64,000 nucleotides of DNA, from assembly GCA_016868035.1 (NCBI GenBank), contig VGID01000015.1, positions 1 to 64,000 of the forward strand. The letters run 5' to 3'. Positions 1 through 64,000 of the stretch are shown here, in pieces. The position numbers and the translations under genes are program-made. Position 1 is the stretch's first letter, and each line of letters begins with the position of its first letter. The notes under the pieces were generated by a model. That model was not told the origin of the DNA and searched no databases. It saw only the letters and a list, made by a program, of their open reading frames with translations. The stretch is from Betaproteobacteria bacterium. Lineage in GTDB: Bacteria > Pseudomonadota > Gammaproteobacteria > Burkholderiales > SG8-41.

Positions 1-58
1 CCGCCTCGGCCTCCTTCAGGAAACCGATGATCTGCTCCTCCGTAAACCGCTTCTTCAT
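1..58 (-). CDS. IS3-family transposase OrfA, N-terminus only (runs off the left edge)
   Basis: Nineteen codons are visible, starting MKKRFTEEQIIGFLKEAEA, the characteristic opening of the IS3-family OrfA helix-turn-helix protein, which recognises the element ends. A good ribosome binding site (gggagg) lies about 7 bases upstream of the ATG. The gene runs leftwards out of the window, so the rest of OrfA and OrfB should lie outside it. Its upstream side is the IS end, which interrupts a dioxygenase gene. Confidence 0.8.
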   Translation of the reverse strand, partial: MKKRFTEEQIIGFLKEAEA

Positions 59-122
59 GTCCGACCTCCCGTTGCATAATAGATCGGACTCTAATCTCAG
101 GTGCTACTAATTTCGGGGATCA
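1..122 (-). mobile_element. End of an IS3-family insertion sequence
   Basis: The sequence from the OrfA start to about position 122 looks like the leader and terminal repeat of the element. Read on the minus strand, the end begins TGATCCCCGAAATTAG, and the dioxygenase reading frame becomes recognisable immediately after it. The exact last base is inferred from where dioxygenase homology starts (about 122-127). The other end and the target duplication are outside the window. Confidence 0.7.
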
Positions 123-753
123 CGTCGGAACACCCATAGGCAGCCTCGGCTATGGCGAGGCGGTTTGGCATACCGATATGTCGTTCAACGAAAGCCCGAC
201 CGCTGCATCGCTGTTGACGTCGTTGGAAGTGCCTCCGACCGGAGGCGATACGGGCTTCGCCAACATGTACCTGGCTCTAGAGACTTTGCCGGAACGGCTG
301 CGGCAGCGCGTAGCCACTCTTACCATCAAGAATGACGCCAGCAGAACGAGCGCCGGGGAGCTGAGGCCGGGTTTTCCGGAGGTCGTCGACATACCGACGT
401 GTCCCGGTCCGAGCCACCCCATCGTCAGGACGCATGCGGAAACCGGACACAATTGTCTTTACTTGGGGCGCAGACCCAATGCTTACGTCAACGGGCTTCC
501 GCTGGAAGAATCGGAGATCTTGCTGGAACAGCTCTGGTCGCACGCCACCCGCTCCGAGCTTACATGGCGCCACCAATGGCGTGTCGGCGATCTGCTGATA
601 TGGGACAACCGGTGCACTTTGCATCATCGGAATCCGTTTGACGCCCATCACAGGCGGGTCTTGCATAAGACTCAGACCAAGGGGGAGCGCCCATTCTGTT
701 CGCCATCCGCATCCACGCTGCCTCATTCGCGCGGACATGTTTTTGCAGTGTAA
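123..753 (+). pseudogene. TauD/TfdA-family dioxygenase, 5' part removed by the IS
   Basis: This frame aligns with the C-terminal two thirds of the intact TauD-family gene at 3079-3963. It keeps the iron-binding HTD motif (in WHTDMS, about 169-183), the LYLGRR segment, the distal WDNR..LHHR histidine region and the final KGERP. The frame is open from the IS boundary, but about the first 105 residues and any native start are missing. The family uses Fe(II) and 2-oxoglutarate to hydroxylate small acids such as taurine or 2,4-D. It carries a short C-terminal tail of about 20 residues beyond the paralogue's end. A shortened protein from an internal ATG at 178 would lack part of the active site, so it is probably inactive. 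Confidence 0.8.
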
Positions 754-913
754 GGAGAAATCGTAACGGTCTTTGCGGGCCGCGCGGTGTGCGCGCCTGG
801 ATTTTCTTGAGAGAATCATGCGGTAAGGCATCGATTGGATACCGCATTTCGTAAGTCTGAAGCGCGTGCAGGCTCAACCTGCGGATACGGACGTATACCG
901 TGAGAGGAGCGTC

Positions 914-1885
914 ATGACATATCGCATCGCTCGCCAAGTAATTATTGCGCTCTGGGTTGCGACAGGCATCGGCGCCGCGGGCGCGCAGACGTACCCCAGC
1001 AAGCCGATCAGGCTCGTAATCCCCTTTGCTCCCGGCGGCACTTTCGATCTCGTCGGGCGGGTTATTTCGCCCAGCCTGAGTGAGAAACTCGGGCAGCAAG
1101 TGGTCGTGGATAACCGGCCCGGCGGCGGAACCATCCTGGCAACCGAGATCGTTGCGAAGGCAAATCCTGACGGCTATACGCTCCTGCTCGGCTCCAATGT
1201 GCTTGCGACCAATCCGTCGCTCAGGAAAGATTTGCCCTATAACTCCGCAAAGGACCTCGCACCGATTGCGCTGCTCGCAACGCAAGCTTTCGCCATTGTG
1301 GCCAGCGTCAATTTTCCTGCCAGTTCAGTGCAGGACCTGATCTCGGTCGCAAAATCGCGGCCGGGCGAGATTGCTTTCGCGTCGGCAGGAGTAGGCAGCA
1401 CCGGCCACATTGCGGCCGAGTTGTTCATGGCAATGGCGAAAGTGAAATTAATCCATGTGGGATACAAGAGCGGCGGTCAATCGGTGACTGCCGTACTGGG
1501 AAATCAAATCCCCCTTGTATTCACAGGACTGCCGAACGTCTATACACATATGAAAGCCGGAAGATTGAAGATTCTCGGCGTAACCGACCAGCAGCGCTCC
1601 AGCATCGCGCCAGAGATCCCGGCCGTCTCGGAAACCGTGGCCGGATACGAATTTTCAAACTGGTTCGGTGTGCTTGCTCCCAGCGGAACACCAGCGAAAA
1701 TTCGCGCACTCCTGGAAAGTGAACTCCTGAACGTAATTAAAGTGGCGGAGGTTCAAAAGACCCTGCTTAATCGCGGCTTTGGCGTGATGGCGCTGTCCGC
1801 CCCCAATTTTGCCTCGCTCATACATTCGGACACCGTGAAATACGGCAAGGTGATCAAAGAAGCCAAGTTGGAACTCACGTTCTGA
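914..1885 (+). CDS. TctC/Bug-family periplasmic solute receptor
   Basis: A 323-residue protein with a signal peptide (MTYRIARQVIIALWVATG, cleavage after GAQ near residue 25) followed by the family landmarks PSKPIRLVIPFAPGG, DNRPGGG and PDGYTL. Such receptors bind carboxylates or small acids and feed TctAB carriers, but none is adjacent, so this is a solo receptor. The ATG at 914 is chosen because gagaggag precedes it and the signal peptide follows directly; an upstream in-frame ATG at 866 would bury the signal. It lies 160 bp after the broken dioxygenase and 21 bp before the cyclodeaminase gene, so these may be co-transcribed. An 8-bp inverted repeat (ATGCGGTA / TACCGCAT, 818-847) sits in the leader. 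Base composition is visibly less GC-rich than genes after 5 kb. Confidence 0.9.
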   Translation: MTYRIARQVIIALWVATGIGAAGAQTYPSKPIRLVIPFAPGGTFDLVGRVISPSLSEKLGQQVVVDNRPGGGTILATEIVAKANPDGYTLLLGSNVLATNPSLRKDLPYNSAKDLAPIALLATQAFAIVASVNFPASSVQDLISVAKSRPGEIAFASAGVGSTGHIAAELFMAMAKVKLIHVGYKSGGQSVTAVLGNQIPLVFTGLPNVYTHMKAGRLKILGVTDQQRSSIAPEIPAVSETVAGYEFSNWFGVLAPSGTPAKIRALLESELLNVIKVAEVQKTLLNRGFGVMALSAPNFASLIHSDTVKYGKVIKEAKLELTF

Positions 1886-1906
1886 GGCAGGAGCATAGAA
1901 GCGCAA

Positions 1907-2983
1907 ATGACCGAAACTGTGTTGCTGCTTGACAACGACGCCGTCCAGAGTGTTTTCGACGTCGAGTCATGCCTCAAGGCACTGGAGCAGGCCTATCGCG
2001 CTCAGAGCGCCGGCCGCGCCGTCGTGCGACAACGCACGCAAAGTTACGTACCTCTTGACGAGCCGAATGCCGTTTACTGCCTGAAGACCATGGAGGGGGC
2101 GCTCTTCGACGGTGATTACATGGCCCTGCGAATCACTTCCGACATTGTTGGAAAGACAGTGGTAAACGGCGAGCAACGCAGAGAAAAGCTCCCGCGAGGT
2201 CCGGGAGACACGTATTGCGGATTTATCATGCTTTTTAGCCTGAAACGGCTCGCCCCAGTGGCGATCATTCAGGACGGTTACCTCCAGATTTACCGTGTGG
2301 CGTGCACGAGCGCGCTATCCGCACGGCTGCTCGCTCACGAAGGCGCCGGCGATCTGGGTTTGCTTGGCTCAAGTGGGCAGGCATGGGCGCACCTGGTCGC
2401 GATGAACGCCACGTTCCCGCTGCGGCGGGTTCGAGTCTTCAGCCCGACTCGCGCGAACCGCCAATCCTTCGCGAGGCGAGCACGCGAGGAGCTGGGCATC
2501 AAGGTGACGGCGGTAGACACGGCGCACGACGCCGTGGCAGACGCCGACCTGGTGGTGATGGCAACGAACACCGTCCATCCGATTATCAAGGGCGAATGGA
2601 TTGCACGCGGTGCGCACGTGATATCGATTCTGAGCGACGACGACAAGAATCCCCGCCGCGAAATTGACGATGAAACCGTGCGTCGTGCGGTTCTCGTCGT
2701 TGCGCACGCCAAGGAAGCAGCACAGGCGCAAAAGCAGCGCGATTTGTGGGATCCGGTGCAGGCGGGGATTCTGCGCTGGGAAGACATTCGCGACCTTTCA
2801 GAGGTAATGACCGGCCGCGCATCGGGCCGCAAGAGGGCCGAGGACATCACGCTGTTCAAGAACAATATCGGTATCGGGCTTCAATTCGCCGCGGTAGCGC
2901 CTCTCGTCTACGAACGCGCACGCGCCGCACGCGCCGGTCACGAGGTGCCGGCGGAATGGTTCCTCCAGAAGATGAAGGCATAG
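1907..2983 (+). CDS. Ornithine cyclodeaminase/mu-crystallin family protein
   Basis: 358 residues, the usual size for this family of NAD(P)-dependent imine reductases, dehydrogenases and cyclodeaminases. The nucleotide-binding loop is GLLGSSGQA (151-159), a variant of the usual GxGxxA. It follows the conserved region ending RVACTSALSARLLA, and a second Rossmann strand ends VVMATNTVHP. Family members make proline from ornithine or interconvert imines and amino acids. The substrate here is unknown. It sits between a Bug receptor (21 bp upstream) and an intact TauD dioxygenase, suggesting a small acid or amino-acid oxidation operon. Confidence 0.88.
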   Translation: MTETVLLLDNDAVQSVFDVESCLKALEQAYRAQSAGRAVVRQRTQSYVPLDEPNAVYCLKTMEGALFDGDYMALRITSDIVGKTVVNGEQRREKLPRGPGDTYCGFIMLFSLKRLAPVAIIQDGYLQIYRVACTSALSARLLAHEGAGDLGLLGSSGQAWAHLVAMNATFPLRRVRVFSPTRANRQSFARRAREELGIKVTAVDTAHDAVADADLVVMATNTVHPIIKGEWIARGAHVISILSDDDKNPRREIDDETVRRAVLVVAHAKEAAQAQKQRDLWDPVQAGILRWEDIRDLSEVMTGRASGRKRAEDITLFKNNIGIGLQFAAVAPLVYERARAARAGHEVPAEWFLQKMKA

Positions 2984-3078
2984 CGATTGGAAGGGGTTCA
3001 GTGCAGGATTTTCGGCAGACATAAGGATCAGGCCGTGGGAAAATCAACCCTTAAGTCATTTTTCACAAGAGTCTCCTG

Positions 3079-3963
3079 ATGTCACCACTCACGATGAATA
3101 GGAATCTAAACGCGGCGTCGGTAAAGGTAATTCCTTCGGGCCGATCCGTGGGCGCCGAGGTCCGCGGTGTGGACCTCCGGAACCTCACGGACGAGGCATT
3201 TGGAGCGTTGGAGCAGGCGCTATATGACCACCTGGTCGTGGTTGTTCGTGGAAAGCGGCTGACCGATCCCGAGCTGATTGCCTTTGGCAAGCGATTCGGC
3301 GAGCTGGAGCCGCCCGGCATGAGCATCATCGGGAAGCCCTATATCGACGAGTATCCCGACATACTTGTCATTTCGAATATCGTGGAAAACGATATTCCTC
3401 AAGGCAATCTCGGGGCCGGCGAAGCAACCTGGCACACGGACATGTCGTACCGTGAAAAGCCCACATCCATCGCTATTCTCCATGCGCTCGAGGTACCGCC
3501 GAGCGGCGGCAACACTTACTTCGCAAACCAGTATCTCGCCTACGAAACGCTCTCGCCCGAACTGAGGAAGAAACTGGAAGGTTCGATGCTCGTGCATGAT
3601 GAAACGTATAACAGCGCCGGGCAGTTGCGGAAGGGCTTCAAGGAAATCACCGACCCGCGCCAGGCGCCGGGCGCCCGCCATCCAATCTTCAGGACGCATC
3701 CGAAGACCGGCAGAAGGGCGCTATACCTTGGCCGCCGGCGCAACGGGTACATCATCGGAATGCCGCTGGCGGAGAGCGAGCAATTGCTGGACCAGCTCTG
3801 GGCGCACGCCTCGCGGCCTGAACTCGTTTGGTGCCAGCAGTGGCAAGCGGGCGATACGTTGATCTGGGACAACCGGTGCCTGATCCATCGCCGCGATCAA
3901 TTCGACGCGAACGCCCGGCGCATGATGCACCGCGTGCAGATCAAGGGCGAGCGGCCCGAATAA
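3079..3963 (+). CDS. TauD/TfdA-family Fe(II)/2-oxoglutarate dioxygenase
   Basis: 294 residues, full length. The iron ligands are visible as H119-T-D121 (in WHTDMS) and H270 (in NRCLIH), with the 2-oxoglutarate-binding arginine in the following NARR segment. The family couples oxidative decarboxylation of 2-oxoglutarate to hydroxylation of substrates such as taurine, alkyl sulfates or phenoxyacetates. It is clearly related to the interrupted copy at 123-753, so the locus held two paralogues flanking a receptor and a cyclodeaminase. An internal ATG at 3094 is an alternative start. A 10-bp stem hairpin follows the stop by 5 bases. Confidence 0.9.
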   Translation: MSPLTMNRNLNAASVKVIPSGRSVGAEVRGVDLRNLTDEAFGALEQALYDHLVVVVRGKRLTDPELIAFGKRFGELEPPGMSIIGKPYIDEYPDILVISNIVENDIPQGNLGAGEATWHTDMSYREKPTSIAILHALEVPPSGGNTYFANQYLAYETLSPELRKKLEGSMLVHDETYNSAGQLRKGFKEITDPRQAPGARHPIFRTHPKTGRRALYLGRRRNGYIIGMPLAESEQLLDQLWAHASRPELVWCQQWQAGDTLIWDNRCLIHRRDQFDANARRMMHRVQIKGERPE

Positions 3964-3968
3964 TCCGG

Positions 3969-3994
3969 CATCACGCTGGACTGGCAGCGTGATG
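3969..3994 (+). terminator. Stem-loop directly after the TauD gene
   Basis: CATCACGCTG and CAGCGTGATG form a perfect 10-bp stem with a 6-base loop, starting 5 bases after the dioxygenase stop codon. There is no T-run after it, so it may be a 3' stabiliser or rho-assisted end rather than a classical intrinsic terminator. Confidence 0.5.
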
Positions 3995-4180
3995 GTGAAC
4001 CTCGGGGGACCGACCGCTAAACATCGAGTTCCTGATCCCGCGCTGACCGCCACTTCCTGCCCCGTCAGCTCCGGCACATCACGCGCCGCTGCCACGAGAA
4101 GGCATTCCTGCTGAAATAAACTTGCACCGGTCCGACACGCGGGTGCGCCCCGCATCGGGCGCACTGCCCCCACCTACTTC

Positions 4181-4201
4181 CGACTTTCGCCTTTCGACTT
4201 C
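4181..4201 (+). repeat. Heptamer tandem repeat (three units)
   Basis: Units cgacttt, cgccttt and cgacttc follow each other with period 7 in the gene-free stretch after the TauD gene. It is one of several period-7 arrays in the first 26 kb. Confidence 0.6.
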
Positions 4202-4220
4202 AGGCGGGCTCCGCAGGAGG

Positions 4221-4300
4221 ATAAATAGGGTCAGTGCAACTTTTTCGCCGCACTAAAGCGGCGCTCGCGGGACGGATAACTTACACTGACCCCGTTTATT
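4221..4300. repeat. Small palindromic element with about 20-bp inverted ends
   Basis: Ends read aataGGGTCAGTG(c/t)AA inwards from both sides (4224-4242 and 4278-4300), with an inner hairpin gccgc/gcggc at 4247-4262. The GGGTCAGTG core resembles REP-type palindromes that accompany RAYT transposases in many proteobacteria. That assignment is from memory of the family and unproven here. No gene is seen in the remainder of 3995-4425. Confidence 0.5.
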
Positions 4301-4425
4301 CAGCAAAAAGAGAATCGCTCAGAGCACGCCAAGATGAGTGATGCGTGATCGGGTATGGGCGTTGGGGATACGCGGCGACAGCGTAAGATTTCGAACCGAT
4401 CGGCAGCATTGTTCGACCCCCAGTA

Positions 4426-4782
4426 ATGACAGATGCGGCGAAGAAGAGGAAGAAGAGAGCTCCGCGGTATCACCACTGCGTTTACGTTGTCCTGCTGTCA
4501 AAGGACGTTTCGTACGAAACGAAGTTCAGGAAGAGCAACCCAAATTACAGTCCTGACAAGCCCTGTGTCTACGTCGGGATGACGGGGCAGAGCCCGGATA
4601 TCCGCTTCGACAAGCACAAGGCGGGGATCAAGGCGAACCGGTACGTCAAGAAGTACGGCGTGCGGCTGATGCCGGAGCTCTACGAGGTCTACAATCCCAT
4701 GCCCTACGAGGCGGCGCTGGACATGGAAATCGAGCTGGCGATCCACCTGCGCGCGAAGGGCTACGGAGTGTGGCAAGGATGA
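4426..4782 (+). CDS. GIY-YIG-like small protein
   Basis: 118 residues. After a basic head (KKRKKRAPR) come VYVVLL (19-24) and VYVGMTG (48-54), spaced like the two halves of the GIY-YIG nuclease fold. An arginine in the downstream helix (near R60, DIRFDKHKAG) and an acidic helix (YEAALDMEIELA) match the usual catalytic positions. The GIY half is degenerate, so nuclease activity is not certain. Relatives of this size occur as free-standing proteins of unknown role. It is monocistronic, between the palindromic element and the GFA gene, and has no obvious Shine-Dalgarno sequence. Confidence 0.6.
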   Translation: MTDAAKKRKKRAPRYHHCVYVVLLSKDVSYETKFRKSNPNYSPDKPCVYVGMTGQSPDIRFDKHKAGIKANRYVKKYGVRLMPELYEVYNPMPYEAALDMEIELAIHLRAKGYGVWQG

Positions 4783-4962
4783 GGCCAGAAGAGCGACGGC
4801 GGAGGGAGTCGAATCACTTGACCTCGCGGCTTCCCTGGTTTCGCGTTCGTCCCGGGGTTCGCCAACGCACTCGAGAGCCCGCCGCCGGACGGCGATAAAA
4901 TCCCTTGTACCTCGTATGGCCGAAACGAATCATTCCCCAACCCGATACAAGGAGAAGCCAGA

Positions 4963-5376
4963 ATGCAACCGGAAGCGCTGAAAGGAAGCTGCTTGTGCGG
5001 TTCAGTCCGCTTCGAGCTCAAGCCGCCGTTAACGGGTTTCAGGTATTGCCATTGCAGCCGCTGCCGCAAAGCGACCGGAGCCGCGCATGCCGCGAACATC
5101 TTCCTGCCCATGAACCAGCTCACCTGGCTCGCGGGCGAGACGCTCATCCGGCGTTTCGATCTGCCGGGCGCCAAGCGCTTTGCCGTGTGCTTCTGCACCC
5201 AGTGCGGCACGCGCGTGCCGAGCAAGATCACCGGCACCGAAAACTGCCTCGTGCCGGCCGGCGTGCTTGACGCGAGCCCGGACTTGCGTCCGGACGGCAG
5301 TATTTTCTGGGGATCGAGGGCGCCGTGGTTCATGGAAACCCAGGAACTCCCGAAGCACGACGAGTACGGCAAGTAG
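4963..5376 (+). CDS. GFA/CENP-V-type zinc protein
   Basis: 137 residues, single-domain. Cysteines sit at 10, 12, 29, 31, 34, 76, 78 and 81 (CLCG, CHCSRC and CFCTQCG motifs), the zinc-binding pattern of the glutathione-dependent formaldehyde-activating (GFA) family. The founding enzyme promotes S-hydroxymethylglutathione formation, but most GFA proteins have no proven reaction. A strong ribosome binding site (aaggagaag) precedes the ATG. It is probably monocistronic. Confidence 0.85.
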   Translation: MQPEALKGSCLCGSVRFELKPPLTGFRYCHCSRCRKATGAAHAANIFLPMNQLTWLAGETLIRRFDLPGAKRFAVCFCTQCGTRVPSKITGTENCLVPAGVLDASPDLRPDGSIFWGSRAPWFMETQELPKHDEYGK

Positions 5377-5471
5377 GGCCCCCAGCCCGGGCCGGACCCG
5401 CGCATCGCATTGATCCGCCTTCAAATCAACGCCATGCAGGGGCGGCTCCGCGCCTTGGCAGCCCGGAGCCC

Positions 5472-5492
5472 GGTGACGGGTGATGGGCAATC
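5472..5492 (+). repeat. Heptamer tandem repeat (three units)
   Basis: Units ggtgacg, ggtgatg and ggcaatc, period 7, in the 245-bp gap between the GFA gene and the next receptor. A similar pair of units recurs at 13053-13066. Confidence 0.5.
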
Positions 5493-5621
5493 CCCGGGGA
5501 CCCGCCCCCAAGCGGTAACCTCTCCTGGATCTACTGTCGTCCGACTCGCGCGTCCGGCGATACCAAGCACCGTTCCGATATACTCTCGTCGGCACGATTA
5601 CAGGAAACTCGGGAGGCGCCG

Positions 5622-6614
5622 ATGAAATTCACAGCTGCCCTGGCCTGCGTTGCCGCCGCAGCCGGATGGGTGCAGCTCGCAGCGGCGCAAACCGCCCCTA
5701 GCAGTGCCGGCGCGAACTGGCCGGAGCGGCCCGTTCGCATCGTAGTACCGTTCCCGCCCGGCGGGTCATCGGATTTCGCTGCGCGGATTCTCACCCTGCA
5801 CCTGCAAAAGACGATCAAGCAGACGATCGTCATCGACAACCGCGGCGGCGCGGGCGGCAACATCGGCAGCGAGATCGTTGCCAAGGCCGCGCCGGACGGA
5901 TACACGTTCCTCATCACCGCCGAAGGCCCCGTCACGATCAGCCCGAGCCTGTACTCGAAGCTGGGATACAGCCCGAGCCGGGATCTCACCCCCATCACGC
6001 CAGTGATTACCTATTCCAACGTGGTGGTGGTGCATCCCACGGTGCGCGCCAATACCATGAAGGAGCTCATCGCGCTTGCAAAAGAGCAGCCGCGCAAGCT
6101 CACCTATGCGCACCCCGGCATCGGCACCAACGTGCATCTCGCCTCCGAGCTCCTGAAGCTCATGACGGGAACGGACATCGTCGGCGCGTCGTACAAGGGC
6201 GGCGGACCGGCGGTTGCGAGCGTCGTCGCGAATGAAACCCAACTTTCGCTCGCCACGGCGCCGTCGGCGATACCCCACGTGAAAGGCGGCAGGCTGAGGG
6301 CGCTTGCCGTCACCACGGCCAAGCGCTCCGCAGTCCTGCCGGACCTGCCGACGATCGCCGAGGCCGGCGTGCCCGGCTACGGCGTCGAGGGCACGGTATT
6401 GCTCCTCGCGCCGAGCAAGACGTCTCCGAAGATCATCGCGCGCCTGTACGAAGAATCGGCGAAGATCCTGAAGATGCCGGAGGTGCGGGACGCCGTCGCC
6501 GCGGGCGGGTCCGAGCCGGGAGGCGCGCCGCCGGCGGAGACACAGAGGCTCGTCCGCGAAGAGAGCGCGATGTGGGAGAAGCTCATCAAGGCGCTGGGCG
6601 TGAAGCTCGACTGA
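5622..6614 (+). CDS. TctC/Bug-family periplasmic solute receptor (paralogue A)
   Basis: 330 residues with signal peptide (hydrophobic to AAAQT near residue 25) and landmarks RIVVPFPPGGSSDFAARI, DNRGGAGGN and PDGYTF. It is nearly the same protein as the receptor at 25358-26344; I count only scattered substitutions after the signal region, roughly nine residues in ten identical. It is a solo receptor with no TctAB or enzyme beside it. A ribosome binding site (gggaggcg) supports the ATG. The high identity of the pair points to recent duplication within this region. Confidence 0.92.
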   Translation: MKFTAALACVAAAAGWVQLAAAQTAPSSAGANWPERPVRIVVPFPPGGSSDFAARILTLHLQKTIKQTIVIDNRGGAGGNIGSEIVAKAAPDGYTFLITAEGPVTISPSLYSKLGYSPSRDLTPITPVITYSNVVVVHPTVRANTMKELIALAKEQPRKLTYAHPGIGTNVHLASELLKLMTGTDIVGASYKGGGPAVASVVANETQLSLATAPSAIPHVKGGRLRALAVTTAKRSAVLPDLPTIAEAGVPGYGVEGTVLLLAPSKTSPKIIARLYEESAKILKMPEVRDAVAAGGSEPGGAPPAETQRLVREESAMWEKLIKALGVKLD

Positions 6615-6651
6615 GCAGGATCGCGGCAGTTTAGCGTCAGAAAACAGCCTG

Positions 6652-6693
6652 AGCGACGACTGACGCCTCACGAATCACGGCTCACGACTCACG
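6652..6693 (+). repeat. Heptamer tandem repeat (six units)
   Basis: Units agcgacg, actgacg, cctcacg, aatcacg, gctcacg and actcacg, period 7, between two convergent receptor genes. Each unit keeps an acg ending. Confidence 0.65.
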
Positions 6694-6722
6694 CCGTTGC
6701 GCGGCGCAATCGACCGCGCCGG

Positions 6723-7700
6723 TCACTCGACCTTCGCGCCGGACTCCTTCACGATCTTCGCCCACTTGGCGTGCTCGTCCTTGAGATAGGCCGCGAACGC
6801 CTTGGATCCCTGCGGCACGTCCCCACCCGCATCGAGCATGCTCTCGCGCACCTTCGGCGTCCGCAGGATCTTGACGACCTCCTTGCTCAGCCGCGCGACG
6901 ATCGCCTCGGGCGTCTTCGCGGGAACGAGTACGCCGAACCACGTGACCGTGCTGAACCCCGGGTAGCCGGCTTCCGCCACGGTCGGCACGTCGGGAAGCG
7001 TGGGCGAGCGTTTGAGCGAGGTTACCGCGAGCGCGCGCTGCGTGCCGGCCTTGACGTGAGGCGCCGCGGTCTCGAGCGAGGAGACGAACGCGGCGACACG
7101 CCCGGCGACGAGATCCGGGATCGCCACCGCCGCGCCCTTGTACGGCACGTGGATGAACTTGATGCCCGCCAGCTGCTGAAGCAGCTCGATGGAGAGGTGG
7201 CCGACCGTGCCGATGCCTGAGGACGCGTAGTTCACCTCCTCCGGCTTCGCCTTCGCCGCCTTGATGTAATCGCCGAGGGAGGCGTACGGAGATTTCGCGC
7301 CGACGGTGAGCACGATCGGCACCGCGGAGATGAGCGTGATCGGGGTGAAATCCTTCAGTGCGTCGTAGGGCAGCTTCCCGTAGAGCCCCGGGCCGATCGC
7401 GAGGTTGCTGGTCTGCCCGATCACCAGCGTGTAGCCGTCGGGCGAAGCTTTCGCCGCGAGCCCGATGCCGAGCGTGCCCCCCGCGCCGGGCCGGTTGTCC
7501 ACCACCACGCTCCAGCCGAGGGTGTCGGTCATCATCGTGGTCACGCGGCGCGCGAGGATGTCGGTGCCCCCGCCCGGCGGGAACGGCACGATGAAGCGGA
7601 TCGGCTTGTTCGGGTAGGCGCCCTGCGCGAGAACGGGTCCGGCGAAGGCCGCGGCGAGCGCGAGCGCCGCGGCAACCGCGCACCTGCTGATGAGGCTCAT
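6723..7700 (-). CDS. TctC/Bug-family periplasmic solute receptor
   Basis: 325 residues. The ATG at 7700 is chosen over an upstream one because aaggggggag lies just before it and a clean signal peptide follows (MSLISRCAVAAALALAAAF, cleavage after VLAQG). Landmarks are PNKPIRFIVPFPPGGGTD, DNRPGAGG and PDGYTL. Solo receptor, divergent from the next one across a 333-bp gap that contains a heptamer array. Confidence 0.92.
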   Translation of the reverse strand: MSLISRCAVAAALALAAAFAGPVLAQGAYPNKPIRFIVPFPPGGGTDILARRVTTMMTDTLGWSVVVDNRPGAGGTLGIGLAAKASPDGYTLVIGQTSNLAIGPGLYGKLPYDALKDFTPITLISAVPIVLTVGAKSPYASLGDYIKAAKAKPEEVNYASSGIGTVGHLSIELLQQLAGIKFIHVPYKGAAVAIPDLVAGRVAAFVSSLETAAPHVKAGTQRALAVTSLKRSPTLPDVPTVAEAGYPGFSTVTWFGVLVPAKTPEAIVARLSKEVVKILRTPKVRESMLDAGGDVPQGSKAFAAYLKDEHAKWAKIVKESGAKVE

Positions 7701-7828
7701 TGAAGTCTCCCCCCTTGTTACCGAGCCGGCGCCGCGCGAGGCGGCCCCGGCCGGGCGTTTCGTTGGCTGCGCGCCGTGCATCGTGCCAGAAACCGGCGCG
7801 GTTTCAAATACCGGCGCACGCTACCGCG

Positions 7829-7919
7829 CGTTCGGGGTTCCGGGTTCAAGGTTCAAGGTTCAAGGTTCAAGGTTCAACGTTCAAGGTTCAACGTTCAAGG
7901 TTCAACGTTCAAGGTTCAA
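7829..7919 (+). repeat. Heptamer tandem repeat, 13 units
   Basis: Unit ggttcaa alternating with cgttcaa in its right half, period 7 without interruption for 91 bp; the first two units are degenerate. It fills part of the 333-bp divergent gap between two receptors (7701-8033), where no gene is seen. It is the longest of the period-7 arrays. Confidence 0.9.
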
Positions 7920-8033
7920 ACGAGAAACGAGGAGGAGTCGGGGCGCAAGCACGGCGTGCCGCCGACCTTGCTCGCATGCTATGCTTTCCGGCACTAACTA
8001 TAACGTTGCCGAAGCGACGGAGGAGGAGCGCAG

Positions 8034-9014
8034 ATGAAACCCGCAGTCAAAACCATAACGCTGGCCGTTTTTTCCATTTTCGCGTGGAGTGCAGCGGGCA
8101 GCGCGCACGCGCAGTCCGAGTACCCGGCGCGGCCGATACGACTCATCGTCGGATTCGCGCCCGGCGGCGGAACGGATATCGTGGCCAGGATCGTCGCCAA
8201 CAAGCTGGACGAAGCCTGGCGGCAGCGGGTCATCGTCGACAACCGCCCGGGCGCGGGCCAGATCATCGCGGCCGAGCTGACGGCCAGAGCCACGCCCGAT
8301 GGCTACACGGTCTTCATGGCCGCCGCGGGGTTCACGATCCTGCCGGCCTTCAACAAGAAGCTGCCTTTCGACCCCGTGCGCGATTTCTCGACGATCGCCA
8401 TGGCGGCGCGCGCCCCCAACGTGCTGGTCGTGAGTCCCTCGCTCGGGGCCCGATCGGTGAAGGATTTGATCACGCTGGCGCGCGCGAAGCCGGGGCAGCT
8501 GAGCTTCGGGTCGGGCGGCGTCGGCGCCCCCAGCCACGTGAGCGGGGTGCTTTTCGGGGCGCTCGGCGGGATCGACGTCACGCACGTGCCCTACAAGGGG
8601 TCGGGTCCCGTGATGGTGGATCTCCTCGGCGGACAACTCGCGATGTCCTTCCCCGACCTCGCGACGCCGCTTTCACACATCAAGGCGGGAAGACTCCTTG
8701 CGCTGGCGGTGACGACGCGCGAGCGCTCCGCGCTGCTGCCGGATGTTCCGACAATGGCGGAATCGGGCATACCCGGCTACGAGGCGAGCAGCTGGTTCGC
8801 GATGATCGGCCCGGCCGGGATGCCGAAACCCGTCGTCGCAAAGCTCAACGCGGCCCTCAACCGGATACTGCAGGAGCCGGACGTCCGCAACACGTTGCGG
8901 GCGCAGGGCGCGACCGCGGTTGGCGGCTCGCCGGCGGAGCTTGCCTCGACGATCTCGGGCGAGATCGCAAAGTGGACCAAGCTCATGGCCAAGGTAGGGA
9001 TCAAGCCGGAGTAG
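8034..9014 (+). CDS. TctC/Bug-family periplasmic solute receptor
   Basis: 326 residues with signal peptide (cleavage after AHAQ near 27) and landmarks ARPIRLIVGFAPGGGTD, DNRPGAGQ and PDGYTV. A strong ribosome binding site (ggaggaggag) precedes the ATG. It ends convergently 72 bp from the HyuA gene. No cognate membrane carrier is adjacent. Confidence 0.92.
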   Translation: MKPAVKTITLAVFSIFAWSAAGSAHAQSEYPARPIRLIVGFAPGGGTDIVARIVANKLDEAWRQRVIVDNRPGAGQIIAAELTARATPDGYTVFMAAAGFTILPAFNKKLPFDPVRDFSTIAMAARAPNVLVVSPSLGARSVKDLITLARAKPGQLSFGSGGVGAPSHVSGVLFGALGGIDVTHVPYKGSGPVMVDLLGGQLAMSFPDLATPLSHIKAGRLLALAVTTRERSALLPDVPTMAESGIPGYEASSWFAMIGPAGMPKPVVAKLNAALNRILQEPDVRNTLRAQGATAVGGSPAELASTISGEIAKWTKLMAKVGIKPE

Positions 9015-9086
9015 CGAGCCTTCCCCGCGCCCGGGAATCGGGTTCGCCGGCCGAAAACGCGCGAGCCGGTCAGCGCGCTCCGGCGC

Positions 9087-11168
9087 TCACGATCCGAGAT
9101 CGACGATCAGGTTGCCGGCGCGATCCACCTGCGCGCGCGCGCTCGGCGGAACGATCATCGTCGCCGAAGCCTCCTCGACGATCGCCGGTCCCTTGATGCC
9201 GGTTCCGGCGGCAAGCGCGTAGCGGTCGTAGACCGGCATCTCCACGAAACGGCCGCGGCTCGCGAGCCACGCCTTGCGCGTTCCCTTCCTGGCGCCGGAC
9301 GCAGCACTCCTGCGCTCGTGCACCTTGAGTTCCGTGCGGCCGGCCTTCGCGGTCAGCGCAACGCGGATGTTGATGATCTCGATGTCGCTCACCAGCGGCA
9401 CCTGGCGAAAGACGCGACGGTATTCCCGGACGAATGCCTGGCGGATTGCAGCGAGCGATTTCGGCGTATACGGGCCTTTCGGCAGCGGCGTAACGAGCTC
9501 GAAGCCCTGCCCCACGAACCGCAGGTCCGCCGCGCGCTCGACCGACACCTTGGGCTTCCCCGGCAGCGTGGCATCGATTACCGTGCGGGCATCGCGCTCG
9601 AGCTCGCGGAACGCGCGCTCGAAAGCGCCCCAGTCCAGCTTGCCGAGCCGCCTGGCGAGCGTCGCGACCCGGTCGACGCGCGCCGGGGCCATGAGCAGGC
9701 CGAGCGCGGAGGCGACGCCCGCGCTCGGCGGGCAGATCACGCGCCGGATGCCGAGCCGCTTTGCCACCTCGCACCCATGCAGCGGCCCTCCCCCGCCCGT
9801 GACGAGCAGCGCGAACTCGCTGGCGTGGCGTCCCCGCTCGGCGACGTGCACGCGCGCGGCCGCGGCCATGTTCTCGTTGACGACCGAGTGGATGCCCCAC
9901 GCGAGCTGGGCGCCCGCCAGGGCGGATTTCGCCGCGAGCGGCTTGATCGCCTCCGCCGCCAGTGCGCGATCGATCTTCATCGTGCCCCCGGCAAACGTGG
10001 ACGGATCCAGGAACCCCAGCTCGAGATTCGCGTCCGTCACCGTCGCGTCCTTGCCGCCACGCCCGTAGCACGCCGGTCCGGGCGCGGCGCCGGCACTGCG
10101 CGGCCCCACCTTGAGCAGGCCGAGGGCGTCGATCTCCGAGATCGACCCCCCGCCGGCGCCGATCTCGATCAGCTCGATGGTGGAAATGCTGATGGGAAAG
10201 CCGCTGCCCTTCGCAAACCGCTTGGCGCGGCTCGCCTCGAACTGGTACGCGATCAGCGGCTCGCCCTCTTCGACCATCGCGAGCTTCGCCGTCGTGCCGC
10301 CCATGTCGAACGCGAGCACGTCGCCGACGCCGGAACGGCGGCCGAACAGCGCGCCGGCAAGCGCTCCCGCAGCCGGCCCCGATTCAAGCAGCTGGACGGG
10401 AACCCGCTTGGCTTCGGCGATATGGGTGAGGCCCCCGCTCGAAAGCATCATAAACAGCGGCGCCTTGATGCCCAGCCTTGCGAGCTCCGAGGCGAGCTGC
10501 GCGAGGTAGCTCTCCGCGAGTGGCTTGATATAGGCGTTGACGACCGTCGTCGACGTGCGCTCGTATTCGCGGATCTGCGGGGCTACATCCGAGGACAGGG
10601 AGACGAAGAGCTTCGGGAATTCCCGCTCGATCAGCGCCCGCGCGCGCCGCTCGTGGACCGGATTTGCATACGCGTGCAGGAGCGAGACCGCCAGCGACTG
10701 GACGCCGTGCCGCACGAGCTCGCGCACGCGCTCGAGCAATGTCTCCTCGTCGAGCGGCATCTCGATGCCGCCGTCCGCTCCGATGCGCTCGGGCACCTCC
10801 AGCCGCAGGCGCCGCGGGACGAGCGGCTCGGGCAGCTCGATGAACAGGTCGTAGAGCTCGTACTTGTGCTCGCGCCGCATCTCGAGGATGTCGCGGAAGC
10901 CTTCGGTGGTGACGAGCCCCGTCGGCGCGCCCTTGCGCTCGATCAACGCGTTGGTGAACAGCGTCGTCGCATGCACCATGCGGGCGACGTCCCGGTACTC
11001 GAGGCGCTCGGCCTCGAACAGGCGGCGGATGCCCGAGATCACGCCGCGATGCGGCGATTCCGGCGTGGTGAGCTCCTTGTGGCTGTAGGAAACCGCGCGT
11101 TTCTGGTCGTAGACGACAATGTCGGTGAAAGTGCCGCCGATGTCGATGCCCAATGCATATTGCGCCAT
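9087..11168 (-). CDS. hyuA: Hydantoinase/oxoprolinase family subunit A
   Basis: 693 residues, normal length. It has an actin-like ATPase fold with phosphate loops GIDIGGTFTD (7-16) and DMGGTTAK (288-295), plus GAGGGS (337-342), PGPACYGRGG (363-372) and a C-terminal GPAIVEEA segment. The family includes the ATP-dependent N-methylhydantoinase and 5-oxoprolinase subunits and the acetone and acetophenone carboxylase subunits. The A subunit activates the substrate with ATP. It lies 76 bp after the HyuB gene in the same direction and downstream of a TRAP transporter, so a transported carboxylate or cyclic amide is a plausible substrate. The exact reaction is not deducible. Confidence 0.92.
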   Translation of the reverse strand: MAQYALGIDIGGTFTDIVVYDQKRAVSYSHKELTTPESPHRGVISGIRRLFEAERLEYRDVARMVHATTLFTNALIERKGAPTGLVTTEGFRDILEMRREHKYELYDLFIELPEPLVPRRLRLEVPERIGADGGIEMPLDEETLLERVRELVRHGVQSLAVSLLHAYANPVHERRARALIEREFPKLFVSLSSDVAPQIREYERTSTTVVNAYIKPLAESYLAQLASELARLGIKAPLFMMLSSGGLTHIAEAKRVPVQLLESGPAAGALAGALFGRRSGVGDVLAFDMGGTTAKLAMVEEGEPLIAYQFEASRAKRFAKGSGFPISISTIELIEIGAGGGSISEIDALGLLKVGPRSAGAAPGPACYGRGGKDATVTDANLELGFLDPSTFAGGTMKIDRALAAEAIKPLAAKSALAGAQLAWGIHSVVNENMAAAARVHVAERGRHASEFALLVTGGGGPLHGCEVAKRLGIRRVICPPSAGVASALGLLMAPARVDRVATLARRLGKLDWGAFERAFRELERDARTVIDATLPGKPKVSVERAADLRFVGQGFELVTPLPKGPYTPKSLAAIRQAFVREYRRVFRQVPLVSDIEIINIRVALTAKAGRTELKVHERRSAASGARKGTRKAWLASRGRFVEMPVYDRYALAAGTGIKGPAIVEEASATMIVPPSARAQVDRAGNLIVDLGS

Positions 11169-11244
11169 GAGGTGAGTCTCGATTTCGTTTTTGGAATTGG
11201 TTGTTAACGAGCTGCCGAGTCGCGCAGGCTCCTCGACCCTGCGC

Positions 11245-12858
11245 TCACGAATCTACGTAGCCGCTGGCAACATCGTTATGCGCGCGTTCCCGCGCCCGCT
11301 TACCCGGCAGCCCGAATCCTCCGCCGCCGGGCGTGCGCAACAGCACGGTGCCCCCGGGCTGGACCACGTGCTGCGCCTTGGGATTGACCTGCGCCCCGTT
11401 GATCAGCACTTCCCCCGGCGCGCCCGCACCGCCGCCGGCAACCCCGGCCGGCGCGGCCTCGGGCCGGGTGCGCTCGGCGAGAAACGCGACGGTGATGGGC
11501 CCCGGCGCGCGGCTTTCGAACAGCGTCTCCTGGCCGTTCCCCCCGCGGAACTCGCCGCTGCCTCCGGTGCCGACGCGGAACCGGCGGTAGTGCACCTTGA
11601 TCGGCACCAGCTGCTCGATCATCTCCACCGGGGTGGATTTCACGTTGCTGGGCCACGACAGCACGTGCGCGCCGTCGCGCCCGCGTGCCGCGCCGTAGCC
11701 TCCGTTGGAGAAGAACATGTTCGCGAACGCAGACCCGTCGTGGCGCTGCCCCATGGCGTTGAAGCACCACAGCGGAGAGCCGACCGTCGCGACGACCCGC
11801 TCGGGCAGCACCTCGGAGAGCGCCCGGATCACCATCATCGGGAAGAAATGCCCGACCAGGGCGCGCGCGCCGCCCGCCGCCGGCGGCTTCGAATTCGCAA
11901 TCGAGCCGAGCGGCGCCTTGATCGTGATCGGCCGGAGCACCCCCTCGTTGTTGGGAATGCGCGGCGCGAGCACCGCCTTCACGCCAAAGGACGTGAATGC
12001 GATCGTATAGGCCATCGCCACGTTGATGGCGCGCATTACCTGGGCGGCCGAGCCGGCGAAGTCGATCACGATCTCGTCATCCTTCACCGTCAACGCCATC
12101 TCGAGCCGGATCGGCTGATCGAGCCCGTCGCTGACCGCGCTCTGCCGGTAGACGCCGTTCGGCACCTCCCGGATCGCGGCGCGCATCGCCGCCTCCGAGC
12201 GCGCATGGATGTGCCTTCCCAGCTCGTCGAGGGAGTCGAGCTTCTGCTCCTCGAGCAGCGCGATCACGCGCTCCTCCATCAGCGTCAGGGCGGTGAACTG
12301 CGCATAGAGGTCCCCCATGACCTGGTCCGGAACGCGCACGTTCTGGCGCAGGAACGCCTCGATGGTCGGATTCTTCTTCCCCGCATCGAGCACCTTCATC
12401 ATCGGGATCTGCAGCCCTTCCTCGTACACATCGCGCGCGTCGGGGGACCGGATCTTGCCGCCGATGTCGGGCGCGTGCGCAACCGAGCCCGCGAACCCGG
12501 CGACGCGGCCGCGGTGAAAGATCGGCTTCGCGACGGTGATGTCCGGAAGATGCCCGGTCCCCAGCCAGATGTCGTTCGTGATCAGAACGTCGCCCGGCTT
12601 CAGCTGCGCCGGCGGGTAGGCCTTGATGAAGTGCGTAATGGTGCGCGGGACCGTCCCGATGAATCCGGGGATGCTCTCGGTCGCCTGCGCAAGCGACTGG
12701 CCACGCGCGTCCGTCAGCACGCAGGCGAAGTCGTTCGACTCGCGCACCACCGTGGAGAACGAGGTCCGCACCAGCGCGGCCGCGGCTTCGTCGACGATGG
12801 AAATCAGCCGGGTCCACAGCATCTCGAGCGTGACGGCATTGAAGCGGGAGGAGGCCAT
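11245..12858 (-). CDS. hyuB: Hydantoinase/oxoprolinase family subunit B
   Basis: 537 residues, typical. The protein shows ITNDIWLGTGHLPDITV, the strongly conserved N-terminal stretch of the family, and ends in the glycine-rich RTPGGGGFGLPGKR segment. It pairs with the downstream HyuA. In characterised relatives the two subunits form the ATP-driven ring-opening or carboxylating enzyme. The ATG at 12858 has aaggtg upstream. A 574-bp repeat-rich gap separates it from the TRAP genes. Confidence 0.92.
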   Translation of the reverse strand: MASSRFNAVTLEMLWTRLISIVDEAAAALVRTSFSTVVRESNDFACVLTDARGQSLAQATESIPGFIGTVPRTITHFIKAYPPAQLKPGDVLITNDIWLGTGHLPDITVAKPIFHRGRVAGFAGSVAHAPDIGGKIRSPDARDVYEEGLQIPMMKVLDAGKKNPTIEAFLRQNVRVPDQVMGDLYAQFTALTLMEERVIALLEEQKLDSLDELGRHIHARSEAAMRAAIREVPNGVYRQSAVSDGLDQPIRLEMALTVKDDEIVIDFAGSAAQVMRAINVAMAYTIAFTSFGVKAVLAPRIPNNEGVLRPITIKAPLGSIANSKPPAAGGARALVGHFFPMMVIRALSEVLPERVVATVGSPLWCFNAMGQRHDGSAFANMFFSNGGYGAARGRDGAHVLSWPSNVKSTPVEMIEQLVPIKVHYRRFRVGTGGSGEFRGGNGQETLFESRAPGPITVAFLAERTRPEAAPAGVAGGGAGAPGEVLINGAQVNPKAQHVVQPGGTVLLRTPGGGGFGLPGKRARERAHNDVASGYVDS

Positions 12859-13052
12859 GATTTTCGAAGCACCTTGCGTATCGTTGGAAATCCCTGCCGA
12901 CCTCCCGCGTCTTTCGGGGAGGGCAAATCAGCGGCGTGGGCGTATCCGCGCAGCCGACAAAAAGCGGCATTCTAGCGTGTACGGCTTCCGCGGGGCAGTC
13001 CTTTGGCGGTTACGCAGCGCGCCACCGGGTCCTCCCGGGCCTCCGGTTCGCC

Positions 13053-13115
13053 GGTGTCGGGTGATGGGCGACGAGACAATCGAAGGCGAAAGTCGAAAGG
13101 CGAAAGTCGAAAGGG
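13053..13115 (+). repeat. Heptamer tandem repeat (nine units, changing sequence)
   Basis: Begins ggtgtcg, ggtgatg, ggcgacg and drifts into gaaagtc/gaaaggc units while keeping period 7. Confidence 0.65.
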
Positions 13116-13312
13116 GCGAGCGGCGAGAAACGAGTGACCAGAAACACGTCGTTGGGGTCCCCTGTTCGCCGCCGAGCAGCGCAGGCCAGCCCGGGAATTC
13201 GGTCGAGCACTGTCGAACCAGGGTGCCGTGATTCGTGTGTCGCGGGAACCGTCCACGACCATGTCCTTGAACTCGAGTGTTACCGATGTGCTTGACTTGT
13301 ACACCTCTCTTT

Positions 13313-13348
13313 GGTGACTTTCTCTTGGGCGAGCAAGAGAAAGTAACC
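13313..13348. repeat. Inverted repeat, 15-bp arms
   Basis: GGTGACTTTCTCTTG and CAAGAGAAAGTAACC flank a 6-base loop with one mismatched position. Lying after the DctM stop, it could act as a transcription end for the TRAP operon, but no T-run follows. Similar palindromes recur as dispersed elements in proteobacteria. Confidence 0.6.
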
Positions 13349-13383
13349 AGGCCCCGGGAGGGGACTGTACCCGCAATGCGGAT

Positions 13384-13418
13384 GCCGAAAGGCGAAAGAA
13401 GGAAGGAGAAAGGAAAGG
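13384..13418 (+). repeat. Heptamer repeat (purine-rich, five units)
   Basis: gccgaaa, ggcgaaa, gaaggaa, ggagaaa and ggaaagg in register, ending 14 bp from the DctM stop codon. Confidence 0.45.
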
Positions 13419-13432
13419 CCCGCCGGAGACGG

Positions 13433-14740
13433 CTACCGGACGAGAAACAGCGAGAGCTGCGGGACGAACGCGAGGAGCACCGCCACCATCAGCATGGCCA
13501 GCACGAAGGGCACGGCCCGCGCGGCGATCGACAGGACCGGCTGGCCGGTGATGCCCGAGATCACGAAGAGGTTCAAGCCCAGCGGCGGCGTGATGAAGCC
13601 GATGCCGAGCGAGGTCACCATGAAGACACAGAAGTGGACCTCGTTCATGCCGATGGACTGGGCGAGCGGCAGCATGATCGGTCCCAGGATCACGATGTTC
13701 GGGGTGCTCTCCATCACACAGCCTGCGATCATGAAGATGCCCAGCATCAGGAAGATGGTGATCGTGGGGTCTTTCGTGACGGCGTTGACCGCACCGACCA
13801 GGCTCTGAGGCACTTCGGTGATCGCCAGGACTTGCGCGAGCGGCAGCGCCACCGCGATGATGGGCACGATCACCCCGCAGACCTTGGCCGAGCCCTCCAG
13901 CGAGCTCGGAAAATCCTTGAGCCTGAGCGTGCGCTGGATGACACCGACCGCGATGGTCGTCACGACGGCGACGGCGGCGGCTTCGGTCGGCGTGAACACC
14001 CCGGAGTAGATGCCGCCGAAGATGATCGCCGGAATCAGCAGCGCGTATCGGCCGTCCCAAACGCTGGCGAGCCAGGCGCGCATCCTGAAGCGTCCGCTCG
14101 AGCGTTCGTAGCCCCGAACGCGGTTCATGACCGCGTTGGTCACCATGATCGAGATCATGATCAGCACGCCGGGCACCGCGGCGGCGATGAACAGCGTGGA
14201 GGTCGAGATTCCGAGCACCATGCCGATGATGATGTAGGCGATCGACGGCGGGATCAGGATGCCGGTGCAGGCGCCGGACGCCACCAGCGCGCACGCGTAG
14301 GCCGGCGAGTAGCCCTCCTTGATCAGGCGCGAGATCGTGATGCGGCCCACCGCCGCGGCGCCGGCCGCATCCGAGCCGGAGATGCAGGAGAAGAAGCCGC
14401 AGCCGAGCACGGTGGACGTGCCCATGCCGGAGCGCACGCTGCCCATCGTGGCGCTCGCGATGTTGAGCAGCTTGATCGACATACCGGTGCGCACGAGCAG
14501 GTCGCCGGTGAGGACGTACAGCGGGATCGCGATCAGCGCGAACGCGTCCAGTCCATGAAAGACGGACTCACCGACCAGCGCCAGCGGCAGCGCTCCGGTG
14601 ACCCACAGGATGAGCAGCGCGGTGACGCCGAGCGCGACCCACACCGGCACCGCGAGCGCGAAGAGCACCAGCATCAGGATCAGCGGGCCGATCACGGTCC
14701 ACCCGACCTTGGTTGCAGCGAACGCCTCGGGGATGTACAT
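13433..14740 (-). CDS. dctM: TRAP transporter large permease (DctM)
   Basis: 435 residues, almost entirely hydrophobic, with the DctM features LILWVTGALPLAL, GSDAAGAAAVG and PPLGLNLFV. It forms the sodium-driven channel of a TRAP carrier together with DctQ and the periplasmic DctP. The ATG at 14740 gives the usual N-terminus and lies 8 bases after the DctQ stop. An upstream in-frame start would add an arginine-rich tail unlike the family. Confidence 0.93.
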   Translation of the reverse strand: MYIPEAFAATKVGWTVIGPLILMLVLFALAVPVWVALGVTALLILWVTGALPLALVGESVFHGLDAFALIAIPLYVLTGDLLVRTGMSIKLLNIASATMGSVRSGMGTSTVLGCGFFSCISGSDAAGAAAVGRITISRLIKEGYSPAYACALVASGACTGILIPPSIAYIIIGMVLGISTSTLFIAAAVPGVLIMISIMVTNAVMNRVRGYERSSGRFRMRAWLASVWDGRYALLIPAIIFGGIYSGVFTPTEAAAVAVVTTIAVGVIQRTLRLKDFPSSLEGSAKVCGVIVPIIAVALPLAQVLAITEVPQSLVGAVNAVTKDPTITIFLMLGIFMIAGCVMESTPNIVILGPIMLPLAQSIGMNEVHFCVFMVTSLGIGFITPPLGLNLFVISGITGQPVLSIAARAVPFVLAMLMVAVLLAFVPQLSLFLVR

Positions 14741-14748
14741 GCCCGCGC

Positions 14749-15264
14749 TCAGTCGAACAGGCGCTTGCCCGCGCGCGGCGGGCGCCCCGCCAGGAGGTCG
14801 CTGACGTCGTGCACGATCGACTGCCCCACCCGCAGCAGCACGAGCGCGAAGCCGAACGGCACGGCGAACAGCATCCACGCGCGCGAGATGCGCAGGCCCT
14901 CGATGACGGAGCCGAACTGCAGCGAAGTCATGAAGGCGTTCATGGACAGGTAAAACACGATGACCGCGAAGAAGGCCATCAGTACGTCACCGAGGAGCAG
15001 GATCGCCGAGCACACCCGCGGCGGCAGGAAGTTGAGCAGCACGTCGATGCGGATGTGCGCGCGGTCGCGCACGGCCGCTGCGGCGCCGATCCACACGAGG
15101 TAGATGAAGATGTAGCGCGCGGTCTCCTCGCCCCAGACGGACGAGTAGCTCAGCACGAAGCGGCGCACCACCTCGACGAAGATGACGGCGACGATGTAGA
15201 TGTAGAGCGCCAGCAGCATCCAGCGCTCGCCGTCCGCATCGATCCGGGCAAGCAGTCGTTTCAT
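14749..15264 (-). CDS. dctQ: TRAP transporter small permease (DctQ)
   Basis: 171 residues from the ATG at 15264, with four hydrophobic segments (ALYIYIVAVIFVEVV, YIFIYLVWIGAAAAV, VLMAFFAVIVFYL, MLFAVPFGFALVLL). This is the four-helix partner of DctM. It lies between DctP and DctM in the same direction, 8 bases before DctM. Confidence 0.9.
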   Translation of the reverse strand: MKRLLARIDADGERWMLLALYIYIVAVIFVEVVRRFVLSYSSVWGEETARYIFIYLVWIGAAAAVRDRAHIRIDVLLNFLPPRVCSAILLLGDVLMAFFAVIVFYLSMNAFMTSLQFGSVIEGLRISRAWMLFAVPFGFALVLLRVGQSIVHDVSDLLAGRPPRAGKRLFD

Positions 15265-15375
15265 CGGATGGCGGGCGATTCGCGGGCCGGGCGGGCTTGC
15301 ATGCAAGTCAGGCGGACGCGCGCGACGCGGCGCGGATCGGAGATCCGCGCCGGGCCACGCGCCTTCCGGCCGCTC

Positions 15376-16557
15376 TTAGACGTCGTGCACGAAGTAACGG
15401 CCGCGCGCGCGGGCGGCCGCGCGCATGCGCTCGAAGTTGTCCAGCGAGCCCGCCAGCTTGATCTTGATCGCGTCCCACTCCGGGCGCTGCCAGCCGCACG
15501 CGTCGGCCCACTGCTTGATTTCGGCAGCGGTGGGCACGTAGAAGCGCACGCCCGCGGCGGCCATCTCGGCCATCGCGTAGGCGCGTGATGCCGGCACCTG
15601 CGCGAGATTCTGCTGGAACGTGATCTCGCTCGCGAACTCGATGCCCTCCCGGACATTGGCCGGCAGCTTGCGGAACCACCCGGCGTTGCACGAATAGACC
15701 TGCGAGTCGGGCACCGACTTGTTGAACGTGATCCAGGACAGGATGTCCTTGAAGCCGTTGGAGTAGAGCGCGACGACCGCCGGGTCGAGTGCATCGGCCA
15801 CGCCCTGCTGGATGGCCGAAGGCGTCTCGCCCCAGGCGACCGGGGTCGGGTTCGCGCCCGCGAGGCGGTAGAACTGCTGCAGGATCTCGGAGGCCGGCAC
15901 GCGGAACTTGACGCCCTTCAGGTCCGACGGCGTCTTCAACGGCGCATTGGCGAGGCCCTTGCGCGCGGCAACGGTGCGCGGATCGAGCACCAGGTACAGG
16001 AGCACCTTGAAACCGCGCTCCTCGGCCTTGGTGTGGACGATGGATTTCCACGCCTTCGAATCCACCAGGTTGGCGAACTCCTGGTTCAGGCCGCACCAGT
16101 ACGGGATGTTGATCAGGTCGACTTCGGGCGCGAACGGCGAGAAGTTCGAGATCGAGTGCTGGGCCGCCTGGAAGGTGTTGGCCTGCACGCCCTGCGCCAG
16201 CGCCGCGCCCATGCCGAGCTGGCCGCCGGGCGCGAGGCGCACGTAGAGGTAGCCGTTGGTCGCGTTCTGGATGTTCTCCTTGAGATTGAGCTGCATCAGC
16301 GGATACCAGCGCGTCGCGCCGATGCGGTACTCGGTGGCGATGGTCATGGTCTCCTTGGCGGTCTTCTGGCGCTGCTGCTCCTCGGCGGCCGTCTGCGCGA
16401 CCGCGCTCTTGCTGGCGAGCGCACCCGCGCCAGCGGCCGCGACGGCCACGGTGAAGCCGAACTTGCCGCTCACCGCCAGGAAGCGCCTGCGTTCCGTCAG
16501 CGCGTGCTCGGCGCGGTCCGAGGCGGGTTTTTGGGGGGTCTTCGCGTCTTTCTTCAC
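15376..16557 (-). CDS. dctP: TRAP transporter substrate-binding protein (DctP)
   Basis: 393 residues with a GTG start preceded by aaggagaaacgcc. A longer frame exists but lacks a binding site. The N-terminus has a twin-arginine-type export signal (ERRRFLAVSGK then a long alanine-rich hydrophobic run, cleavage near AVAQT), so the receptor may be exported folded. The body has the family pattern: TRWYPLMQ, GGQLGMGAALAQGVQ, and KFRVPASEILQQFYR with the ligand-binding arginine region. Ligands of the family are usually carboxylates. The downstream HyuBA pair suggests what happens to the imported compound. Confidence 0.9.
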   Translation of the reverse strand: MKKDAKTPQKPASDRAEHALTERRRFLAVSGKFGFTVAVAAAGAGALASKSAVAQTAAEEQQRQKTAKETMTIATEYRIGATRWYPLMQLNLKENIQNATNGYLYVRLAPGGQLGMGAALAQGVQANTFQAAQHSISNFSPFAPEVDLINIPYWCGLNQEFANLVDSKAWKSIVHTKAEERGFKVLLYLVLDPRTVAARKGLANAPLKTPSDLKGVKFRVPASEILQQFYRLAGANPTPVAWGETPSAIQQGVADALDPAVVALYSNGFKDILSWITFNKSVPDSQVYSCNAGWFRKLPANVREGIEFASEITFQQNLAQVPASRAYAMAEMAAAGVRFYVPTAAEIKQWADACGWQRPEWDAIKIKLAGSLDNFERMRAAARARGRYFVHDV

Positions 16558-16643
16558 GGCGTTTCTCCTTGTGCGTTGGTTTTCCTGAGAGAGCGCGACA
16601 GTGAATCGTCGCGCGGTAACAAAAGGCAAATGCTCGTGCGCGG

Positions 16644-16904
16644 TTAACCGGACGGCGGCTCGCGCGCGCCGCAGGGCTGGTCACGACGCTCCGCCGCGAG
16701 GGACGCCACGGCGAACGAGATCGCCGAGCCGAACAGCAGGAGGAACTCGGGCACGCGCTCCAGGCGCCAACTCACGTCCCATCCCATTGCGCGTGCCCAC
16801 CAGCCCAGCAACACGTTCGCGCAGAACAGCGAGAAGCATGCCGCGCACGCAACCAGGGCGGCCACCTCCAGGCGGGAGCGCGCGTCGCGCGCCGGGTCAA
16901 TCAT
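16644..16904 (-). CDS. Small two-helix membrane protein upstream of the TRAP genes
   Basis: 86 residues with two hydrophobic segments (VAALVACAACFSLFCANVLL and FLLLFGSAISFAVASLA) separated by a tryptophan-rich loop. The aaaggg sequence upstream of the ATG and the position 86 bp before DctP suggest it is the first gene of the TRAP operon. I do not recognise a family. It may be an accessory membrane subunit. Confidence 0.6.
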   Translation of the reverse strand: MIDPARDARSRLEVAALVACAACFSLFCANVLLGWWARAMGWDVSWRLERVPEFLLLFGSAISFAVASLAAERRDQPCGAREPPSG

Positions 16905-17445
16905 CGATCATCCCTTTCACGGCCGCACGATCGGCGCCGCAACGTCCGCGCATGCTCAAGACCTCTGGTTTTCTCAACTTCCGGAATGATAAGTGCTTAC
17001 GTTGCCAACGCCGTGATGCCAGCACTGCGACAATAATCTATGCTCGCGGCCCCCGGGTGTCAAACGGGTCGGAAGGCCCATCCGCCCGCTGCGCGCTCGC
17101 CGTCCTCGCGCGACCGGAGTCTGCGTTGCGCGGGGTCGGCTCGCGATGGATCCGGCTTCCTGTGGGCCGTCCGCGGGCATTCGAGGCGTGCGAAATCGGC
17201 GTAATGATGAATGCTGCCCCGTTTTCCAGTGCCTTCCGCCTTCAAACATCCGGGGGCCGGGACCCCGCGGGCTCAGACTCCGGTTCTTTTCGGAGCTCAT
17301 CGGCGGCTCCATCGTTGTCGTTCTTGCCGGCATCCATCGCATTCGGCCGCCGATCTTGACAGGGGCCGAAAGTGTACTGTATACAGTTTTCAGAAGCTCG
17401 CTCGCCGAAGCGCGCCATCCCAACCTGACACCAAGAGGACACGCC
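16905..17445. other. Divergent intergenic region before the binding-protein-like gene
   Basis: About 540 bp between the divergent TRAP operon and the next gene. No convincing gene. The right end carries a recognisable promoter and palindrome. Confidence 0.5.
17356..17387 (+). promoter_or_regulatory. Sigma-70-like promoter overlapped by a 12-bp perfect palindrome
   Basis: TTGACA (17356-17361) is followed after 18 bp by TATACA (17380-17385). The palindrome ACTGTATACAGT (17376-17387) covers the -10 box, where a bound repressor would block transcription. A symmetric TGTATACA core is the kind of site used by GntR/FCD regulators; such a gene lies at 22997-23737. The assignment is inference. Confidence 0.6.
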
Positions 17446-18354
17446 ATGACCGTCGCAACCCGAACACTCGTCACGATCGAAAGCGCCGAGGCCGTGCTCG
17501 GCCTGCACTGGTTCGTCGCCCGGGATTACACTGCGAAGGACGAAGGCCTGGAAATCAAGATCATAACGCCCGGCATCAAGACGCGGTTCGATGCCAGCGA
17601 TCCGCGGTCATTCGACCATCACCTGGTTTCCTCCACGAATTACCAGAAGGCGTGGGAACAGGGGAAGTGCGACGTGTACCGCGCCTGCGAGTGGGGCCAG
17701 ATCCGGCGCACCTACGACAGCCAGCGCAAGGGCCCGATCGCCGGCAAACGTCCGGCCATGGTGTTCCAGGCCGTGTACGTGCGTCCGGATTCGCCTCTAA
17801 ATACGCCGATACAGCTCGCCAACCAGACCGTCGGCGTGCAGTTTCACCAGGGCTCGCATTACTCCACGCTCGCGATGCTCGAGGGGTTTCTCAAGCGCGA
17901 GGAGATCAAGCTGTTTCACGCCGGCATGGTGCAGGAGCGTTACGAAGCGTTGATGGACGGGACCGTCGAGGGGGCGACGCTGATGGAGCCGTGGATCACG
18001 CTGGCGGAAAAGCAGGGCTGCAAGCAGGTGATCGGCACTTTCTATCAGGGTCTGGAAAACATTTCCGCCGACATGCGCCCCGAAACGGTCACCGCGCTGA
18101 CCCGCGCCGTCAAGAAGGCGGTCAAGCTGATGAGCGCTGACATGCGCAAGCACGTCCACTACATGACGGAAGAGATTCCCGAGAAATACGCGAAGCAGAT
18201 CAGCCCGGCGGACTTCCACCTCCCCCGGCTGCGTTACGTGGATCCGGCACCCTACACGCAGCAGGATTTCCAGCGCGCCTACGACTGGATGCTCACGTGG
18301 GACCTGGTCGGCCCCAACGCGAAATACGACAACATGGTGTGCAACGTGTATTAG
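17446..18354 (+). CDS. Binding-protein-fold enzyme or sensor (NMT1/4,5-dihydroxyphthalate decarboxylase-like)
   Basis: 302 residues with the two-lobed binding-protein pattern (LGLHWFVARDYTAKDEGL; LANQTVGVQFHQGSHYSTLA; EGATLMEPWITLAEKQG) but no signal peptide: the chain begins MTVATRTLVTIESAE. It may therefore act in the cytoplasm, like 4,5-dihydroxyphthalate decarboxylase, which has this fold. A flavin monooxygenase follows, which would fit aromatic acid breakdown. The ATG at 17446 has aagagga upstream and lies about 55 bases after the predicted transcription start. It could instead be a periplasmic receptor with an unusual export signal. Confidence 0.65.
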   Translation: MTVATRTLVTIESAEAVLGLHWFVARDYTAKDEGLEIKIITPGIKTRFDASDPRSFDHHLVSSTNYQKAWEQGKCDVYRACEWGQIRRTYDSQRKGPIAGKRPAMVFQAVYVRPDSPLNTPIQLANQTVGVQFHQGSHYSTLAMLEGFLKREEIKLFHAGMVQERYEALMDGTVEGATLMEPWITLAEKQGCKQVIGTFYQGLENISADMRPETVTALTRAVKKAVKLMSADMRKHVHYMTEEIPEKYAKQISPADFHLPRLRYVDPAPYTQQDFQRAYDWMLTWDLVGPNAKYDNMVCNVY

Positions 18355-18627
18355 AGGGCTGAATCCGCAACCCGTGCGAGCGCACTATGCGCCGAACCGG
18401 CACGTAATCAGCGGCGATACAAACGTTCAGATTGGTCCGGCGGCTCCGGCGGCGGGGCGCCCGGATGGCGCATAATGGGCGGCGCTGCGCTGTAGCGCCG
18501 CTGGGGAGCGGGCCCAGGGTGGCCCGCGGACAAATCTGAGCAATCCCTGGTTGAACGGCGTCTTGGGACGCCAAGCCGTTCGGGCGCAGTCCGGATGGCC
18601 GGTGTTGTTGCGAGGAGCGTCTCATTC

Positions 18628-19842
18628 GTGGTGAAGAACCGGGCGAACCGGGTGGTTGTTGTCGGCGCCGGGCCCGTCGGCCTGGTTTCGGCCCTCGGTC
18701 TTGCGGTCCAGGACATCCCCGTCCTCGTCCTCGAATCCCAGCCGTCGCTCTTCATGGACCTGCGCGCCGGGTCGTTCCATCCCCCGAGCCTGGAGGCCCT
18801 CGCGCCGTTGGGCGTCACGAAAAAACTGCTCGAGATCGGCATCATCGTCCCGCGCTGGCAGTTCCGGGATCGCGCCGAGGGGGTGATCGGGGTGTTCGAG
18901 CTGTCGCTCCTGAAGGATGAGACGCCCTACCCGTTTCGCCTGCACTGCGAACAGCATAAGCTCACGCCCATGGTGCACGCGATGCTGGGCGGTTTCCCGC
19001 ACGCAGAGGTCCGGTTCTCCGCGACCGTTGCGAGCGTCCGGCAAACCGACGACGTCGTCCACGTGCGCGTGAATACGCCCGACGGGCCCGAAGACATCGA
19101 GGCAGCATGGGTCATAGGTGCCGACGGGGGCCGCAGCGTCGTGCGCAAGTCGTGTGGCATCGAATTCGAGGGGTATACCTATCCCGAGCGCTTCGCGCTC
19201 GTCAGCACGCCCTACGACCTCGGTGCAATCGGCTACACTGAGACGGCGTACATCGCGCACCCAGACGACTGGTGCGCGGTGTTCCACCTGCCGGACGAAC
19301 GGCCGCCGGGACTGTGGCGGTTTCTCTACGGATGCCGGCCCGACGAGACGGAGGAAGAGGCGTTGTCCGATGACGTTGTGCAGTCGCGGCTGCAGGCTTT
19401 CATACCCCGCGACGAGCCGTACGAGACGCGGCACCGTACGATCTACCGCGTCCATCAGCGCGTGGCCGAGACGTTCCGCGTCGGACGCGTGCTGCTCGCC
19501 GGGGACGCGGCGCACCTCAACAATCCGATCGGCGGTTTCGGCATGAACGCGGGCTTGCAGGACGCGGCAAATCTCGTCGAGAAGCTGGGCAGGGTATGGC
19601 GCGGCGAGGCCGACGGGAGCCTGCTCGACCGTTACGTGCGCCAGCGCCGGACCGTCAACATCGAGTACGTGCAGGAGGTGTCGATCCGCAACAAGCGCAC
19701 GCTCGAGGAGCGCGATCCGGCCGTGCGCCGCCAGCGCCTCGAGGAGTATCGCCGGGCCGCGCAGACGCCCGCGCTCGCGAAGGAGATCCTCATGAAATCC
19801 TCGATGATAGCCAGCATGCGCCGCGCCAACGCCATCCAATAG
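18628..19842 (+). CDS. FAD-dependent aromatic-type monooxygenase
   Basis: About 404 residues. All three flavoprotein hydroxylase fingerprints are present: GAGPVG (13-18, ADP binding), ADGGRSVVRKSCG (DG motif) and GRVLLAGDAAHLNNPIGGFG (GD motif, flavin ribityl). The family hydroxylates aromatic acids or phenols using NAD(P)H and O2. It lacks the C-terminal thioredoxin-like domain of phenol hydroxylases. Tandem GTG codons at 18628/18631 lie 10-13 bases after gaggag and are preferred to an ATG at 18595 that precedes this site. It lies 273 bp after the decarboxylase-like gene and 88 bp before the TctCBA system. Confidence 0.88.
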   Translation: MVKNRANRVVVVGAGPVGLVSALGLAVQDIPVLVLESQPSLFMDLRAGSFHPPSLEALAPLGVTKKLLEIGIIVPRWQFRDRAEGVIGVFELSLLKDETPYPFRLHCEQHKLTPMVHAMLGGFPHAEVRFSATVASVRQTDDVVHVRVNTPDGPEDIEAAWVIGADGGRSVVRKSCGIEFEGYTYPERFALVSTPYDLGAIGYTETAYIAHPDDWCAVFHLPDERPPGLWRFLYGCRPDETEEEALSDDVVQSRLQAFIPRDEPYETRHRTIYRVHQRVAETFRVGRVLLAGDAAHLNNPIGGFGMNAGLQDAANLVEKLGRVWRGEADGSLLDRYVRQRRTVNIEYVQEVSIRNKRTLEERDPAVRRQRLEEYRRAAQTPALAKEILMKSSMIASMRRANAIQ

Positions 19843-19930
19843 GCGCTCCACGCCGCGCTGCCGATCGCTGTCGTTCACGGCGCCGCGCGAGGCCACTCAA
19901 CCGAACGACGCTCCACAGAGGAGGCTTGCT

Positions 19931-20920
19931 ATGAAGACATGGAACCTGCGCTACCGTTACGGTTTTTGCCTTGCATTGCTGCTGGCGCTGCTCCTGGGCG
20001 TCGAATCAGCGGCGCTCGCCCAGCGTTATCCGGCGAAGGCGATCAGCCTGGTCGTGCCCTTCCCCGCCGGCGGGCGCACCGACCTCATCGGGCGGATCGT
20101 GGCACAGCACCTCCAGGGACACCTGAACACCACTATCGTCATCGTGAACAAGCCGGGGGCAAGCGGCGTGCTCGGTTCGCTCGAAGTGCGTCAGGCGGCC
20201 CCCGACGGCTACACGCTGGGTTTCTTTTCAACCGCCTTCATCACCGCGCAGTACACCGTGTCCACGCCGATCGTGATCAAGGAATACGACCTCCTCGCCA
20301 TCGTGAACGTCGATCCGATGGCGGTCGCAGTCAACGAGGCCGCGCCGTGGAAGACCCTGGCACAGGTCGTGGACTACGCGCGCAAGAATCCCGGGAAGGT
20401 GCGAATCGGCATGATTCCGGGCGCATCGGCGCAGATCTTCGCCGGCGCGCTCGCCAAGGCGGCCGGCGGTCTGAAGATGATCGACGTGCCGTTCAAGGGC
20501 GACGCCGACGGCGCCGTGGCGCTGGCGGGCGGCCACATCGACGTCCACGTGGCGGTGCCGGTCGCATACAAGGCGCTGGTCGCAGCGAAGAAGCTGCGGG
20601 TGCTCGCCGTGGCCGCGGAGGAGCGGTCCCCGCTCTATCGCGACATCGCGACGTTCCGCGAAAACGGCGTCGATCTCGTGATCGGCGCCTTCCATGGCGT
20701 CTACGGGCCACGCGGCATGCCGGCGGAAGTCCGTGACACCCTGATTGCGTCGATCGAGAAGACGGTGACCTCCAAGGAGCTGGTCGAGCAGATGAACACG
20801 GCCGGCGCCGGCATCCTGTTCCGCAAGGGCGAGGCCGCGACGGCTTTCCTCGCGCAGCAGGATGCGACATACCGCCAGATCATAGAAGATCTCGGCATGC
20901 GCACGGTACCGAAAAAATAA
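19931..20920 (+). CDS. tctC: TctC/Bug receptor of a complete tripartite carboxylate transporter
   Basis: 329 residues with a signal peptide ending near ALAQR and landmarks AKAISLVVPFPAGGRTD, NKPGASG and PDGYTL. Unlike the solo receptors, it is followed by TctB (9 bp) and TctA. A strong gaggaggc ribosome binding site precedes the ATG. Confidence 0.93.
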   Translation: MKTWNLRYRYGFCLALLLALLLGVESAALAQRYPAKAISLVVPFPAGGRTDLIGRIVAQHLQGHLNTTIVIVNKPGASGVLGSLEVRQAAPDGYTLGFFSTAFITAQYTVSTPIVIKEYDLLAIVNVDPMAVAVNEAAPWKTLAQVVDYARKNPGKVRIGMIPGASAQIFAGALAKAAGGLKMIDVPFKGDADGAVALAGGHIDVHVAVPVAYKALVAAKKLRVLAVAAEERSPLYRDIATFRENGVDLVIGAFHGVYGPRGMPAEVRDTLIASIEKTVTSKELVEQMNTAGAGILFRKGEAATAFLAQQDATYRQIIEDLGMRTVPKK

Positions 20921-20929
20921 GACGGCCCC

Positions 20930-21400
20930 GTGGAATCCGAAACGAGCGAGCGCCGCGTGCCGCGCCTGGCGCGGATGGCTGCCGCGGCCCTCGTCGCTGT
21001 CGGACTGGCGGCGCTCTACGAAGCCACGAGCTTTGCCTTCGGCACGGTGCGCCAGCCGGGAACGGGGTTCTTTCCGGTCCTGGTCGCGGCGGCGGTCGTT
21101 TTCTTCGCGGCCATCGCGTTCGCCGAGCGCCCGGATCCGGAGAGCGACAGCGAACCCGGCAAACCGGGCGGGGCGGCGCGCGTCTGGACAGTCGTCACTG
21201 CGCTGGCAGTCTATGCCGTCGCGCTCAAGGCGGTGGGATTCATCATCTGCACCGCGTTGCTCATGGTCGTGCTGCAGCGCAGCGTCGGCCGGGTATCGTG
21301 GATCGCGACTGCCACCGGCGTTGTCTTCGGTTCGATCGGCTGTTACTGGATGTTCACCCGGCTTGGCCTGCCGCTCCCGGACGGGCTTTTCGGATTCTGA
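20930..21400 (+). CDS. tctB: Tripartite carboxylate transporter small subunit TctB
   Basis: 156 residues with four hydrophobic segments and the TctB pattern RQPGTGFFPVL near residue 42. Starts with GTG 9 bases after tctC, and tctA follows after 9 bases. TctB is the four-helix partner of TctA in the inner membrane. Confidence 0.88.
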   Translation: MESETSERRVPRLARMAAAALVAVGLAALYEATSFAFGTVRQPGTGFFPVLVAAAVVFFAAIAFAERPDPESDSEPGKPGGAARVWTVVTALAVYAVALKAVGFIICTALLMVVLQRSVGRVSWIATATGVVFGSIGCYWMFTRLGLPLPDGLFGF

Positions 21401-21409
21401 GGCCCGCGC

Positions 21410-22933
21410 GTGGAGATCCTCGACAGCCTCATGCTCGGGTTCTCGGTGTCGCTGGCGCCGGCGAACCTCGCGTACTGTTTTGCCGGGGTTCTGCTCGGCA
21501 CCCTGATCGGAGTGCTGCCGGGCCTCGGGTCGGCAGCCACCATCGCGTTGCTGCTGCCCCTGACCTACAAGATACCCACTACCTCCGCCATCATCATGCT
21601 GGCCGGCATCTGGTACGGCTCGATGTACGGCGGCTCCACCACCTCGATCCTGTTGCGGGTGCCCGGCGAGTCGGCCGCGGTCATGACGTGCCTGGACGGA
21701 TACGAAATGGCGCGCCGCGGGCGCGCCGGCGCGGCGCTCGGCATCGCAGCGATCGGCTCGTTTTTCGCGGGCACACTCGGCCTCGTGGGCCTCATCCTGC
21801 TGGCGCCTCCGCTCGCGGAGTTCGCGCTCGATTTCGGGCCGCCCGAGTATTTCGCGCTCACGCTCCTGGGGCTGACGCTCGTGAGCTTCCTCGGCTCGGG
21901 CTCGGTGCCCAAATCGCTTGCGATGGCGGCGCTCGGCCTGCTGCTCGGCACGGTCGGGCTGGACCCGGTGCGCAGCCAGGCGCGTTTCACCTTTGGCACC
22001 CTCTCGCTCCAGAGCGGGATCGACCTGATCCCGATGGTGATGGGACTGTTCGGCATGTCGCAGGTGCTGCACCTCGTCGACCGCCAGCCGAAGGCGGAGG
22101 AGATCGCAAAAACACCGCGTAAATTTCTCGAATTGCTGCCCAACCGGCGTGAGTGGCGAGACTCGATCGGTGCGATCTACCGCGGCAGCGTGGTCGGGTT
22201 CCTAGTGGGCATCCTGCCCGGAGCCGGCGGCACGATCTCGAGCTACGTGGCGTACGCGATCGAGAAACGCCGCTCGCCGCACCCCGAGCGATTCGGGCAG
22301 GGCGCGATCGAGGGTGTCGCCGCGCCGGAGTCGGCCAACAACGCCGCGACCGCAAGCGGCTTCATCCCCCTGCTCACGCTCGGGCTCCCCGCCAACGTCG
22401 TCATGGCGCTGATGCTCGGCGCGTTCATGCTGCACGGCATTACACCCGGCCCGACGCTCGTCACGGAGAAGCCCGACATGTTCTGGGGCGTCATTACCAG
22501 CATGTTCATCGGGAACTTCATGCTGCTTGTGCTGAACCTCCCGCTCATCAGCGTGTTCGCGATGGTGACCCGCATTCCCACGGCCCACCTGGTTCCGGTC
22601 ATCGTGCTCGCCTGCATCGTCGGCGCCTACGGCGTGAACAACAATCCGTTTGACGTCTTCGTGATGCTGGGATTCGGCGTGTTCGGCTACTACGCCGAGC
22701 GCTCCGGCTTCAGCCTCGCGCCCCTGGTGCTGGCTTTCGTGCTCGGACCGTTCATGGAAACCGCGCTGCGGCAGTCGCTGATCCTCTCGCAGGGCGAGTT
22801 CGAATTTCTCGTGACACGGCCGATCTCGGCCGCGCTGCTCGGGTTCGCCGCTCTGCTGTTCGTGACGCCGGTGATACGCCGCCTCGCGGGCCTGCTCGCG
22901 TCACGCCGTTCCCAACCGAAAGCGGGCCGCTGA
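21410..22933 (+). CDS. tctA: Tripartite carboxylate transporter large subunit TctA
   Basis: 507 residues, about 12 membrane helices. The signature GVLLGTLIGVLPGLG lies near residue 30, with YGGSTTSILLRVPGE and a second LVGILPGAGGTISS repeat typical of the family's two halves. GTG start 9 bases after tctB. It completes an operon with the receptor at 19931. The GntR gene is convergent. Confidence 0.93.
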   Translation: MEILDSLMLGFSVSLAPANLAYCFAGVLLGTLIGVLPGLGSAATIALLLPLTYKIPTTSAIIMLAGIWYGSMYGGSTTSILLRVPGESAAVMTCLDGYEMARRGRAGAALGIAAIGSFFAGTLGLVGLILLAPPLAEFALDFGPPEYFALTLLGLTLVSFLGSGSVPKSLAMAALGLLLGTVGLDPVRSQARFTFGTLSLQSGIDLIPMVMGLFGMSQVLHLVDRQPKAEEIAKTPRKFLELLPNRREWRDSIGAIYRGSVVGFLVGILPGAGGTISSYVAYAIEKRRSPHPERFGQGAIEGVAAPESANNAATASGFIPLLTLGLPANVVMALMLGAFMLHGITPGPTLVTEKPDMFWGVITSMFIGNFMLLVLNLPLISVFAMVTRIPTAHLVPVIVLACIVGAYGVNNNPFDVFVMLGFGVFGYYAERSGFSLAPLVLAFVLGPFMETALRQSLILSQGEFEFLVTRPISAALLGFAALLFVTPVIRRLAGLLASRRSQPKAGR

Positions 22934-22996
22934 CCCGCGCGAGATCGCCTCGCCCCGCGGGGGCCCCTGCCCGCGCGCCGCAACGCGGCGTCGTAC

Positions 22997-23737
22997 TCAG
23001 GAGCGTCGCGGGGCGCGCCGCCGCTTGCCGGCGAAAAACTTCCTGATCTGCTCGCCCGTGAGCAGGATATGCTCCTGCATGCGCGAGCGCGCCGAGGAGA
23101 AATTCTTCCGCTCGATGTCTTCCAGGATGCGCCGGTGCTCCGCGGCGGCCTCGCGCAGGCGCTTGCGGTTGCCGGTGCGCCGCACGTACCGCTCGACCCT
23201 GAGGATCAGGCGCTCGACCAGCGCAATGGCGGCTTTCGATTGCGAAGGCTGATACAGGGTTCGATGGAACTCCCAGTTCTTGAGCACCCAGTTGTAGCCG
23301 TAATCGCGGATGCGATCCGTTTCGTCGCACAGGAGGTTGAGCCGGGCGAGCGCGGCGGCGTCGAGGCGGGGGCCGGCCTTCGCTACGAGATGGCCTTCCA
23401 CCACCGCGCGGATCTCGATCAACTCCAGTATCTCGCCGAGTTCGAGGCCGGTGACCACGGTATGCCGGTGCGCGACGTTGCTGACCAGGCCTTCGGCATG
23501 GAGCTGGCGCAATGCCTCGCGGATCGGCACGCGCGAGACCTTGAAATACGCCGCGAGTTCGACCTGATTGAGCTCCTCTCCGTCCGAGAACTGGCCGTCA
23601 TAGATTGCGGCGCGCAGCGCGTCCACGATGTAATCGGAGGTCGTGCGCCGTTCGAGTAAAGCCGGATCGACGGAGAGCCGCGCGAAACGCGCCGCTGTCA
23701 TCGCCAGCGATTTTTCCGGAAAGCGACGTTTAGCCAT
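22997..23737 (-). CDS. GntR-family regulator, FCD subfamily
   Basis: 246 residues. A winged helix at about 33-95 (LNQVELAAYFKVSRVPIREALRQL) is followed by the all-helical FCD ligand domain (EIRAVVEGHL, HRTLYQ and EHRRIL with its metal-site histidine). Such proteins are usually repressors released by carboxylates. The start at 23737 gives the normal length. It is convergent with tctA, and the palindrome ACTGTATACAGT upstream of the 17446 gene is a candidate target. The AT-rich patch at 23878-23893 could hold its promoter. Confidence 0.9.
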   Translation of the reverse strand: MAKRRFPEKSLAMTAARFARLSVDPALLERRTTSDYIVDALRAAIYDGQFSDGEELNQVELAAYFKVSRVPIREALRQLHAEGLVSNVAHRHTVVTGLELGEILELIEIRAVVEGHLVAKAGPRLDAAALARLNLLCDETDRIRDYGYNWVLKNWEFHRTLYQPSQSKAAIALVERLILRVERYVRRTGNRKRLREAAAEHRRILEDIERKNFSSARSRMQEHILLTGEQIRKFFAGKRRRAPRRS

Positions 23738-24455
23738 TAGCGGTTGCCGGCCCGGCTTCGCGGCGCGCGGACGCCTCGCCCGAAGCTGCACCCATCCTGC
23801 GGCGCAGCGGCGCGCATGCTTCACGCGGTTCCAGCCTGATCTGTAACATCGGACCGGACGTGTCGGTAGCGGATACCAAGCATAATATAACGCACCTGGC
23901 CGCTTGCCAGATGGACGTGCCATCGCGCCCCGTCGCGCGAGTCTACGACGACATGCTCCCTGATCAAATTGCGACGGCACCGAATCTTGCTCGTCGCCGG
24001 ACGGATCCCGACGTCCCGTAAAGACAAAAAGGGATCAAGCCCTGACGTCTTCCACAACTCATAGCCATCCCAGAACGGAGCCCGGAACGGGGTCGGACCC
24101 GCGCATCTCACCGGCAGAGCAAGACAAGGATGAGCGGAGGGGCGGCACTAAGGCAAAAGGATGAAGTCAGCAGGGCCTTTCTGAAATTTATCCGCAGCGT
24201 TTATCCGCGATTCCATTCTTGTTTTTCCTGGCGTCCTGGCGGTTCCCGCAAGCCGTGAGTCGTGAACGCTCAGCCCCCAATCCTCAGTCCTCAATCCTCA
24301 ATCCTCAGTCCTCAATCCTCAATCCTCAGTCATTGGCGTCCTGGCGTTTCAACTCTGCTCTTGCCTCTCTGCCTTTCTCTGCGGTTCAATGTTCTGAGCA
24401 GGAACGAGCAAATGGGGCCCGCCTGGGGCGTCCCGGTTTCCTTCCGAACACACCC
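23738..24455. other. Long gene-free stretch with repeats
   Basis: About 720 bp without a convincing gene. It contains an AT-rich patch (23878-23893), a repeated tttatccgc motif (24187-24212), a doubled cctggcg (24229-24243) and the heptamer array at 24251-24330. Confidence 0.5.
24251..24330 (+). repeat. Heptamer tandem repeat (about 11 units)
   Basis: cctcagt and cctcaat units in the order agt, aat, aat, agt, aat, aat, agt (24282-24330), preceded by ccccaat and degenerate units. Period 7 throughout. Closely resembles the short tandemly repeated heptamers (STRR) known from cyanobacteria. Confidence 0.85.
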
Positions 24456-25253
24456 ATGACCTGGACGTCCGCGCTTGGCCAACTCGATCGGACCGGTCCG
24501 GTGGAGTTCTGCATTCATCTCGTGGACGCAAAGGATGGCCCGCCGAAATGGCGCCGGCACAAGGGGCCGGCCAGATTCCGGTTCCGAAGCGTCCGCGCGG
24601 CGCTCTTTTCGCCGGACATGGGTGCGCGCGCAGCCTGCCTGGCATATTTGCGTTACGCCCATTCCAGTTACTCCGCGGGCACTCATCCAATCGTGCCCTA
24701 CGTCGGGATCTGGTCTCAGGGCGCGGAAGAGGCTTTTCTTGTCAGGGCCGGTGCGGGCGACCCGGAAGTTACGGTCGTCCCTTCGGCAAGCCTGGACAGG
24801 GTCCGCGATTGCCCGCACGACGAGCTGCTCATGGTACTCGCAGGGCTGTTTGCAGCTGGAGCGGAAGCACATGGCGTTCGACTGTTGGGAAGCACTTCGG
24901 TGTATGAGTCGCGGCCAAATCGGGGACAGACCACAGTTTCTACGAGGCGCGCAAGGAACCCGGCTGCCGGCAGTTCGAGGTGCTGGTCGACAAGGCGGAC
25001 CGCACGAAGGTCATGCTGTTCGAGATCTACGACGACGAGAAGGCGTTCGAAGCCCACCAGCAGACGCCGCACTTCAAAAGGTATCTCGCCGAGGCGGTGC
25101 CGCTGCTCGAGTCGCGCGAGCGGCATGCGATGCAGCGGGCGCTGCACTGACCCGTCTTTAGAGTCTTGCGGCGCACTTCTCGCGAGGCTCCGGCGCGCGA
25201 AGGCGGCAGCGAGGTCGGAATGGGCCGGGTGGCGACCGACGACTGATGACTGA
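24456..25253 (+). CDS. Hypothetical protein whose 3' part overlaps an unrelated gene fragment
   Basis: The first 150 residues or so (MTWTSALGQLDRTGPVEF to about STSVYESR) look like real protein with balanced composition. I recognise no family. From about 24905 the frame becomes arginine- and serine-rich because it reads the wrong frame of a monooxygenase fragment to a chance stop at 25253. The native 3' end has therefore probably been lost by fusion to foreign sequence. Confidence 0.45.
   Translation: MTWTSALGQLDRTGPVEFCIHLVDAKDGPPKWRRHKGPARFRFRSVRAALFSPDMGARAACLAYLRYAHSSYSAGTHPIVPYVGIWSQGAEEAFLVRAGAGDPEVTVVPSASLDRVRDCPHDELLMVLAGLFAAGAEAHGVRLLGSTSVYESRPNRGQTTVSTRRARNPAAGSSRCWSTRRTARRSCCSRSTTTRRRSKPTSRRRTSKGISPRRCRCSSRASGMRCSGRCTDPSLESCGALLARLRRAKAAARSEWAGWRPTTDD
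24908..25150 (+). pseudogene. Antibiotic-biosynthesis-monooxygenase (ABM) domain fragment
   Basis: This frame reads YEARKEPGCRQFEVLVDK, then VMLFEIYDDEKAFEAHQQT and HFKRYLAE, the C-terminal two thirds of the small dimeric ABM/YgiN-type fold, ending at a TGA at 25148. A stop at 24905 and no start codon show that the N-terminus is missing. Intact relatives are cofactor-free quinol or aromatic monooxygenases of about 100 residues. Confidence 0.7.
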
Positions 25254-25259
25254 CGAATG
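25232..25259 (+). repeat. Heptamer tandem repeat (four units)
   Basis: gcgaccg, acgactg, atgactg and acgaatg, period 7, about 100 bp before the receptor at 25358. Related in sequence to the array at 6652-6693. Confidence 0.55.
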
Positions 25260-25357
25260 AAGATCCCCCAAGACCGGGACGTCGTGCGCGAGTCAAACGC
25301 CGGGCACCGTTCGGCTATACTTTCGGCCGCAAGATTACAACAAACCCAGGAGGAGCG

Positions 25358-26344
25358 ATGAAAACCATAATTGCTTTCGCCTGCGTCGCCGCGGCTTCCG
25401 CGTCGGTGCAGCAGGCGGTGGCGCAGACAGCCCCGGGGGGCGCGATCTGGCCGGAGCGGCCGGTTCGGATCGTCGTGCCCTTTCCGCCCGGGGGCTCGTC
25501 CGATTTCGCGGCACGGATTCTCACCCACCACCTGCAGAACACGATCAAGCAGACGATCATCATCGACAACCGCGGCGGCGCCGGCGGCAACATCGGCAGC
25601 GAGATCGTCGCGAAGGCCGCGCCGGACGGGTACACGTTCCTCATCACGGCCGAGGGCCCAATCACGATCAGCCCGAGCCTGTACCAGAAGCTGGGATACC
25701 TTCCGAGCCGCGATCTCGTCGCCATCACGCCGGTCATCACCTACTCCAACGTGGTGGTGATGCACCCCACGGTGCGCGCCAATACCATGAAGGAGTTGAT
25801 CGCCCTCGCGAAAGACAATCCGCGCAAGCTGAGCTACGCGCACCCCGGGATCGGCACCAACGTGCACCTCGCCTCCGAGCTCCTGAAGCTCATGACGGGA
25901 ACGGACATCGTCGGCGTGTCGTACAAGGGCGGCGGACCGGCGGTCGCGAGCGTCGTAGCAAACGAGACGCAGGTCTCTCTCGCCACGGCGCCCTCATCCA
26001 TTCCCCACGTGAAAGGCGGAAGGCTGCGCGCACTCGCCGTCACCACCGCCAAGCGCTCCGCGGTCCTGCCGGAGCTGCCGACGATCGCCGAGGCCGGCGT
26101 GCCCGGCTACGGCGTCGAGGGCACGGTGCTGCTGCTCGCGCCGAGCAAGACGCCCCCGAAGATCGTCGCGCGCATGTATGAAGAATCCACGAAGATCCTC
26201 AAGATGCCGGAGGTACGGGACGCCGTCGCCGCGGGCGGGTCCGAGCCGGGAGGCGCGCCGCCCGCCGAGACGCAGAGGCTCGTGCGCGAAGAGAGCGCGA
26301 TGTGGGAGAAGCTCATCAAGTCGCTGGGCGTGAAGCTCGACTGA
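25358..26344 (+). CDS. TctC/Bug-family periplasmic solute receptor (paralogue B)
   Basis: 328 residues with a signal peptide ending near VAQT and the same landmarks as paralogue A at 5622 (RIVVPFPPGGSSDFAARI, DNRGGAGGN, PDGYTF, final LGVKLD). The two differ mainly in the signal region and at isolated sites. Solo receptor with an aggaggag ribosome binding site. It lies between an ABM fragment and an IS91 remnant, so its neighbourhood is rearranged. Confidence 0.92.
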   Translation: MKTIIAFACVAAASASVQQAVAQTAPGGAIWPERPVRIVVPFPPGGSSDFAARILTHHLQNTIKQTIIIDNRGGAGGNIGSEIVAKAAPDGYTFLITAEGPITISPSLYQKLGYLPSRDLVAITPVITYSNVVVMHPTVRANTMKELIALAKDNPRKLSYAHPGIGTNVHLASELLKLMTGTDIVGVSYKGGGPAVASVVANETQVSLATAPSSIPHVKGGRLRALAVTTAKRSAVLPELPTIAEAGVPGYGVEGTVLLLAPSKTPPKIVARMYEESTKILKMPEVRDAVAAGGSEPGGAPPAETQRLVREESAMWEKLIKSLGVKLD

Positions 26345-26398
26345 ATCAGCGCAACGCGTTGATCCGGCTTCATAACAACGCAATGAACTCGCGGTCCC

Positions 26399-27031
26399 GG
26401 GATCCGGCTGGCCCTGCTCGATGGCGTGTATCGGCGCACCGAGGGCGAGCCGGTCTTTGAACAGGCGCGTGCGCCCACCCGTGGTGAGCTTGAGGAGTTG
26501 CTCGACAAGGTCATCGCGCGCCTGCTGAAGATGCTGACGCGCTCAGGTCACCTTGTCGAGGAGGAGGGCGTGAGTTACCTCGCCGGCATGGATACGGACA
26601 ATCCGCTGGCGTCATTGCAAGCCGCCTCCTGCACCTATCGCATCGCGCTGGGGCCGCGCGCCGGACAGAAGGTGCTGAGCCTGCGCACCGTGCCCGGCCG
26701 GGAGGAGAAAGCCACCTCGGCCCTGTGCGCCGAGGCGCACGGCGCGAGCCTCGATGCCGGGGTACGCTGCGGCGCAGATCAACGCAGACAACTCGAACGG
26801 CTGTGCCGGTACATCACCCGCTCGGCGATCGCGAACGAGCGGCTCGGTTGCAACGGCAAGTGCGAGGTCGTGCTGCAATTGAAGAGCCCCTGGCGCGACG
26901 GCACCACGCGCATCATCGCCGCCATCGAGGAGCCCGCGGTGATCGCGAGGATCCTCACGCACCTGGGCTTGCCTGCCAGAACCCCGCCGCGCTCCCCGGC
27001 GCGGCCGCTTTCCCTCTTCCAGGCGGCCTGA
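26399..27031 (+). pseudogene. IS91-family transposase remnant with internal deletion
   Basis: The frame opens in mid-protein with LLDGVYRRTEGEPVF and continues with LQAASCTYRIALGPRAGQKV and RLCRYITRSAIANERL, hallmarks of the Y2-type IS91 transposase; the tyrosine in LCRYI is the expected nicking residue. It then jumps from RDGTTR directly to the terminal IIAAIEEPAVIARILTHLG, so roughly the segment between those motifs is missing (junction near 26911). The N-terminal zinc and HUH regions are also gone. It cannot be functional. It directly precedes a 5'-truncated receptor gene. Confidence 0.8.
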
Positions 27032-27221
27032 TCCTCGAGGCAAGAACGGTTCCGCAACGGCGCCGACGATCCGGCGCGCTCTGCGCTCGCCTGGCGCGGG
27101 CGGCGGGCGTCGAAATCGGCCTCGCCGGCCCGACGCAGAGACCGACAAAGCCGCGCGAGCGGGGGACTTTAACCAAACACCGCGCGATTCACCGCTTCTC
27201 GGGCCGGCGATACAGCCGCGC

Positions 27222-27854
27222 ATGGAGAAAAAGGTGGTTTCAATTTCTATACGCTTCGTGTTCTGCATGAAACCCGGCTTCCCGGCGGCCAGCGGCAAGG
27301 AGCTGATGGAGCTGCTGCGCAGCCAGCCGGGGAAGTACACCTACGGCAATGACGGCGTCGCCGGCGCGGTGCAGCTTGCGGCGGAGCGCGTCTTCGGCCG
27401 GGCCGACGCGAGCATGCGCCCGGTGCCCTTCGGCGGCGCCGGCGAGACCGTCAAGAATTTCCTCGGCGGCCATGTGGACGTCTACGGCGGCACCATTCCC
27501 ACCATCCTCGAGTTTGTGCGCGCCGGCCAGGCGAAATGCCTGCTGGTCACCGCTGCGCAGCGCGTGCCGGCGCTGCCGGACACGACCAGCCTAGGCGAGC
27601 TCGGCCTGAGCGACACCGCGTCCGAGCTGTGGCGCGGCATCATCGCGCCGAAGGGCATCCCGGCGCAGCGCGCCGCAGTGATCGAGAACGCGTTCCGGCA
27701 GGCGACGCGCGAGCCGAAGTTCCTGGAATTCGAAGCGAGCCGCAGCGAGGCCGCGGTCGGCCGTTCCGGCGGCGAGTTCGCCAGGCTGATCCACACCGAG
27801 TACGAGGCGAACGCCGCCATTCTGAAACGGCTCGGCCTGCAGCGGAAGAACTGA
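27222..27854 (+). pseudogene. TctC/Bug receptor lacking its N-terminal third
   Basis: From about 27258 the frame matches the receptor at 36241-37209 (KYTYGNDGV, VQLAAERVF, GAGETVKNFLGGHVDVYGG, LWRGIIAPK). It lacks the signal peptide and roughly the first 115 residues. The residues before the match (MEKKVVSISIR) come from the upstream junction, not a native start. Without a signal peptide it would not reach the periplasm. Truncation next to an IS91 remnant suggests IS-mediated loss. Confidence 0.8.
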
Positions 27855-27855
27855 C

Positions 27856-28788
27856 TTACGGCGCCGCATCGCGGTACTTCCGGGCCAGCTGGTCCTGGGT
27901 GAGGAAGCGGCGCTCGATCGCCTGCACGTCGTCGAAGCCGACCAGCGTGTTGAGCTCCTCGAACGAGACGGCGAGCTCCGGGCGCTCGACCACCTCTCCC
28001 GTGTCGATGCTCTGCTGCAGGGCGGCGAGTCCGTTCTTCATCCCGCGGATCGCGGTCGAAGTGAGCAGGCGCGGATAGATCGCCACTGCCACGCCGAGCT
28101 CCTGCATCCGGCGGGGCGACAGCAGCGGCGTGGTCGAGCGCTTGCGGATGCCGAAGCCCATGTTGACGCACAGCGGCTTGGGCACGTTCTTCGCCACCGT
28201 GGCGATCTCGTCGGCCGAGAGCAGCGCGTCGGCGAACAGCAGGTCGGCCCCGGCCTCGGCATAGCGATTGAGGCGCTTGATCACCTCCGCGATGCCATGC
28301 GTCGCCAGGGTATCGGTGCGCGACTTGATGATGAAGCCGGGATCGCGACGCGCCTCCGCCGCGGCGCGGATCTTTTCCGCCCCCTCCTCGAGCGAAATGA
28401 CTTCCTTTCCCTTCATGTGGCCGCAGCGCTTGGGCCAGACCTGGTCCTCGATCATCACCCCGGCCAGTCCGGCGTCCTCGAATCCGCGCGCGGTGAAGTA
28501 CACGTTGACCGCGTTGCCGTAGCCGGTGTCGCCATCGGCGAACAGCGCCATGCCGCTGCAGCCGGCCAGGTAGCGGCAGGCCTCCAGGTTCTCGCGGAAT
28601 CCCATGATGCCGACGTCCGCCCAGCCCATGATGCACTCGCTGATGCCCGCGCCGGTAATGAAGGCCGCGCGGTAGCCCGCCTGCTCCACCAGCCGCGTGC
28701 TGTACCCGTCGTACACGCCGGGCAGCACCAGCAGCTCCGGGGCGTTCATCAAGCGGCGGAAAAGCTTGCGTTTCTCGTTGGCGGTCAT
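27856..28788 (-). CDS. Isocitrate lyase/PEP mutase-superfamily lyase
   Basis: 310 residues. The TIM-barrel signatures are LPGVYDGYSTRL, DGDTGYGN (85-92, Mg-binding) and the catalytic KRCGH loop (120-124), which in the family marks C-C lyases such as 2-methylisocitrate or 2,3-dimethylmalate lyase rather than PEP mutase. Last gene of an eight-gene operon, its ATGA overlapping the EamA gene's stop. The ATG at 28788 has ggag upstream. Confidence 0.9.
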   Translation of the reverse strand: MTANEKRKLFRRLMNAPELLVLPGVYDGYSTRLVEQAGYRAAFITGAGISECIMGWADVGIMGFRENLEACRYLAGCSGMALFADGDTGYGNAVNVYFTARGFEDAGLAGVMIEDQVWPKRCGHMKGKEVISLEEGAEKIRAAAEARRDPGFIIKSRTDTLATHGIAEVIKRLNRYAEAGADLLFADALLSADEIATVAKNVPKPLCVNMGFGIRKRSTTPLLSPRRMQELGVAVAIYPRLLTSTAIRGMKNGLAALQQSIDTGEVVERPELAVSFEELNTLVGFDDVQAIERRFLTQDQLARKYRDAAP

Positions 28789-29633
28789 GACGGGCTCCGT
28801 TTCTGGTGGACGATGGCGACGACGGCCAGCAGCAGGACCGCGCTGCCGGCGAAGGTGAGGAAGTGGAGCGGCTCGCCGAACAGCAGGTAACCGACCACTG
28901 CGGCCATCGGCAGCTGCATGTAGTCGACCGGCGTAATGACGGTGGCGTCGCCGAGCCGCGCGGCGCGCGCGATGCAGTATTGGGCCGACGCCGCCACGAC
29001 GGCGCCCGCCGCGAGCCAGCCCAGCTGCGCCAAGCTCGGCGTTTCCCAGTCTAATAACGCGAACGGCAGCGCACACAACGTGCCGAACACCGAGTAATAG
29101 AACACGATGCGCACGGCCGGCTCGGTGGTGGTGAGCTGCTTCACCTGCGTGAGCGTAAGGCTCGCCAGCGCGCCGGCGAGCAGCGCCACCAGGACAGCAG
29201 CGCCCATGTGCAACTCGGGCCGCACGGCGATCAGCACCCCCACGAACCCGAGCACGATCAGCGCGCCGCGACGCAGCCCGACGGCTTCGCGCAACAGGAC
29301 GCGCGCGGTGAGCGCGGTCCACAGCGGCCGCGTGAAGGAAATTGCCGTGAATGTCGTCAGCGGCAGATACTTCAGGCCGAACACCCAGCACCACATCGAC
29401 AGCGCGCCCACCGCGCCGCGCACGAAATGCTCGCGCAGCCTGCGCGTCGCGAGGACTGCGGGCCCATGGCGCACCACCCAGGGCAGCACCAGCGGCAGCG
29501 CGAACGCCATGCGGAAGAAGAACACCATGGCGATCGGCAATTCGCGCGCCAGGTGCTTGATGATCGCGGCCATCGCCACTATGCAGGCCGCTCCGGCGAG
29601 CATCCACAGCACCGCGCGGACGGAGTCCGTCAT
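28785..29633 (-). CDS. EamA/DMT-superfamily membrane permease
   Basis: 282 residues, about ten hydrophobic helices in two EamA repeats (WMLAGAACIVAMAAII to LIVLGFVGVLIAV, then AAVLVALLAGALASL to VLLLAVVAIV). These are exporters of metabolites or amino acids. It overlaps HyuA upstream and the lyase downstream by 4 bases each (ATGA), so it is translationally coupled. It may export a product or excess intermediate of the pathway. Confidence 0.87.
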   Translation of the reverse strand: MTDSVRAVLWMLAGAACIVAMAAIIKHLARELPIAMVFFFRMAFALPLVLPWVVRHGPAVLATRRLREHFVRGAVGALSMWCWVFGLKYLPLTTFTAISFTRPLWTALTARVLLREAVGLRRGALIVLGFVGVLIAVRPELHMGAAVLVALLAGALASLTLTQVKQLTTTEPAVRIVFYYSVFGTLCALPFALLDWETPSLAQLGWLAAGAVVAASAQYCIARAARLGDATVITPVDYMQLPMAAVVGYLLFGEPLHFLTFAGSAVLLLAVVAIVHQKRSPS

Positions 29634-31711
29634 GCACCGATGGCGATGACCACGTTGCCGTGCGCATCGACGCGCGCCTCGCAATCCGGCGGCACCACGA
29701 TGGTGGTGTCGTACTCCTGGACCAGGAGCGGGCCGCGCCGCGGCGTGCTGCCGAGCGCGCCGCGCGGCAGCACTTCAGTCTCGAGCTGCCCGTGCTCGGG
29801 CCCGAAATACGCGCTGCGCCGCGCCGGCGGCGCGCCGGCCTCGGCGCTCCACTCGCTGCCGTGCTGCACGGCGCGCGACACGCGCATGACCAGGCGCACG
29901 GTGACCAGCTCGAACGCCTTGGTGTCGCCGCGGTGCGCATAGGTGCGCTCGAACTCCTGCTCGAAGCGCTCCTCCAGCGCGCGCAGGGCCGATTCGCCGA
30001 GCGGGCCGTCGGGCATCGGCACGGTGAGCTCGGAGGACTGTCCGCGATAGCGCAGGTCCGCAAAGCGCGCGATCTCGGCGCGCGCCGGATCGAAGCCCTC
30101 TTCGCGCAGCCGCCCGAGCAAATCCGAGCGCATCTCCTCCAGCGCCGCTTCCACCGGCGCCATCACGCCTGCGCCGGTCGTGGTGAGCACTGTGCGCGCG
30201 GCATGATGCTCGACCTCGGCATGCAGCAGCCCCAGGGCGCTGAATACTCCCGGCGCGCGCGGGATCAGGACCTGGCGGATGCCGAGGGTGCGCGCCACGC
30301 CGGCGGCATGGATCGGCCCGGCGCCGCCGAACGCCATCATCACGAACTCCGCGGGGTCGCGGCCGCGCTCCACCGAGACCGACTTGATTGCGCGCACCAT
30401 GTTGGAGTTGACCACCATGTGGATGCCGTGCGCGGCATCGAGCAGCGATAGCTTCGCGGGCTCGGCGACGTGACCGCGCACCGCGGTCCTGGCCAGTGCT
30501 TCATCGATCTGCAGAGCTCCCCCGGCAAGGGAAGTACTGCTGATGTAGCCGAGCAGCAGGTTGGCGTCGGTCACGGTGGGACGCTCGTTGCCCTGCGCGT
30601 AGCACGCCGGCCCGGGAACCGCGCCGGCGCTGTGCGGCCCCACGCGCAGCGAGCCGCCGGCGTCGAGCGCGGCGATGCTGCCGCCGCCCGCGCCGACTTC
30701 CGAGATGTCGATCACCGGGATGCGCAGCAGGTAGCCGTTGCCGCGCATCAGCCGGCTGCTCACCGACACCGAGGCGCCCACCTCGTACTCGGTGCCGCGC
30801 AGGATCTCGCCGCGCTCGATGATCGAGGCCTTGGTCGTGGTGCCGCCCATGTCGAAGGTGATCACGTTTGGATAGCCGCATTCGCGCGCCACGCGCAGTG
30901 CGGCCACCACCCCGGCCGCCGGGCCGGACTCGATGATCGTCACCGGGCGCTCGGCCGCCGAGGAAGCGCTGATCAGGCCGCCGTTCGACTGCATCACCAG
31001 GATCGGCGCTTTTACGCCGCGGGCGGCGAGGGCACCGCGCAGCCGGTCCAGGTAGCGGGCGATGAGGGGCGCGACGTAGGCATTGACCACCGTGGTGCTG
31101 GTGCGCTCGAACTCGAGCATCTCGGGCAGCACGTCGCACGACAGCGAGACCTGCACGCCGGGGAGCCGGCGGCGCAGGCGCTCGCCAGCGATGCGCTCGT
31201 GCTGCGGATTGCGGTAAGCATGCAGGAAGCAGACGGCGACGGCCTCGATCTTCGCCCCGGCCAGCTCGTCGATCGCCCGGTCCAGTCCCTCGGGGTCGAG
31301 CCCCTGCAGCATGTTGCCGCGCGAATCCAGGCGCTCGCGCACCGCCAGGCGCAGCGCCCGCCGCACCAGCGGCGCCGGCTTCTGCCACGACAGGTCGTAG
31401 GCGAGCGGGATGCGGATGCGGCGCAGCTCGAGCACGTCGCGAAAGCCCTCGGTGGTGATGAGCCCGGTGCGCGCCCCCTTGCGTTCGAGGATCGCGTTGG
31501 TCGCCACCGTGGTGGCATGCACCACCTCGACGACCTGCGCGGGCGCGAACTTCGCCTGCGCGCAGTATTCGGCTACGCCCTCGACGATGGCCTGCGAATA
31601 GTCCGCAGGCGTCGACGGCCGCTTGCGCCGCTCGAGCAGGCCGTCGGGCCGTTGGAACACGAAGTCCGTGAAGGTGCCGCCGATATCGACGCCGACCCGC
31701 AGCGCGGTCAT
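29630..31711 (-). CDS. hyuA: Hydantoinase/oxoprolinase family subunit A
   Basis: 693 residues. ATPase loops are GVDIGGTFTD near the N-terminus and DMGGTTTK near residue 285, with GAGGGSIA and PGPACYAQGN following. The C-terminus has RRSAYFGPEHG and a PRRGPLLVQEYDTT segment, which closely match the remnant at 63138-63333. It overlaps HyuB and EamA by 4 bases. The ATG at 31711 is used; the frame continues far upstream only as a shadow of HyuB. Confidence 0.93.
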   Translation of the reverse strand: MTALRVGVDIGGTFTDFVFQRPDGLLERRKRPSTPADYSQAIVEGVAEYCAQAKFAPAQVVEVVHATTVATNAILERKGARTGLITTEGFRDVLELRRIRIPLAYDLSWQKPAPLVRRALRLAVRERLDSRGNMLQGLDPEGLDRAIDELAGAKIEAVAVCFLHAYRNPQHERIAGERLRRRLPGVQVSLSCDVLPEMLEFERTSTTVVNAYVAPLIARYLDRLRGALAARGVKAPILVMQSNGGLISASSAAERPVTIIESGPAAGVVAALRVARECGYPNVITFDMGGTTTKASIIERGEILRGTEYEVGASVSVSSRLMRGNGYLLRIPVIDISEVGAGGGSIAALDAGGSLRVGPHSAGAVPGPACYAQGNERPTVTDANLLLGYISSTSLAGGALQIDEALARTAVRGHVAEPAKLSLLDAAHGIHMVVNSNMVRAIKSVSVERGRDPAEFVMMAFGGAGPIHAAGVARTLGIRQVLIPRAPGVFSALGLLHAEVEHHAARTVLTTTGAGVMAPVEAALEEMRSDLLGRLREEGFDPARAEIARFADLRYRGQSSELTVPMPDGPLGESALRALEERFEQEFERTYAHRGDTKAFELVTVRLVMRVSRAVQHGSEWSAEAGAPPARRSAYFGPEHGQLETEVLPRGALGSTPRRGPLLVQEYDTTIVVPPDCEARVDAHGNVVIAIGA

Positions 31712-33420
31712 TTCTTGCGCACTTTTGTTGTTGCTTCGATGTCTACACGCCAAGGAGCGCGCCGCACCACCACGCCGTAGTCGCGCTCGGCGCCCTCGGG
31801 GGTCACCTTGCCGTCGATCACGTCGGCGAGCACCAGGTCGGGATCGCGCCGCAGCGGATCGCCGTAGCCGCCGGCAGCGGCTGTCGTGTGCTGCACGGCT
31901 TGGCCTTTCCCGAGCGGCCGGCTGAACTTGGTGGGCAGCTGCGTCCAGCTCGCGCCATCGTCGAGCAGGTTGTTCGAGACGGCGCCGTCGCGGCCGCCCA
32001 TCAGCCCGTAGGGGCTGTGGCGGCGGCGGTCGGAGCGCAGCTGCAGCGTGGCGCGCTCGCCGAGGAAGCGCAGCTGGCGCAGCACCGACATGCCGCCGCG
32101 CCATTGCCCGGCGCCGCCGCTGTCGGGCACCAGCTCGTAGCGCTCGACGCGGATCGGCGCCTGGTTCTCCACCATCTCGATCGGCGCGTTGCTGATGTTC
32201 GCGGCTCCGTTGGCGATGCCGTCGATGCCTTCGCGCCGGCAGCCGCCGCCCCACGCCCCCATGATCGCCTCGCGAAACAGCGAAAAGCGCCCCTCGGCGT
32301 CGTAGCAGCCGAAGCTGTAGCTGGTGGTGCCGCCCTCGCCCGCGGCGCGCACGCGCTCGGGGATGGCCTGCGCCAGCGCGCCGAACATCGCGTCGATCAG
32401 GCGAAAGCCGCTGATGCCGCGCGCCGCCACCGCGGCCGGCGGCCGCGGGTTCACCAGGCAGCCGAGCGGCGCCTTGACGTGGATCGGGCGGAAAAAGCCG
32501 GCGTTGTTGGGCGCGTCGGAGTCCATCACCGAGCGCACCGCGAAATACACCGCGGACTTGGCGAACGACAGCGTCGAGTTGATCGCCCCCCGCACTTGCG
32601 GCGAGGTGCCTTCCAGGTCGACGGTGAGCTCGTCGCCCTCGACGTGCACGGCCACCGCGATCTTCACCGGGCTGTCCATGTCGACGCCGTCGTCGTCGAG
32701 GTGGTCGACGAAGCGGTAGGTGCCGGGCGGGATCGAGCGCACCGTGCGCCGCGCCTCGCGCTCGCTGTAGTCGAGCAGCTCGTCGAAGTGCTGCTCCAGG
32801 CGCTCGACGCCGAAGCGCGCCGCGAGCTCATTCATGCCGCGCTCGGCGATGCCGCACGCCGCCACCTGCGCCTGGATGTCGCCCAGCACCACGTCGGGGA
32901 TGCGCACGTTGATCGCGACCAGGTCCATCAGCGTCTGGTTGACCTTGCCGCCCTCGTAGAGCTTGAGCACCGGGATGCGAAGCCCCTCCTGGAAGATCTC
33001 GGTCGAGTCCGCGGCGCTCGATCCGGGCACGCGCCCGCCCATGTCGTTGTGGTGCGCGACCACCACCGCGTAGCCGAGCAGGCGCTCGCCGACGAACACC
33101 GGCTTGAACATGAAGATGTCGGGCAGGTGCATGCCGCCCTGGTAGGGATCGTTCAGCACCACGATGTCGCCCGGCGCCAGGGTGTCGCGGTATTTCTTCA
33201 GCACCCAGTCCATCGCGTCGGGGATCGAGCCCAGGTGCAGCGCCACGCTCAGTCCCTGCGCGATCATGCGCCCCTGCCGGTCGCAGAACGCGCTCGACAG
33301 ATCCATGGTGTCGCGCATGATCGACGAGTAGGCGATGCGGATCACGGTCAGCACCATCTCGTCGACGATCGAGCCGATCGCGTTCTTCACCAGCTCCAGG
33401 CGCACCGGGTCATGCGCCAT
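31708..33420 (-). CDS. hyuB: Hydantoinase/oxoprolinase family subunit B
   Basis: 570 residues. Family markers are VLNDPYQGGMHLPDIFM, the SGGAGQWRGGMSVLRQ region and the C-terminal AAGGYGDPLRRDPD. It overlaps the upstream lyase by 11 bases and the downstream HyuA by 4. The pair presumably forms the ATP-dependent amidohydrolase or carboxylase of this operon. Confidence 0.93.
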   Translation of the reverse strand: MAHDPVRLELVKNAIGSIVDEMVLTVIRIAYSSIMRDTMDLSSAFCDRQGRMIAQGLSVALHLGSIPDAMDWVLKKYRDTLAPGDIVVLNDPYQGGMHLPDIFMFKPVFVGERLLGYAVVVAHHNDMGGRVPGSSAADSTEIFQEGLRIPVLKLYEGGKVNQTLMDLVAINVRIPDVVLGDIQAQVAACGIAERGMNELAARFGVERLEQHFDELLDYSEREARRTVRSIPPGTYRFVDHLDDDGVDMDSPVKIAVAVHVEGDELTVDLEGTSPQVRGAINSTLSFAKSAVYFAVRSVMDSDAPNNAGFFRPIHVKAPLGCLVNPRPPAAVAARGISGFRLIDAMFGALAQAIPERVRAAGEGGTTSYSFGCYDAEGRFSLFREAIMGAWGGGCRREGIDGIANGAANISNAPIEMVENQAPIRVERYELVPDSGGAGQWRGGMSVLRQLRFLGERATLQLRSDRRRHSPYGLMGGRDGAVSNNLLDDGASWTQLPTKFSRPLGKGQAVQHTTAAAGGYGDPLRRDPDLVLADVIDGKVTPEGAERDYGVVVRRAPWRVDIEATTKVRKK

Positions 33421-34276
33421 ATTTCTTCTCCCGGGCGCGGTAGCCCTCCACGCCGGCGATCTGCCAGAACTCGTCGAACTTCACCATCCGCTCCCACACC
33501 GACACCGAGTTGCCGGTCTGCTTGATCTCAGTGAGCACCTCGCGCATCACCTTGCACGCCGCCATCAGCGCGTGCACGTAGAAGCACGCGGTCTTGAAGC
33601 CGAGCTTCTCGATCTCGGAGACGTGCAGGCGCGGCACCATGCCGCTCGGTGAATGGTTGAAATGCAGCGGCACGCGGCCGCGGAAGCGCTCGGCGATGGC
33701 GCGGATCTCGTCCATCGACTCGCGCATCTCGAAGAACAGCATGTCGGCGCCGGCTTCGAGGTAGGCCTCGCCGCGCTCTAGCGTGTCCTGCAGGCCGTTC
33801 ACCATGATCGCGTCGCAGCGCGCGATGACCACGAAATCGGCGTCGTGCCGGGCGTCGAGCGCGGCCCTGATCTTGCCCGCCATCTCCTCCTTGGCGATGA
33901 GGCGCTTGCCGAACATGTGGCCGCAGCGCTTGGGCCACACCTGGTCCTCGATATGGATGCCGGCGACGCCGGCGCGCTCGAACTCGCGCACCGTACGCGC
34001 CGCGTTGAGCGCGTTGCCGTAGCCGTTGTCCGCGTCGACGATGACCGGGATGCTCACCGCCTCGGCGATGTAGCGCGCGTTCTGCACCATCTCCGGCATG
34101 GTGACCAGGCCGATGTCGGGATAGCCGCGGCACATCGAGGTGCCGGCACCGGTCACCACGCACAGCGGATAACCGACCTGCTCGACGATCCGCGCGCTCA
34201 ATCCATCGTGGGCACCGCCGCCGAGGACGATGCCCGGCGCGGCCAGCAGCTCTCTGAGTCGTATAGTCGTGCGCAT
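33410..34276 (-). CDS. Isocitrate lyase/PEP mutase-superfamily lyase
   Basis: 288 residues from the ATG at 34276, which has aaggag 6 bases upstream; a start at 34291 overlapping the TctA stop (ATGA) is an alternative adding five residues. Signatures are DADNGYGN (81-88) and KRCGH (116-120). It lies between TctA and HyuB, so it is embedded in the transport/HyuAB operon. A second lyase of the same superfamily closes the operon, so the two probably act on different acids. Confidence 0.9.
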   Translation of the reverse strand: MRTTIRLRELLAAPGIVLGGGAHDGLSARIVEQVGYPLCVVTGAGTSMCRGYPDIGLVTMPEMVQNARYIAEAVSIPVIVDADNGYGNALNAARTVREFERAGVAGIHIEDQVWPKRCGHMFGKRLIAKEEMAGKIRAALDARHDADFVVIARCDAIMVNGLQDTLERGEAYLEAGADMLFFEMRESMDEIRAIAERFRGRVPLHFNHSPSGMVPRLHVSEIEKLGFKTACFYVHALMAACKVMREVLTEIKQTGNSVSVWERMVKFDEFWQIAGVEGYRAREKKYGA

Positions 34277-34287
34277 GCGCATCTCCT

Positions 34288-35778
34288 TCATGGCTTGCGG
34301 CGGAACCCCAGCAGCCACGCCGCGCTCTGCAGCAGCACCAGCAGCAGCACGGCGCCGAGAAAGATCTTCGACATCGCCCCCTGCAGCAGGGCCCACCAGT
34401 CGCCCTGCGAGATGAGGAGCGCCCGCCGCAGCGACACCTCCAGGCGGTCGCCGAGCACCACGGCGAGCAGCAGGGGGGCCGGGTCGAACTTCGCCTTGCG
34501 CAGCACATAGCCCACCACGCCGGACAGCGCCATGATCAGGATGTCGAGGGCGTTGCCGCTGACGCTGTAGATGCCGATGATCGACACCAGCAGAATCGAG
34601 GGCGCGAGGTAGGCGTACGGAATGCGCAGCAGGTTCACGAACAGCCCGACCAGCGGCAGGTTGAAGAACAGCAGCACCAGATTGCCGATGTACATGCTGG
34701 CGATCAGCCCCCAGAACATCTGCGGATGCTCGGTCAGCATCTGCGGGCCGGGCTGCACGCCGTGGATCTGCAGCGCCGCGAGCAGGATCGCGGTGGCGGG
34801 AATGGCCGGGATGCCGAGCACCAGCAGGGGAATCATGGCGCTGCCGGTGGTGGCGTTGTTCGCCGTTTCCGGTCCGGCCACGGCCTCGATCCTGCCGGTG
34901 CCGAAGGTCTCGGGCTGGCGCGACAGCTTGCGCTCGACGGCATAGCTGACGAAGGTCGAGATCACGTGCGAGATCCCCGGGATGAAGCCGAAGGAGAAGC
35001 CGATCACGGTGCCCCGGCCGATGGCCGGGGCCGAATCCTTCAGGTCCTGCCGGCGCGGCATCAGGCTGCGCAGCGTCGGCTTGATCACCTTCACCTTCGC
35101 GATGTCCTCCAGGTTGATGAGGATCTCGCTGACCCCGAACATCCCCAGCGCCATGGCGACGAAGCTGATGCCGTTCACCAGGTGCAGCGAGCCGAACGTG
35201 AAGCGCGGGTGCGCGGTGATCATGTCGACGCCCACCGTGGCGACCAGCAGGCCCGCGACCACCATGGCGAAGGTCTTGAGCGCCGGGCCGCCGCTCGCGA
35301 AGCACAGCACGACCAAGGCGAGCAGCATCAGGCCGAACTCGGCTGCCGGGCCGATCTGCAGCATGAGCTGGGCGAGCGGCGGCGCGAACAGCATCAGTCC
35401 CACGACGCTGACCGTGCCGCCGATGAAACTGCCGATCGCGGCCACCACCAGCGCCGGGCCGGCGCGCCCCTTGCGCGCCATCTCGTGGCCGTCGATCGCG
35501 GTCATGATCGAGGCCGCCTCCCCGGGGATGCGCACCAGGATCGAGGTGGTCGAGCCGCCGTACATCGCGCCGTAGAAGATCCCGGCGAGCATCACGATCG
35601 CGGCGGTCGGCTCGAGGTAATAGGTGATCGGCAGCAGCAGCGTGAGGCCGGCGAGCGGGCCGAGCCCCGGCAGCACCCCGACGATGGTGCCCCACAGGCA
35701 GCCGATCACGCAGTACATCAGGACCTCGGGCCGCAGCGCGACGCTAAAGCCCGCCAGCAGGGAGTTGAGCGTTTCCAG
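34288..35778 (-). CDS. tctA: Tripartite carboxylate transporter large subunit TctA (probable CTG start)
   Basis: About 496 residues. The first ATG (35718) would begin at MYCVIGCLWGTIVGVLPG and omit the first helix. Upstream in frame, LETLNSLLAGFSVALRPE aligns with the N-terminus of the other TctA (EILDSLMLGFSVSLAPA), and the only initiation-like codon there is CTG at 35778, one base after the TctB stop. YGGSTTSILVRIPGE and FSFGFIPGISHVISTF mark the two halves. It carries the solute with TctB and the TctC at 36241. Confidence 0.85.
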   Translation of the reverse strand: METLNSLLAGFSVALRPEVLMYCVIGCLWGTIVGVLPGLGPLAGLTLLLPITYYLEPTAAIVMLAGIFYGAMYGGSTTSILVRIPGEAASIMTAIDGHEMARKGRAGPALVVAAIGSFIGGTVSVVGLMLFAPPLAQLMLQIGPAAEFGLMLLALVVLCFASGGPALKTFAMVVAGLLVATVGVDMITAHPRFTFGSLHLVNGISFVAMALGMFGVSEILINLEDIAKVKVIKPTLRSLMPRRQDLKDSAPAIGRGTVIGFSFGFIPGISHVISTFVSYAVERKLSRQPETFGTGRIEAVAGPETANNATTGSAMIPLLVLGIPAIPATAILLAALQIHGVQPGPQMLTEHPQMFWGLIASMYIGNLVLLFFNLPLVGLFVNLLRIPYAYLAPSILLVSIIGIYSVSGNALDILIMALSGVVGYVLRKAKFDPAPLLLAVVLGDRLEVSLRRALLISQGDWWALLQGAMSKIFLGAVLLLVLLQSAAWLLGFRRKP

Positions 35779-35779
35779 G

Positions 35780-36232
35780 TCAGTAAGCGAACGGTAGCGC
35801 CGGCAGCACCACGTTCAGCACGTTCTGAAACACGAAGCGCGCGGCGAGCGCGCCGAGCATGGCGGCAACCAGCGAGCGCCACCAGCCGAGCGTCGACAGG
35901 ATCCACAGCAGGACGAACAGGAAAAGGGTGCTGGTGACCAGGAAGCCGGCGCTTTCCCACAGCAGACCGGCCGCGAAAAGCGCGAGTACCGCCGCGGTGA
36001 TGCGGCGATGGCCGATGGCCACCGGTTCTCCCGCAACCCTTGCTCTCGCCGAAATTGTCATCAGCGCAACCGAGCAGAGCGCCAGCACCACGCCGAGCGC
36101 CACCGGCATCACGCCAGGCCCCGGCAGCCCGGCGGTGCCCTGCGGCATGCGGGCACCCTCCCACGCGGCGAACACCCCCAGCAGCAGCAGCGCGACTCCA
36201 ACGCCGATTTCCAGGCGCCTGAGCGAAGTCAT
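35780..36232 (-). CDS. tctB: Tripartite carboxylate transporter small subunit TctB
   Basis: 150 residues, four hydrophobic segments, with the TctB pattern GLPGPGVMPVALG near residue 38. The ATG at 36232 (or GTG three bases earlier) starts 8 bases after the TctC stop. Its TGA is one base from the proposed TctA start, so translation is probably coupled. Confidence 0.87.
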   Translation of the reverse strand: MTSLRRLEIGVGVALLLLGVFAAWEGARMPQGTAGLPGPGVMPVALGVVLALCSVALMTISARARVAGEPVAIGHRRITAAVLALFAAGLLWESAGFLVTSTLFLFVLLWILSTLGWWRSLVAAMLGALAARFVFQNVLNVVLPALPFAY

Positions 36233-36240
36233 CACCCGCG

Positions 36241-37209
36241 CTACTTCTTGGTCAGGCCGATCGCCGCCATCACCTTGCCCAAGGCGTCATACTCCGAGTC
36301 GATCAGCTTGCGGAACTCCGCCGAGCTCGAGCCCTTCGCTTCCTCGCCGCGCTTCTGCATGAACTCCTTGAACCTCGCGCTCTGCGCCGCTTCGGCGAAT
36401 GCCTTCTGCAGCACCGCCAGGCGGTCCGCCGGCAGCGCGCGCGGCGCGATGATCCCGCGCCAGAGCACCGTGGCCTCATCGGACGCACCCAAGTCGGCGA
36501 GGCCGGCGGCCTGCGGCACCGAGGCGTTGCGCTCGGCGGAGGTGACCATCAGGCACTTGGCAGAGTTGTCCTTCACATACGGCATGATCGGCGGGATCGA
36601 GCCGCCGTAGATGTCGACGTGCCCGCCGAGGAACGCCCGGAGGGTTTCCCCTGCCCCGGCAAACGGGATCGCCCGCGCCTTCACGCCGAGCTTGGTAAAC
36701 ACCCGCTCCGCGGCGAGCTGGACGGTGCCGCCGACGCCGTCGTTGCCATAGGTGTACTTGCCGGGATTCTTGCGCAGCTCCTCGATGAATCCCTTGCCGT
36801 CGCTCGCCGGGAACGCCGCCTTGACGCACATGACGACCGGCGACGCGGTCACCTGCGTGACCGCGGCATAGTCGGTGTTCTTGTAAGGCGTGGGCAGCAC
36901 GTGCGGCGTCATGGTGAGCGGCGCGTTCCACAGCCCGCCGATGGTGTAGCCGTCGGGCCGCGCCTGCACCACCTCCGCCATGCCGACGGTCCCGCCGCCG
37001 CCGGGCTTGTTCACCACCACCACCCTCTGCCCCAGGATCGGCTCGACGATCTCGGCCAGCATGCGCAGCGAGATGTCGGTGCCGCCGCCCGGGGGGGTGG
37101 GAATCACCAATTCGATCGGCCGCGACGGGTACTTCTCCTGCGCGGCCGCGCTTGACAGCCCGATGCAGAAGATGCAGAAGAGCAAAACCAGTTTCGAAAA
37201 ATGGGGCAT
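36241..37209 (-). CDS. tctC: TctC/Bug receptor, first gene of the eight-gene operon
   Basis: 322 residues with a signal peptide (LVLLFCIFCIGLSSAAAQ) and landmarks PIELVIPTPPGGGTD, NKPGGGG and PDGYTI. aaggagagg precedes the ATG at 37209. It is divergent from the LysR gene across 63-96 bp. The truncated gene at 27222 derives from a close relative. Confidence 0.93.
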   Translation of the reverse strand: MPHFSKLVLLFCIFCIGLSSAAAQEKYPSRPIELVIPTPPGGGTDISLRMLAEIVEPILGQRVVVVNKPGGGGTVGMAEVVQARPDGYTIGGLWNAPLTMTPHVLPTPYKNTDYAAVTQVTASPVVMCVKAAFPASDGKGFIEELRKNPGKYTYGNDGVGGTVQLAAERVFTKLGVKARAIPFAGAGETLRAFLGGHVDIYGGSIPPIMPYVKDNSAKCLMVTSAERNASVPQAAGLADLGASDEATVLWRGIIAPRALPADRLAVLQKAFAEAAQSARFKEFMQKRGEEAKGSSSAEFRKLIDSEYDALGKVMAAIGLTKK

Positions 37210-37248
37210 CGCCTCTCCTTTCCTTTGGTCCCGCCGGCATGTTAGCAT

Positions 37249-37264
37249 CCCCTCCGGCGAGGGG
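37249..37264. promoter_or_regulatory. Imperfect dyad in the tctC-lysR divergent region
   Basis: CCCCT and AGGGG flank a 6-bp centre. A T-N11-A arrangement as used by LysR regulators also fits here (T at 37248, A at 37260). Position between a LysR gene and the operon it faces is the main support. Confidence 0.35.
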
Positions 37265-37305
37265 CAATCGCGATGCCGCCATCGCGGATGGAGATGGCAG
37301 GGGCT

Positions 37306-38061
37306 ATGCGGCTGGATCTCACCTCGTCGCGGCTGTTCGTCAGCGTGGTGGAAGAGCGCGCCATCGCCCGCGCCGGGGCGCGCGAGCACATCACCGCCTC
37401 GGCCGTCAGCAAGCGGATCAGCGAGCTGGAGACCGCGCTCAACACCGAGCTGCTGGACCGCAGCAACAAGGGCATCCGCCCGACGGCGGCCGGCGTCGCG
37501 CTGCTCAGCCTGGCGCGCGGGGTGCTGCATGACCTCGACGAGATCCAGGCGCAGATGCGCGCCTACTCGAGCGGCACGCGCGGCCATGTCCGGGTGTTCG
37601 CGACGATCTCGGCGATCACGCGCTATCTGCCCGAGCAATTGAGCGCTTTTCTCGAGCTGCATCCCCTGGTCCAGGTTCACGTCGAGGAGAAGACGACCAC
37701 CGCCGCCATCGCGCAGGCGGTCGCCGAGTACGCCGCCGACATCGGCATCTTCACCGATCTGCCGCATGCCCATGCGCTCGAATACTTCCCCTATCACGGG
37801 GACGAGCTGGTGCTCCTCGTGCGCAAGGAGCACCCGCTCGCGCGCAAGCCCGCGGTCTCGTTCGCCGAGATTGCCGGGATCGATTTCGTCGGCATGAACG
37901 CCGGCGGCGGCATCGATCCCAAGCCGTATGTGGAAGCGTTGCTTCGCGCGAGCGGCCCGCAGCGGCTGATGTGGGCGAGCGACTGGCCGTGGACGCAGAA
38001 CGCCGAAGGGATGACTTATCGCCGCGCGCTAGACTTGGCTCAGCGCGTGGGTGCCGGATGA
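37306..38061 (+). pseudogene. LysR-family regulator fused by deletion to an amidohydrolase tail
   Basis: Residues up to about 200 are a LysR protein: helix-turn-helix (AREHITASAVSKRISELE), linker and the first part of the effector-binding domain to DFVGMNAGGG. After about 37917 the sequence is the C-terminus of an amidohydrolase_2 protein (VEALLRASGPQRLMWASDWP), the active-site aspartate region of 2-pyrone-4,6-dicarboxylate lactonase-type enzymes. The second half of the effector domain is therefore lost. It may still bind DNA but should not respond normally. The frame could start at 37273, adding 11 residues. Confidence 0.8.
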
Positions 38062-38131
38062 CGCGGTACGGGCCACGATCCTCGGCGCGACGCCGCGCGA
38101 GCTGTTTCGTTTCGGGAAGGAGAACCGATGA
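37911..38131 (+). pseudogene. C-terminal remnant of an amidohydrolase_2-family hydrolase
   Basis: LMWASDWPWTQNAEGMTYRRALD is read in the LysR frame (here split as LMWASDWPWT and NAEGMTYRRALD). The expected ending WVPDDAVRATILGATPREL follows in a different frame, so one extra base lies near 38047. Its own stop (TGA, 38129-38131) overlaps the ATG of the next lyase as ATGA, showing it was once the coupled upstream gene of that operon. Confidence 0.75.
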
Positions 38132-38991
38132 TGCGCACGACCACCAAGCTCCGAAAACTGCTCGAGGCGGGCGCCACCGTCGTGGCGCCCGGCGTCTACG
38201 ATGGCCTGACCGCACGCCTGGTGGAGAAGGCCGGCTTTCCCGCCGCCTACGTTAGCGGCGGTGCCGTGGCGCGCGGCAGCGGCATCCCGGACATCGGCCT
38301 GGTCTCGCTGAGCGAGACCGCGGCGCGGCTCGAGCAGATCGTCGACGTGACGACGATCCCGGTGATCGCCGATGCCGACAACGGCTACGGCAACGCGCTG
38401 AACGCCCAGCGCACCGCGCACGCCTTCGAGCGCGCCGGCGTCGCCGCGTTCCACCTCGAGGACCAGACCTTTCCCAAGCGCTGCGGGCACTACGCGGACA
38501 AATCGGTGGTGCCGGTGGCGGAGATGGTGGGAAAGCTCAAGGCGGTTCGCGACGCGCTGCACGACCGCGACTTCGTCGTCATCGCGCGCACCGACGCCAT
38601 CGCGGTCGAGGGCTTCGACGCCGCGATCGAGCGCTGCCGCGCCTACGTCGAGGCCGGCGCGGACGTGGCGTTCCTCGACGCGCCGACCAGCGAGCACGAG
38701 ATCGGCGAGATCGCGCGGCGGCTGCCGGGCTGGAAGCTGATCAACATGTTCCAGGGCGGCAAGACGCCGCTGCTGCCGGTGGCGCGGCTGCGCGAGATCG
38801 GCTTCCAGATCGTGATCATCCCGAGCGACCTGCAGCGCGCCGCGATCAAGGCGATGCAGCGCACCCTCGAGGCGATCCAGCGCGACGGCTCGAGCGCGCG
38901 CATCATCGACGAGCTCGCGCCGTTCGAGGAGCGCGAGGCGCTGGTGGCGACCGCCGAATTTCTCGAGCGCGGCAAGCGCTACGGTTCATGA
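38128..38991 (+). CDS. Isocitrate lyase/PEP mutase-superfamily lyase
   Basis: 287 residues. Signatures are APGVYDGLTARLV, DADNGYGN (82-89) and KRCGH (117-121), the C-C lyase subgroup. It overlaps HyuB by 4 bases. It resembles the two lyases of the opposite operon but has a different C-terminal half (LINMFQGGKTPLLP). ggagaa precedes the ATG. Confidence 0.9.
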   Translation: MMRTTTKLRKLLEAGATVVAPGVYDGLTARLVEKAGFPAAYVSGGAVARGSGIPDIGLVSLSETAARLEQIVDVTTIPVIADADNGYGNALNAQRTAHAFERAGVAAFHLEDQTFPKRCGHYADKSVVPVAEMVGKLKAVRDALHDRDFVVIARTDAIAVEGFDAAIERCRAYVEAGADVAFLDAPTSEHEIGEIARRLPGWKLINMFQGGKTPLLPVARLREIGFQIVIIPSDLQRAAIKAMQRTLEAIQRDGSSARIIDELAPFEEREALVATAEFLERGKRYGS

Positions 38992-40616
38992 AGCGCAGGC
39001 GCTACGACCCGATCGACCTGGAGGTGCTCTGGAACCGCCTGATCACGGTGGTGGACGAGGCCGCCTACGCCGTGATCCGCACCTCGATGTCGAAGGTGGT
39101 GGTCGAAGGGCGTGATTTCGGCGCGCTGCTCCTCGATCCTCGCGGGCGGCTCCTCGCCGCCGACGTCAGCATCGCCTCGAAAACCGGAACGATCTCCGTG
39201 GCGGTGAAAGAGATACTCAAGCACTTCCCCGCCGCGACGCTCAAGCGCGGCGACGTGCTGGTCACCAACAACCCCTGGTGGATCATGGGGCACCTCAACG
39301 ACATCGCGGTGATCGCGCCGCTTTTTCACCGCGGCCGCCTGGTCGGCTTCGCCGAGTGCATGGCGCACATGCCCGACATTGGCGGCTCGGTCTCGGGACG
39401 GCCGCGCGAGGTGTACGAGGAAGGGCTGATCATCCCGCCGGTGAAGGCGCTCGAGGGCGGACGGGAGAACCCGCTCTTCTTCGCGATGCTCGGCGCCAAC
39501 GTGCGGGTGCCCAACCAAGTGACGGCTGACGTGCGCGCGCTGGTCGTCGGAACCAGCGTCATGGAAGCGAAGCTCTCCGAGTTCCTCGCCGAGCAGCGCA
39601 TGACATCGCTGGAGGAGCTCGGCGAGGCGATCGTCAGCCGCTCGCGCCAGGCGATGCGCCAGGCGGTGCGCGACACGATCCCCGACGGCGACTACGAAGG
39701 CAGCGCCAGCGTGGACGGGTTCGACCAGCCGCTGCACATCCATGCCCGCCTGCAGGTGCGCGGCGGCGACGTGCACGTGGACTTTGCCGGCAGCTCGCCG
39801 CAGAGCGATCAGGGAATCAACTGCACGCTCGTCTATACCGCGGTGTGGAGCACCTACACCATCAAGTGCCTCGCCGCTCCGCACGTGCCGAACAACGAAG
39901 GCACGTTCTCCTCGATCCGGGTCACCGCGCCGGCCGGGTCGTTCCTGAACCCGCGCTTCCCGGCTCCGGTGCGCATGAAGCCGGCGAGCGGTCACTACAT
40001 ACCCGAGGCGATCATCGATGCGCTGAAGGACGTGGTGAACGAGCGCATCGTCGCTGAGTCGGGCAACAAGTTCCTGGTCGACTTCGCCGGCCGCGATCCC
40101 GCCGGCCGGTCATTCTCGGACCTCATGTTCATCATGGGCGGCATGGGCGCGCGCGGGCGCAAGGACGGCCTGCATTGCATGAGCTTTCCCGCGAACTCGT
40201 CCAACCTCCCGATCGAGGTGCTCGAGTCCACGATCCCGGTGCGCGTGCTGCACAAGCGCATCCGCCCGGACTCCGGCGGCGCGGGACGCTATCGCGGCGG
40301 CTGCGGGCAGGAGTTCGCGTTCCAGTCGGTCTCGCCGACGCCGATCACCGTGCGCGCCACACACGGCAAGCTCGGCACCGCGCCGAACGGGCTGCGCGGC
40401 GGGATGCCCGGCGCCGCCGGCGCGGTTTTCCTCAATGGCAAGCCGATTCCGGACAAGGTGCCCCAGGTATTGAACCAAGGAGACGTAATGACCTTGGTGG
40501 TGCCCGGCTCCGGCGGCACCTATCCGCCCAGTGAGCGCGAAAAGGCCGCGGTGCGGCGCGATGTCGAGAACGGCATCATCAGCGCCGAGGCCGCCGCCAG
40601 GGACTACGGCGTTTGA
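38988..40616 (+). CDS. hyuB: Hydantoinase/oxoprolinase family subunit B
   Basis: 542 residues. Shows VTNNPWWIMGHLNDIAV, a variant of the usual NDP..GG.H motif, and SGGAGRYRGGCGQEF near the C-terminus. ATGA overlap with the lyase and a TTGA overlap with HyuA. The variant N-terminal motif suggests a different substrate group from the pair at 29630-33420. Confidence 0.92.
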   Translation: MKRRRYDPIDLEVLWNRLITVVDEAAYAVIRTSMSKVVVEGRDFGALLLDPRGRLLAADVSIASKTGTISVAVKEILKHFPAATLKRGDVLVTNNPWWIMGHLNDIAVIAPLFHRGRLVGFAECMAHMPDIGGSVSGRPREVYEEGLIIPPVKALEGGRENPLFFAMLGANVRVPNQVTADVRALVVGTSVMEAKLSEFLAEQRMTSLEELGEAIVSRSRQAMRQAVRDTIPDGDYEGSASVDGFDQPLHIHARLQVRGGDVHVDFAGSSPQSDQGINCTLVYTAVWSTYTIKCLAAPHVPNNEGTFSSIRVTAPAGSFLNPRFPAPVRMKPASGHYIPEAIIDALKDVVNERIVAESGNKFLVDFAGRDPAGRSFSDLMFIMGGMGARGRKDGLHCMSFPANSSNLPIEVLESTIPVRVLHKRIRPDSGGAGRYRGGCGQEFAFQSVSPTPITVRATHGKLGTAPNGLRGGMPGAAGAVFLNGKPIPDKVPQVLNQGDVMTLVVPGSGGTYPPSEREKAAVRRDVENGIISAEAAARDYGV

Positions 40617-42688
40617 AGAAGGGCCGTCTTTCGCTCGGCGTCGACATCGGTGGAACGTTCACCGACTTCGCGCTTATGAGCGCCTCCGGCGAGGTGCGCG
40701 CGGCCAAGGTGCTGACGAACTACAAGGACCTCGCAGCCGCGGTGCTCGAAGGCGTGCGCCAGCTCACCGACGGCGCCCCGGCCGCGCGCGCGGCGATCGA
40801 GCGCGTGGTCCACGGCACCACCCTCGCCACGAACGCGCTGCTGCAACGAAAAGGCGCGAGGACGGCCCTCCTCGTTACCGCCGGCTTCCGCGACACGCTC
40901 GAGCTCGCTCGCGAGAGCCGCTTCGACATCTACGACATCGATATCGAGCTGCCGAGCCCGCTCGTGCCGCGCAAGCATGTGTTCGAGATCGAGGAGCGCG
41001 TCGGCCACGACGGAGAAGTTGCTCTTCCCCTCAGGGAGGAGCAGGTGAAATCCGTGATCAGAAGCATGAAAGAACAAAAGATCGAAGCGGTGGCGGTGTG
41101 CCTGCTGCACGCTTTCAGGAACCCCGCACACGAGCGCCGCGTAGCGGAGTTGCTCGCGAAGGAGCTGCCGGGCGTGCCGGTGTCGATCTCCTCGGACGTG
41201 ATGCCCGACATCCGCGAGTACGAGCGCGCCAGCACCACCGCCGCCAACGCTTACGTGCAGCCGGCGATCCGCGGCTACCTCGATCGCCTGGAGGCGGGGC
41301 TGAAGGGCGAAGGGGTCGAGGCGCCGCTCTCGATCATGACCTCGGACGGCGGCATCGTGAGCTGCGCCACGGCGCTGCGCTACCCGGTGCGCCTGATCGA
41401 GTCCGGGCCGGCCGGCGGCGCAATCGCCTCCGCGTTCTACGCGCGCGAGACCGGCATCGAAAGAACGATCGCGCTCGACATGGGCGGCACGACCGCCAAG
41501 GTATGCGTGATCGACGCAGCCACGCCCGAGCAGGCGACCGAGTTCGAGGTCGGCCGCGTGTTCCGCTTCGCGAAGGGCAGCGGCCTGCCGCTCAAGATCC
41601 CGGTGATCGAGATGATCGAGATCGGCGCGGGCGGCGGCAGCATCGCCGGCGTGAGCCGGCTCGGCCTCCTTCAGGTCGGGCCCGACAGCGCGGGTTCCGA
41701 CCCGGGGCCCGCCTGCTACGGCCTCGGCGGAACGGCGCCCACAGTCACCGACGCGGATCTTTCCCTCGGTTATCTCGATCCCCGCTACTTCCTCGGCGGC
41801 CGCATGGCGCTCGACCGCGACGCCGCCGCGCGTGCGATCGAGGGACAAGTGGCGAGGCCGCTCGGCATTTCCGTGGCGCGCGCCGCCTGGGGCATCCACG
41901 AGGTGGTGAACGAGAACATGGCACGGGCGGCGAAGGTGCACTGCCTCGAGCGCGGCAAGGATGCGCGCGAGTATGCCCTCATCGCCTACGGCGGGGCGGG
42001 GCCGGTGCACGCGTACCGCGTCGCACAGGCGCTGGGCATCAAGACGATCTTCTACCCCGTGCGCGCCGGCGTGATGTCGGCGTTCGGCTTCCTGGTGGCG
42101 CCGGCCGCGTTCGAGATGGTGCGCGCCGACCTCTCGCCGCTCGAATCCGCCGACACCGCGCGCATCACCGCGTTCCTGCGCGAGATGGAAATCGAAGGCA
42201 AGAAGCTGGTGTCCACGTGCGGCGTTCCCGCGAGCAAACTAAGCACCGAGATCGAGGCGAACCTTCGCTTCGCGGGCCAGAGCTTCGAGCTCCCGGTCCC
42301 GGTCAGGGGCGCGCTGGGCAAGGCTGAACTCGCAAAGATCAAGCACCGCTTCTTTGAGCTGTACCAGGCGCGCTACCACCGCCTGAGCCGCGACGTGCCG
42401 GTCGAGATCGTGAGCTGGCGCGTCGTGGTCAAGGGCCCGCGGCCGAAGGCATCGATTCATTTTTCAAAAGCTGCAGACAGAAAAGCGCTGAAGGGGCGCC
42501 GCAAGGTGTTCATGCCCGAGGCGGGCGCATTCGTCTCCTGCCCCGTCTACGACCGCTACGCGCTCGGCCCGGGCGCGCGCCTGCGCGGGCCCGCGATCAT
42601 CGAGGAGGAGGAATCGACCGCGGTGGTCGGGCCGCGCGCCGCAATTCGCGTCGATGCGAGCGGCAACCTCTGGGTCAGGCGACCTTGA
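40613..42688 (+). CDS. hyuA: Hydantoinase/oxoprolinase family subunit A (TTG start)
   Basis: 691 residues. It starts at TTG overlapping the HyuB stop, giving the expected N-terminus KKGRLSLGVDIGGTFTD. DMGGTTAKV, GAGGGSIAG and PGPACYGLGG are present. The 3' end overlaps the convergent HpcH gene by 14 bp. Last gene of the plus-strand operon. Confidence 0.92.
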   Translation: MKKGRLSLGVDIGGTFTDFALMSASGEVRAAKVLTNYKDLAAAVLEGVRQLTDGAPAARAAIERVVHGTTLATNALLQRKGARTALLVTAGFRDTLELARESRFDIYDIDIELPSPLVPRKHVFEIEERVGHDGEVALPLREEQVKSVIRSMKEQKIEAVAVCLLHAFRNPAHERRVAELLAKELPGVPVSISSDVMPDIREYERASTTAANAYVQPAIRGYLDRLEAGLKGEGVEAPLSIMTSDGGIVSCATALRYPVRLIESGPAGGAIASAFYARETGIERTIALDMGGTTAKVCVIDAATPEQATEFEVGRVFRFAKGSGLPLKIPVIEMIEIGAGGGSIAGVSRLGLLQVGPDSAGSDPGPACYGLGGTAPTVTDADLSLGYLDPRYFLGGRMALDRDAAARAIEGQVARPLGISVARAAWGIHEVVNENMARAAKVHCLERGKDAREYALIAYGGAGPVHAYRVAQALGIKTIFYPVRAGVMSAFGFLVAPAAFEMVRADLSPLESADTARITAFLREMEIEGKKLVSTCGVPASKLSTEIEANLRFAGQSFELPVPVRGALGKAELAKIKHRFFELYQARYHRLSRDVPVEIVSWRVVVKGPRPKASIHFSKAADRKALKGRRKVFMPEAGAFVSCPVYDRYALGPGARLRGPAIIEEEESTAVVGPRAAIRVDASGNLWVRRP

Positions 42689-43451
42689 GCTTCGCGATGT
42701 CCTGGCAGGCGCGGCGGAAGACGAGCGCGTCGGCGCTGTAGCTGATCATGCGCACGCCGAGGCGGATGACGTTGCGCCCCACGGCGGTGTCGATGCGGTC
42801 CCCGACCGAGGTCATGATGTACTTGCCGTGGCTCTGCGCGATCTTCACCATGCGCTCCAGCGCCTGCGCCATCACCGGGTGATCGAACCCGGCGCCCGGC
42901 ACGGCGGCGGCGACCGAGAAATCGAAAGGCCCAAGGAAGAAGACGTCGAGCCCCGGCGTCGCTGCCAGCGCCTCGAAGTCCTGCAGCGTCGCCGGGTCCT
43001 CGATGAGCGGGATCACGAGCAGCTCGCGGTTCGCCTGCGCCTGGAACTGCTGCCAGTTCGGCGCCGCGCCGTAATTCGCCTGGCGCACCGCCGGGCAGGA
43101 GCCGCGGATCCCCTCGGGCTCGTAGCGCGCCGCGCGCAGCAGCGCCTGCGAGCTCTCCCGCGTGCCGTGCGGCAGCACCAGGCCCTGCACGCCGAGGTTG
43201 AGGACCTTCTTCACGAGGCCCGGGTCCACGTCCGGCACGCGCAAGAGCGGCGCGATGCCGGCGGCGTCGCCGGCGCGCACCAGGTGCGCCGCCATGTCGA
43301 AGTCGATTGGGCTGTGCTCGAGGTCGATGATGAAGAAGTCGAGGCCCGCGCTCGCCATCACCTCGACCAGCATCGGGCTCGCGGTGAAGTGCATCATGCC
43401 CATTACCACCTCGCCGCGCTCGAGCTTCTGCCGTACCGCGTTCGGTCGCAT
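42675..43451 (-). CDS. HpcH/HpaI-family aldolase
   Basis: 258 residues from the ATG at 43451. The catalytic histidine lies in DLEHSP (43-48), the metal-binding glutamate in PLIED, and the substrate loop in FLGPFDFS. The family cleaves 4-hydroxy-2-oxo acids to pyruvate plus an aldehyde, or citramalyl-CoA-like esters. It lies 17 bp downstream of HyuA in the same operon, so it may cleave the product of the HyuAB step. Confidence 0.9.
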   Translation of the reverse strand: MRPNAVRQKLERGEVVMGMMHFTASPMLVEVMASAGLDFFIIDLEHSPIDFDMAAHLVRAGDAAGIAPLLRVPDVDPGLVKKVLNLGVQGLVLPHGTRESSQALLRAARYEPEGIRGSCPAVRQANYGAAPNWQQFQAQANRELLVIPLIEDPATLQDFEALAATPGLDVFFLGPFDFSVAAAVPGAGFDHPVMAQALERMVKIAQSHGKYIMTSVGDRIDTAVGRNVIRLGVRMISYSADALVFRRACQDIAKLKVA

Positions 43452-43468
43452 CGTTTTCTCCTCGCGTT

Positions 43469-45505
43469 TCAATGCCGCGCCGAGAGGCGCAGGTTGCCGG
43501 TGGCGTCGCGCCGCGCGCGCCATCCGGCGAGCACCACGGTCGTGGCGCCGTCCTCCTCGATGATCGCCGGGCCGTCGAACGCCGCGTCAACCGGCAGGCG
43601 CTCGCGCTCGTAGACCGCGGCCTCCACTTCGCCGCCGCCGGCGACGAACCGGCGCCGCTCCTTGACCGCGTCGGCGAGACGGGGCGCCGCGCCGCGCACC
43701 GGCGGCAGGTCGGGCTTCCCGGTCACGCCCACCGACGTGGTGCGCAGGTTGACGATCTCGATTTCGCCCTGCGCGTCCGCGCGCCCGTAGTGGCGCGCGT
43801 ACGCCTCGAGGAAAAGTCTGCGCAGCTCGGCGCCGCTGCGCGCGCCGTTGGGAACGTCGACCGTGAGCTCGAACGCCTGGCGCGCATAGCGCATGTCGAG
43901 CGCATGGCGGAAGCGCATCGCACCGTCCGCGAAGCCGCGCTGGCGCAGCTCCTCGCGCCCGCGCCGCTCATGCTCCGCCAGCGCCGCGGCGAGCGCCTTT
44001 GGGTCGAGCGTGGAAAGGCGCGCGAGGAAGGTGCGCACGCGCTCGTAGCTCTGGTCGGAGGCGAGCAGCCCAAGCGCCGAGAGATTGCCCGGCAGCACCG
44101 GCACCAGGATCTCGCGCATGCCGATCTCGTCGGCGATCTGCGTGGCGTGCATCGGCCCGGCGCCGCCGAAGGCGAGCAGCACGAATTCCGACGGATCGTA
44201 GCCGCGCTCGATCGAGATCTCGCGGATCGCGTTGGCCATCTGCGCTACCGCGATGCGCACGATGCCTTCGGCCATCGCCTCGACGCTCGCCACGCCGAGC
44301 TTTTTGGCGAGCGCCGCGACCGCCTCGCGCGCGCGCTCGCGGTCTGGACGGATCGAGCCGCCGAGCACGCGCGTCCCGAGCCGGCCAAGCACCACGTTCG
44401 CGTCGGTTACCGTGGCCTCGGTGCCGCCGCGGCCGTAGCACGCGGGCCCCGGCTCGGCACCGGCGCTGCGCGGGCCAACCTGCAGCGCGCCTCCCGCCAC
44501 CACGTGCGCCACGCTTCCGCCACCCGCGCCGACGGTGCTGATCGCCACCTCGCGGCCCTTGATCGGGTAGCCCGCGAACGCGGTCTCGTTAACCGAGGCC
44601 GCCTTCAAGTCCTCGATCAGGCACACGTCGGTGCTGGTTCCGCCCATGTCGCAGGTGATGACGTTGCGCAAGCTCGCCGCCTTCGCCATCCATATTGCGG
44701 CGGTCACCCCGCCCGCCGGACCCGAGAGGATGGTGCACACCGGGATTGCGCGCGCGGTATCGAGGTCCATGATGCCGCCGCCCGAGGACATCGTGAACAC
44801 GCTGCCTCGGTAGCCGTGCGCGGCGAGGCGCGCGCTGAGCCCCACCATGTAGCGATCCATGACCGGCAGCAGGTAGGCGTTGATCACCGCGGTCGAGAAG
44901 CGCTCGTACTCGCGGAACTCGGGCACGACTTCCGCCGATGCCGTGATCCACGCTCCTGGCAGCGCTTTGGCGATAAGCTCCTTCGCGCGCAGCTCGTGGC
45001 GCGCGTCGGCGTAAGAGTGCAGGAAGCACACTGCCACCGACTCGGCGCCGGCCTCGCGGATCGCCTGCGCCGCGCGCTCGACGCCGGCTATGTCGAGCGG
45101 CGTGAGCACCGCGCCGCCGACGCCGAGGCGCTCTGCGACCTCGAAGCGCAGCGGCCGCGGCACGAGCGGCGGCGGGCGGATAAACGTCGTGTCGTAGAGG
45201 CTCGGCAGCATGCGCCGCGTGCGGCCGATCTCCAGCACGTCGCGAAACCCGGCCGTGGTGACGAGCGCGACCTTGGCTCCATTCGCCTGCAACATCGTGT
45301 TCGTCGCGACCGTGGTCCCGTGCACGAGCTTGCCGAGGCGCGTGAGCTCGGGGAGCACGGTCTGCAGCCCGTGCACAATGCCCTCCGACTGGTTCTTCGG
45401 CGTCGAGGGCACCTTTGCCACCACCAGCTCGCCGCGCGCCGCGTCGAAGAGCACGACGTCGGTAAAGGTCCCGCCGACGTCGATCCCGGCGACGAGCTCG
45501 CTCAC
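43469..45505 (-). CDS. hyuA: Hydantoinase/oxoprolinase family subunit A
   Basis: 678 residues. The GTG at 45505 overlaps the HyuB stop as GTGA and gives SELVAGIDVGGTFTD at the N-terminus. CDMGGTSTD replaces the usual DMGGTTAK, as in part of the family. PGPACYGRGG is present. The C-terminal GPAIIEEDGAT is intact. Confidence 0.92.
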   Translation of the reverse strand: MSELVAGIDVGGTFTDVVLFDAARGELVVAKVPSTPKNQSEGIVHGLQTVLPELTRLGKLVHGTTVATNTMLQANGAKVALVTTAGFRDVLEIGRTRRMLPSLYDTTFIRPPPLVPRPLRFEVAERLGVGGAVLTPLDIAGVERAAQAIREAGAESVAVCFLHSYADARHELRAKELIAKALPGAWITASAEVVPEFREYERFSTAVINAYLLPVMDRYMVGLSARLAAHGYRGSVFTMSSGGGIMDLDTARAIPVCTILSGPAGGVTAAIWMAKAASLRNVITCDMGGTSTDVCLIEDLKAASVNETAFAGYPIKGREVAISTVGAGGGSVAHVVAGGALQVGPRSAGAEPGPACYGRGGTEATVTDANVVLGRLGTRVLGGSIRPDRERAREAVAALAKKLGVASVEAMAEGIVRIAVAQMANAIREISIERGYDPSEFVLLAFGGAGPMHATQIADEIGMREILVPVLPGNLSALGLLASDQSYERVRTFLARLSTLDPKALAAALAEHERRGREELRQRGFADGAMRFRHALDMRYARQAFELTVDVPNGARSGAELRRLFLEAYARHYGRADAQGEIEIVNLRTTSVGVTGKPDLPPVRGAAPRLADAVKERRRFVAGGGEVEAAVYERERLPVDAAFDGPAIIEEDGATTVVLAGWRARRDATGNLRLSARH

Positions 45506-47463
45506 GCCCGCCGCAGCTCCACGACGCTGCCCCCCTCCCCGAGAATCGCGAGCGCCGAGGCAGCCACGCGGCAAGTCTCCCCATCGAGCTGCGGCGCAAT
45601 CCGCACCCACGCGAGCAGCGACGGGCCGTCCGGGCGTGGAATTTCCACCAGATCGCCTTCGGCGATGTCCAGCCGCTGCGCCGCGGCCGGCGCAATCTCG
45701 ACGATGCGCCGCGGGCTTTGGCTTTCATCACCCTTGATTACCTTGAAGCGCCGCCTTTCCGCGCGCAGCCGCTCGCGCAAGGCCATAGTTGCAGATTGGT
45801 TTTCTAGTACTACTCCATACACACCCCTCGCGGCCTTGGCCGAGATGTAGCCGAAGCGGACATCGCGTGCCACTGCCTCGGGCTCGCGCTCGAGCGGATC
45901 GCCGTAGCCGCCGCCGCCGGCGGTGCGCTCGACCACCACGTCGCCCTCGCGCAGCGCGAAGCCGGTCACCTTGCCCGGCAGCGCCGAGGGCTCGATCTCG
46001 CGGCCGTCGCGGATGACGGTGAACCGGTTGCGCGCGCCGGTCGCGCCGCCGCGCACGCCGTAGGGCGGGACCACGTTCTTATCCGAGAGTACCGAGAGCT
46101 GCGCGCGCGGCGCGAGCAGCCGGATCTCGCGCTGCAGCCCCAGACCGCCCCGCCGCCAGCCGGCGCCGCCCGAGTCCTCGCGCAGCACCATGCGCTCGAC
46201 CCGTAACGGACAGCCGAGCTCCGCAGCCTCGACCGGCTGGATGGACGAGATGTCGCCTTCGGCGAAGTTGCGCATCGTGTTGTTGCCGTCGCTGCCCGCC
46301 GTGGCGCCGGTGCCGCCGGCGGGAAATTCCGCGAACAGGAAGTTCTCTCCGCTCACCGTCGTGATGTTGGAGGCGCCCTTGAGGTCGCCGACCAGGCGCT
46401 GCGGGATCGCCTTGCCGAGCGTGCCTACGACAAGCGACTCGAGCGCGCGGCGCACTTCGCCGATCGCGCCGCACGCCGCCGGCGGCCGCGCGTTCACCAC
46501 GCTGCCGAGCGGCGCGATGATCTTCAGCGGGCGCAGCGCGCCGGCGTTGATCGGGCCCGCGGGATCGAGCAGCGCCTTGGTCATGGTGAAGGTGGCGGTG
46601 GTCGCGGGCGCCGGGCCGAGGTTGGCCGGGCCGAGCACCTGCGGCGCGCAGCCGGTGAAGTCGGCGTGGATCTCGTCGCCCGCCACGGTTAGCTTGAGCT
46701 TGAGGGCGAGCGGCTCGGAAGAATCGCCGCTGTTGTCGAGATAGGTTTCGTAGGCGTATTCGCCGTCGGGCACTTGGCGGATGGCTTCGCGCATGCGGCG
46801 CTCGGCGCGCTCAAGCAGCGAGTCGAGCGCCGCTCGCACGGTCTTCACGCCGAAGCGTTCGGTCATCGCGTGCAGCCGCCGCTCGGCGACGCGGCACGCG
46901 CCTTCCATCGCCGCCAGGTCGCCGCGCCGGTCGGCGGGCTCGCGCACGTTGGCGAAGAGGAGCTCCAGCACCTCGTCGAGCCACAAGCCGCGCCGCGCGA
47001 TGCGCAGCGACGGGATGCGGATGCCTTCCTGGTAGATGTCGCGGGCGGTGCCGGAGAGGCTGCCCGGCACCATCCCGCCGATGTCCTGCCAGTGCGCCAT
47101 GACGCCGACCATGGCGAGCGGCTCCTCGCCCTCGAACACCGGATAGAAGAGCCCGACGTCGTTCAGGTGCGAGCCGCCGGTATAGGGGTCGTTGTGCAGG
47201 AAGAGGTCGCCCGGCCCGATGTCGCCGCGGTACTTCTCGACCAGCGAGCGCGCCGACCAGGAGAGCGCGGAGATGTGCGTCGGCTGCTCGAGCTCGGAGG
47301 CGGCCACGAGGTCGCCTTCCGGCGTCAGCACCGCCGAGGAGAAATCGTGCCCCTCGATGATCATGCGCGAGTAGGCGGTGCGGATAATGATGGTGCGCAT
47401 CTCGCGCACGATCGAAGAGAGGCGCGCCTGGACCAGCTCGACTGTGATCGGATCGAGGGGCAT
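45502..47463 (-). CDS. hyuB: Hydantoinase/oxoprolinase family subunit B with a C-terminal extension
   Basis: 653 residues, about 80-110 longer than the other HyuB proteins here. The standard domain (LHNDPYTGGSHLNDV to AGGGGYGDPLEREPE) ends near residue 560. It is followed by a basic linker and a small extra domain (RRIVEIAPAAAQRLDI, GDLVEIPRPDG, CRVAASALAILGEGG) that I cannot assign. The ATG at 47463 is only 14 bp from the divergent PrpD start. Confidence 0.9.
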   Translation of the reverse strand: MPLDPITVELVQARLSSIVREMRTIIIRTAYSRMIIEGHDFSSAVLTPEGDLVAASELEQPTHISALSWSARSLVEKYRGDIGPGDLFLHNDPYTGGSHLNDVGLFYPVFEGEEPLAMVGVMAHWQDIGGMVPGSLSGTARDIYQEGIRIPSLRIARRGLWLDEVLELLFANVREPADRRGDLAAMEGACRVAERRLHAMTERFGVKTVRAALDSLLERAERRMREAIRQVPDGEYAYETYLDNSGDSSEPLALKLKLTVAGDEIHADFTGCAPQVLGPANLGPAPATTATFTMTKALLDPAGPINAGALRPLKIIAPLGSVVNARPPAACGAIGEVRRALESLVVGTLGKAIPQRLVGDLKGASNITTVSGENFLFAEFPAGGTGATAGSDGNNTMRNFAEGDISSIQPVEAAELGCPLRVERMVLREDSGGAGWRRGGLGLQREIRLLAPRAQLSVLSDKNVVPPYGVRGGATGARNRFTVIRDGREIEPSALPGKVTGFALREGDVVVERTAGGGGYGDPLEREPEAVARDVRFGYISAKAARGVYGVVLENQSATMALRERLRAERRRFKVIKGDESQSPRRIVEIAPAAAQRLDIAEGDLVEIPRPDGPSLLAWVRIAPQLDGETCRVAASALAILGEGGSVVELRRA

Positions 47464-47477
47464 GCTAGAATCGCCCG
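47464..47477 (+). promoter_or_regulatory. Extended -10 box for a probably leaderless prpD transcript
   Basis: TGcTAGAAT (47463-47471) forms an extended -10 element six bases before the ATG at 47478, so transcription would begin at or next to the start codon. The -35 region is weak. No Shine-Dalgarno sequence fits in the 14-bp gap for either gene. Confidence 0.5.
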
Positions 47478-48758
47478 ATGAGCCTGGCTTCACAGCTTGG
47501 CGCTTTCGTCGCGGAGCTCGACCTCGAGCGCGTACCGCAGCGCGTGCGCACCAAGCTGCGCCACCACGCGCTCGATTCGCTCGGCGTGATCCACGCCGGG
47601 CAGAGCGCGCCGGAATCGCGCGCGTTGCGCGCGGTCGGCCCACACCCGGCTTTCTTCAATACGTTTTGCGGCCGTATCCATACCTTCGACGATACGTACG
47701 AAGCCGGCCCGATCCATCCCGGGACCTGCGTGCTCAGCGCGGCCCTTGCCGCCGCCGAGGAAAGCGGCGCCGCCGGCAAGCGCCTCCTCGAAGCCGTTCT
47801 TGCGGGCTACGAAGTCAGCATCCGCGTCTGCCTGGCGGCCGGCGCCGGCCATTACGCGGCCGGTTTCCACCCCACCGGGACCTGCAACGCCTTCGGCGCC
47901 GCGGCCGCCGCGGCGCACGCATACGGCTTGGATGCGCGCCGCACCGCCGCCGCGCTCGCGCTCGCCGGCGAAGCCGCCGCCGGCCTGCGCCAGCACCAGG
48001 AGGACGGCGGCATGACAGGTAGCGCCCTCAACGGCGCGCGCGCGGCCCGCACCGGCATAGAGGCCGCGCAGCTTGCGCGCGCGGGGCTCGCGGGGCCAGA
48101 GAAGATTCTGGAAGGCCGCTTCGGTTTCTTTGCAATGATGGACGGCCAGGGCGAGCAAAGCGCGATCGGGAAGGACCTCGGCATTCAGTACCGCTTTCTC
48201 GAAACTTCCCTTAAACCCTATCCCACCTGCCGCTTCACGCACGGTCCCATCGCGGCGCTGCGCACGCTGCGCCTCCACGCGCGCGACGTGGAATCGATCG
48301 AGCTCGCGGCGTTCCGGCAGTCGGTCGAAGTCTCGGACCGGCCGGAGATTCGCACGCGCTCGGGGGCGATCCTCAGCCATCAGTACGCGCTGGCGCTCGC
48401 GCTCACCCGGGAGCGCATTGCGCTCGACGATCTGGACGAGACCGTCAGAACCAATCCGGACTTGCGCTCGCTCGCCGGCCGCGTGCGCGTGGTGCACGAC
48501 CCGCGGCTCGACGAGCAATATCCGGCACGCTGGCCACACCGGTTGACCGTATTTTCGAAGAACCAAGGCATCTTGCGCGTCGAGAGCGACTTCCCGCCCG
48601 GCGGGCCACAGGCGCCGCTGGACGAAGCCGCAGTCGTAGCCAAGTTTCATGCTCTCGCCGATCCCGTGATGGGCTCGGCGTGCGCTGAACAGCTGCGTTC
48701 CACCGTATGGGCGCTCGAGTCGGCGCCCCGTGTTGCTGGCCTTATCGGACATTCTTGA
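47478..48758 (+). CDS. MmgE/PrpD-family protein
   Basis: 426 residues. Family landmarks are FDDTYEAGPIHPGT, LLEAVLAGYEVSIRV, HPTGTCNAFGAAAAAAH and SLKPYPTCRFTH, which shape the active site in 2-methylcitrate dehydratase and cis-aconitate decarboxylase. The reaction is usually dehydration, decarboxylation or epimerisation of a di- or tricarboxylate. It is divergent from the HyuBA-aldolase operon and overlaps the convergent ABC ATPase gene by 17 bp. Its closest relative in the window is the gene at 60263. Confidence 0.9.
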   Translation: MSLASQLGAFVAELDLERVPQRVRTKLRHHALDSLGVIHAGQSAPESRALRAVGPHPAFFNTFCGRIHTFDDTYEAGPIHPGTCVLSAALAAAEESGAAGKRLLEAVLAGYEVSIRVCLAAGAGHYAAGFHPTGTCNAFGAAAAAAHAYGLDARRTAAALALAGEAAAGLRQHQEDGGMTGSALNGARAARTGIEAAQLARAGLAGPEKILEGRFGFFAMMDGQGEQSAIGKDLGIQYRFLETSLKPYPTCRFTHGPIAALRTLRLHARDVESIELAAFRQSVEVSDRPEIRTRSGAILSHQYALALALTRERIALDDLDETVRTNPDLRSLAGRVRVVHDPRLDEQYPARWPHRLTVFSKNQGILRVESDFPPGGPQAPLDEAAVVAKFHALADPVMGSACAEQLRSTVWALESAPRVAGLIGHS

Positions 48759-49500
48759 GGCGCGAGTAGATTTCGTGGCGCAGCGCGGAGAACTCGGCGC
48801 GTGTGCGGTGCGCCTCGCTGCGCGGCCGCTCGAACGGGATGTCGAGGCTCGCGAGGATGCGCCCGGGGCGCGGCGTCATGATGATGACGCGGTCGGAGAG
48901 GTAGATCGCCTCCTCGATGCTGTGGGTGACGAAGATGACGGTCTTCTTCGCCGTGGCCCAGATGCGCAGCAGCTCGTCCTGCATGTCCTCGCGCGTCTGC
49001 GCATCGAGCGCGCCGAACGGCTCGTCCATCAGCAGCACCGCCGGGTCGATAGCGAGCGCGCGCGCGATGCCGACGCGCTGCTGCATGCCACCGGAGAGCT
49101 CGTGCGGGTATTTGCCGTCGAAGCCGTTCAGGCCCACCAGGCCGATGAGCCGCGCGGCGGCGCTGCGGCGCTCGGACTTCGGCACGCCCTTCAGCTCCAT
49201 GCCGAACTCGATATTGCCGCGCGCCGTGCGCCACGGGAACAGGTTGAACGACTGGAACACGAAGCCGCGCTCCTGCGTCGGCCGCTCGACCGGCTTGCCG
49301 TCCATCAGCACCTCGCCGCGGTCGGGCGGCGTCAGCCCGTCGAGGATGCGCAGCAGCGTGCTCTTGCCGCAGCCGCTCGGACCGAGAATGGCGACGAACT
49401 CCGAGTCCGTGACCTTGAGCGAGACGTCCTCGAGCGCGGTCACCGCGCCATCGCGGCTCTCGTAGGTCTTGTAGAGGTTGCGCGCCTCGAGGCTCGCCAC
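48742..49500 (-). CDS. ABC transporter ATPase (SsuB/TauB/NrtD type)
   Basis: 252 residues. Walker A GPSGCGKST (40-48), Q-loop Q83, signature LSGGMQ (135-140), Walker B LLMDEP and the switch histidine in VTHS. Last gene of the six-gene operon. It energises the two permeases upstream. Confidence 0.93.
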   Translation of the reverse strand: MASLEARNLYKTYESRDGAVTALEDVSLKVTDSEFVAILGPSGCGKSTLLRILDGLTPPDRGEVLMDGKPVERPTQERGFVFQSFNLFPWRTARGNIEFGMELKGVPKSERRSAAARLIGLVGLNGFDGKYPHELSGGMQQRVGIARALAIDPAVLLMDEPFGALDAQTREDMQDELLRIWATAKKTVIFVTHSIEEAIYLSDRVIIMTPRPGRILASLDIPFERPRSEAHRTRAEFSALRHEIYSRLKNVR

Positions 49501-49506
49501 GGCCGG

Positions 49507-50553
49507 CTAGCCCAGTTCCTTGAGCGCCTGCGCGACGATCCCCAGGTCCATCGCCGCCTTGAGGTCGACCGGCTTGTCCTCGATCGCCTGCGCCGCGTGG
49601 TAGTACGGCAGCAGCTTCTCGAGGTTCGCGGGACGGAACGCATTGTCCGCCGGCCAGACGCCGATGCCGTGCGCCAGCTCCTTCCAGTGCGCCTGCATCT
49701 CGGCTTCGGGCATCGTCTCCTTGTCCTTCAGCGTCGCATGCTTGAGGAACGCGGTCTTGTAGTAGCCGAAGTCGGCGGTGCCGCGCCGGCTCGCGAGGAT
49801 CACGCCCTTCATGAACGCCACCGCCTTGCGGCGGTTGGCCGGGTTCTTCAGCCAGTCGCCGCGCGCGAACACGATCTCGTTGATCCACGGGTCGTATTCC
49901 TTGTGCGGCACGAGGATCACGCGGTAGTTGCCGCTCTTCTGGATCTCGGGCACCTGGTCGAAGTGCACCACGGTGGCCTGCACGCGCTTGCTGAGGAGCG
50001 CGCGCAGGCGCGTGCCGCTGCCGCCGACGTCGGCCCATTTCACCTTCGAGAGGTCGCCGCCCGCCTTGAGGAAGCCGCCGATGATCATCACCTGTGTGAT
50101 GTCGCCCTGCGAGTTGATGCCGACGGTGACGTCGGGCTTCTCCAGGTCCTTCCAGGTCTTGATTTGGTCGGTGTTCACCGCCACCACCAGCGTGGTATGC
50201 AGGTAGAAGTTGCCGAAGATCACGAGGTCGGTGCCCGCCTGGCGGCCGCGCAGCAGCAGGATCGGCTCGGCGATGCCGATCTCGCCGGTTCCACCCATCA
50301 CCGTCTGCAGCACGTCGCGCATGCGCTGGAAGCGCTGCATCTCGACCTGCAGGCCGAGCTTCGGGCACTCGTCGGTGATGCCGTAGGTCGGCGGGCAGTG
50401 GATGCCGAGGGCAAAGCCGAGGTTGATCAACTTGACCGAGTCGGCTGCGGCCGCGGTCCCGGCGAATCCCGCGCTCGCCGCCAGCGGGATACCGCCGAGC
50501 AGGCGCAATGCGCTGCGTCTTGTCATCGGTTGCGCCATCGTGTGCTTGGACAT
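49507..50553 (-). CDS. ABC transporter periplasmic substrate-binding protein (NMT1/SsuA type)
   Basis: 348 residues with a twin-arginine-type signal (MTRRSALRLLGG, then an alanine-rich stretch to AAAAD). The body shows VQTMEG-like pairs (LQTVMGGTGEIGIAEP) and the binding-protein pattern KPDVTVGINSQGD. aggaggagg precedes the ATG at 50553. It captures the ligand for the adjacent permease pair; the AtuA neighbour hints at a branched or terpenoid acid, but this is inference. Confidence 0.88.
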   Translation of the reverse strand: MSKHTMAQPMTRRSALRLLGGIPLAASAGFAGTAAAADSVKLINLGFALGIHCPPTYGITDECPKLGLQVEMQRFQRMRDVLQTVMGGTGEIGIAEPILLLRGRQAGTDLVIFGNFYLHTTLVVAVNTDQIKTWKDLEKPDVTVGINSQGDITQVMIIGGFLKAGGDLSKVKWADVGGSGTRLRALLSKRVQATVVHFDQVPEIQKSGNYRVILVPHKEYDPWINEIVFARGDWLKNPANRRKAVAFMKGVILASRRGTADFGYYKTAFLKHATLKDKETMPEAEMQAHWKELAHGIGVWPADNAFRPANLEKLLPYYHAAQAIEDKPVDLKAAMDLGIVAQALKELG

Positions 50554-50575
50554 TCGTTCCTCCTCCTCTTGCGTT

Positions 50576-51340
50576 TCAGTTGGACAGCTGCTGGCGCTCA
50601 TCGTACCACGGCGCGGTCCTGCGCCCGAGCCATTTCAGCGCCTCGGTGAGCACGACCCCGACCACCATGATGGTGGCGAGGGCGCCCAAGAGCGACACCG
50701 TCGAGATCTCGACGCCGGAATTGTAGATCACGCCGCCGAAGCCCACAATCACGTACATCTCGGCGATCACCATCGCGCGGATCGCGTGCGCCAGGCCGAT
50801 GCGCATGCCCGCGAGGATGTACGGATAGAGCGCGGGCAGCAGCACCATGGTGAAGGTCTGCACGCGCGACGCCGCGAAGGAGCGCGCGGTCTGCATGAGC
50901 TCCGGGTTCACGTCGCGTGCGCCGTGGTAGGTGACGAGGAGCACGTACCAGACGGTGGCGATGAACACGATGGCGACGCGGAACGCGAGGCCGAAGCCGA
51001 ACGTGATGATGAAGAGCGGCACGAGCGAAGCGACCGAGGTGACGAACATCATGCTCACCCAGGGCTGCAGCAGCCCGTCGAGCAGGCGCGAGCGGCCCAT
51101 GGCGGTGCCGACGATGACGCCCACGGCGCAACCCAGGAAGTAGCCGAGCACGAGCTGCCGGAAGCTGCCCGCGAGCTCCGCGAACAGCTTGTAGCCGCGC
51201 ACCGTCGCCGGAAAGCCCGCCACCACCGCCGAGACCGGCGCGAACAGCGCCTCGCCGAGGATGCGGCCGAGGATTTCCCACAGCAAGAGAAAAGTGGCGA
51301 TGCCCGCGAGGCGCAGCGTCCAGGCGCGCGTGCGGCTCAT
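50576..51340 (-). CDS. ABC transporter permease (second)
   Basis: 254 residues, six helices, with the EAA loop (TARSFAASRVQTFTMVLLPA) that contacts the ATPase. Its ATG overlaps the stop of the first permease. Two different permeases imply a heterodimeric channel, whereas SsuC/TauC systems usually use one. Confidence 0.9.
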   Translation of the reverse strand: MSRTRAWTLRLAGIATFLLLWEILGRILGEALFAPVSAVVAGFPATVRGYKLFAELAGSFRQLVLGYFLGCAVGVIVGTAMGRSRLLDGLLQPWVSMMFVTSVASLVPLFIITFGFGLAFRVAIVFIATVWYVLLVTYHGARDVNPELMQTARSFAASRVQTFTMVLLPALYPYILAGMRIGLAHAIRAMVIAEMYVIVGFGGVIYNSGVEISTVSLLGALATIMVVGVVLTEALKWLGRRTAPWYDERQQLSN

Positions 51341-52098
51341 GTCTCGCTCCCGCGATGCCACGGAATCGCCCGACGCTCGATCAGCCGCATGCCTTCTTGG
51401 CACGCGAGGCCGAACAGACTGATGAACAGGATGATAGCGAACGCCGACGCGGTGTCGAACGCGTTGCTGCGCGTCTTCAGCATCTGCCCGAGGTTCACCG
51501 CTACGAAGAAAAGCTCCGCGGTGATCATGGCGTTGACCGCGCGCCCAATCCCGACGCGCAGGCCGGTAAAGATGAACGGCAGCGCGGCCGGGATCACGAC
51601 CAGGCGCCAAAGCGCGAGCCCCGACGCCTCCAGCGAGCGCGCGGCATCCACCAGCCCGCGGTCGACGTTGCGCGCGCCCTGCAGCACGTTGATCAGGATC
51701 TCGAAGAAGCACATGGCGAAGACGAGCGCCACGCGCCCCTCAAAGTACATGCCGAACCAGATGATGAAGAACGGCACCAGCGCCACCGGCGGAATGGCGT
51801 AGATCGCGTTCAGCACCGGCTCCACCGCGGTCGCGACCGGGGCGTTGCGCCCGATGAGGATGCCGATCGGGATCGCCGCGGCGACGGCGAGCAGGTAGCC
51901 TACGATCATATGCTGCACCGAGCCGGCGAGCGCGCGCGGCAGCGAGCCGTCGGCCGTCATGGTGGCGAGGCGGCCAAGCACCGCGCTCGGCGGCGCCAGC
52001 AGCCCTTTCGGCACGAACGCCGCGACCGCCTCCCAGGCGAGCAGCCCGAGGACGATCGAGACCGGGTAGAGCGCGAAGCTAGATCGGGATTTCCACAT
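51337..52098 (-). CDS. ABC transporter permease (first)
   Basis: 253 residues, six helices, EAA loop DAARSLEASGLALWRLVVIPA. The start at 52098 lies inside the end of the DUF4387 gene (20-bp overlap), and its stop overlaps the next permease by 4 bases. Confidence 0.9.
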   Translation of the reverse strand: MWKSRSSFALYPVSIVLGLLAWEAVAAFVPKGLLAPPSAVLGRLATMTADGSLPRALAGSVQHMIVGYLLAVAAAIPIGILIGRNAPVATAVEPVLNAIYAIPPVALVPFFIIWFGMYFEGRVALVFAMCFFEILINVLQGARNVDRGLVDAARSLEASGLALWRLVVIPAALPFIFTGLRVGIGRAVNAMITAELFFVAVNLGQMLKTRSNAFDTASAFAIILFISLFGLACQEGMRLIERRAIPWHRGSET

Positions 52099-52390
52099 CG
52101 AGCAGCGGCGCGTGCTGCTGCGCGCCGTACACGTCGGTGTCCCCGACCGCCCCCGACGCGATGCGCCGCTCAATGGTGGCCTTATAGGCGAAAGCCGGCG
52201 GGTACTCGGTGAACACGACCGACTCCACCGGCACGCGGTAGAGTTTCGCGATCAGCTTGGGCGTAATGACCCCGGTGCGGCGCACCTTCTCGAACGTGGC
52301 CGCGTCCTCGAACATGATGTCGAGCGTGAGCTCGAACGGCCCCGCGTTCTTGCTCTTGCAGGCCTTGGCGATGTCGCGCAGCTTGGGCAT
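52079..52390 (-). CDS. DUF4387 protein, AtuA partner
   Basis: 103 residues from the ATG at 52390, opening MPKLRDIAKACKSKNAGPF, the DUF4387 signature, and ending in the LYRVP..SV region and LDVEIPI. DUF4387 genes habitually follow AtuA-type genes and the pair is thought to work together. Function unknown. Only 4 bases separated its ATG from the atuA stop before the MITE-like element was inserted. Confidence 0.85.
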   Translation of the reverse strand: MPKLRDIAKACKSKNAGPFELTLDIMFEDAATFEKVRRTGVITPKLIAKLYRVPVESVVFTEYPPAFAYKATIERRIASGAVGDTDVYGAQQHAPLLDVEIPI

Positions 52391-52397
52391 CGCTCTA

Positions 52398-52520
52398 GAG
52401 CGTGTTATGAAGTTCGAACGCGGCGTACGTAAATTCAACGAGTTAGGTGAAGCGCAACCGCCGAGTTCGCTCTTCGCGCAGCTGTCATATCAAGCACTTA
52501 CGCAACTTCATAACAGGCTC
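52398..52520. mobile_element. 123-bp MITE-like element with 17-bp terminal inverted repeats
   Basis: Left end GAGCGTGTTATGAAGTT (52398-52414) and right end AACTTCATAACAGGCTC (52504-52520) are inverted copies with one mismatch, flanked by TA on both sides (52396-52397 and 52521-52522). There is no coding content. The ends and TA target resemble IS5/IS427-type elements, which may mobilise it; that assignment is inference. Confidence 0.8.
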
Positions 52521-53884
52521 TAGACCTTCTCGTACTCGATCGGGAACATCTCCAGCGGATCGTTCGGCTGCACCACGTGGCGCAGCGAGAACTGGTAGAC
52601 CGCGCCGCGCTCGATGTCGGAGGGCGAGAACGGGAACGCCATGTTGCCCTCCTTGCACAGCCGGCCCGGGAAATCGGTGTGCAGCAGCGTCACGCGCGTG
52701 ACCGAGATCACCGCGTTGGCGATGTCCTGGGACTTCGCAACGGCCTCCGCGAGCACGCCGACCTCGTGGGTTTTCGCGTCCTTCAGCGGCTCCCACTCGC
52801 CCATGACGCCGTTCTTGCCATAGAGGCGCAACACCAGCTCGTAGTCCCCCGACGAGACAGAAAGCGCGGCGACCTTGGTGGCCACCGATTCGCGCACCGC
52901 GGCGAGGAAGGAATCGATCTGTCCGATGAGCCCGGCGTCGCGCGTGCCGGCGAAGGTGATCGCGCTGTAGCCGACCTTCTCCGCGCCCTCCAGCTTGATC
53001 GTGTACGGCTGCGGCTTCCACTTCATGCCGGACACCCGCACCGCGCGCTCGCTGCGCGCCGCGATCGTGCACTCGGTGGTGTCGAGCAGGCCGCCGGGCT
53101 CCTTGTGGATGACCGGGCTCGCGTTCTCGTGCAGCGCCTGCACCGCGACCGAGAGCGGCGTGCAGCGCAGCTCGGGATTGAGCGGCTCGACCTCGACGTA
53201 ATCCTGCGCCACGGTGGCGAGCAGGCAATCGTGCTTCTTCGGCAGCGCCGCGTTGCAGGCGCATTCGAGCATCTTGCCGGCGAACCACGCCTGCGCCGGC
53301 GGGATGCCGTGGTGCAGCGCGAGCGCGGCCCAAGGCGACGGGTCGGTGCCGCGCCCCGCAAGGATCACCTGCGCGCCCGCCTCGAGCGCGGCGAGGTGCG
53401 GCTCCGGGCCCATCATGCCGACGATGCGCTCCGCGCGGTCGATGACCGCCCCGGTGAGCGGGCCCGCCGCGCCGAGCGGCTGGACGCGTCCCGCTCTGAG
53501 CTGCTGCTTCAGCCATCCCTTGTCCTGCTCGGAATGGATGAGCGCCAGCCTGAAGTGCAGATCGTGCTCGCGCGCGATCTCGCGCAGGATGCGTGCGCAG
53601 GTCTGCAAGTGCGGCTCGCCGCCCGCGCCGCCGCAGGTGCCGATCATCATCGGGATATTGTTCGCAATCGCGCCGCGCAAAAGGAGCGAGAGGTCGCGCT
53701 TGATTGCGAGCTCGCTCGTGAAAGTCTTTCCCGAGCCGAGGTAGTGCGGTCCGGGATCGGAGCTGCCGCCGTCGACGCCGATCATGTGCGGCTTGCGCTC
53801 GAGCCCCGCCTTGAGCGAGCTTTCCGGGAACCCGTAGCCGAGAATCCCGCTCGCCGAAACCATGCGTACCACGCCGTTTTTCAC
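52520..53884 (-). CDS. atuA: Acyclic terpene utilisation AtuA-family protein (DUF1446)
   Basis: 454 residues. It shows SASGILGYGFPESSL at the N-terminus, GVDGGSSDPGPHYLG, GTCGGAGGEPHL, and LAGRGTDPSPWAALAL in the middle, all typical of AtuA. The family is needed for citronellol/geraniol use in Pseudomonas, but its reaction is unknown. GTG start with gcggag upstream. First gene of the operon with DUF4387 and an ABC importer. Its TAG stop is at the edge of the MITE. Confidence 0.85.
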   Translation of the reverse strand: MKNGVVRMVSASGILGYGFPESSLKAGLERKPHMIGVDGGSSDPGPHYLGSGKTFTSELAIKRDLSLLLRGAIANNIPMMIGTCGGAGGEPHLQTCARILREIAREHDLHFRLALIHSEQDKGWLKQQLRAGRVQPLGAAGPLTGAVIDRAERIVGMMGPEPHLAALEAGAQVILAGRGTDPSPWAALALHHGIPPAQAWFAGKMLECACNAALPKKHDCLLATVAQDYVEVEPLNPELRCTPLSVAVQALHENASPVIHKEPGGLLDTTECTIAARSERAVRVSGMKWKPQPYTIKLEGAEKVGYSAITFAGTRDAGLIGQIDSFLAAVRESVATKVAALSVSSGDYELVLRLYGKNGVMGEWEPLKDAKTHEVGVLAEAVAKSQDIANAVISVTRVTLLHTDFPGRLCKEGNMAFPFSPSDIERGAVYQFSLRHVVQPNDPLEMFPIEYEKV

Positions 53885-53906
53885 TCCGCTGCTTTTATCA
53901 TATCAT
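53878..53906 (+). promoter_or_regulatory. Candidate promoter in the 31-bp atuA-prpD divergent gap
   Basis: TTTTCA (53878-53883) and TATCAT (53901-53906), 17-bp spacing, in the plus direction. The tatcatatcata run also reads TATGAT on the minus strand, so it may serve both genes. The plus-strand start would lie only a few bases before the ATG at 53916. Confidence 0.45.
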
Positions 53907-53915
53907 AGGCGCGAC

Positions 53916-55940
53916 ATGACCGCAGCCATTTCCGGGCTCGCGCGTTTCGCATTGCGGACCGATGTGCGCGAACTGCCGGCGCCGATCCTGCAGAAAGCCA
54001 AGGCTTGCCTCCTCTACGGCATGGCGGTCGGCCTGGCCGGCATGCGTACCGGCCAGGCCGCGCAGGCAGCGCGCGCCGTCGCGGTCGGCGATGACGCCAT
54101 CGCAGATCGCGAAGGCGCCAACGGCAAGGCCACACGTATCTTCGATGGCGCGAAGTGCGATGCCGCGCCTGCCGCCCTCGCTAACGGCACTCTGTTTCAC
54201 GCGCGCGTGCAGGACGACGCGCATCCCGCGGGCCACGTTGGCGTCGTCGTCATCCCCGCCGCCCTGGCGATGGCGGAGGCGACGCGCGCGAGCGGCGCCG
54301 ACCTGCTTGCCGCGGTAGTCGCCGGTTATGAGAGCGCGCTCAGAATCGGGCGCGATCATGCCGCGGACCTCAGCGCGCGCGGCTTTCGCACCACGCCTGC
54401 CTACGGTGTGTTCGGAGCAGCCGCGGCCGCCGGTCGCCTGCTCCGCTTCGATGACGGCACCATGGCCTACGCCTTGGGCCTCGCGCCCAACATGGCAGGC
54501 GGCCTGCGCGAGTTCGCCGCGTCGGGCAGCGAGGACTTCCCGTTCCAGGCCGGGACCGCCGCGGCGAACGGCATCATCGCGGCGCGGCTCGCCGCCGCCA
54601 GCGCCGGCTCGTCGACGAGCATTCTCGAAGGCGAAGCCGGCTTCTACCGCGCCTTCGGCAAGGACGGCCGGCACTACCGCGCGCGCCTGGCTGCGGACGT
54701 CGGCAAGGCGTTCGAGATCATGGGCATCACGTGGAAGCCCTATCCCATCTGCCAGTTCCACCGCGGCATCGTGCGCGGCTCCTTGCTCCTGCGCGAGCGC
54801 GCGCGCGGCGCGTCGCTCGCCGCGCTGACCATCCGCATGAATCCTTTCGAAGCAGATTTTTTCGGCGTGCGCTTCTCCGGGCCTTTCACCACATTCCCGC
54901 AGACCTTCCCGCAGGTCACGGAATACCGGCAACACACGCTGGTTTGCGGCAGATGCGGGCATGAAACCAGAGCGTGCCTGCCACAGGGCGTGCCGGTGGA
55001 ACAGTTCGGCCCCCGGCTCTTGGCGACGGTGGGGCTGTTGACCGGGGCGTATCATTTGAGCAAGCGCACGGCACAAGAGATGTTGCGCGACCTGTTCGGT
55101 GTGCGCCTGTCGTTGGGGGCGCTGAGCGGCTGCGAAGCCACCGTCAGCGACGCCTTGGCCGCTCCGGTGACCGAGGCGCACGAATGGGTGCAGGAGAGCC
55201 GCAGCGCTCACGCTGACGAGACCGGCTGGCGCGAGCGGCGGCGTCTGGCCTGGCTGTGGGTGATAGCCACGCGGCTGGTCACGGTGTTCAAGGTCCACGC
55301 GCGGCGCAATCGGGAAGCAGCGCGCGCGTTGTTGGGCCGGTTCCACGGGGTGCTGCATTCGGATCGCTGGGCGGCCTACAACATCCATACGGGGCTGCGG
55401 CAGTTGTGCTGGGCACATTTGCTGCGCGATTTCACGGCCATGAGCGAGGCCAGTGGCCGGGCCGCAGCGATCGGGCGCCGGCTGGTGCGCCGGGCGAAGA
55501 AAGTGCTCAAGCGCTGGCATTGCGTGCGCGACGGCACCTGGAGCCGGAAGCGATTCTTGCGTCGCACGCTGTATCTGCGTCAGAAGATCGAACAGGATCT
55601 GGCGCTGGGGGCGCGCTGTGGCCATGCCAAGACGCAGCACACCTGCCGGCGCATCCTGAAATTCTCCACGGCGTTGTGGACGTTCGTCCACAAACCGGAC
55701 GTGGAGCCTACCAACAACGCGGCCGAGCGCGCCATCCGTCCGGCGGTGCTCTGGCGCAAGCGCAGTTTCGGCACTCACAGCGAGCGCGGCAGCCGCTTCG
55801 CGGAGCGCATGTTGACCACGTTCATGACGCTCAAGCAGCAACAGCGTCCGGTCGTGGACTATGTGAGACAGGCTTGCCAAGCGTTCCTCCAAGGACAGAG
55901 AGTCCCATCTCTCGTGCCGATTTCAAAATACGGGGCGTGA
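53916..55940 (+). CDS. MmgE/PrpD protein fused in frame to an IS66 transposase (chimera)
   Basis: 674 residues. Residues 1 to about 334 are a PrpD protein highly similar to the intact one at 58900 (LFHARVQDDAHPAGHVGVVVI, WKPYPICQFHRG, RMNPFEADF). At FPQT the frame passes directly into an IS66 DDE transposase that lacks its N-terminal part but keeps the catalytic blocks (HADETGW, HSDRWAAYN, NNAAERAIRP). The frame is open for the whole length, but PrpD has lost its C-terminal fourth and the transposase its DNA-binding head, so neither activity is expected. The ATG at 53916 is preferred to 53862, which overlaps atuA. Confidence 0.85.
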   Translation: MTAAISGLARFALRTDVRELPAPILQKAKACLLYGMAVGLAGMRTGQAAQAARAVAVGDDAIADREGANGKATRIFDGAKCDAAPAALANGTLFHARVQDDAHPAGHVGVVVIPAALAMAEATRASGADLLAAVVAGYESALRIGRDHAADLSARGFRTTPAYGVFGAAAAAGRLLRFDDGTMAYALGLAPNMAGGLREFAASGSEDFPFQAGTAAANGIIAARLAAASAGSSTSILEGEAGFYRAFGKDGRHYRARLAADVGKAFEIMGITWKPYPICQFHRGIVRGSLLLRERARGASLAALTIRMNPFEADFFGVRFSGPFTTFPQTFPQVTEYRQHTLVCGRCGHETRACLPQGVPVEQFGPRLLATVGLLTGAYHLSKRTAQEMLRDLFGVRLSLGALSGCEATVSDALAAPVTEAHEWVQESRSAHADETGWRERRRLAWLWVIATRLVTVFKVHARRNREAARALLGRFHGVLHSDRWAAYNIHTGLRQLCWAHLLRDFTAMSEASGRAAAIGRRLVRRAKKVLKRWHCVRDGTWSRKRFLRRTLYLRQKIEQDLALGARCGHAKTQHTCRRILKFSTALWTFVHKPDVEPTNNAAERAIRPAVLWRKRSFGTHSERGSRFAERMLTTFMTLKQQQRPVVDYVRQACQAFLQGQRVPSLVPISKYGA

Positions 55941-55956
55941 TCCCCTGAACGGTTAC
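54919..55956 (+). mobile_element. IS66-family element, left part deleted
   Basis: Transposase tnpC C-terminal two thirds plus the right terminal repeat, which ends CCCTGAACGGTTAC at 55956 (reading inward GTAACCGTTCAGGG, the IS66-type terminus). The left end and any tnpA/tnpB genes are missing, so the element is immobile alone. Confidence 0.75.
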
Positions 55957-56012
55957 GAATTTCCTATGCGCCCGGGCGTACCCACGCGCATATCAACGAG
56001 GAGGACAGCTCC

Positions 56013-56931
56013 GTGAGAAGATTTAGAAGCGATCGAAATTCGGCTTTTTCTTCGAGTGCGGCGGTCCGCATCACCGCTTCGCCCGCATTCCAATTCCGCA
56101 CCGCCCGCATCGTGTGGGTCTTCTTCCTGTCGTTGTGCGGCATGCTCGGTGGATAACCGGCCCGGCGCTGGCGGCGTCGTAGGCTCGGGTGTCGCGGCGA
56201 AATCGGCGCCCGACGGTTACACCTACCTCTTTGCAGGCAGCGCGGCGGCCGCGATCGCTCCGAGTCTCCACGCCAACGTGCCCTACGACCCGGTCAGGGA
56301 TTTCGCCGCGGTGACCAACATCGCTTCGATACCGTTTGTCTTTTGCGTCAATCCGGCGTTGCCGGTCCGGAACATGCAGGACCTCGTCCGGCTCGCCAAA
56401 CAGCGGCCCGGCGAAATCAGCTATGGCTCGTCGGGGAGCGGCGCGACGAATCACATCGCCCAGGCGCTGTTTGCGTTGATGGCCGGAATCAAGCTCACGC
56501 ACGTACCCTATAAGGGCGCGGCACCGAGCCTGCTCGATCTCATAAGCGGCCAGATCGCGCTGGTGCTGGAAACGACGCCCGCGGTCCTCCCGCACCTGAA
56601 AGCGGGCCGCATCCGCGCGATCGGCGTGGCAGGAAGCAAGCGCGTGCCATTCCTGCCCGACGTGGCGACGGCCGACGAACAGGGCATCAAGGGTTATGAC
56701 GTCGTCGCGTGGGGCGGTCTGCTCGCACCGGCCGGGACGCCGGCACCCATCCTCGACCGCATGAACGCCGAGATCGTGAAGATTCTCAATACGCCGGAGC
56801 TCCAGAAGCGCTTCAACGACATGGCGATCGTTGCGATCGGCGACTCGCGCGAGCATTTCGGCGCGTACATCAAGTCCGAGGTCGCGAAGTGGGCCAATGC
56901 GATCAAGCTCACGGGCGCGAAAGTGGAATAG
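56013..56931 (+). pseudogene. TctC/Bug receptor with an internal deletion
   Basis: A GTG at 56013 with gaggagg upstream starts a signal-peptide-like head (TARIVWVFFLSLCGML) that reaches a stop at 56152. The rest of a receptor (VDNRPGAGGVVGSGVA, PDGYTY, HVPYKGAAP to the end GAKVE) continues from 56149 in another frame. About 55 residues between signal peptide and DNRPG are missing. Functional secretion is impossible. It lies just before a serine hydrolase. Confidence 0.8.
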
Positions 56932-56956
56932 AGGGACACGTCGAGGACGACGGTCG

Positions 56957-58135
56957 ATGAAAGCCGCCCACCACGAAGCGATCGATCCGAAAGCGAACGA
57001 TCTCGTGCGCGAGGCCATCGCGTATTCGATCCGCGTGCATGGCGAGGTCGGCGTTCAGGTCGCGGCTTATCTGAACGGGCGGCTCGTCATCGACACCTGG
57101 GACGGCATCGCCGATCCCGCGACGGGACGCCGGGTCGACGGCGACACGCTGTTCAACGTTTTCTCCGTCACCAAGGCCGTCACGGCGGTCGCGGTCCATA
57201 TTCAGGCCGAGCGCGGTCTCGTCGACTACGACGCACCCGTCTCCCGCTACTGGCCCGAGTTCGGCGCGAAAGGCAAGAACGGCACGGTACGCCACGCCCT
57301 CACGCATCGACTCGGCGTGCCCTTCATGCCGGAAGGCGTGACGCCGGAGACCATGTGCGACTGGAACTGGATGGTGCGCGAGCTTACCGGCATGGACCCG
57401 CAGTACGCCAAGAAAAGCGCCTACCACGCGATCACGCTGGGCTGGATCCTCGGCGAGATCGTCCGTCGCACGGACCCGCAGCACAGGGATTTCGGGACTT
57501 TCGTTCAGGAAGAAATATGCGCGCCGCTCGCGATCGGCGACCTGTGGATCGGCATACCCGACGCAGTCGAGCCGCGCGTCGCCACGCTGATCGATTATCC
57601 GAGCCTGCCCCCGTACCGCCAGCCGGGCTCGCCCGGGTACCGCTCGCAGCCGACCAACATCGGAACGTGCGCGGCGGTCTATGGCCGCCCCGACGTGCGG
57701 CGCGCCTGCATCGCCGCCGCGGGCGGAATTTTCAACGCGCGCAGCACCGCGCGGTTCTTCGCGATGCTTGCGAACGGCGGCGAGCTCGACGGCGTGCGCC
57801 TGCTGTCGGAGGCGCGTGTGCGCTCACTCGGCCAACCGCGGCCGAATCCCGACGAGGTCGACCCGGTGCTCATGTTTCCCCTGCAGGTCGGCATGGGCGG
57901 GCTGCGCATAAACGATCGCCCCGAGCCGCGCATGAGCACGGCCTCGGTCGGGACCAATCCGCGAGTCATCTACCACCCGGGCGCGGGAGGCTCGATCGCA
58001 TGGGCAGACCCGGATGCCCGTCTCGCGGTCGCCATTTGTCACAACCGAATGTTCGATACCTACGTGAGCGCCGATAAGGATCCGTTCGTGCCGATCGGCA
58101 ACGCGGTGCGCAAAGCGCTCGGAATTCCGACATGA
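56957..58135 (+). CDS. Serine hydrolase, class C beta-lactamase/esterase fold
   Basis: 392 residues, no signal peptide, so probably cytoplasmic. The catalytic S70-V-T-K73 lies in FSVTKAV, a Y-x-x motif occurs in SAYHAITLGW (about 155-164), and HPGAGG near residue 342 replaces KTG. This arrangement suits esterases, amidases or lactone hydrolases such as EstB rather than a resistance enzyme. Its stop overlaps the next receptor start (ATGA). Confidence 0.88.
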   Translation: MKAAHHEAIDPKANDLVREAIAYSIRVHGEVGVQVAAYLNGRLVIDTWDGIADPATGRRVDGDTLFNVFSVTKAVTAVAVHIQAERGLVDYDAPVSRYWPEFGAKGKNGTVRHALTHRLGVPFMPEGVTPETMCDWNWMVRELTGMDPQYAKKSAYHAITLGWILGEIVRRTDPQHRDFGTFVQEEICAPLAIGDLWIGIPDAVEPRVATLIDYPSLPPYRQPGSPGYRSQPTNIGTCAAVYGRPDVRRACIAAAGGIFNARSTARFFAMLANGGELDGVRLLSEARVRSLGQPRPNPDEVDPVLMFPLQVGMGGLRINDRPEPRMSTASVGTNPRVIYHPGAGGSIAWADPDARLAVAICHNRMFDTYVSADKDPFVPIGNAVRKALGIPT

Positions 58136-58258
58136 GAGCTCGACTGATCCGTTACACCCTGCTTGCCGGCTGCGCCCTCGCGAACGGCTTCGCGCACGCG
58201 CAAGTCCGCGATTTCCCGACGCGCCCTGTGCGCATCGTCGTGCCGTCGGCGCCCGCGG
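58132..58258 (+). pseudogene. N-terminal fragment of a TctC/Bug receptor
   Basis: MRARLIRYTLLAGCALANG signal peptide, then RDFPTRPVRIVVPSAPA, after which homology stops and an IS fragment begins. It overlaps the serine hydrolase gene by 4 bases, so an operon partner was destroyed. Confidence 0.75.
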
Positions 58259-58465
58259 ATTGTTCTTGCGGGCCGCGAGTTCTGCCAATCCCTTGCGAAT
58301 GGAGTTGCGCGACATCCCCGTCGCGCTGCTCACCGCGCTCACGCCGCCTCGCCCGTAAGTTTGCGCTTCGCTCCCCGCCCACTGCCGGCGCATGCGCTCA
58401 TCCATGAGCCTTTCGAGCGCCCGATAGCGCGTCTTGATCTGGCGGAGCGTGGCCGCATCCTGCAT
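58259..58465 (-). pseudogene. ISAzo13-family transposase, N-terminal fragment
   Basis: Read leftwards: MQDAATLRQIKTRYRALERL, DERMRRQWAGSEAQTYG, GGVSAVSSATGMSRNSIRKG, the helix-turn-helix head of ISAzo13-type transposases. It ends at the junction with the receptor fragment (about 58259). About 69 residues of a protein several hundred residues long. Confidence 0.7.
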
Positions 58466-58899
58466 ACCCCCATTAAACGCGAGAAATTCGAATTGATCAA
58501 GTTATTTTCACTCGGTCCCGAAGAAGCGATTGTTGTGCACTTCACGAATCGCTACGCGGCATTTAGCGGCCACAAAGCGCATGCGAGATGCAAACGAAAA
58601 TTGATCACAGCGATTTCGATCGGTATTCGCTTATTTCAGGACTAGCGGCCATCCGCCAAGAGGTTGTTTCTACTAATTCGGTTAAGGCGCGGCAGACGGT
58701 GAGCGCGGTGGAGGTGATCCGTCGCGCCTCATGGTGCCGCCCAGCGTGTCATTGGAGCGGGAAACCCGCTTCGCAGCGGCAGGTCAACACACGACCAGCC
58801 GCCACGAAGCGCCCGTCCCAATGACGGCGGCACAAATCGGCTCGCCGCATCACTTCCACCGCGCGCTGCACGCCGCAACAACGTGTTGACGGTTCAAAG
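58466..58899. other. Gene-free stretch between the IS fragment and a PrpD gene
   Basis: No convincing gene. The left part is probably the non-coding end of the ISAzo13-type element; the right part is the imperfect palindrome at 58698-58867. Confidence 0.5.
58698..58867. repeat. Long imperfect inverted repeat (about 170 bp)
   Basis: agcgcggtggaggtgatc at the left end is mirrored by cacttccaccgcgcg at the right. Further in, gtgccgcc/ggcggcac, gtcattgga/cccaatgac and aacccgcttcg/cgaagcgcccg pair, leaving a short centre near 58785. It lies after the PrpD stop (read on the minus strand) and may be a MITE relic or an RNA hairpin. Confidence 0.55.
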
Positions 58900-60276
58900 C
58901 TAGCGCTTGCTGGCCTCGGCCGCGCATGCGCCTGCCGCCGCCATGAGCGCCTGCGTATCGGCCGCATCGACGATGCCGTCCACGGCAGCCGCCAGCGCGC
59001 GCATGCTGCGCTCGGAGATGCCGACTTCCGCGCACAGTTGCGCGTTCATTTCCATCGCTCGTTGCCAGGTGAGCCGGTAAGCGTCGGCGCCTTCGCTTTC
59101 TTCCCACTCGAGGAGCGTTCCGTCCTCGAGCGTCACCCCCAGCCGCGACGAATAACGCGCGCGCGCCGGATCGGAAATCACCTCGATCGTGCGAACGAGC
59201 GCGAGGACTCTTTCATCGTCGAAGTCATGAAGGCCGTCGAACGTCACCGCCCGGCGCGCCCAGCCGAGGGCGGCGCAGAACGGCGCGCTCATCAGCGTCT
59301 GCGGGAAGCTCGAGAACGGCCCCGCGTTGCGTATGCCGACGAAGTCGGCCTCGAACGGATTCATGTGGATCGCGATCCGGCGCGGCCGCCGGCCACCCGC
59401 GCGGCGGCTCAGCTCGATCGTGCCGCGAACGACGCCGGTGAGGAACTGGCAGATCGGGTAGGGCTTGTAGGTGATGTGCTCGAGCTCGAATTCTTCGCCG
59501 AGCGCCTGACACACGCGCCGGGCATACCGGTCGCTGTCGGTGCCGTAGGCTCTGAAGAAGCCGGCGCGCCCGGTGAGCGCGCTCGGCGCGCCTTCGGCGC
59601 CCGCCGCCGCCATGTCTGTCGCGAGCAAGCCGTTGCGCGCGGCAAGCCCCACCTGGAACGGACCTTCCTCGGTGCCCGCGTCGGACCATTCCCTCAGCCC
59701 GGCGGCCGCGTTGGCGGCGAGCGACAGCGCGTTCGCGCACGCGTTGGCGTCGAGCTTCATCGCGCGCGCGCCGCACGCCGCCGCGGCGAAGACGCCGTAG
59801 GCCGGCGTCGTGCGAAAGCCGCGCCGGCTCAGATCAGCGGCGTGATCGCGACCGATGCGCAGCCCGACTTCGTAGCCGGCGACGAGCGCTGCGAGGAGAT
59901 CGCCGCCCGGCGCCCCGAAGCGCTCCGCGCACGCGAGCGCGACCGGAATCACGACGACGCCGAGATGACCGCACGGATGCGCGTCGTCCTGCACGCGCGC
60001 ATGCATGAGCACCGAATTGCAGAACGCGGCCGATGCGTAGTCGAGCTGACGCCGGTCGAAGAGGCGCGTCGCGCCCGCGCCGCCGTCGGGCGATTCGCGG
60101 TCGATCGCGCGCGCGGCCTGCCCCGGCTGCGGCGCGCGGAGGGACGCCGCGCCGACCGCGAGTCCATAGAGCAGCAGGGCCTTCGCTTTCTCGACGATCT
60201 GCGGCGGTAGCCGCTCGCAGCGCGTTTCCACGGCGAACCGGCCGAGCCGGGCGAATATCGCGTCACCTTCCGTCAT
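58900..60276 (-). CDS. MmgE/PrpD-family protein
   Basis: 458 residues, full length. LMHARVQDDAHPCGHLGVVVI, LVAGYEVGLRIGRDHAA, YKPYPICQFLTG and HMNPFEADFVG match the N-terminal portion of the chimera at 53916, which shows what that gene lost. It overlaps the upstream PrpD by 14 bases, an unusual tandem pair. Confidence 0.9.
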   Translation of the reverse strand: MTEGDAIFARLGRFAVETRCERLPPQIVEKAKALLLYGLAVGAASLRAPQPGQAARAIDRESPDGGAGATRLFDRRQLDYASAAFCNSVLMHARVQDDAHPCGHLGVVVIPVALACAERFGAPGGDLLAALVAGYEVGLRIGRDHAADLSRRGFRTTPAYGVFAAAACGARAMKLDANACANALSLAANAAAGLREWSDAGTEEGPFQVGLAARNGLLATDMAAAGAEGAPSALTGRAGFFRAYGTDSDRYARRVCQALGEEFELEHITYKPYPICQFLTGVVRGTIELSRRAGGRRPRRIAIHMNPFEADFVGIRNAGPFSSFPQTLMSAPFCAALGWARRAVTFDGLHDFDDERVLALVRTIEVISDPARARYSSRLGVTLEDGTLLEWEESEGADAYRLTWQRAMEMNAQLCAEVGISERSMRALAAAVDGIVDAADTQALMAAAGACAAEASKR

Positions 60277-61666
60277 TGCCTGTTCCTTCCGTTTTCAATG
60301 TGCTCATGAACCGCCGCATGTCCGCGCAATCGGGCAGGCGGCGTATCGCGGCGAGCGTTTCACGCGCGCGTTCCGCTCCGAAGTGCGCCGCGCAATGCTC
60401 GAGAAACTTCGCATCGACGATGTGGCGCGGCACCGGCGACGCCCAGCCCGGCGGACATTCGCTCAGCGCGGAAAAGGTCCGGCCGTCGCCGAGCGTGATC
60501 GTCACGCGGTGCGGGCACATGCGCGGCACCAGCGTTTCGAGCGCCGGGTCGTGCACGACGCGTATCCTGTCGAGCAGTCGCAGGACATCCGCGTCGGCGA
60601 GCGCCGCCTCGGAGAACGACGACAGCGCCACCTTGTCCTTGACGAGCGCGACGGCGACGCCGTACTGGTGCCCGGTCGTGGCGTCGTAGCGCGTGCGCAC
60701 GCGCGGCCGGTCGCAGACCTCCATCGACTGGCGGAAGGTGGCGATTTCGACGCCGGTCACTTCGCGCGCGTCGAAGGCGTGCCGGCGTTTCAAGTCGAGC
60801 GCGGTCTCGATCGGCCCATGGATGTAGAACGCAGTCGGGTACGGTTTGATCGCGGTGCGCATGAGCTCGTAATCGACGCCGAGCTTCGCGTCGAGGCGGC
60901 TCAAGTTGGGCTCGCTCGCCATCACGGTGCAGAAGCCCAGCGGGCCGTCCAGTATTCCGGCCGGTCCGCCGACGCCCGCTGTGCCCAGCTCCGCGACCAT
61001 GACGCCCGATTGCGCGGCGCGCGCGCCGTGGAATGCCGAGTCCAGCATCGAGCCGTCAAGCTGATGCTGGCGCAGCCCGGCCGCGGTCGCGCCCGCGAGA
61101 CCGAGCGCTTCGGCCGTCTGTGCAGGCGTGAGGTCAAGCACGCGTGAGGCCGCTGCCGCGGCGCCGAAGACGGTGCAGGTGCCGGTGCTGTGAAAACCGG
61201 ACCGGTAGTGGGACGGACTGACCGCGGCGGCCACGCGCGTGACGACCTCGTAACCCGCCGTGACGGCCGAAAGAAAGGTCGCGCCGTGCACAGCGTGTTT
61301 CTCGGCCAGCGCCAGCGCCGCCGCGACGACGGAATTTCCCGGATGCACGTTACCCGGCTCGTGGGTGTCGTCGAACGGATGGCTGCGTCCATGGAGCGCG
61401 TTCAGGAACGCCGCTGTCGCAGCAGGGTAAGCATCGCCCAGGCCGACGAGCGTCGCATCTTGGCCCCGGCCCCATTCGCGCGCAGCCTTACGCGCGCGCG
61501 CGCAGGCGTCGGCGTCGATGCCGGCGAACATGGTCCCGATCGTATCGACGACGTGGTCCACGACCTTGGATTGGACGGCCGCGGGCAGCGCTGGCCAGTC
61601 GACGCGTGCCGCGAACGCGGCGAGCTGACGGCCGCGCTCTCCGGGCCGCGATCGGTCAGGCGACAT
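60263..61666 (-). CDS. MmgE/PrpD-family protein
   Basis: 467 residues. It shows HPFDDTHEPGNVHPGNS, AVTAGYEVVTRV and IKPYPTAFYIHGP, closer to the protein at 47478 than to its neighbour, so the two tandem PrpDs are different subtypes. The ATG at 61666 lies inside the first copy of the 106-bp repeat, so codons 1 to about 6 are also present, slightly altered, in the downstream copies. Confidence 0.88.
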   Translation of the reverse strand: MSPDRSRPGERGRQLAAFAARVDWPALPAAVQSKVVDHVVDTIGTMFAGIDADACARARKAAREWGRGQDATLVGLGDAYPAATAAFLNALHGRSHPFDDTHEPGNVHPGNSVVAAALALAEKHAVHGATFLSAVTAGYEVVTRVAAAVSPSHYRSGFHSTGTCTVFGAAAAASRVLDLTPAQTAEALGLAGATAAGLRQHQLDGSMLDSAFHGARAAQSGVMVAELGTAGVGGPAGILDGPLGFCTVMASEPNLSRLDAKLGVDYELMRTAIKPYPTAFYIHGPIETALDLKRRHAFDAREVTGVEIATFRQSMEVCDRPRVRTRYDATTGHQYGVAVALVKDKVALSSFSEAALADADVLRLLDRIRVVHDPALETLVPRMCPHRVTITLGDGRTFSALSECPPGWASPVPRHIVDAKFLEHCAAHFGAERARETLAAIRRLPDCADMRRFMSTLKTEGTGNDGR

Positions 61667-62056
61667 CTACGTGTCGCGCGCGTGACCTGCTTCGGGGTCG
61701 CATCCCCGCAAGCGGGGCCCCTGCTCCGCCCTCCGCAGGGCGCGCTCCGAAGTGCGATCGGTCAGGCACCATCTACGTGTCGCGCGCGTGACCTGCTTCG
61801 GGGTCGCATCCCCGCAAGCGGGGCCCCTGCTCCGCCCTCCGCAGGGCGCGCTCCGAAGTGCGATCGGTCAGGCACCATCTACGTGTCGCGCGCGTGACCT
61901 GCTTCGGGGTCGCATCCCCGCAAGCGGGGCCCCTGCTCCGCCCTCCGCAGGGCGCGCTCCGAAGTGCGATCGGTCAGGCACCATCTACGTGTCGCGCGCG
62001 TGACCTGCTTCGGGGTCGCATCCCCGCAAGCGGGGCCCCTGCTCCGCCCTCCGCAG
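61651..62056. repeat. 106-bp tandem repeat, 3.8 copies
   Basis: Copies begin at 61651, 61757, 61863 and 61969. Copies 2-4 are the same over their shared length; copy 1 differs near cgacatc/caccatc and spans the prpD start. Each contains the hairpin CCCCGCaaGCGGGG. The array fills the whole gap between the upstream receptor (stop at 62059) and prpD. Direct, without spacers. Confidence 0.95.
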
Positions 62057-62058
62057 GT

Positions 62059-63042
62059 CTACTGCTTCGCAAGCCCCAGCTCCGCCAGGATGCGGCGGTA
62101 TTCGTCGTACTGCTGGTCGAGGAAGCGCCGACTGTCGCGGCTGTTGAGATACTCGTTGTCCTCCGCATTGCGCTGGAGCTCGGCTTTCCATTCATCCGTC
62201 TGGACGACGCGCGCGAGCCCCTCGTCCCAGAATGCGATGTGCGCGGCCGTCATGCCCTGCGGGCCGATGATGCCGAACCACTGGCCCATCACGGCGTCGA
62301 TCCCGTTCTCTTTCCAGGTCGGCACTTGCGCGAACACGCCTTCCGAGCGCTTGGGGGCGGTGATCGCGAGCACGCGCAGACGGCCGTCCTGCACCGGGCC
62401 GCGCAGGTTGTAGAGGCCGGTCGGCACGACATCCACATGCCCGCCGAGCAGCGCCGTCTGCGATTCGCCGCCGGACGCAAAGACCACGACCTTGAGCTTG
62501 CGCACGTCCACGCCGGCAGCTTTCATGACGAGCACCAGCGCGAGGTGGTTCGGGCCACCGAGCGCAAACGTGCTGAAAACGACAGACTGCGGATCCTTGC
62601 GCACGCGGTCGAGCAGGTCCTTCGGCGTCTTGAGCGGGGAGTCGGCGCGCACGGCGAAACCCATGTACGCGTTCCTGAGGAGCGCGAGCGAAGTGAACTC
62701 CGAGTGCCGGAGCGGGCTCGTGCCGACGATGTGATTCGTGAGCAGCGACGGATAGGTGACGCTCACGAAGTGGGGATTCCCGCGGTGCTGCGCGATGTAC
62801 GTGAACGCGAGCGAACCGGCGCCGCCCGGCTTGTTGACGACTTGCATGGGCAACCCGATCAGCCGCTGGCTGGTCGCGATCTTCTGCACCGTGCGTGCGA
62901 TGAAATCGGTGCCGCCGCCGGGCGCCGCAGGCACGACGAGCTCGACCGGCTTTTCCGGCTTCCACTCGGCTGCGTACGGGCCTGCAGCCGCGAAGAGCGA
63001 TGCGACCGCCGCGAGCATGCCCAACGATTTCGTGTAACGCAT
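62059..63042 (-). CDS. TctC/Bug-family periplasmic solute receptor
   Basis: 327 residues. The signal peptide (MRYTKSLGMLAAVASLFA) is followed by KPVELVVPAAPGGGTDF and NKPGGAGSLAF. The PDGYTL motif is replaced by a diverged stretch (NPHFVSVTYPS). aggaggcaa precedes the ATG at 63042. First intact gene of a minus-strand unit with the two PrpD genes, after a HyuA remnant. Confidence 0.9.
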   Translation of the reverse strand: MRYTKSLGMLAAVASLFAAAGPYAAEWKPEKPVELVVPAAPGGGTDFIARTVQKIATSQRLIGLPMQVVNKPGGAGSLAFTYIAQHRGNPHFVSVTYPSLLTNHIVGTSPLRHSEFTSLALLRNAYMGFAVRADSPLKTPKDLLDRVRKDPQSVVFSTFALGGPNHLALVLVMKAAGVDVRKLKVVVFASGGESQTALLGGHVDVVPTGLYNLRGPVQDGRLRVLAITAPKRSEGVFAQVPTWKENGIDAVMGQWFGIIGPQGMTAAHIAFWDEGLARVVQTDEWKAELQRNAEDNEYLNSRDSRRFLDQQYDEYRRILAELGLAKQ

Positions 63043-63137
63043 ATTTGCCTCCTCCTTTGGTTTGGTTGCGCTAAAGACGATTGCCGGCGGCAAAGACGGT
63101 GCAAGCCACGATCGCGCGGTCGCCCGTCGGGATGTCG

Positions 63138-63333
63138 CTACGGCCGCGTCATCAGAACGTTCGACTGCGCGTCCACGCTTGCCGAGAACTCCAGCGGCAC
63201 CAGTATGGTAGAGTCGAATTCCTGGATGATCAAGGGCCCACGCCGCGGCTCGCGCGCCATGTCGCGCCGCGCGCAGGTGCGCGTCGCGAGCCAGCCGTGC
63301 TCGCCGCCGAAGTAGGCGCTGCGCTCGCCCGCC
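63138..63333 (-). pseudogene. HyuA C-terminal remnant
   Basis: ERSAYFGGEHG and PRRGPLIIQEFDSTILVP match the end of the HyuA at 29630 (RRSAYFGPEHG, RRGPLLVQEYDTT). Only about 63 residues remain; the stop is at 63138. Its cut end abuts an oppositely oriented receptor remnant. Confidence 0.8.
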
Positions 63334-63768
63334 GGCATCAATTTCGTTCACATACCCTACCAGAGCGGACCACAGGCGCTCGCCGCCGTAATAGGCGGAG
63401 AAGCGCAGATCGGATTCGTCACCATCCCGTCCGCGCTCGCGCTGATCAAGGCCGGCAGGGTCCGTGCGCTTGCGGTGACGAGCCGGAAACCGGCTGCGGC
63501 GCTCCCCGACATTCCCACGATTTCGGACTCCGTCCTGCCCGGTTTCGAGGTCAACGAATGGCACGGCGTTCTGGCTCCGGCCCGGACGCCGAAAGCGGTT
63601 ATCGCCCTGCTCAACCGCGAGATCAACCGGGCCCTCCAGCTCCCGGACGTCAGGGAACGGCTGTCTAGCCTTGGGGCGGAGCCCACCGGCGGCCCGCCCG
63701 AGCAGATGGCCGCGTTCGTGAAGGCCGAAATCGAGAGATTGAAAAAAATCCTGAAGCCGATTGACTGA
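63334..63768 (+). pseudogene. TctC/Bug receptor C-terminal remnant
   Basis: INFVHIPYQSGPQALAAV, then GRVRALAVTSRKPAAALPDI and a normal C-terminal end (KKILKPID). About the first 180 residues, including the signal peptide, are absent. The truncated end meets the truncated end of HyuA at about 63333. Confidence 0.8.
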
Positions 63769-63851
63769 GGCGCCGGCCGCAGGCTCCACCCGCCGCGCAT
63801 CCGAGCAAGACTCCAGGGGGCCGTGTCCCGGCGCCCGCCCGGATCACCGCA

Positions 63852-64000
63852 TCAATTCGAAAGCCGGAAGACCAGTGCCGGCGCATCCATGCGGTCGCGC
63901 GCCTTGCGCATGCGCTCGGCCATCGCCAGGGCGTACGGCGCCGATTCGAGCAGGATCGCCACCTTGTAATCATCGAGGTTGAGCCCCGCGCGCCGCGCAG
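63852..64000 (-). CDS. C-terminal end of an unidentified protein (runs off the right edge)
   Basis: About 49 codons to a TGA at 63852, reading LNLDDYKVAILLESAPYALA and RKARDRMDAPALVFRLSN. Composition looks like real protein. The family is not recognised. It is oriented like the upstream HyuA and receptor genes. Confidence 0.5.
   Translation of the reverse strand, partial: ARRAGLNLDDYKVAILLESAPYALAMAERMRKARDRMDAPALVFRLSN

Follow-up and report, generated by a model that had tools for sequence, protein, structure and literature searches.

Deletions adjoining insertion sequences produce pseudogenes and chance fusion frames. The locus analyzed here resembles such pseudogenes in that one end of an insertion sequence is kept while the other has disappeared along with a portion of the adjacent gene, and differs from them in that the join is in frame, as would be expected in a third of cases. 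It lies in a stretch of 64,000 nucleotides, referred to as the window (positions 1 to 64,000 of the forward strand of contig VGID01000015.1, assembly GCA_016868035.1, Betaproteobacteria bacterium), and unites parts of two known systems, a gene of the MmgE/PrpD family, which includes 2-methylcitrate dehydratase, cis-aconitate decarboxylase and IDS epimerase, and an IS66 element of the one-gene ISBst12 type. The nearest transposase found is carried by L073, a contig of the MAG 'Burkholderiales bacterium isolate SJ92'. Like the elements of the ISBst12 type, L073 has a single gene, encoding DUF6444, a weak zf-IS66 and DDE_Tnp_IS66 within about 1,560 bp, and the tips of the L073-type element are GTAAGCG / GTAACCG. 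ISDge4 is assigned to the ISBst12 group by its single ORF; its tips are GTGACT / GTAACT, and it is accompanied by an 8-base target duplication (PMC12898284).

Positions 53916-55940 of the window form one open frame of 674 amino acids, running from an ATG at 53916 to a stop codon at 55938-55940 with no internal stop. The frame continues open upstream to 53838, and although a further ATG is available at 53862, the homologues begin near 53916 in the alignment. Pfam assigned MmgE_PrpD_N (PF03972) to residues 8-250 (E 7.6e-44) and DDE_Tnp_IS66 (PF03050) to residues 363-626 (E 5.7e-39) of the chimera, and both homologies are far above chance. The frame and the two Pfam domains bear out a preliminary description of this DNA, which had reported an in-frame chimera of 674 residues in which the N-terminal part of PrpD is followed by the catalytic portion of a transposase of the IS66 type. 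The same description had counted 334 PrpD residues and placed the junction near 54919; here the chimera stands, but its PrpD part comprises 331 residues and the join falls about 10 bases to the left. In the alignment with a paralogue and nine intact relatives, PrpD homology stops at residue 330/331, with codon TTC at 54906-54908, and in the comparison with L073 the IS66 homology runs from 54909; the position of the deletion join (54908..54909, forward strand) is uncertain by a few bases. The 9-base sequence TTCCCGCAG is present twice in the window sequence, 12 bases apart, flanking the join. Microhomology of this kind may have made the join.

The PrpD half (53916..54908, forward strand) is the 5' part of a prpD/mmgE gene, corresponding to codons 1-331 of about 450. 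It is recognized by PF03972, by the alignment with the nine relatives and by its similarity to an intact paralogue at 58900-60276 in the same window, with which it shares 56% identity over 330 residues. This paralogue in turn matches, along part of its sequence, solved members of the family including 7bra and 2hp3. The nine relatives are the top place in each of the nine best genomes, own genome excluded, of a DNA search in which 49 of 74 family genomes were matched; they have 447-462 residues, counted from starts that were set by script and are not always methionine. Like the members of the MmgE/PrpD family, the chimera has a nearly complete N-terminal domain. Unlike them, it is cut in its second domain at residue 331 of about 450, and some 120 C-terminal residues are missing. 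The second Pfam domain, PF19305, was not reported for the chimera, and the intact paralogue does not reach the cut-off of this domain either. Up to residue 331, the chimera keeps 84 of the 88 residues that are invariant across 10 intact PrpD proteins; in leave-one-out controls, each of the ten intact proteins was scored over the columns that show no variation among the remaining nine, and they kept from 88/88 down to 88/101. The best DNA match of this half outside its own genome showed 70% identity (74 family genomes).

Four prpD-type genes lie in about 14 kb of the window (47478-61666), namely 47478-48758, the chimera, 58900-60276 and 60263-61666, and at E 0.001 prpD was matched 18 times in the own genome; for the relative G005 the count was 75. 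A tandem array at 61648-62057, with 3.9 copies of a 106-base unit and 99% matches, overlaps the first bases of the minus-strand gene 60263-61666.

The IS66 half (54909..55940, forward strand) is the 3' part of a transposase gene, encoding the complete DDE domain and, ahead of it, the last part of the zinc finger. Its DNA identity to L073 (positions 513-1560) is 87% from 54909 through the right end of the element, and the proteins are 85% identical over residues 1-339 of 340. The L073 transposase has 474 residues, with Pfam domains DUF6444 at 20-92, zf-IS66 at 108-152 (22.0 bits, below the Pfam cut-off of 27.3) and DDE at 165-429. Unlike the ISBst12-type elements, the window copy has lost its left part: it retains 1,048 IS66 bases of about 1,560, and the left 515 or so are absent, including the left tip, DUF6444 and the first half of the zinc finger. 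The right terminal inverted repeat (55942..55956, reverse strand), which read inwards has the tip GTAACCGTTCAGGGG, is intact and the same in L073. An intact right end and a missing left part had been noted before, and both were confirmed by this exact tip ending at 55956 and by the comparison with L073.

The L073 contig begins 3 bases inside its left tip; the left-tip counterpart, GTAAGCGTTCAGGGG, was taken from L075, another contig of the SJ92 genome. In L076, a third SJ92 contig, the bases before AGCG differ, so the tip of that copy is not identical. A consensus scan of the window allowing up to 3 mismatches gave 3 tip matches against a shuffle mean of 3.39; the right tip was the sole exact one, and the left tip was not found in the window. 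With only the right terminal repeat, the window IS66 is a remnant and not a whole element, and such a copy should be unable to move by itself.

In the alignment with relatives, the D, D and E of the DDE domain, which we take to be its catalytic residues, are in place in the chimera. At about 1320-1330, L073 has K in place of the E of the triad, which is present in the window fragment and in each of the two outgroups, and given this replacement the L073 copy is probably inactive. Two cyanobacterial sequences of about 43-46% identity served as outgroups for assigning the substitutions, because the search of viral contigs for a third close transposase gave only one locus, at 30%. Over 200 columns where the two cyanobacterial relatives agree, the window has 5 lone departures and L073 has 7. 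The dN/dS of the window against L073 was 0.24 over 336 codons, a value that reflects mostly the history preceding the deletion.

Insertion sequences are common misjoin sites. Together with the draft state of the genome (127 contigs, 3.9 Mb) and the presence of three unusual joins within 3.4 kb, this would agree with a join that is only computational, the two genes lying apart in the cell. The join, however, sits inside IS66 and not at its end, no N bases are present at 54908/54909, and no long stretch is common to both sides, the longest seen being the 9-base repeat described above. Furthermore, no other IS66 DNA copy was found in the own assembly, where the protein-level search gave just one 26% identical stretch (E 2.1e-6). 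An assembly error is not favoured by these observations and we regard it as improbable.

To the right of the element lies a broken tctC gene (56013..56931, forward strand), recognized by comparison with four relatives and by PF03401, which begins at residue 32 in the open frame 56056-56931. Read by eye, it starts with a GTG at 56013, preceded by GAGGAGG, and 56 bases separate the IS66 right tip from this GTG. The window tctC thus follows the chimeric prpD on the same strand, across IS66. Directly after prpD and on the same strand, tctC was also found in five of the nine relatives (L079, L080, L083, L084 and L085). The other four have no same-strand tctC after prpD: the gene lies ahead of prpD in L081 and L082 and is convergent with it in L078, and across the 13,000 bases of L077 none was found at E 1e-20. 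The tctC genes beside prpD in the relatives are 37-40% identical to the window tctC, and the best elsewhere in the family reach 55-58%; the argument is therefore one of gene order of the same kind, orthology being unproven.

The IS66 element did not simply split prpD, because no C-terminal prpD remnant was found after its right tip: the C-terminal part of the paralogue matched only itself and six other places, the latter at E 0.09 or worse. A plain split was rejected on this ground. The missing remainder also tells against the reading that IS66 entered prpD at codon 331 through one-ended or partial transposition and that no deletion followed; the exact right tip would agree with that reading. 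The 8 bases following the right tip, GAATTTCC, have no partner near the join, where any partner would have been lost with a deletion; the window contains them four more times, but never inside prpD, which likewise speaks against one-ended transposition. Such an origin seems to us exceedingly improbable.

Given the absence of the prpD remainder and the order of tctC in relatives, insertion into the gap followed by deletion is the simplest history. We consider it very likely that the chimera is a deletion scar, produced by an IS66 insertion between prpD and tctC, one deletion, and the chance in-frame join of two truncated genes. A one-gene IS66 element would have entered the short prpD-tctC gap, as the gene order in relatives suggests. 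A later single deletion, at least about 0.9 kb long and reaching from prpD codon 331 into the element as far as approximately base 516, would then have removed the end of prpD, the remaining gap and the left third of IS66, and the two truncated genes would have been joined in frame by chance. The missing parts are evident from comparison with relatives; their loss in a single event is an inference. The product, if made, would consist of a PrpD lacking the greater part of its second domain and a transposase catalytic domain without its N-terminal region, the transposase part having no left end to act on; it would most likely be unfolded or inert. The deletion was probably recent, both halves being little decayed. 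As a counterpoint, the good preservation of both halves (84/88 residues in PrpD; 5 against 7 lone departures in the transposase) fits a young fusion as well as selection, and by itself cannot tell which.

Other genes in this region are broken as well. The tctC gene to the right of the element has lost about 40 residues and its frame near 56146-56149; four tctC relatives carry some 40 residues between the signal peptide and VDNRPGAG that are absent here. Further right, the N-terminal part of another tctC gene (58132..58258, forward strand), named by eye from an open frame (58132-58407) with no Pfam match, is abutted by a 5' fragment of an ISAzo13-type transposase (58262..58465, reverse strand). 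The latter also has no Pfam match and was identified by tblastn against plasmids, in which the best row (50.8% identity) was unannotated and the next rows (about 54%) were annotated as ISAzo13 family transposase. The stretch 58132-58465, with its two fragments on opposite strands, is a second break between an insertion sequence and a host gene. With three break points inside 3.4 kb, a decaying region is a likelier explanation than a single purposeful fusion. In the interval from the ISAzo13-type remnant to the prpD paralogue, at 58703-58864, there is an inverted repeat whose 39-base arms are 79% complementary and lie 84 bases apart, perhaps a small mobile or palindromic element.

The distribution of the transposase half and of the join was determined in several collections. 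At E 1e-60 the transposase half was found in one of 399 order genomes, a sample of a larger group, and this was its own genome. A DNA search of the same genomes with the IS66 half, scoring 2 candidates per genome, matched 21 of the 399, own genome included, and the other 20 matches were short (25-62 bases, E 2.4e-5 or weaker). Scanning genome_contigs with six short peptide patterns, which reach close relatives only, revealed one relative, the uncut transposase of L073. In plasmids no near match to the IS66 half was found at the DNA level, and at the protein level 214 records were obtained, all with less than 60% identity to the transposase half. The join was not found in viral contigs. Thus, with the transposase half, its DNA and the join as queries, no second genome with the fusion was found among the order genomes, genome_contigs and viral contigs.

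This result bears on the proposal that the frame is a selected fusion gene, in which the PrpD and DDE parts have a new joint function or the DDE domain has been domesticated. In its favour are the open frame without a stop, the conserved residues kept by both halves and the D, D and E in place. On the other hand, both proteins are cut within a domain, the neighbours are broken, and the fusion was confined to one genome in the searches made. The open frame does not help to decide: among the frames over base 54909, the fusion frame was open for 700 codons, one antisense frame for 674 and the other four for 9 to 169. Since the antisense strand offers a frame just as open, at 674 codons, the length of the chimera frame carries no weight for function, and frame length as a sign of selection was rejected by this control. 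An in-frame join of two same-strand open genes arises by chance in 1 of 3 cases, and the open frame is not beyond chance. We therefore regard a selected fusion as very improbable.

The preliminary description had also judged the chimera likely to be expressed, citing an intact upstream promoter. This claim was not upheld, the open frame being without weight and the candidate promoter being one 9-of-12 sigma-70-like match at 53878-53906, where shuffles of 53400-56400 gave an expectation of 0.3 (sd 0.6). The match ends 9 bases ahead of the ATG at 53916 and runs into the start listed for atuA (52520-53884), a divergent gene; as a consensus match it hints only weakly at a promoter upstream of the chimera. 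Transcription of the fusion from a prpD promoter, with the IS66 catalytic domain serving a cellular role attached to the host enzyme, for example as a nuclease tethered through PrpD or by acting in a dominant-negative manner on other proteins of the PrpD type, is hardly credible to us. The sequence evidence gives no sign of a functional fusion protein, and it appears unlikely that the chimera works as an enzyme or as a transposase.

In the GC-rich DNA found here, a long open frame over a join does not indicate that the fusion is functional. The chimera is instead read as a further example of insertion sequences eroding adjoining genes, and a lineage rich in prpD, with 18 matches in the genome, may be able to afford losing one.
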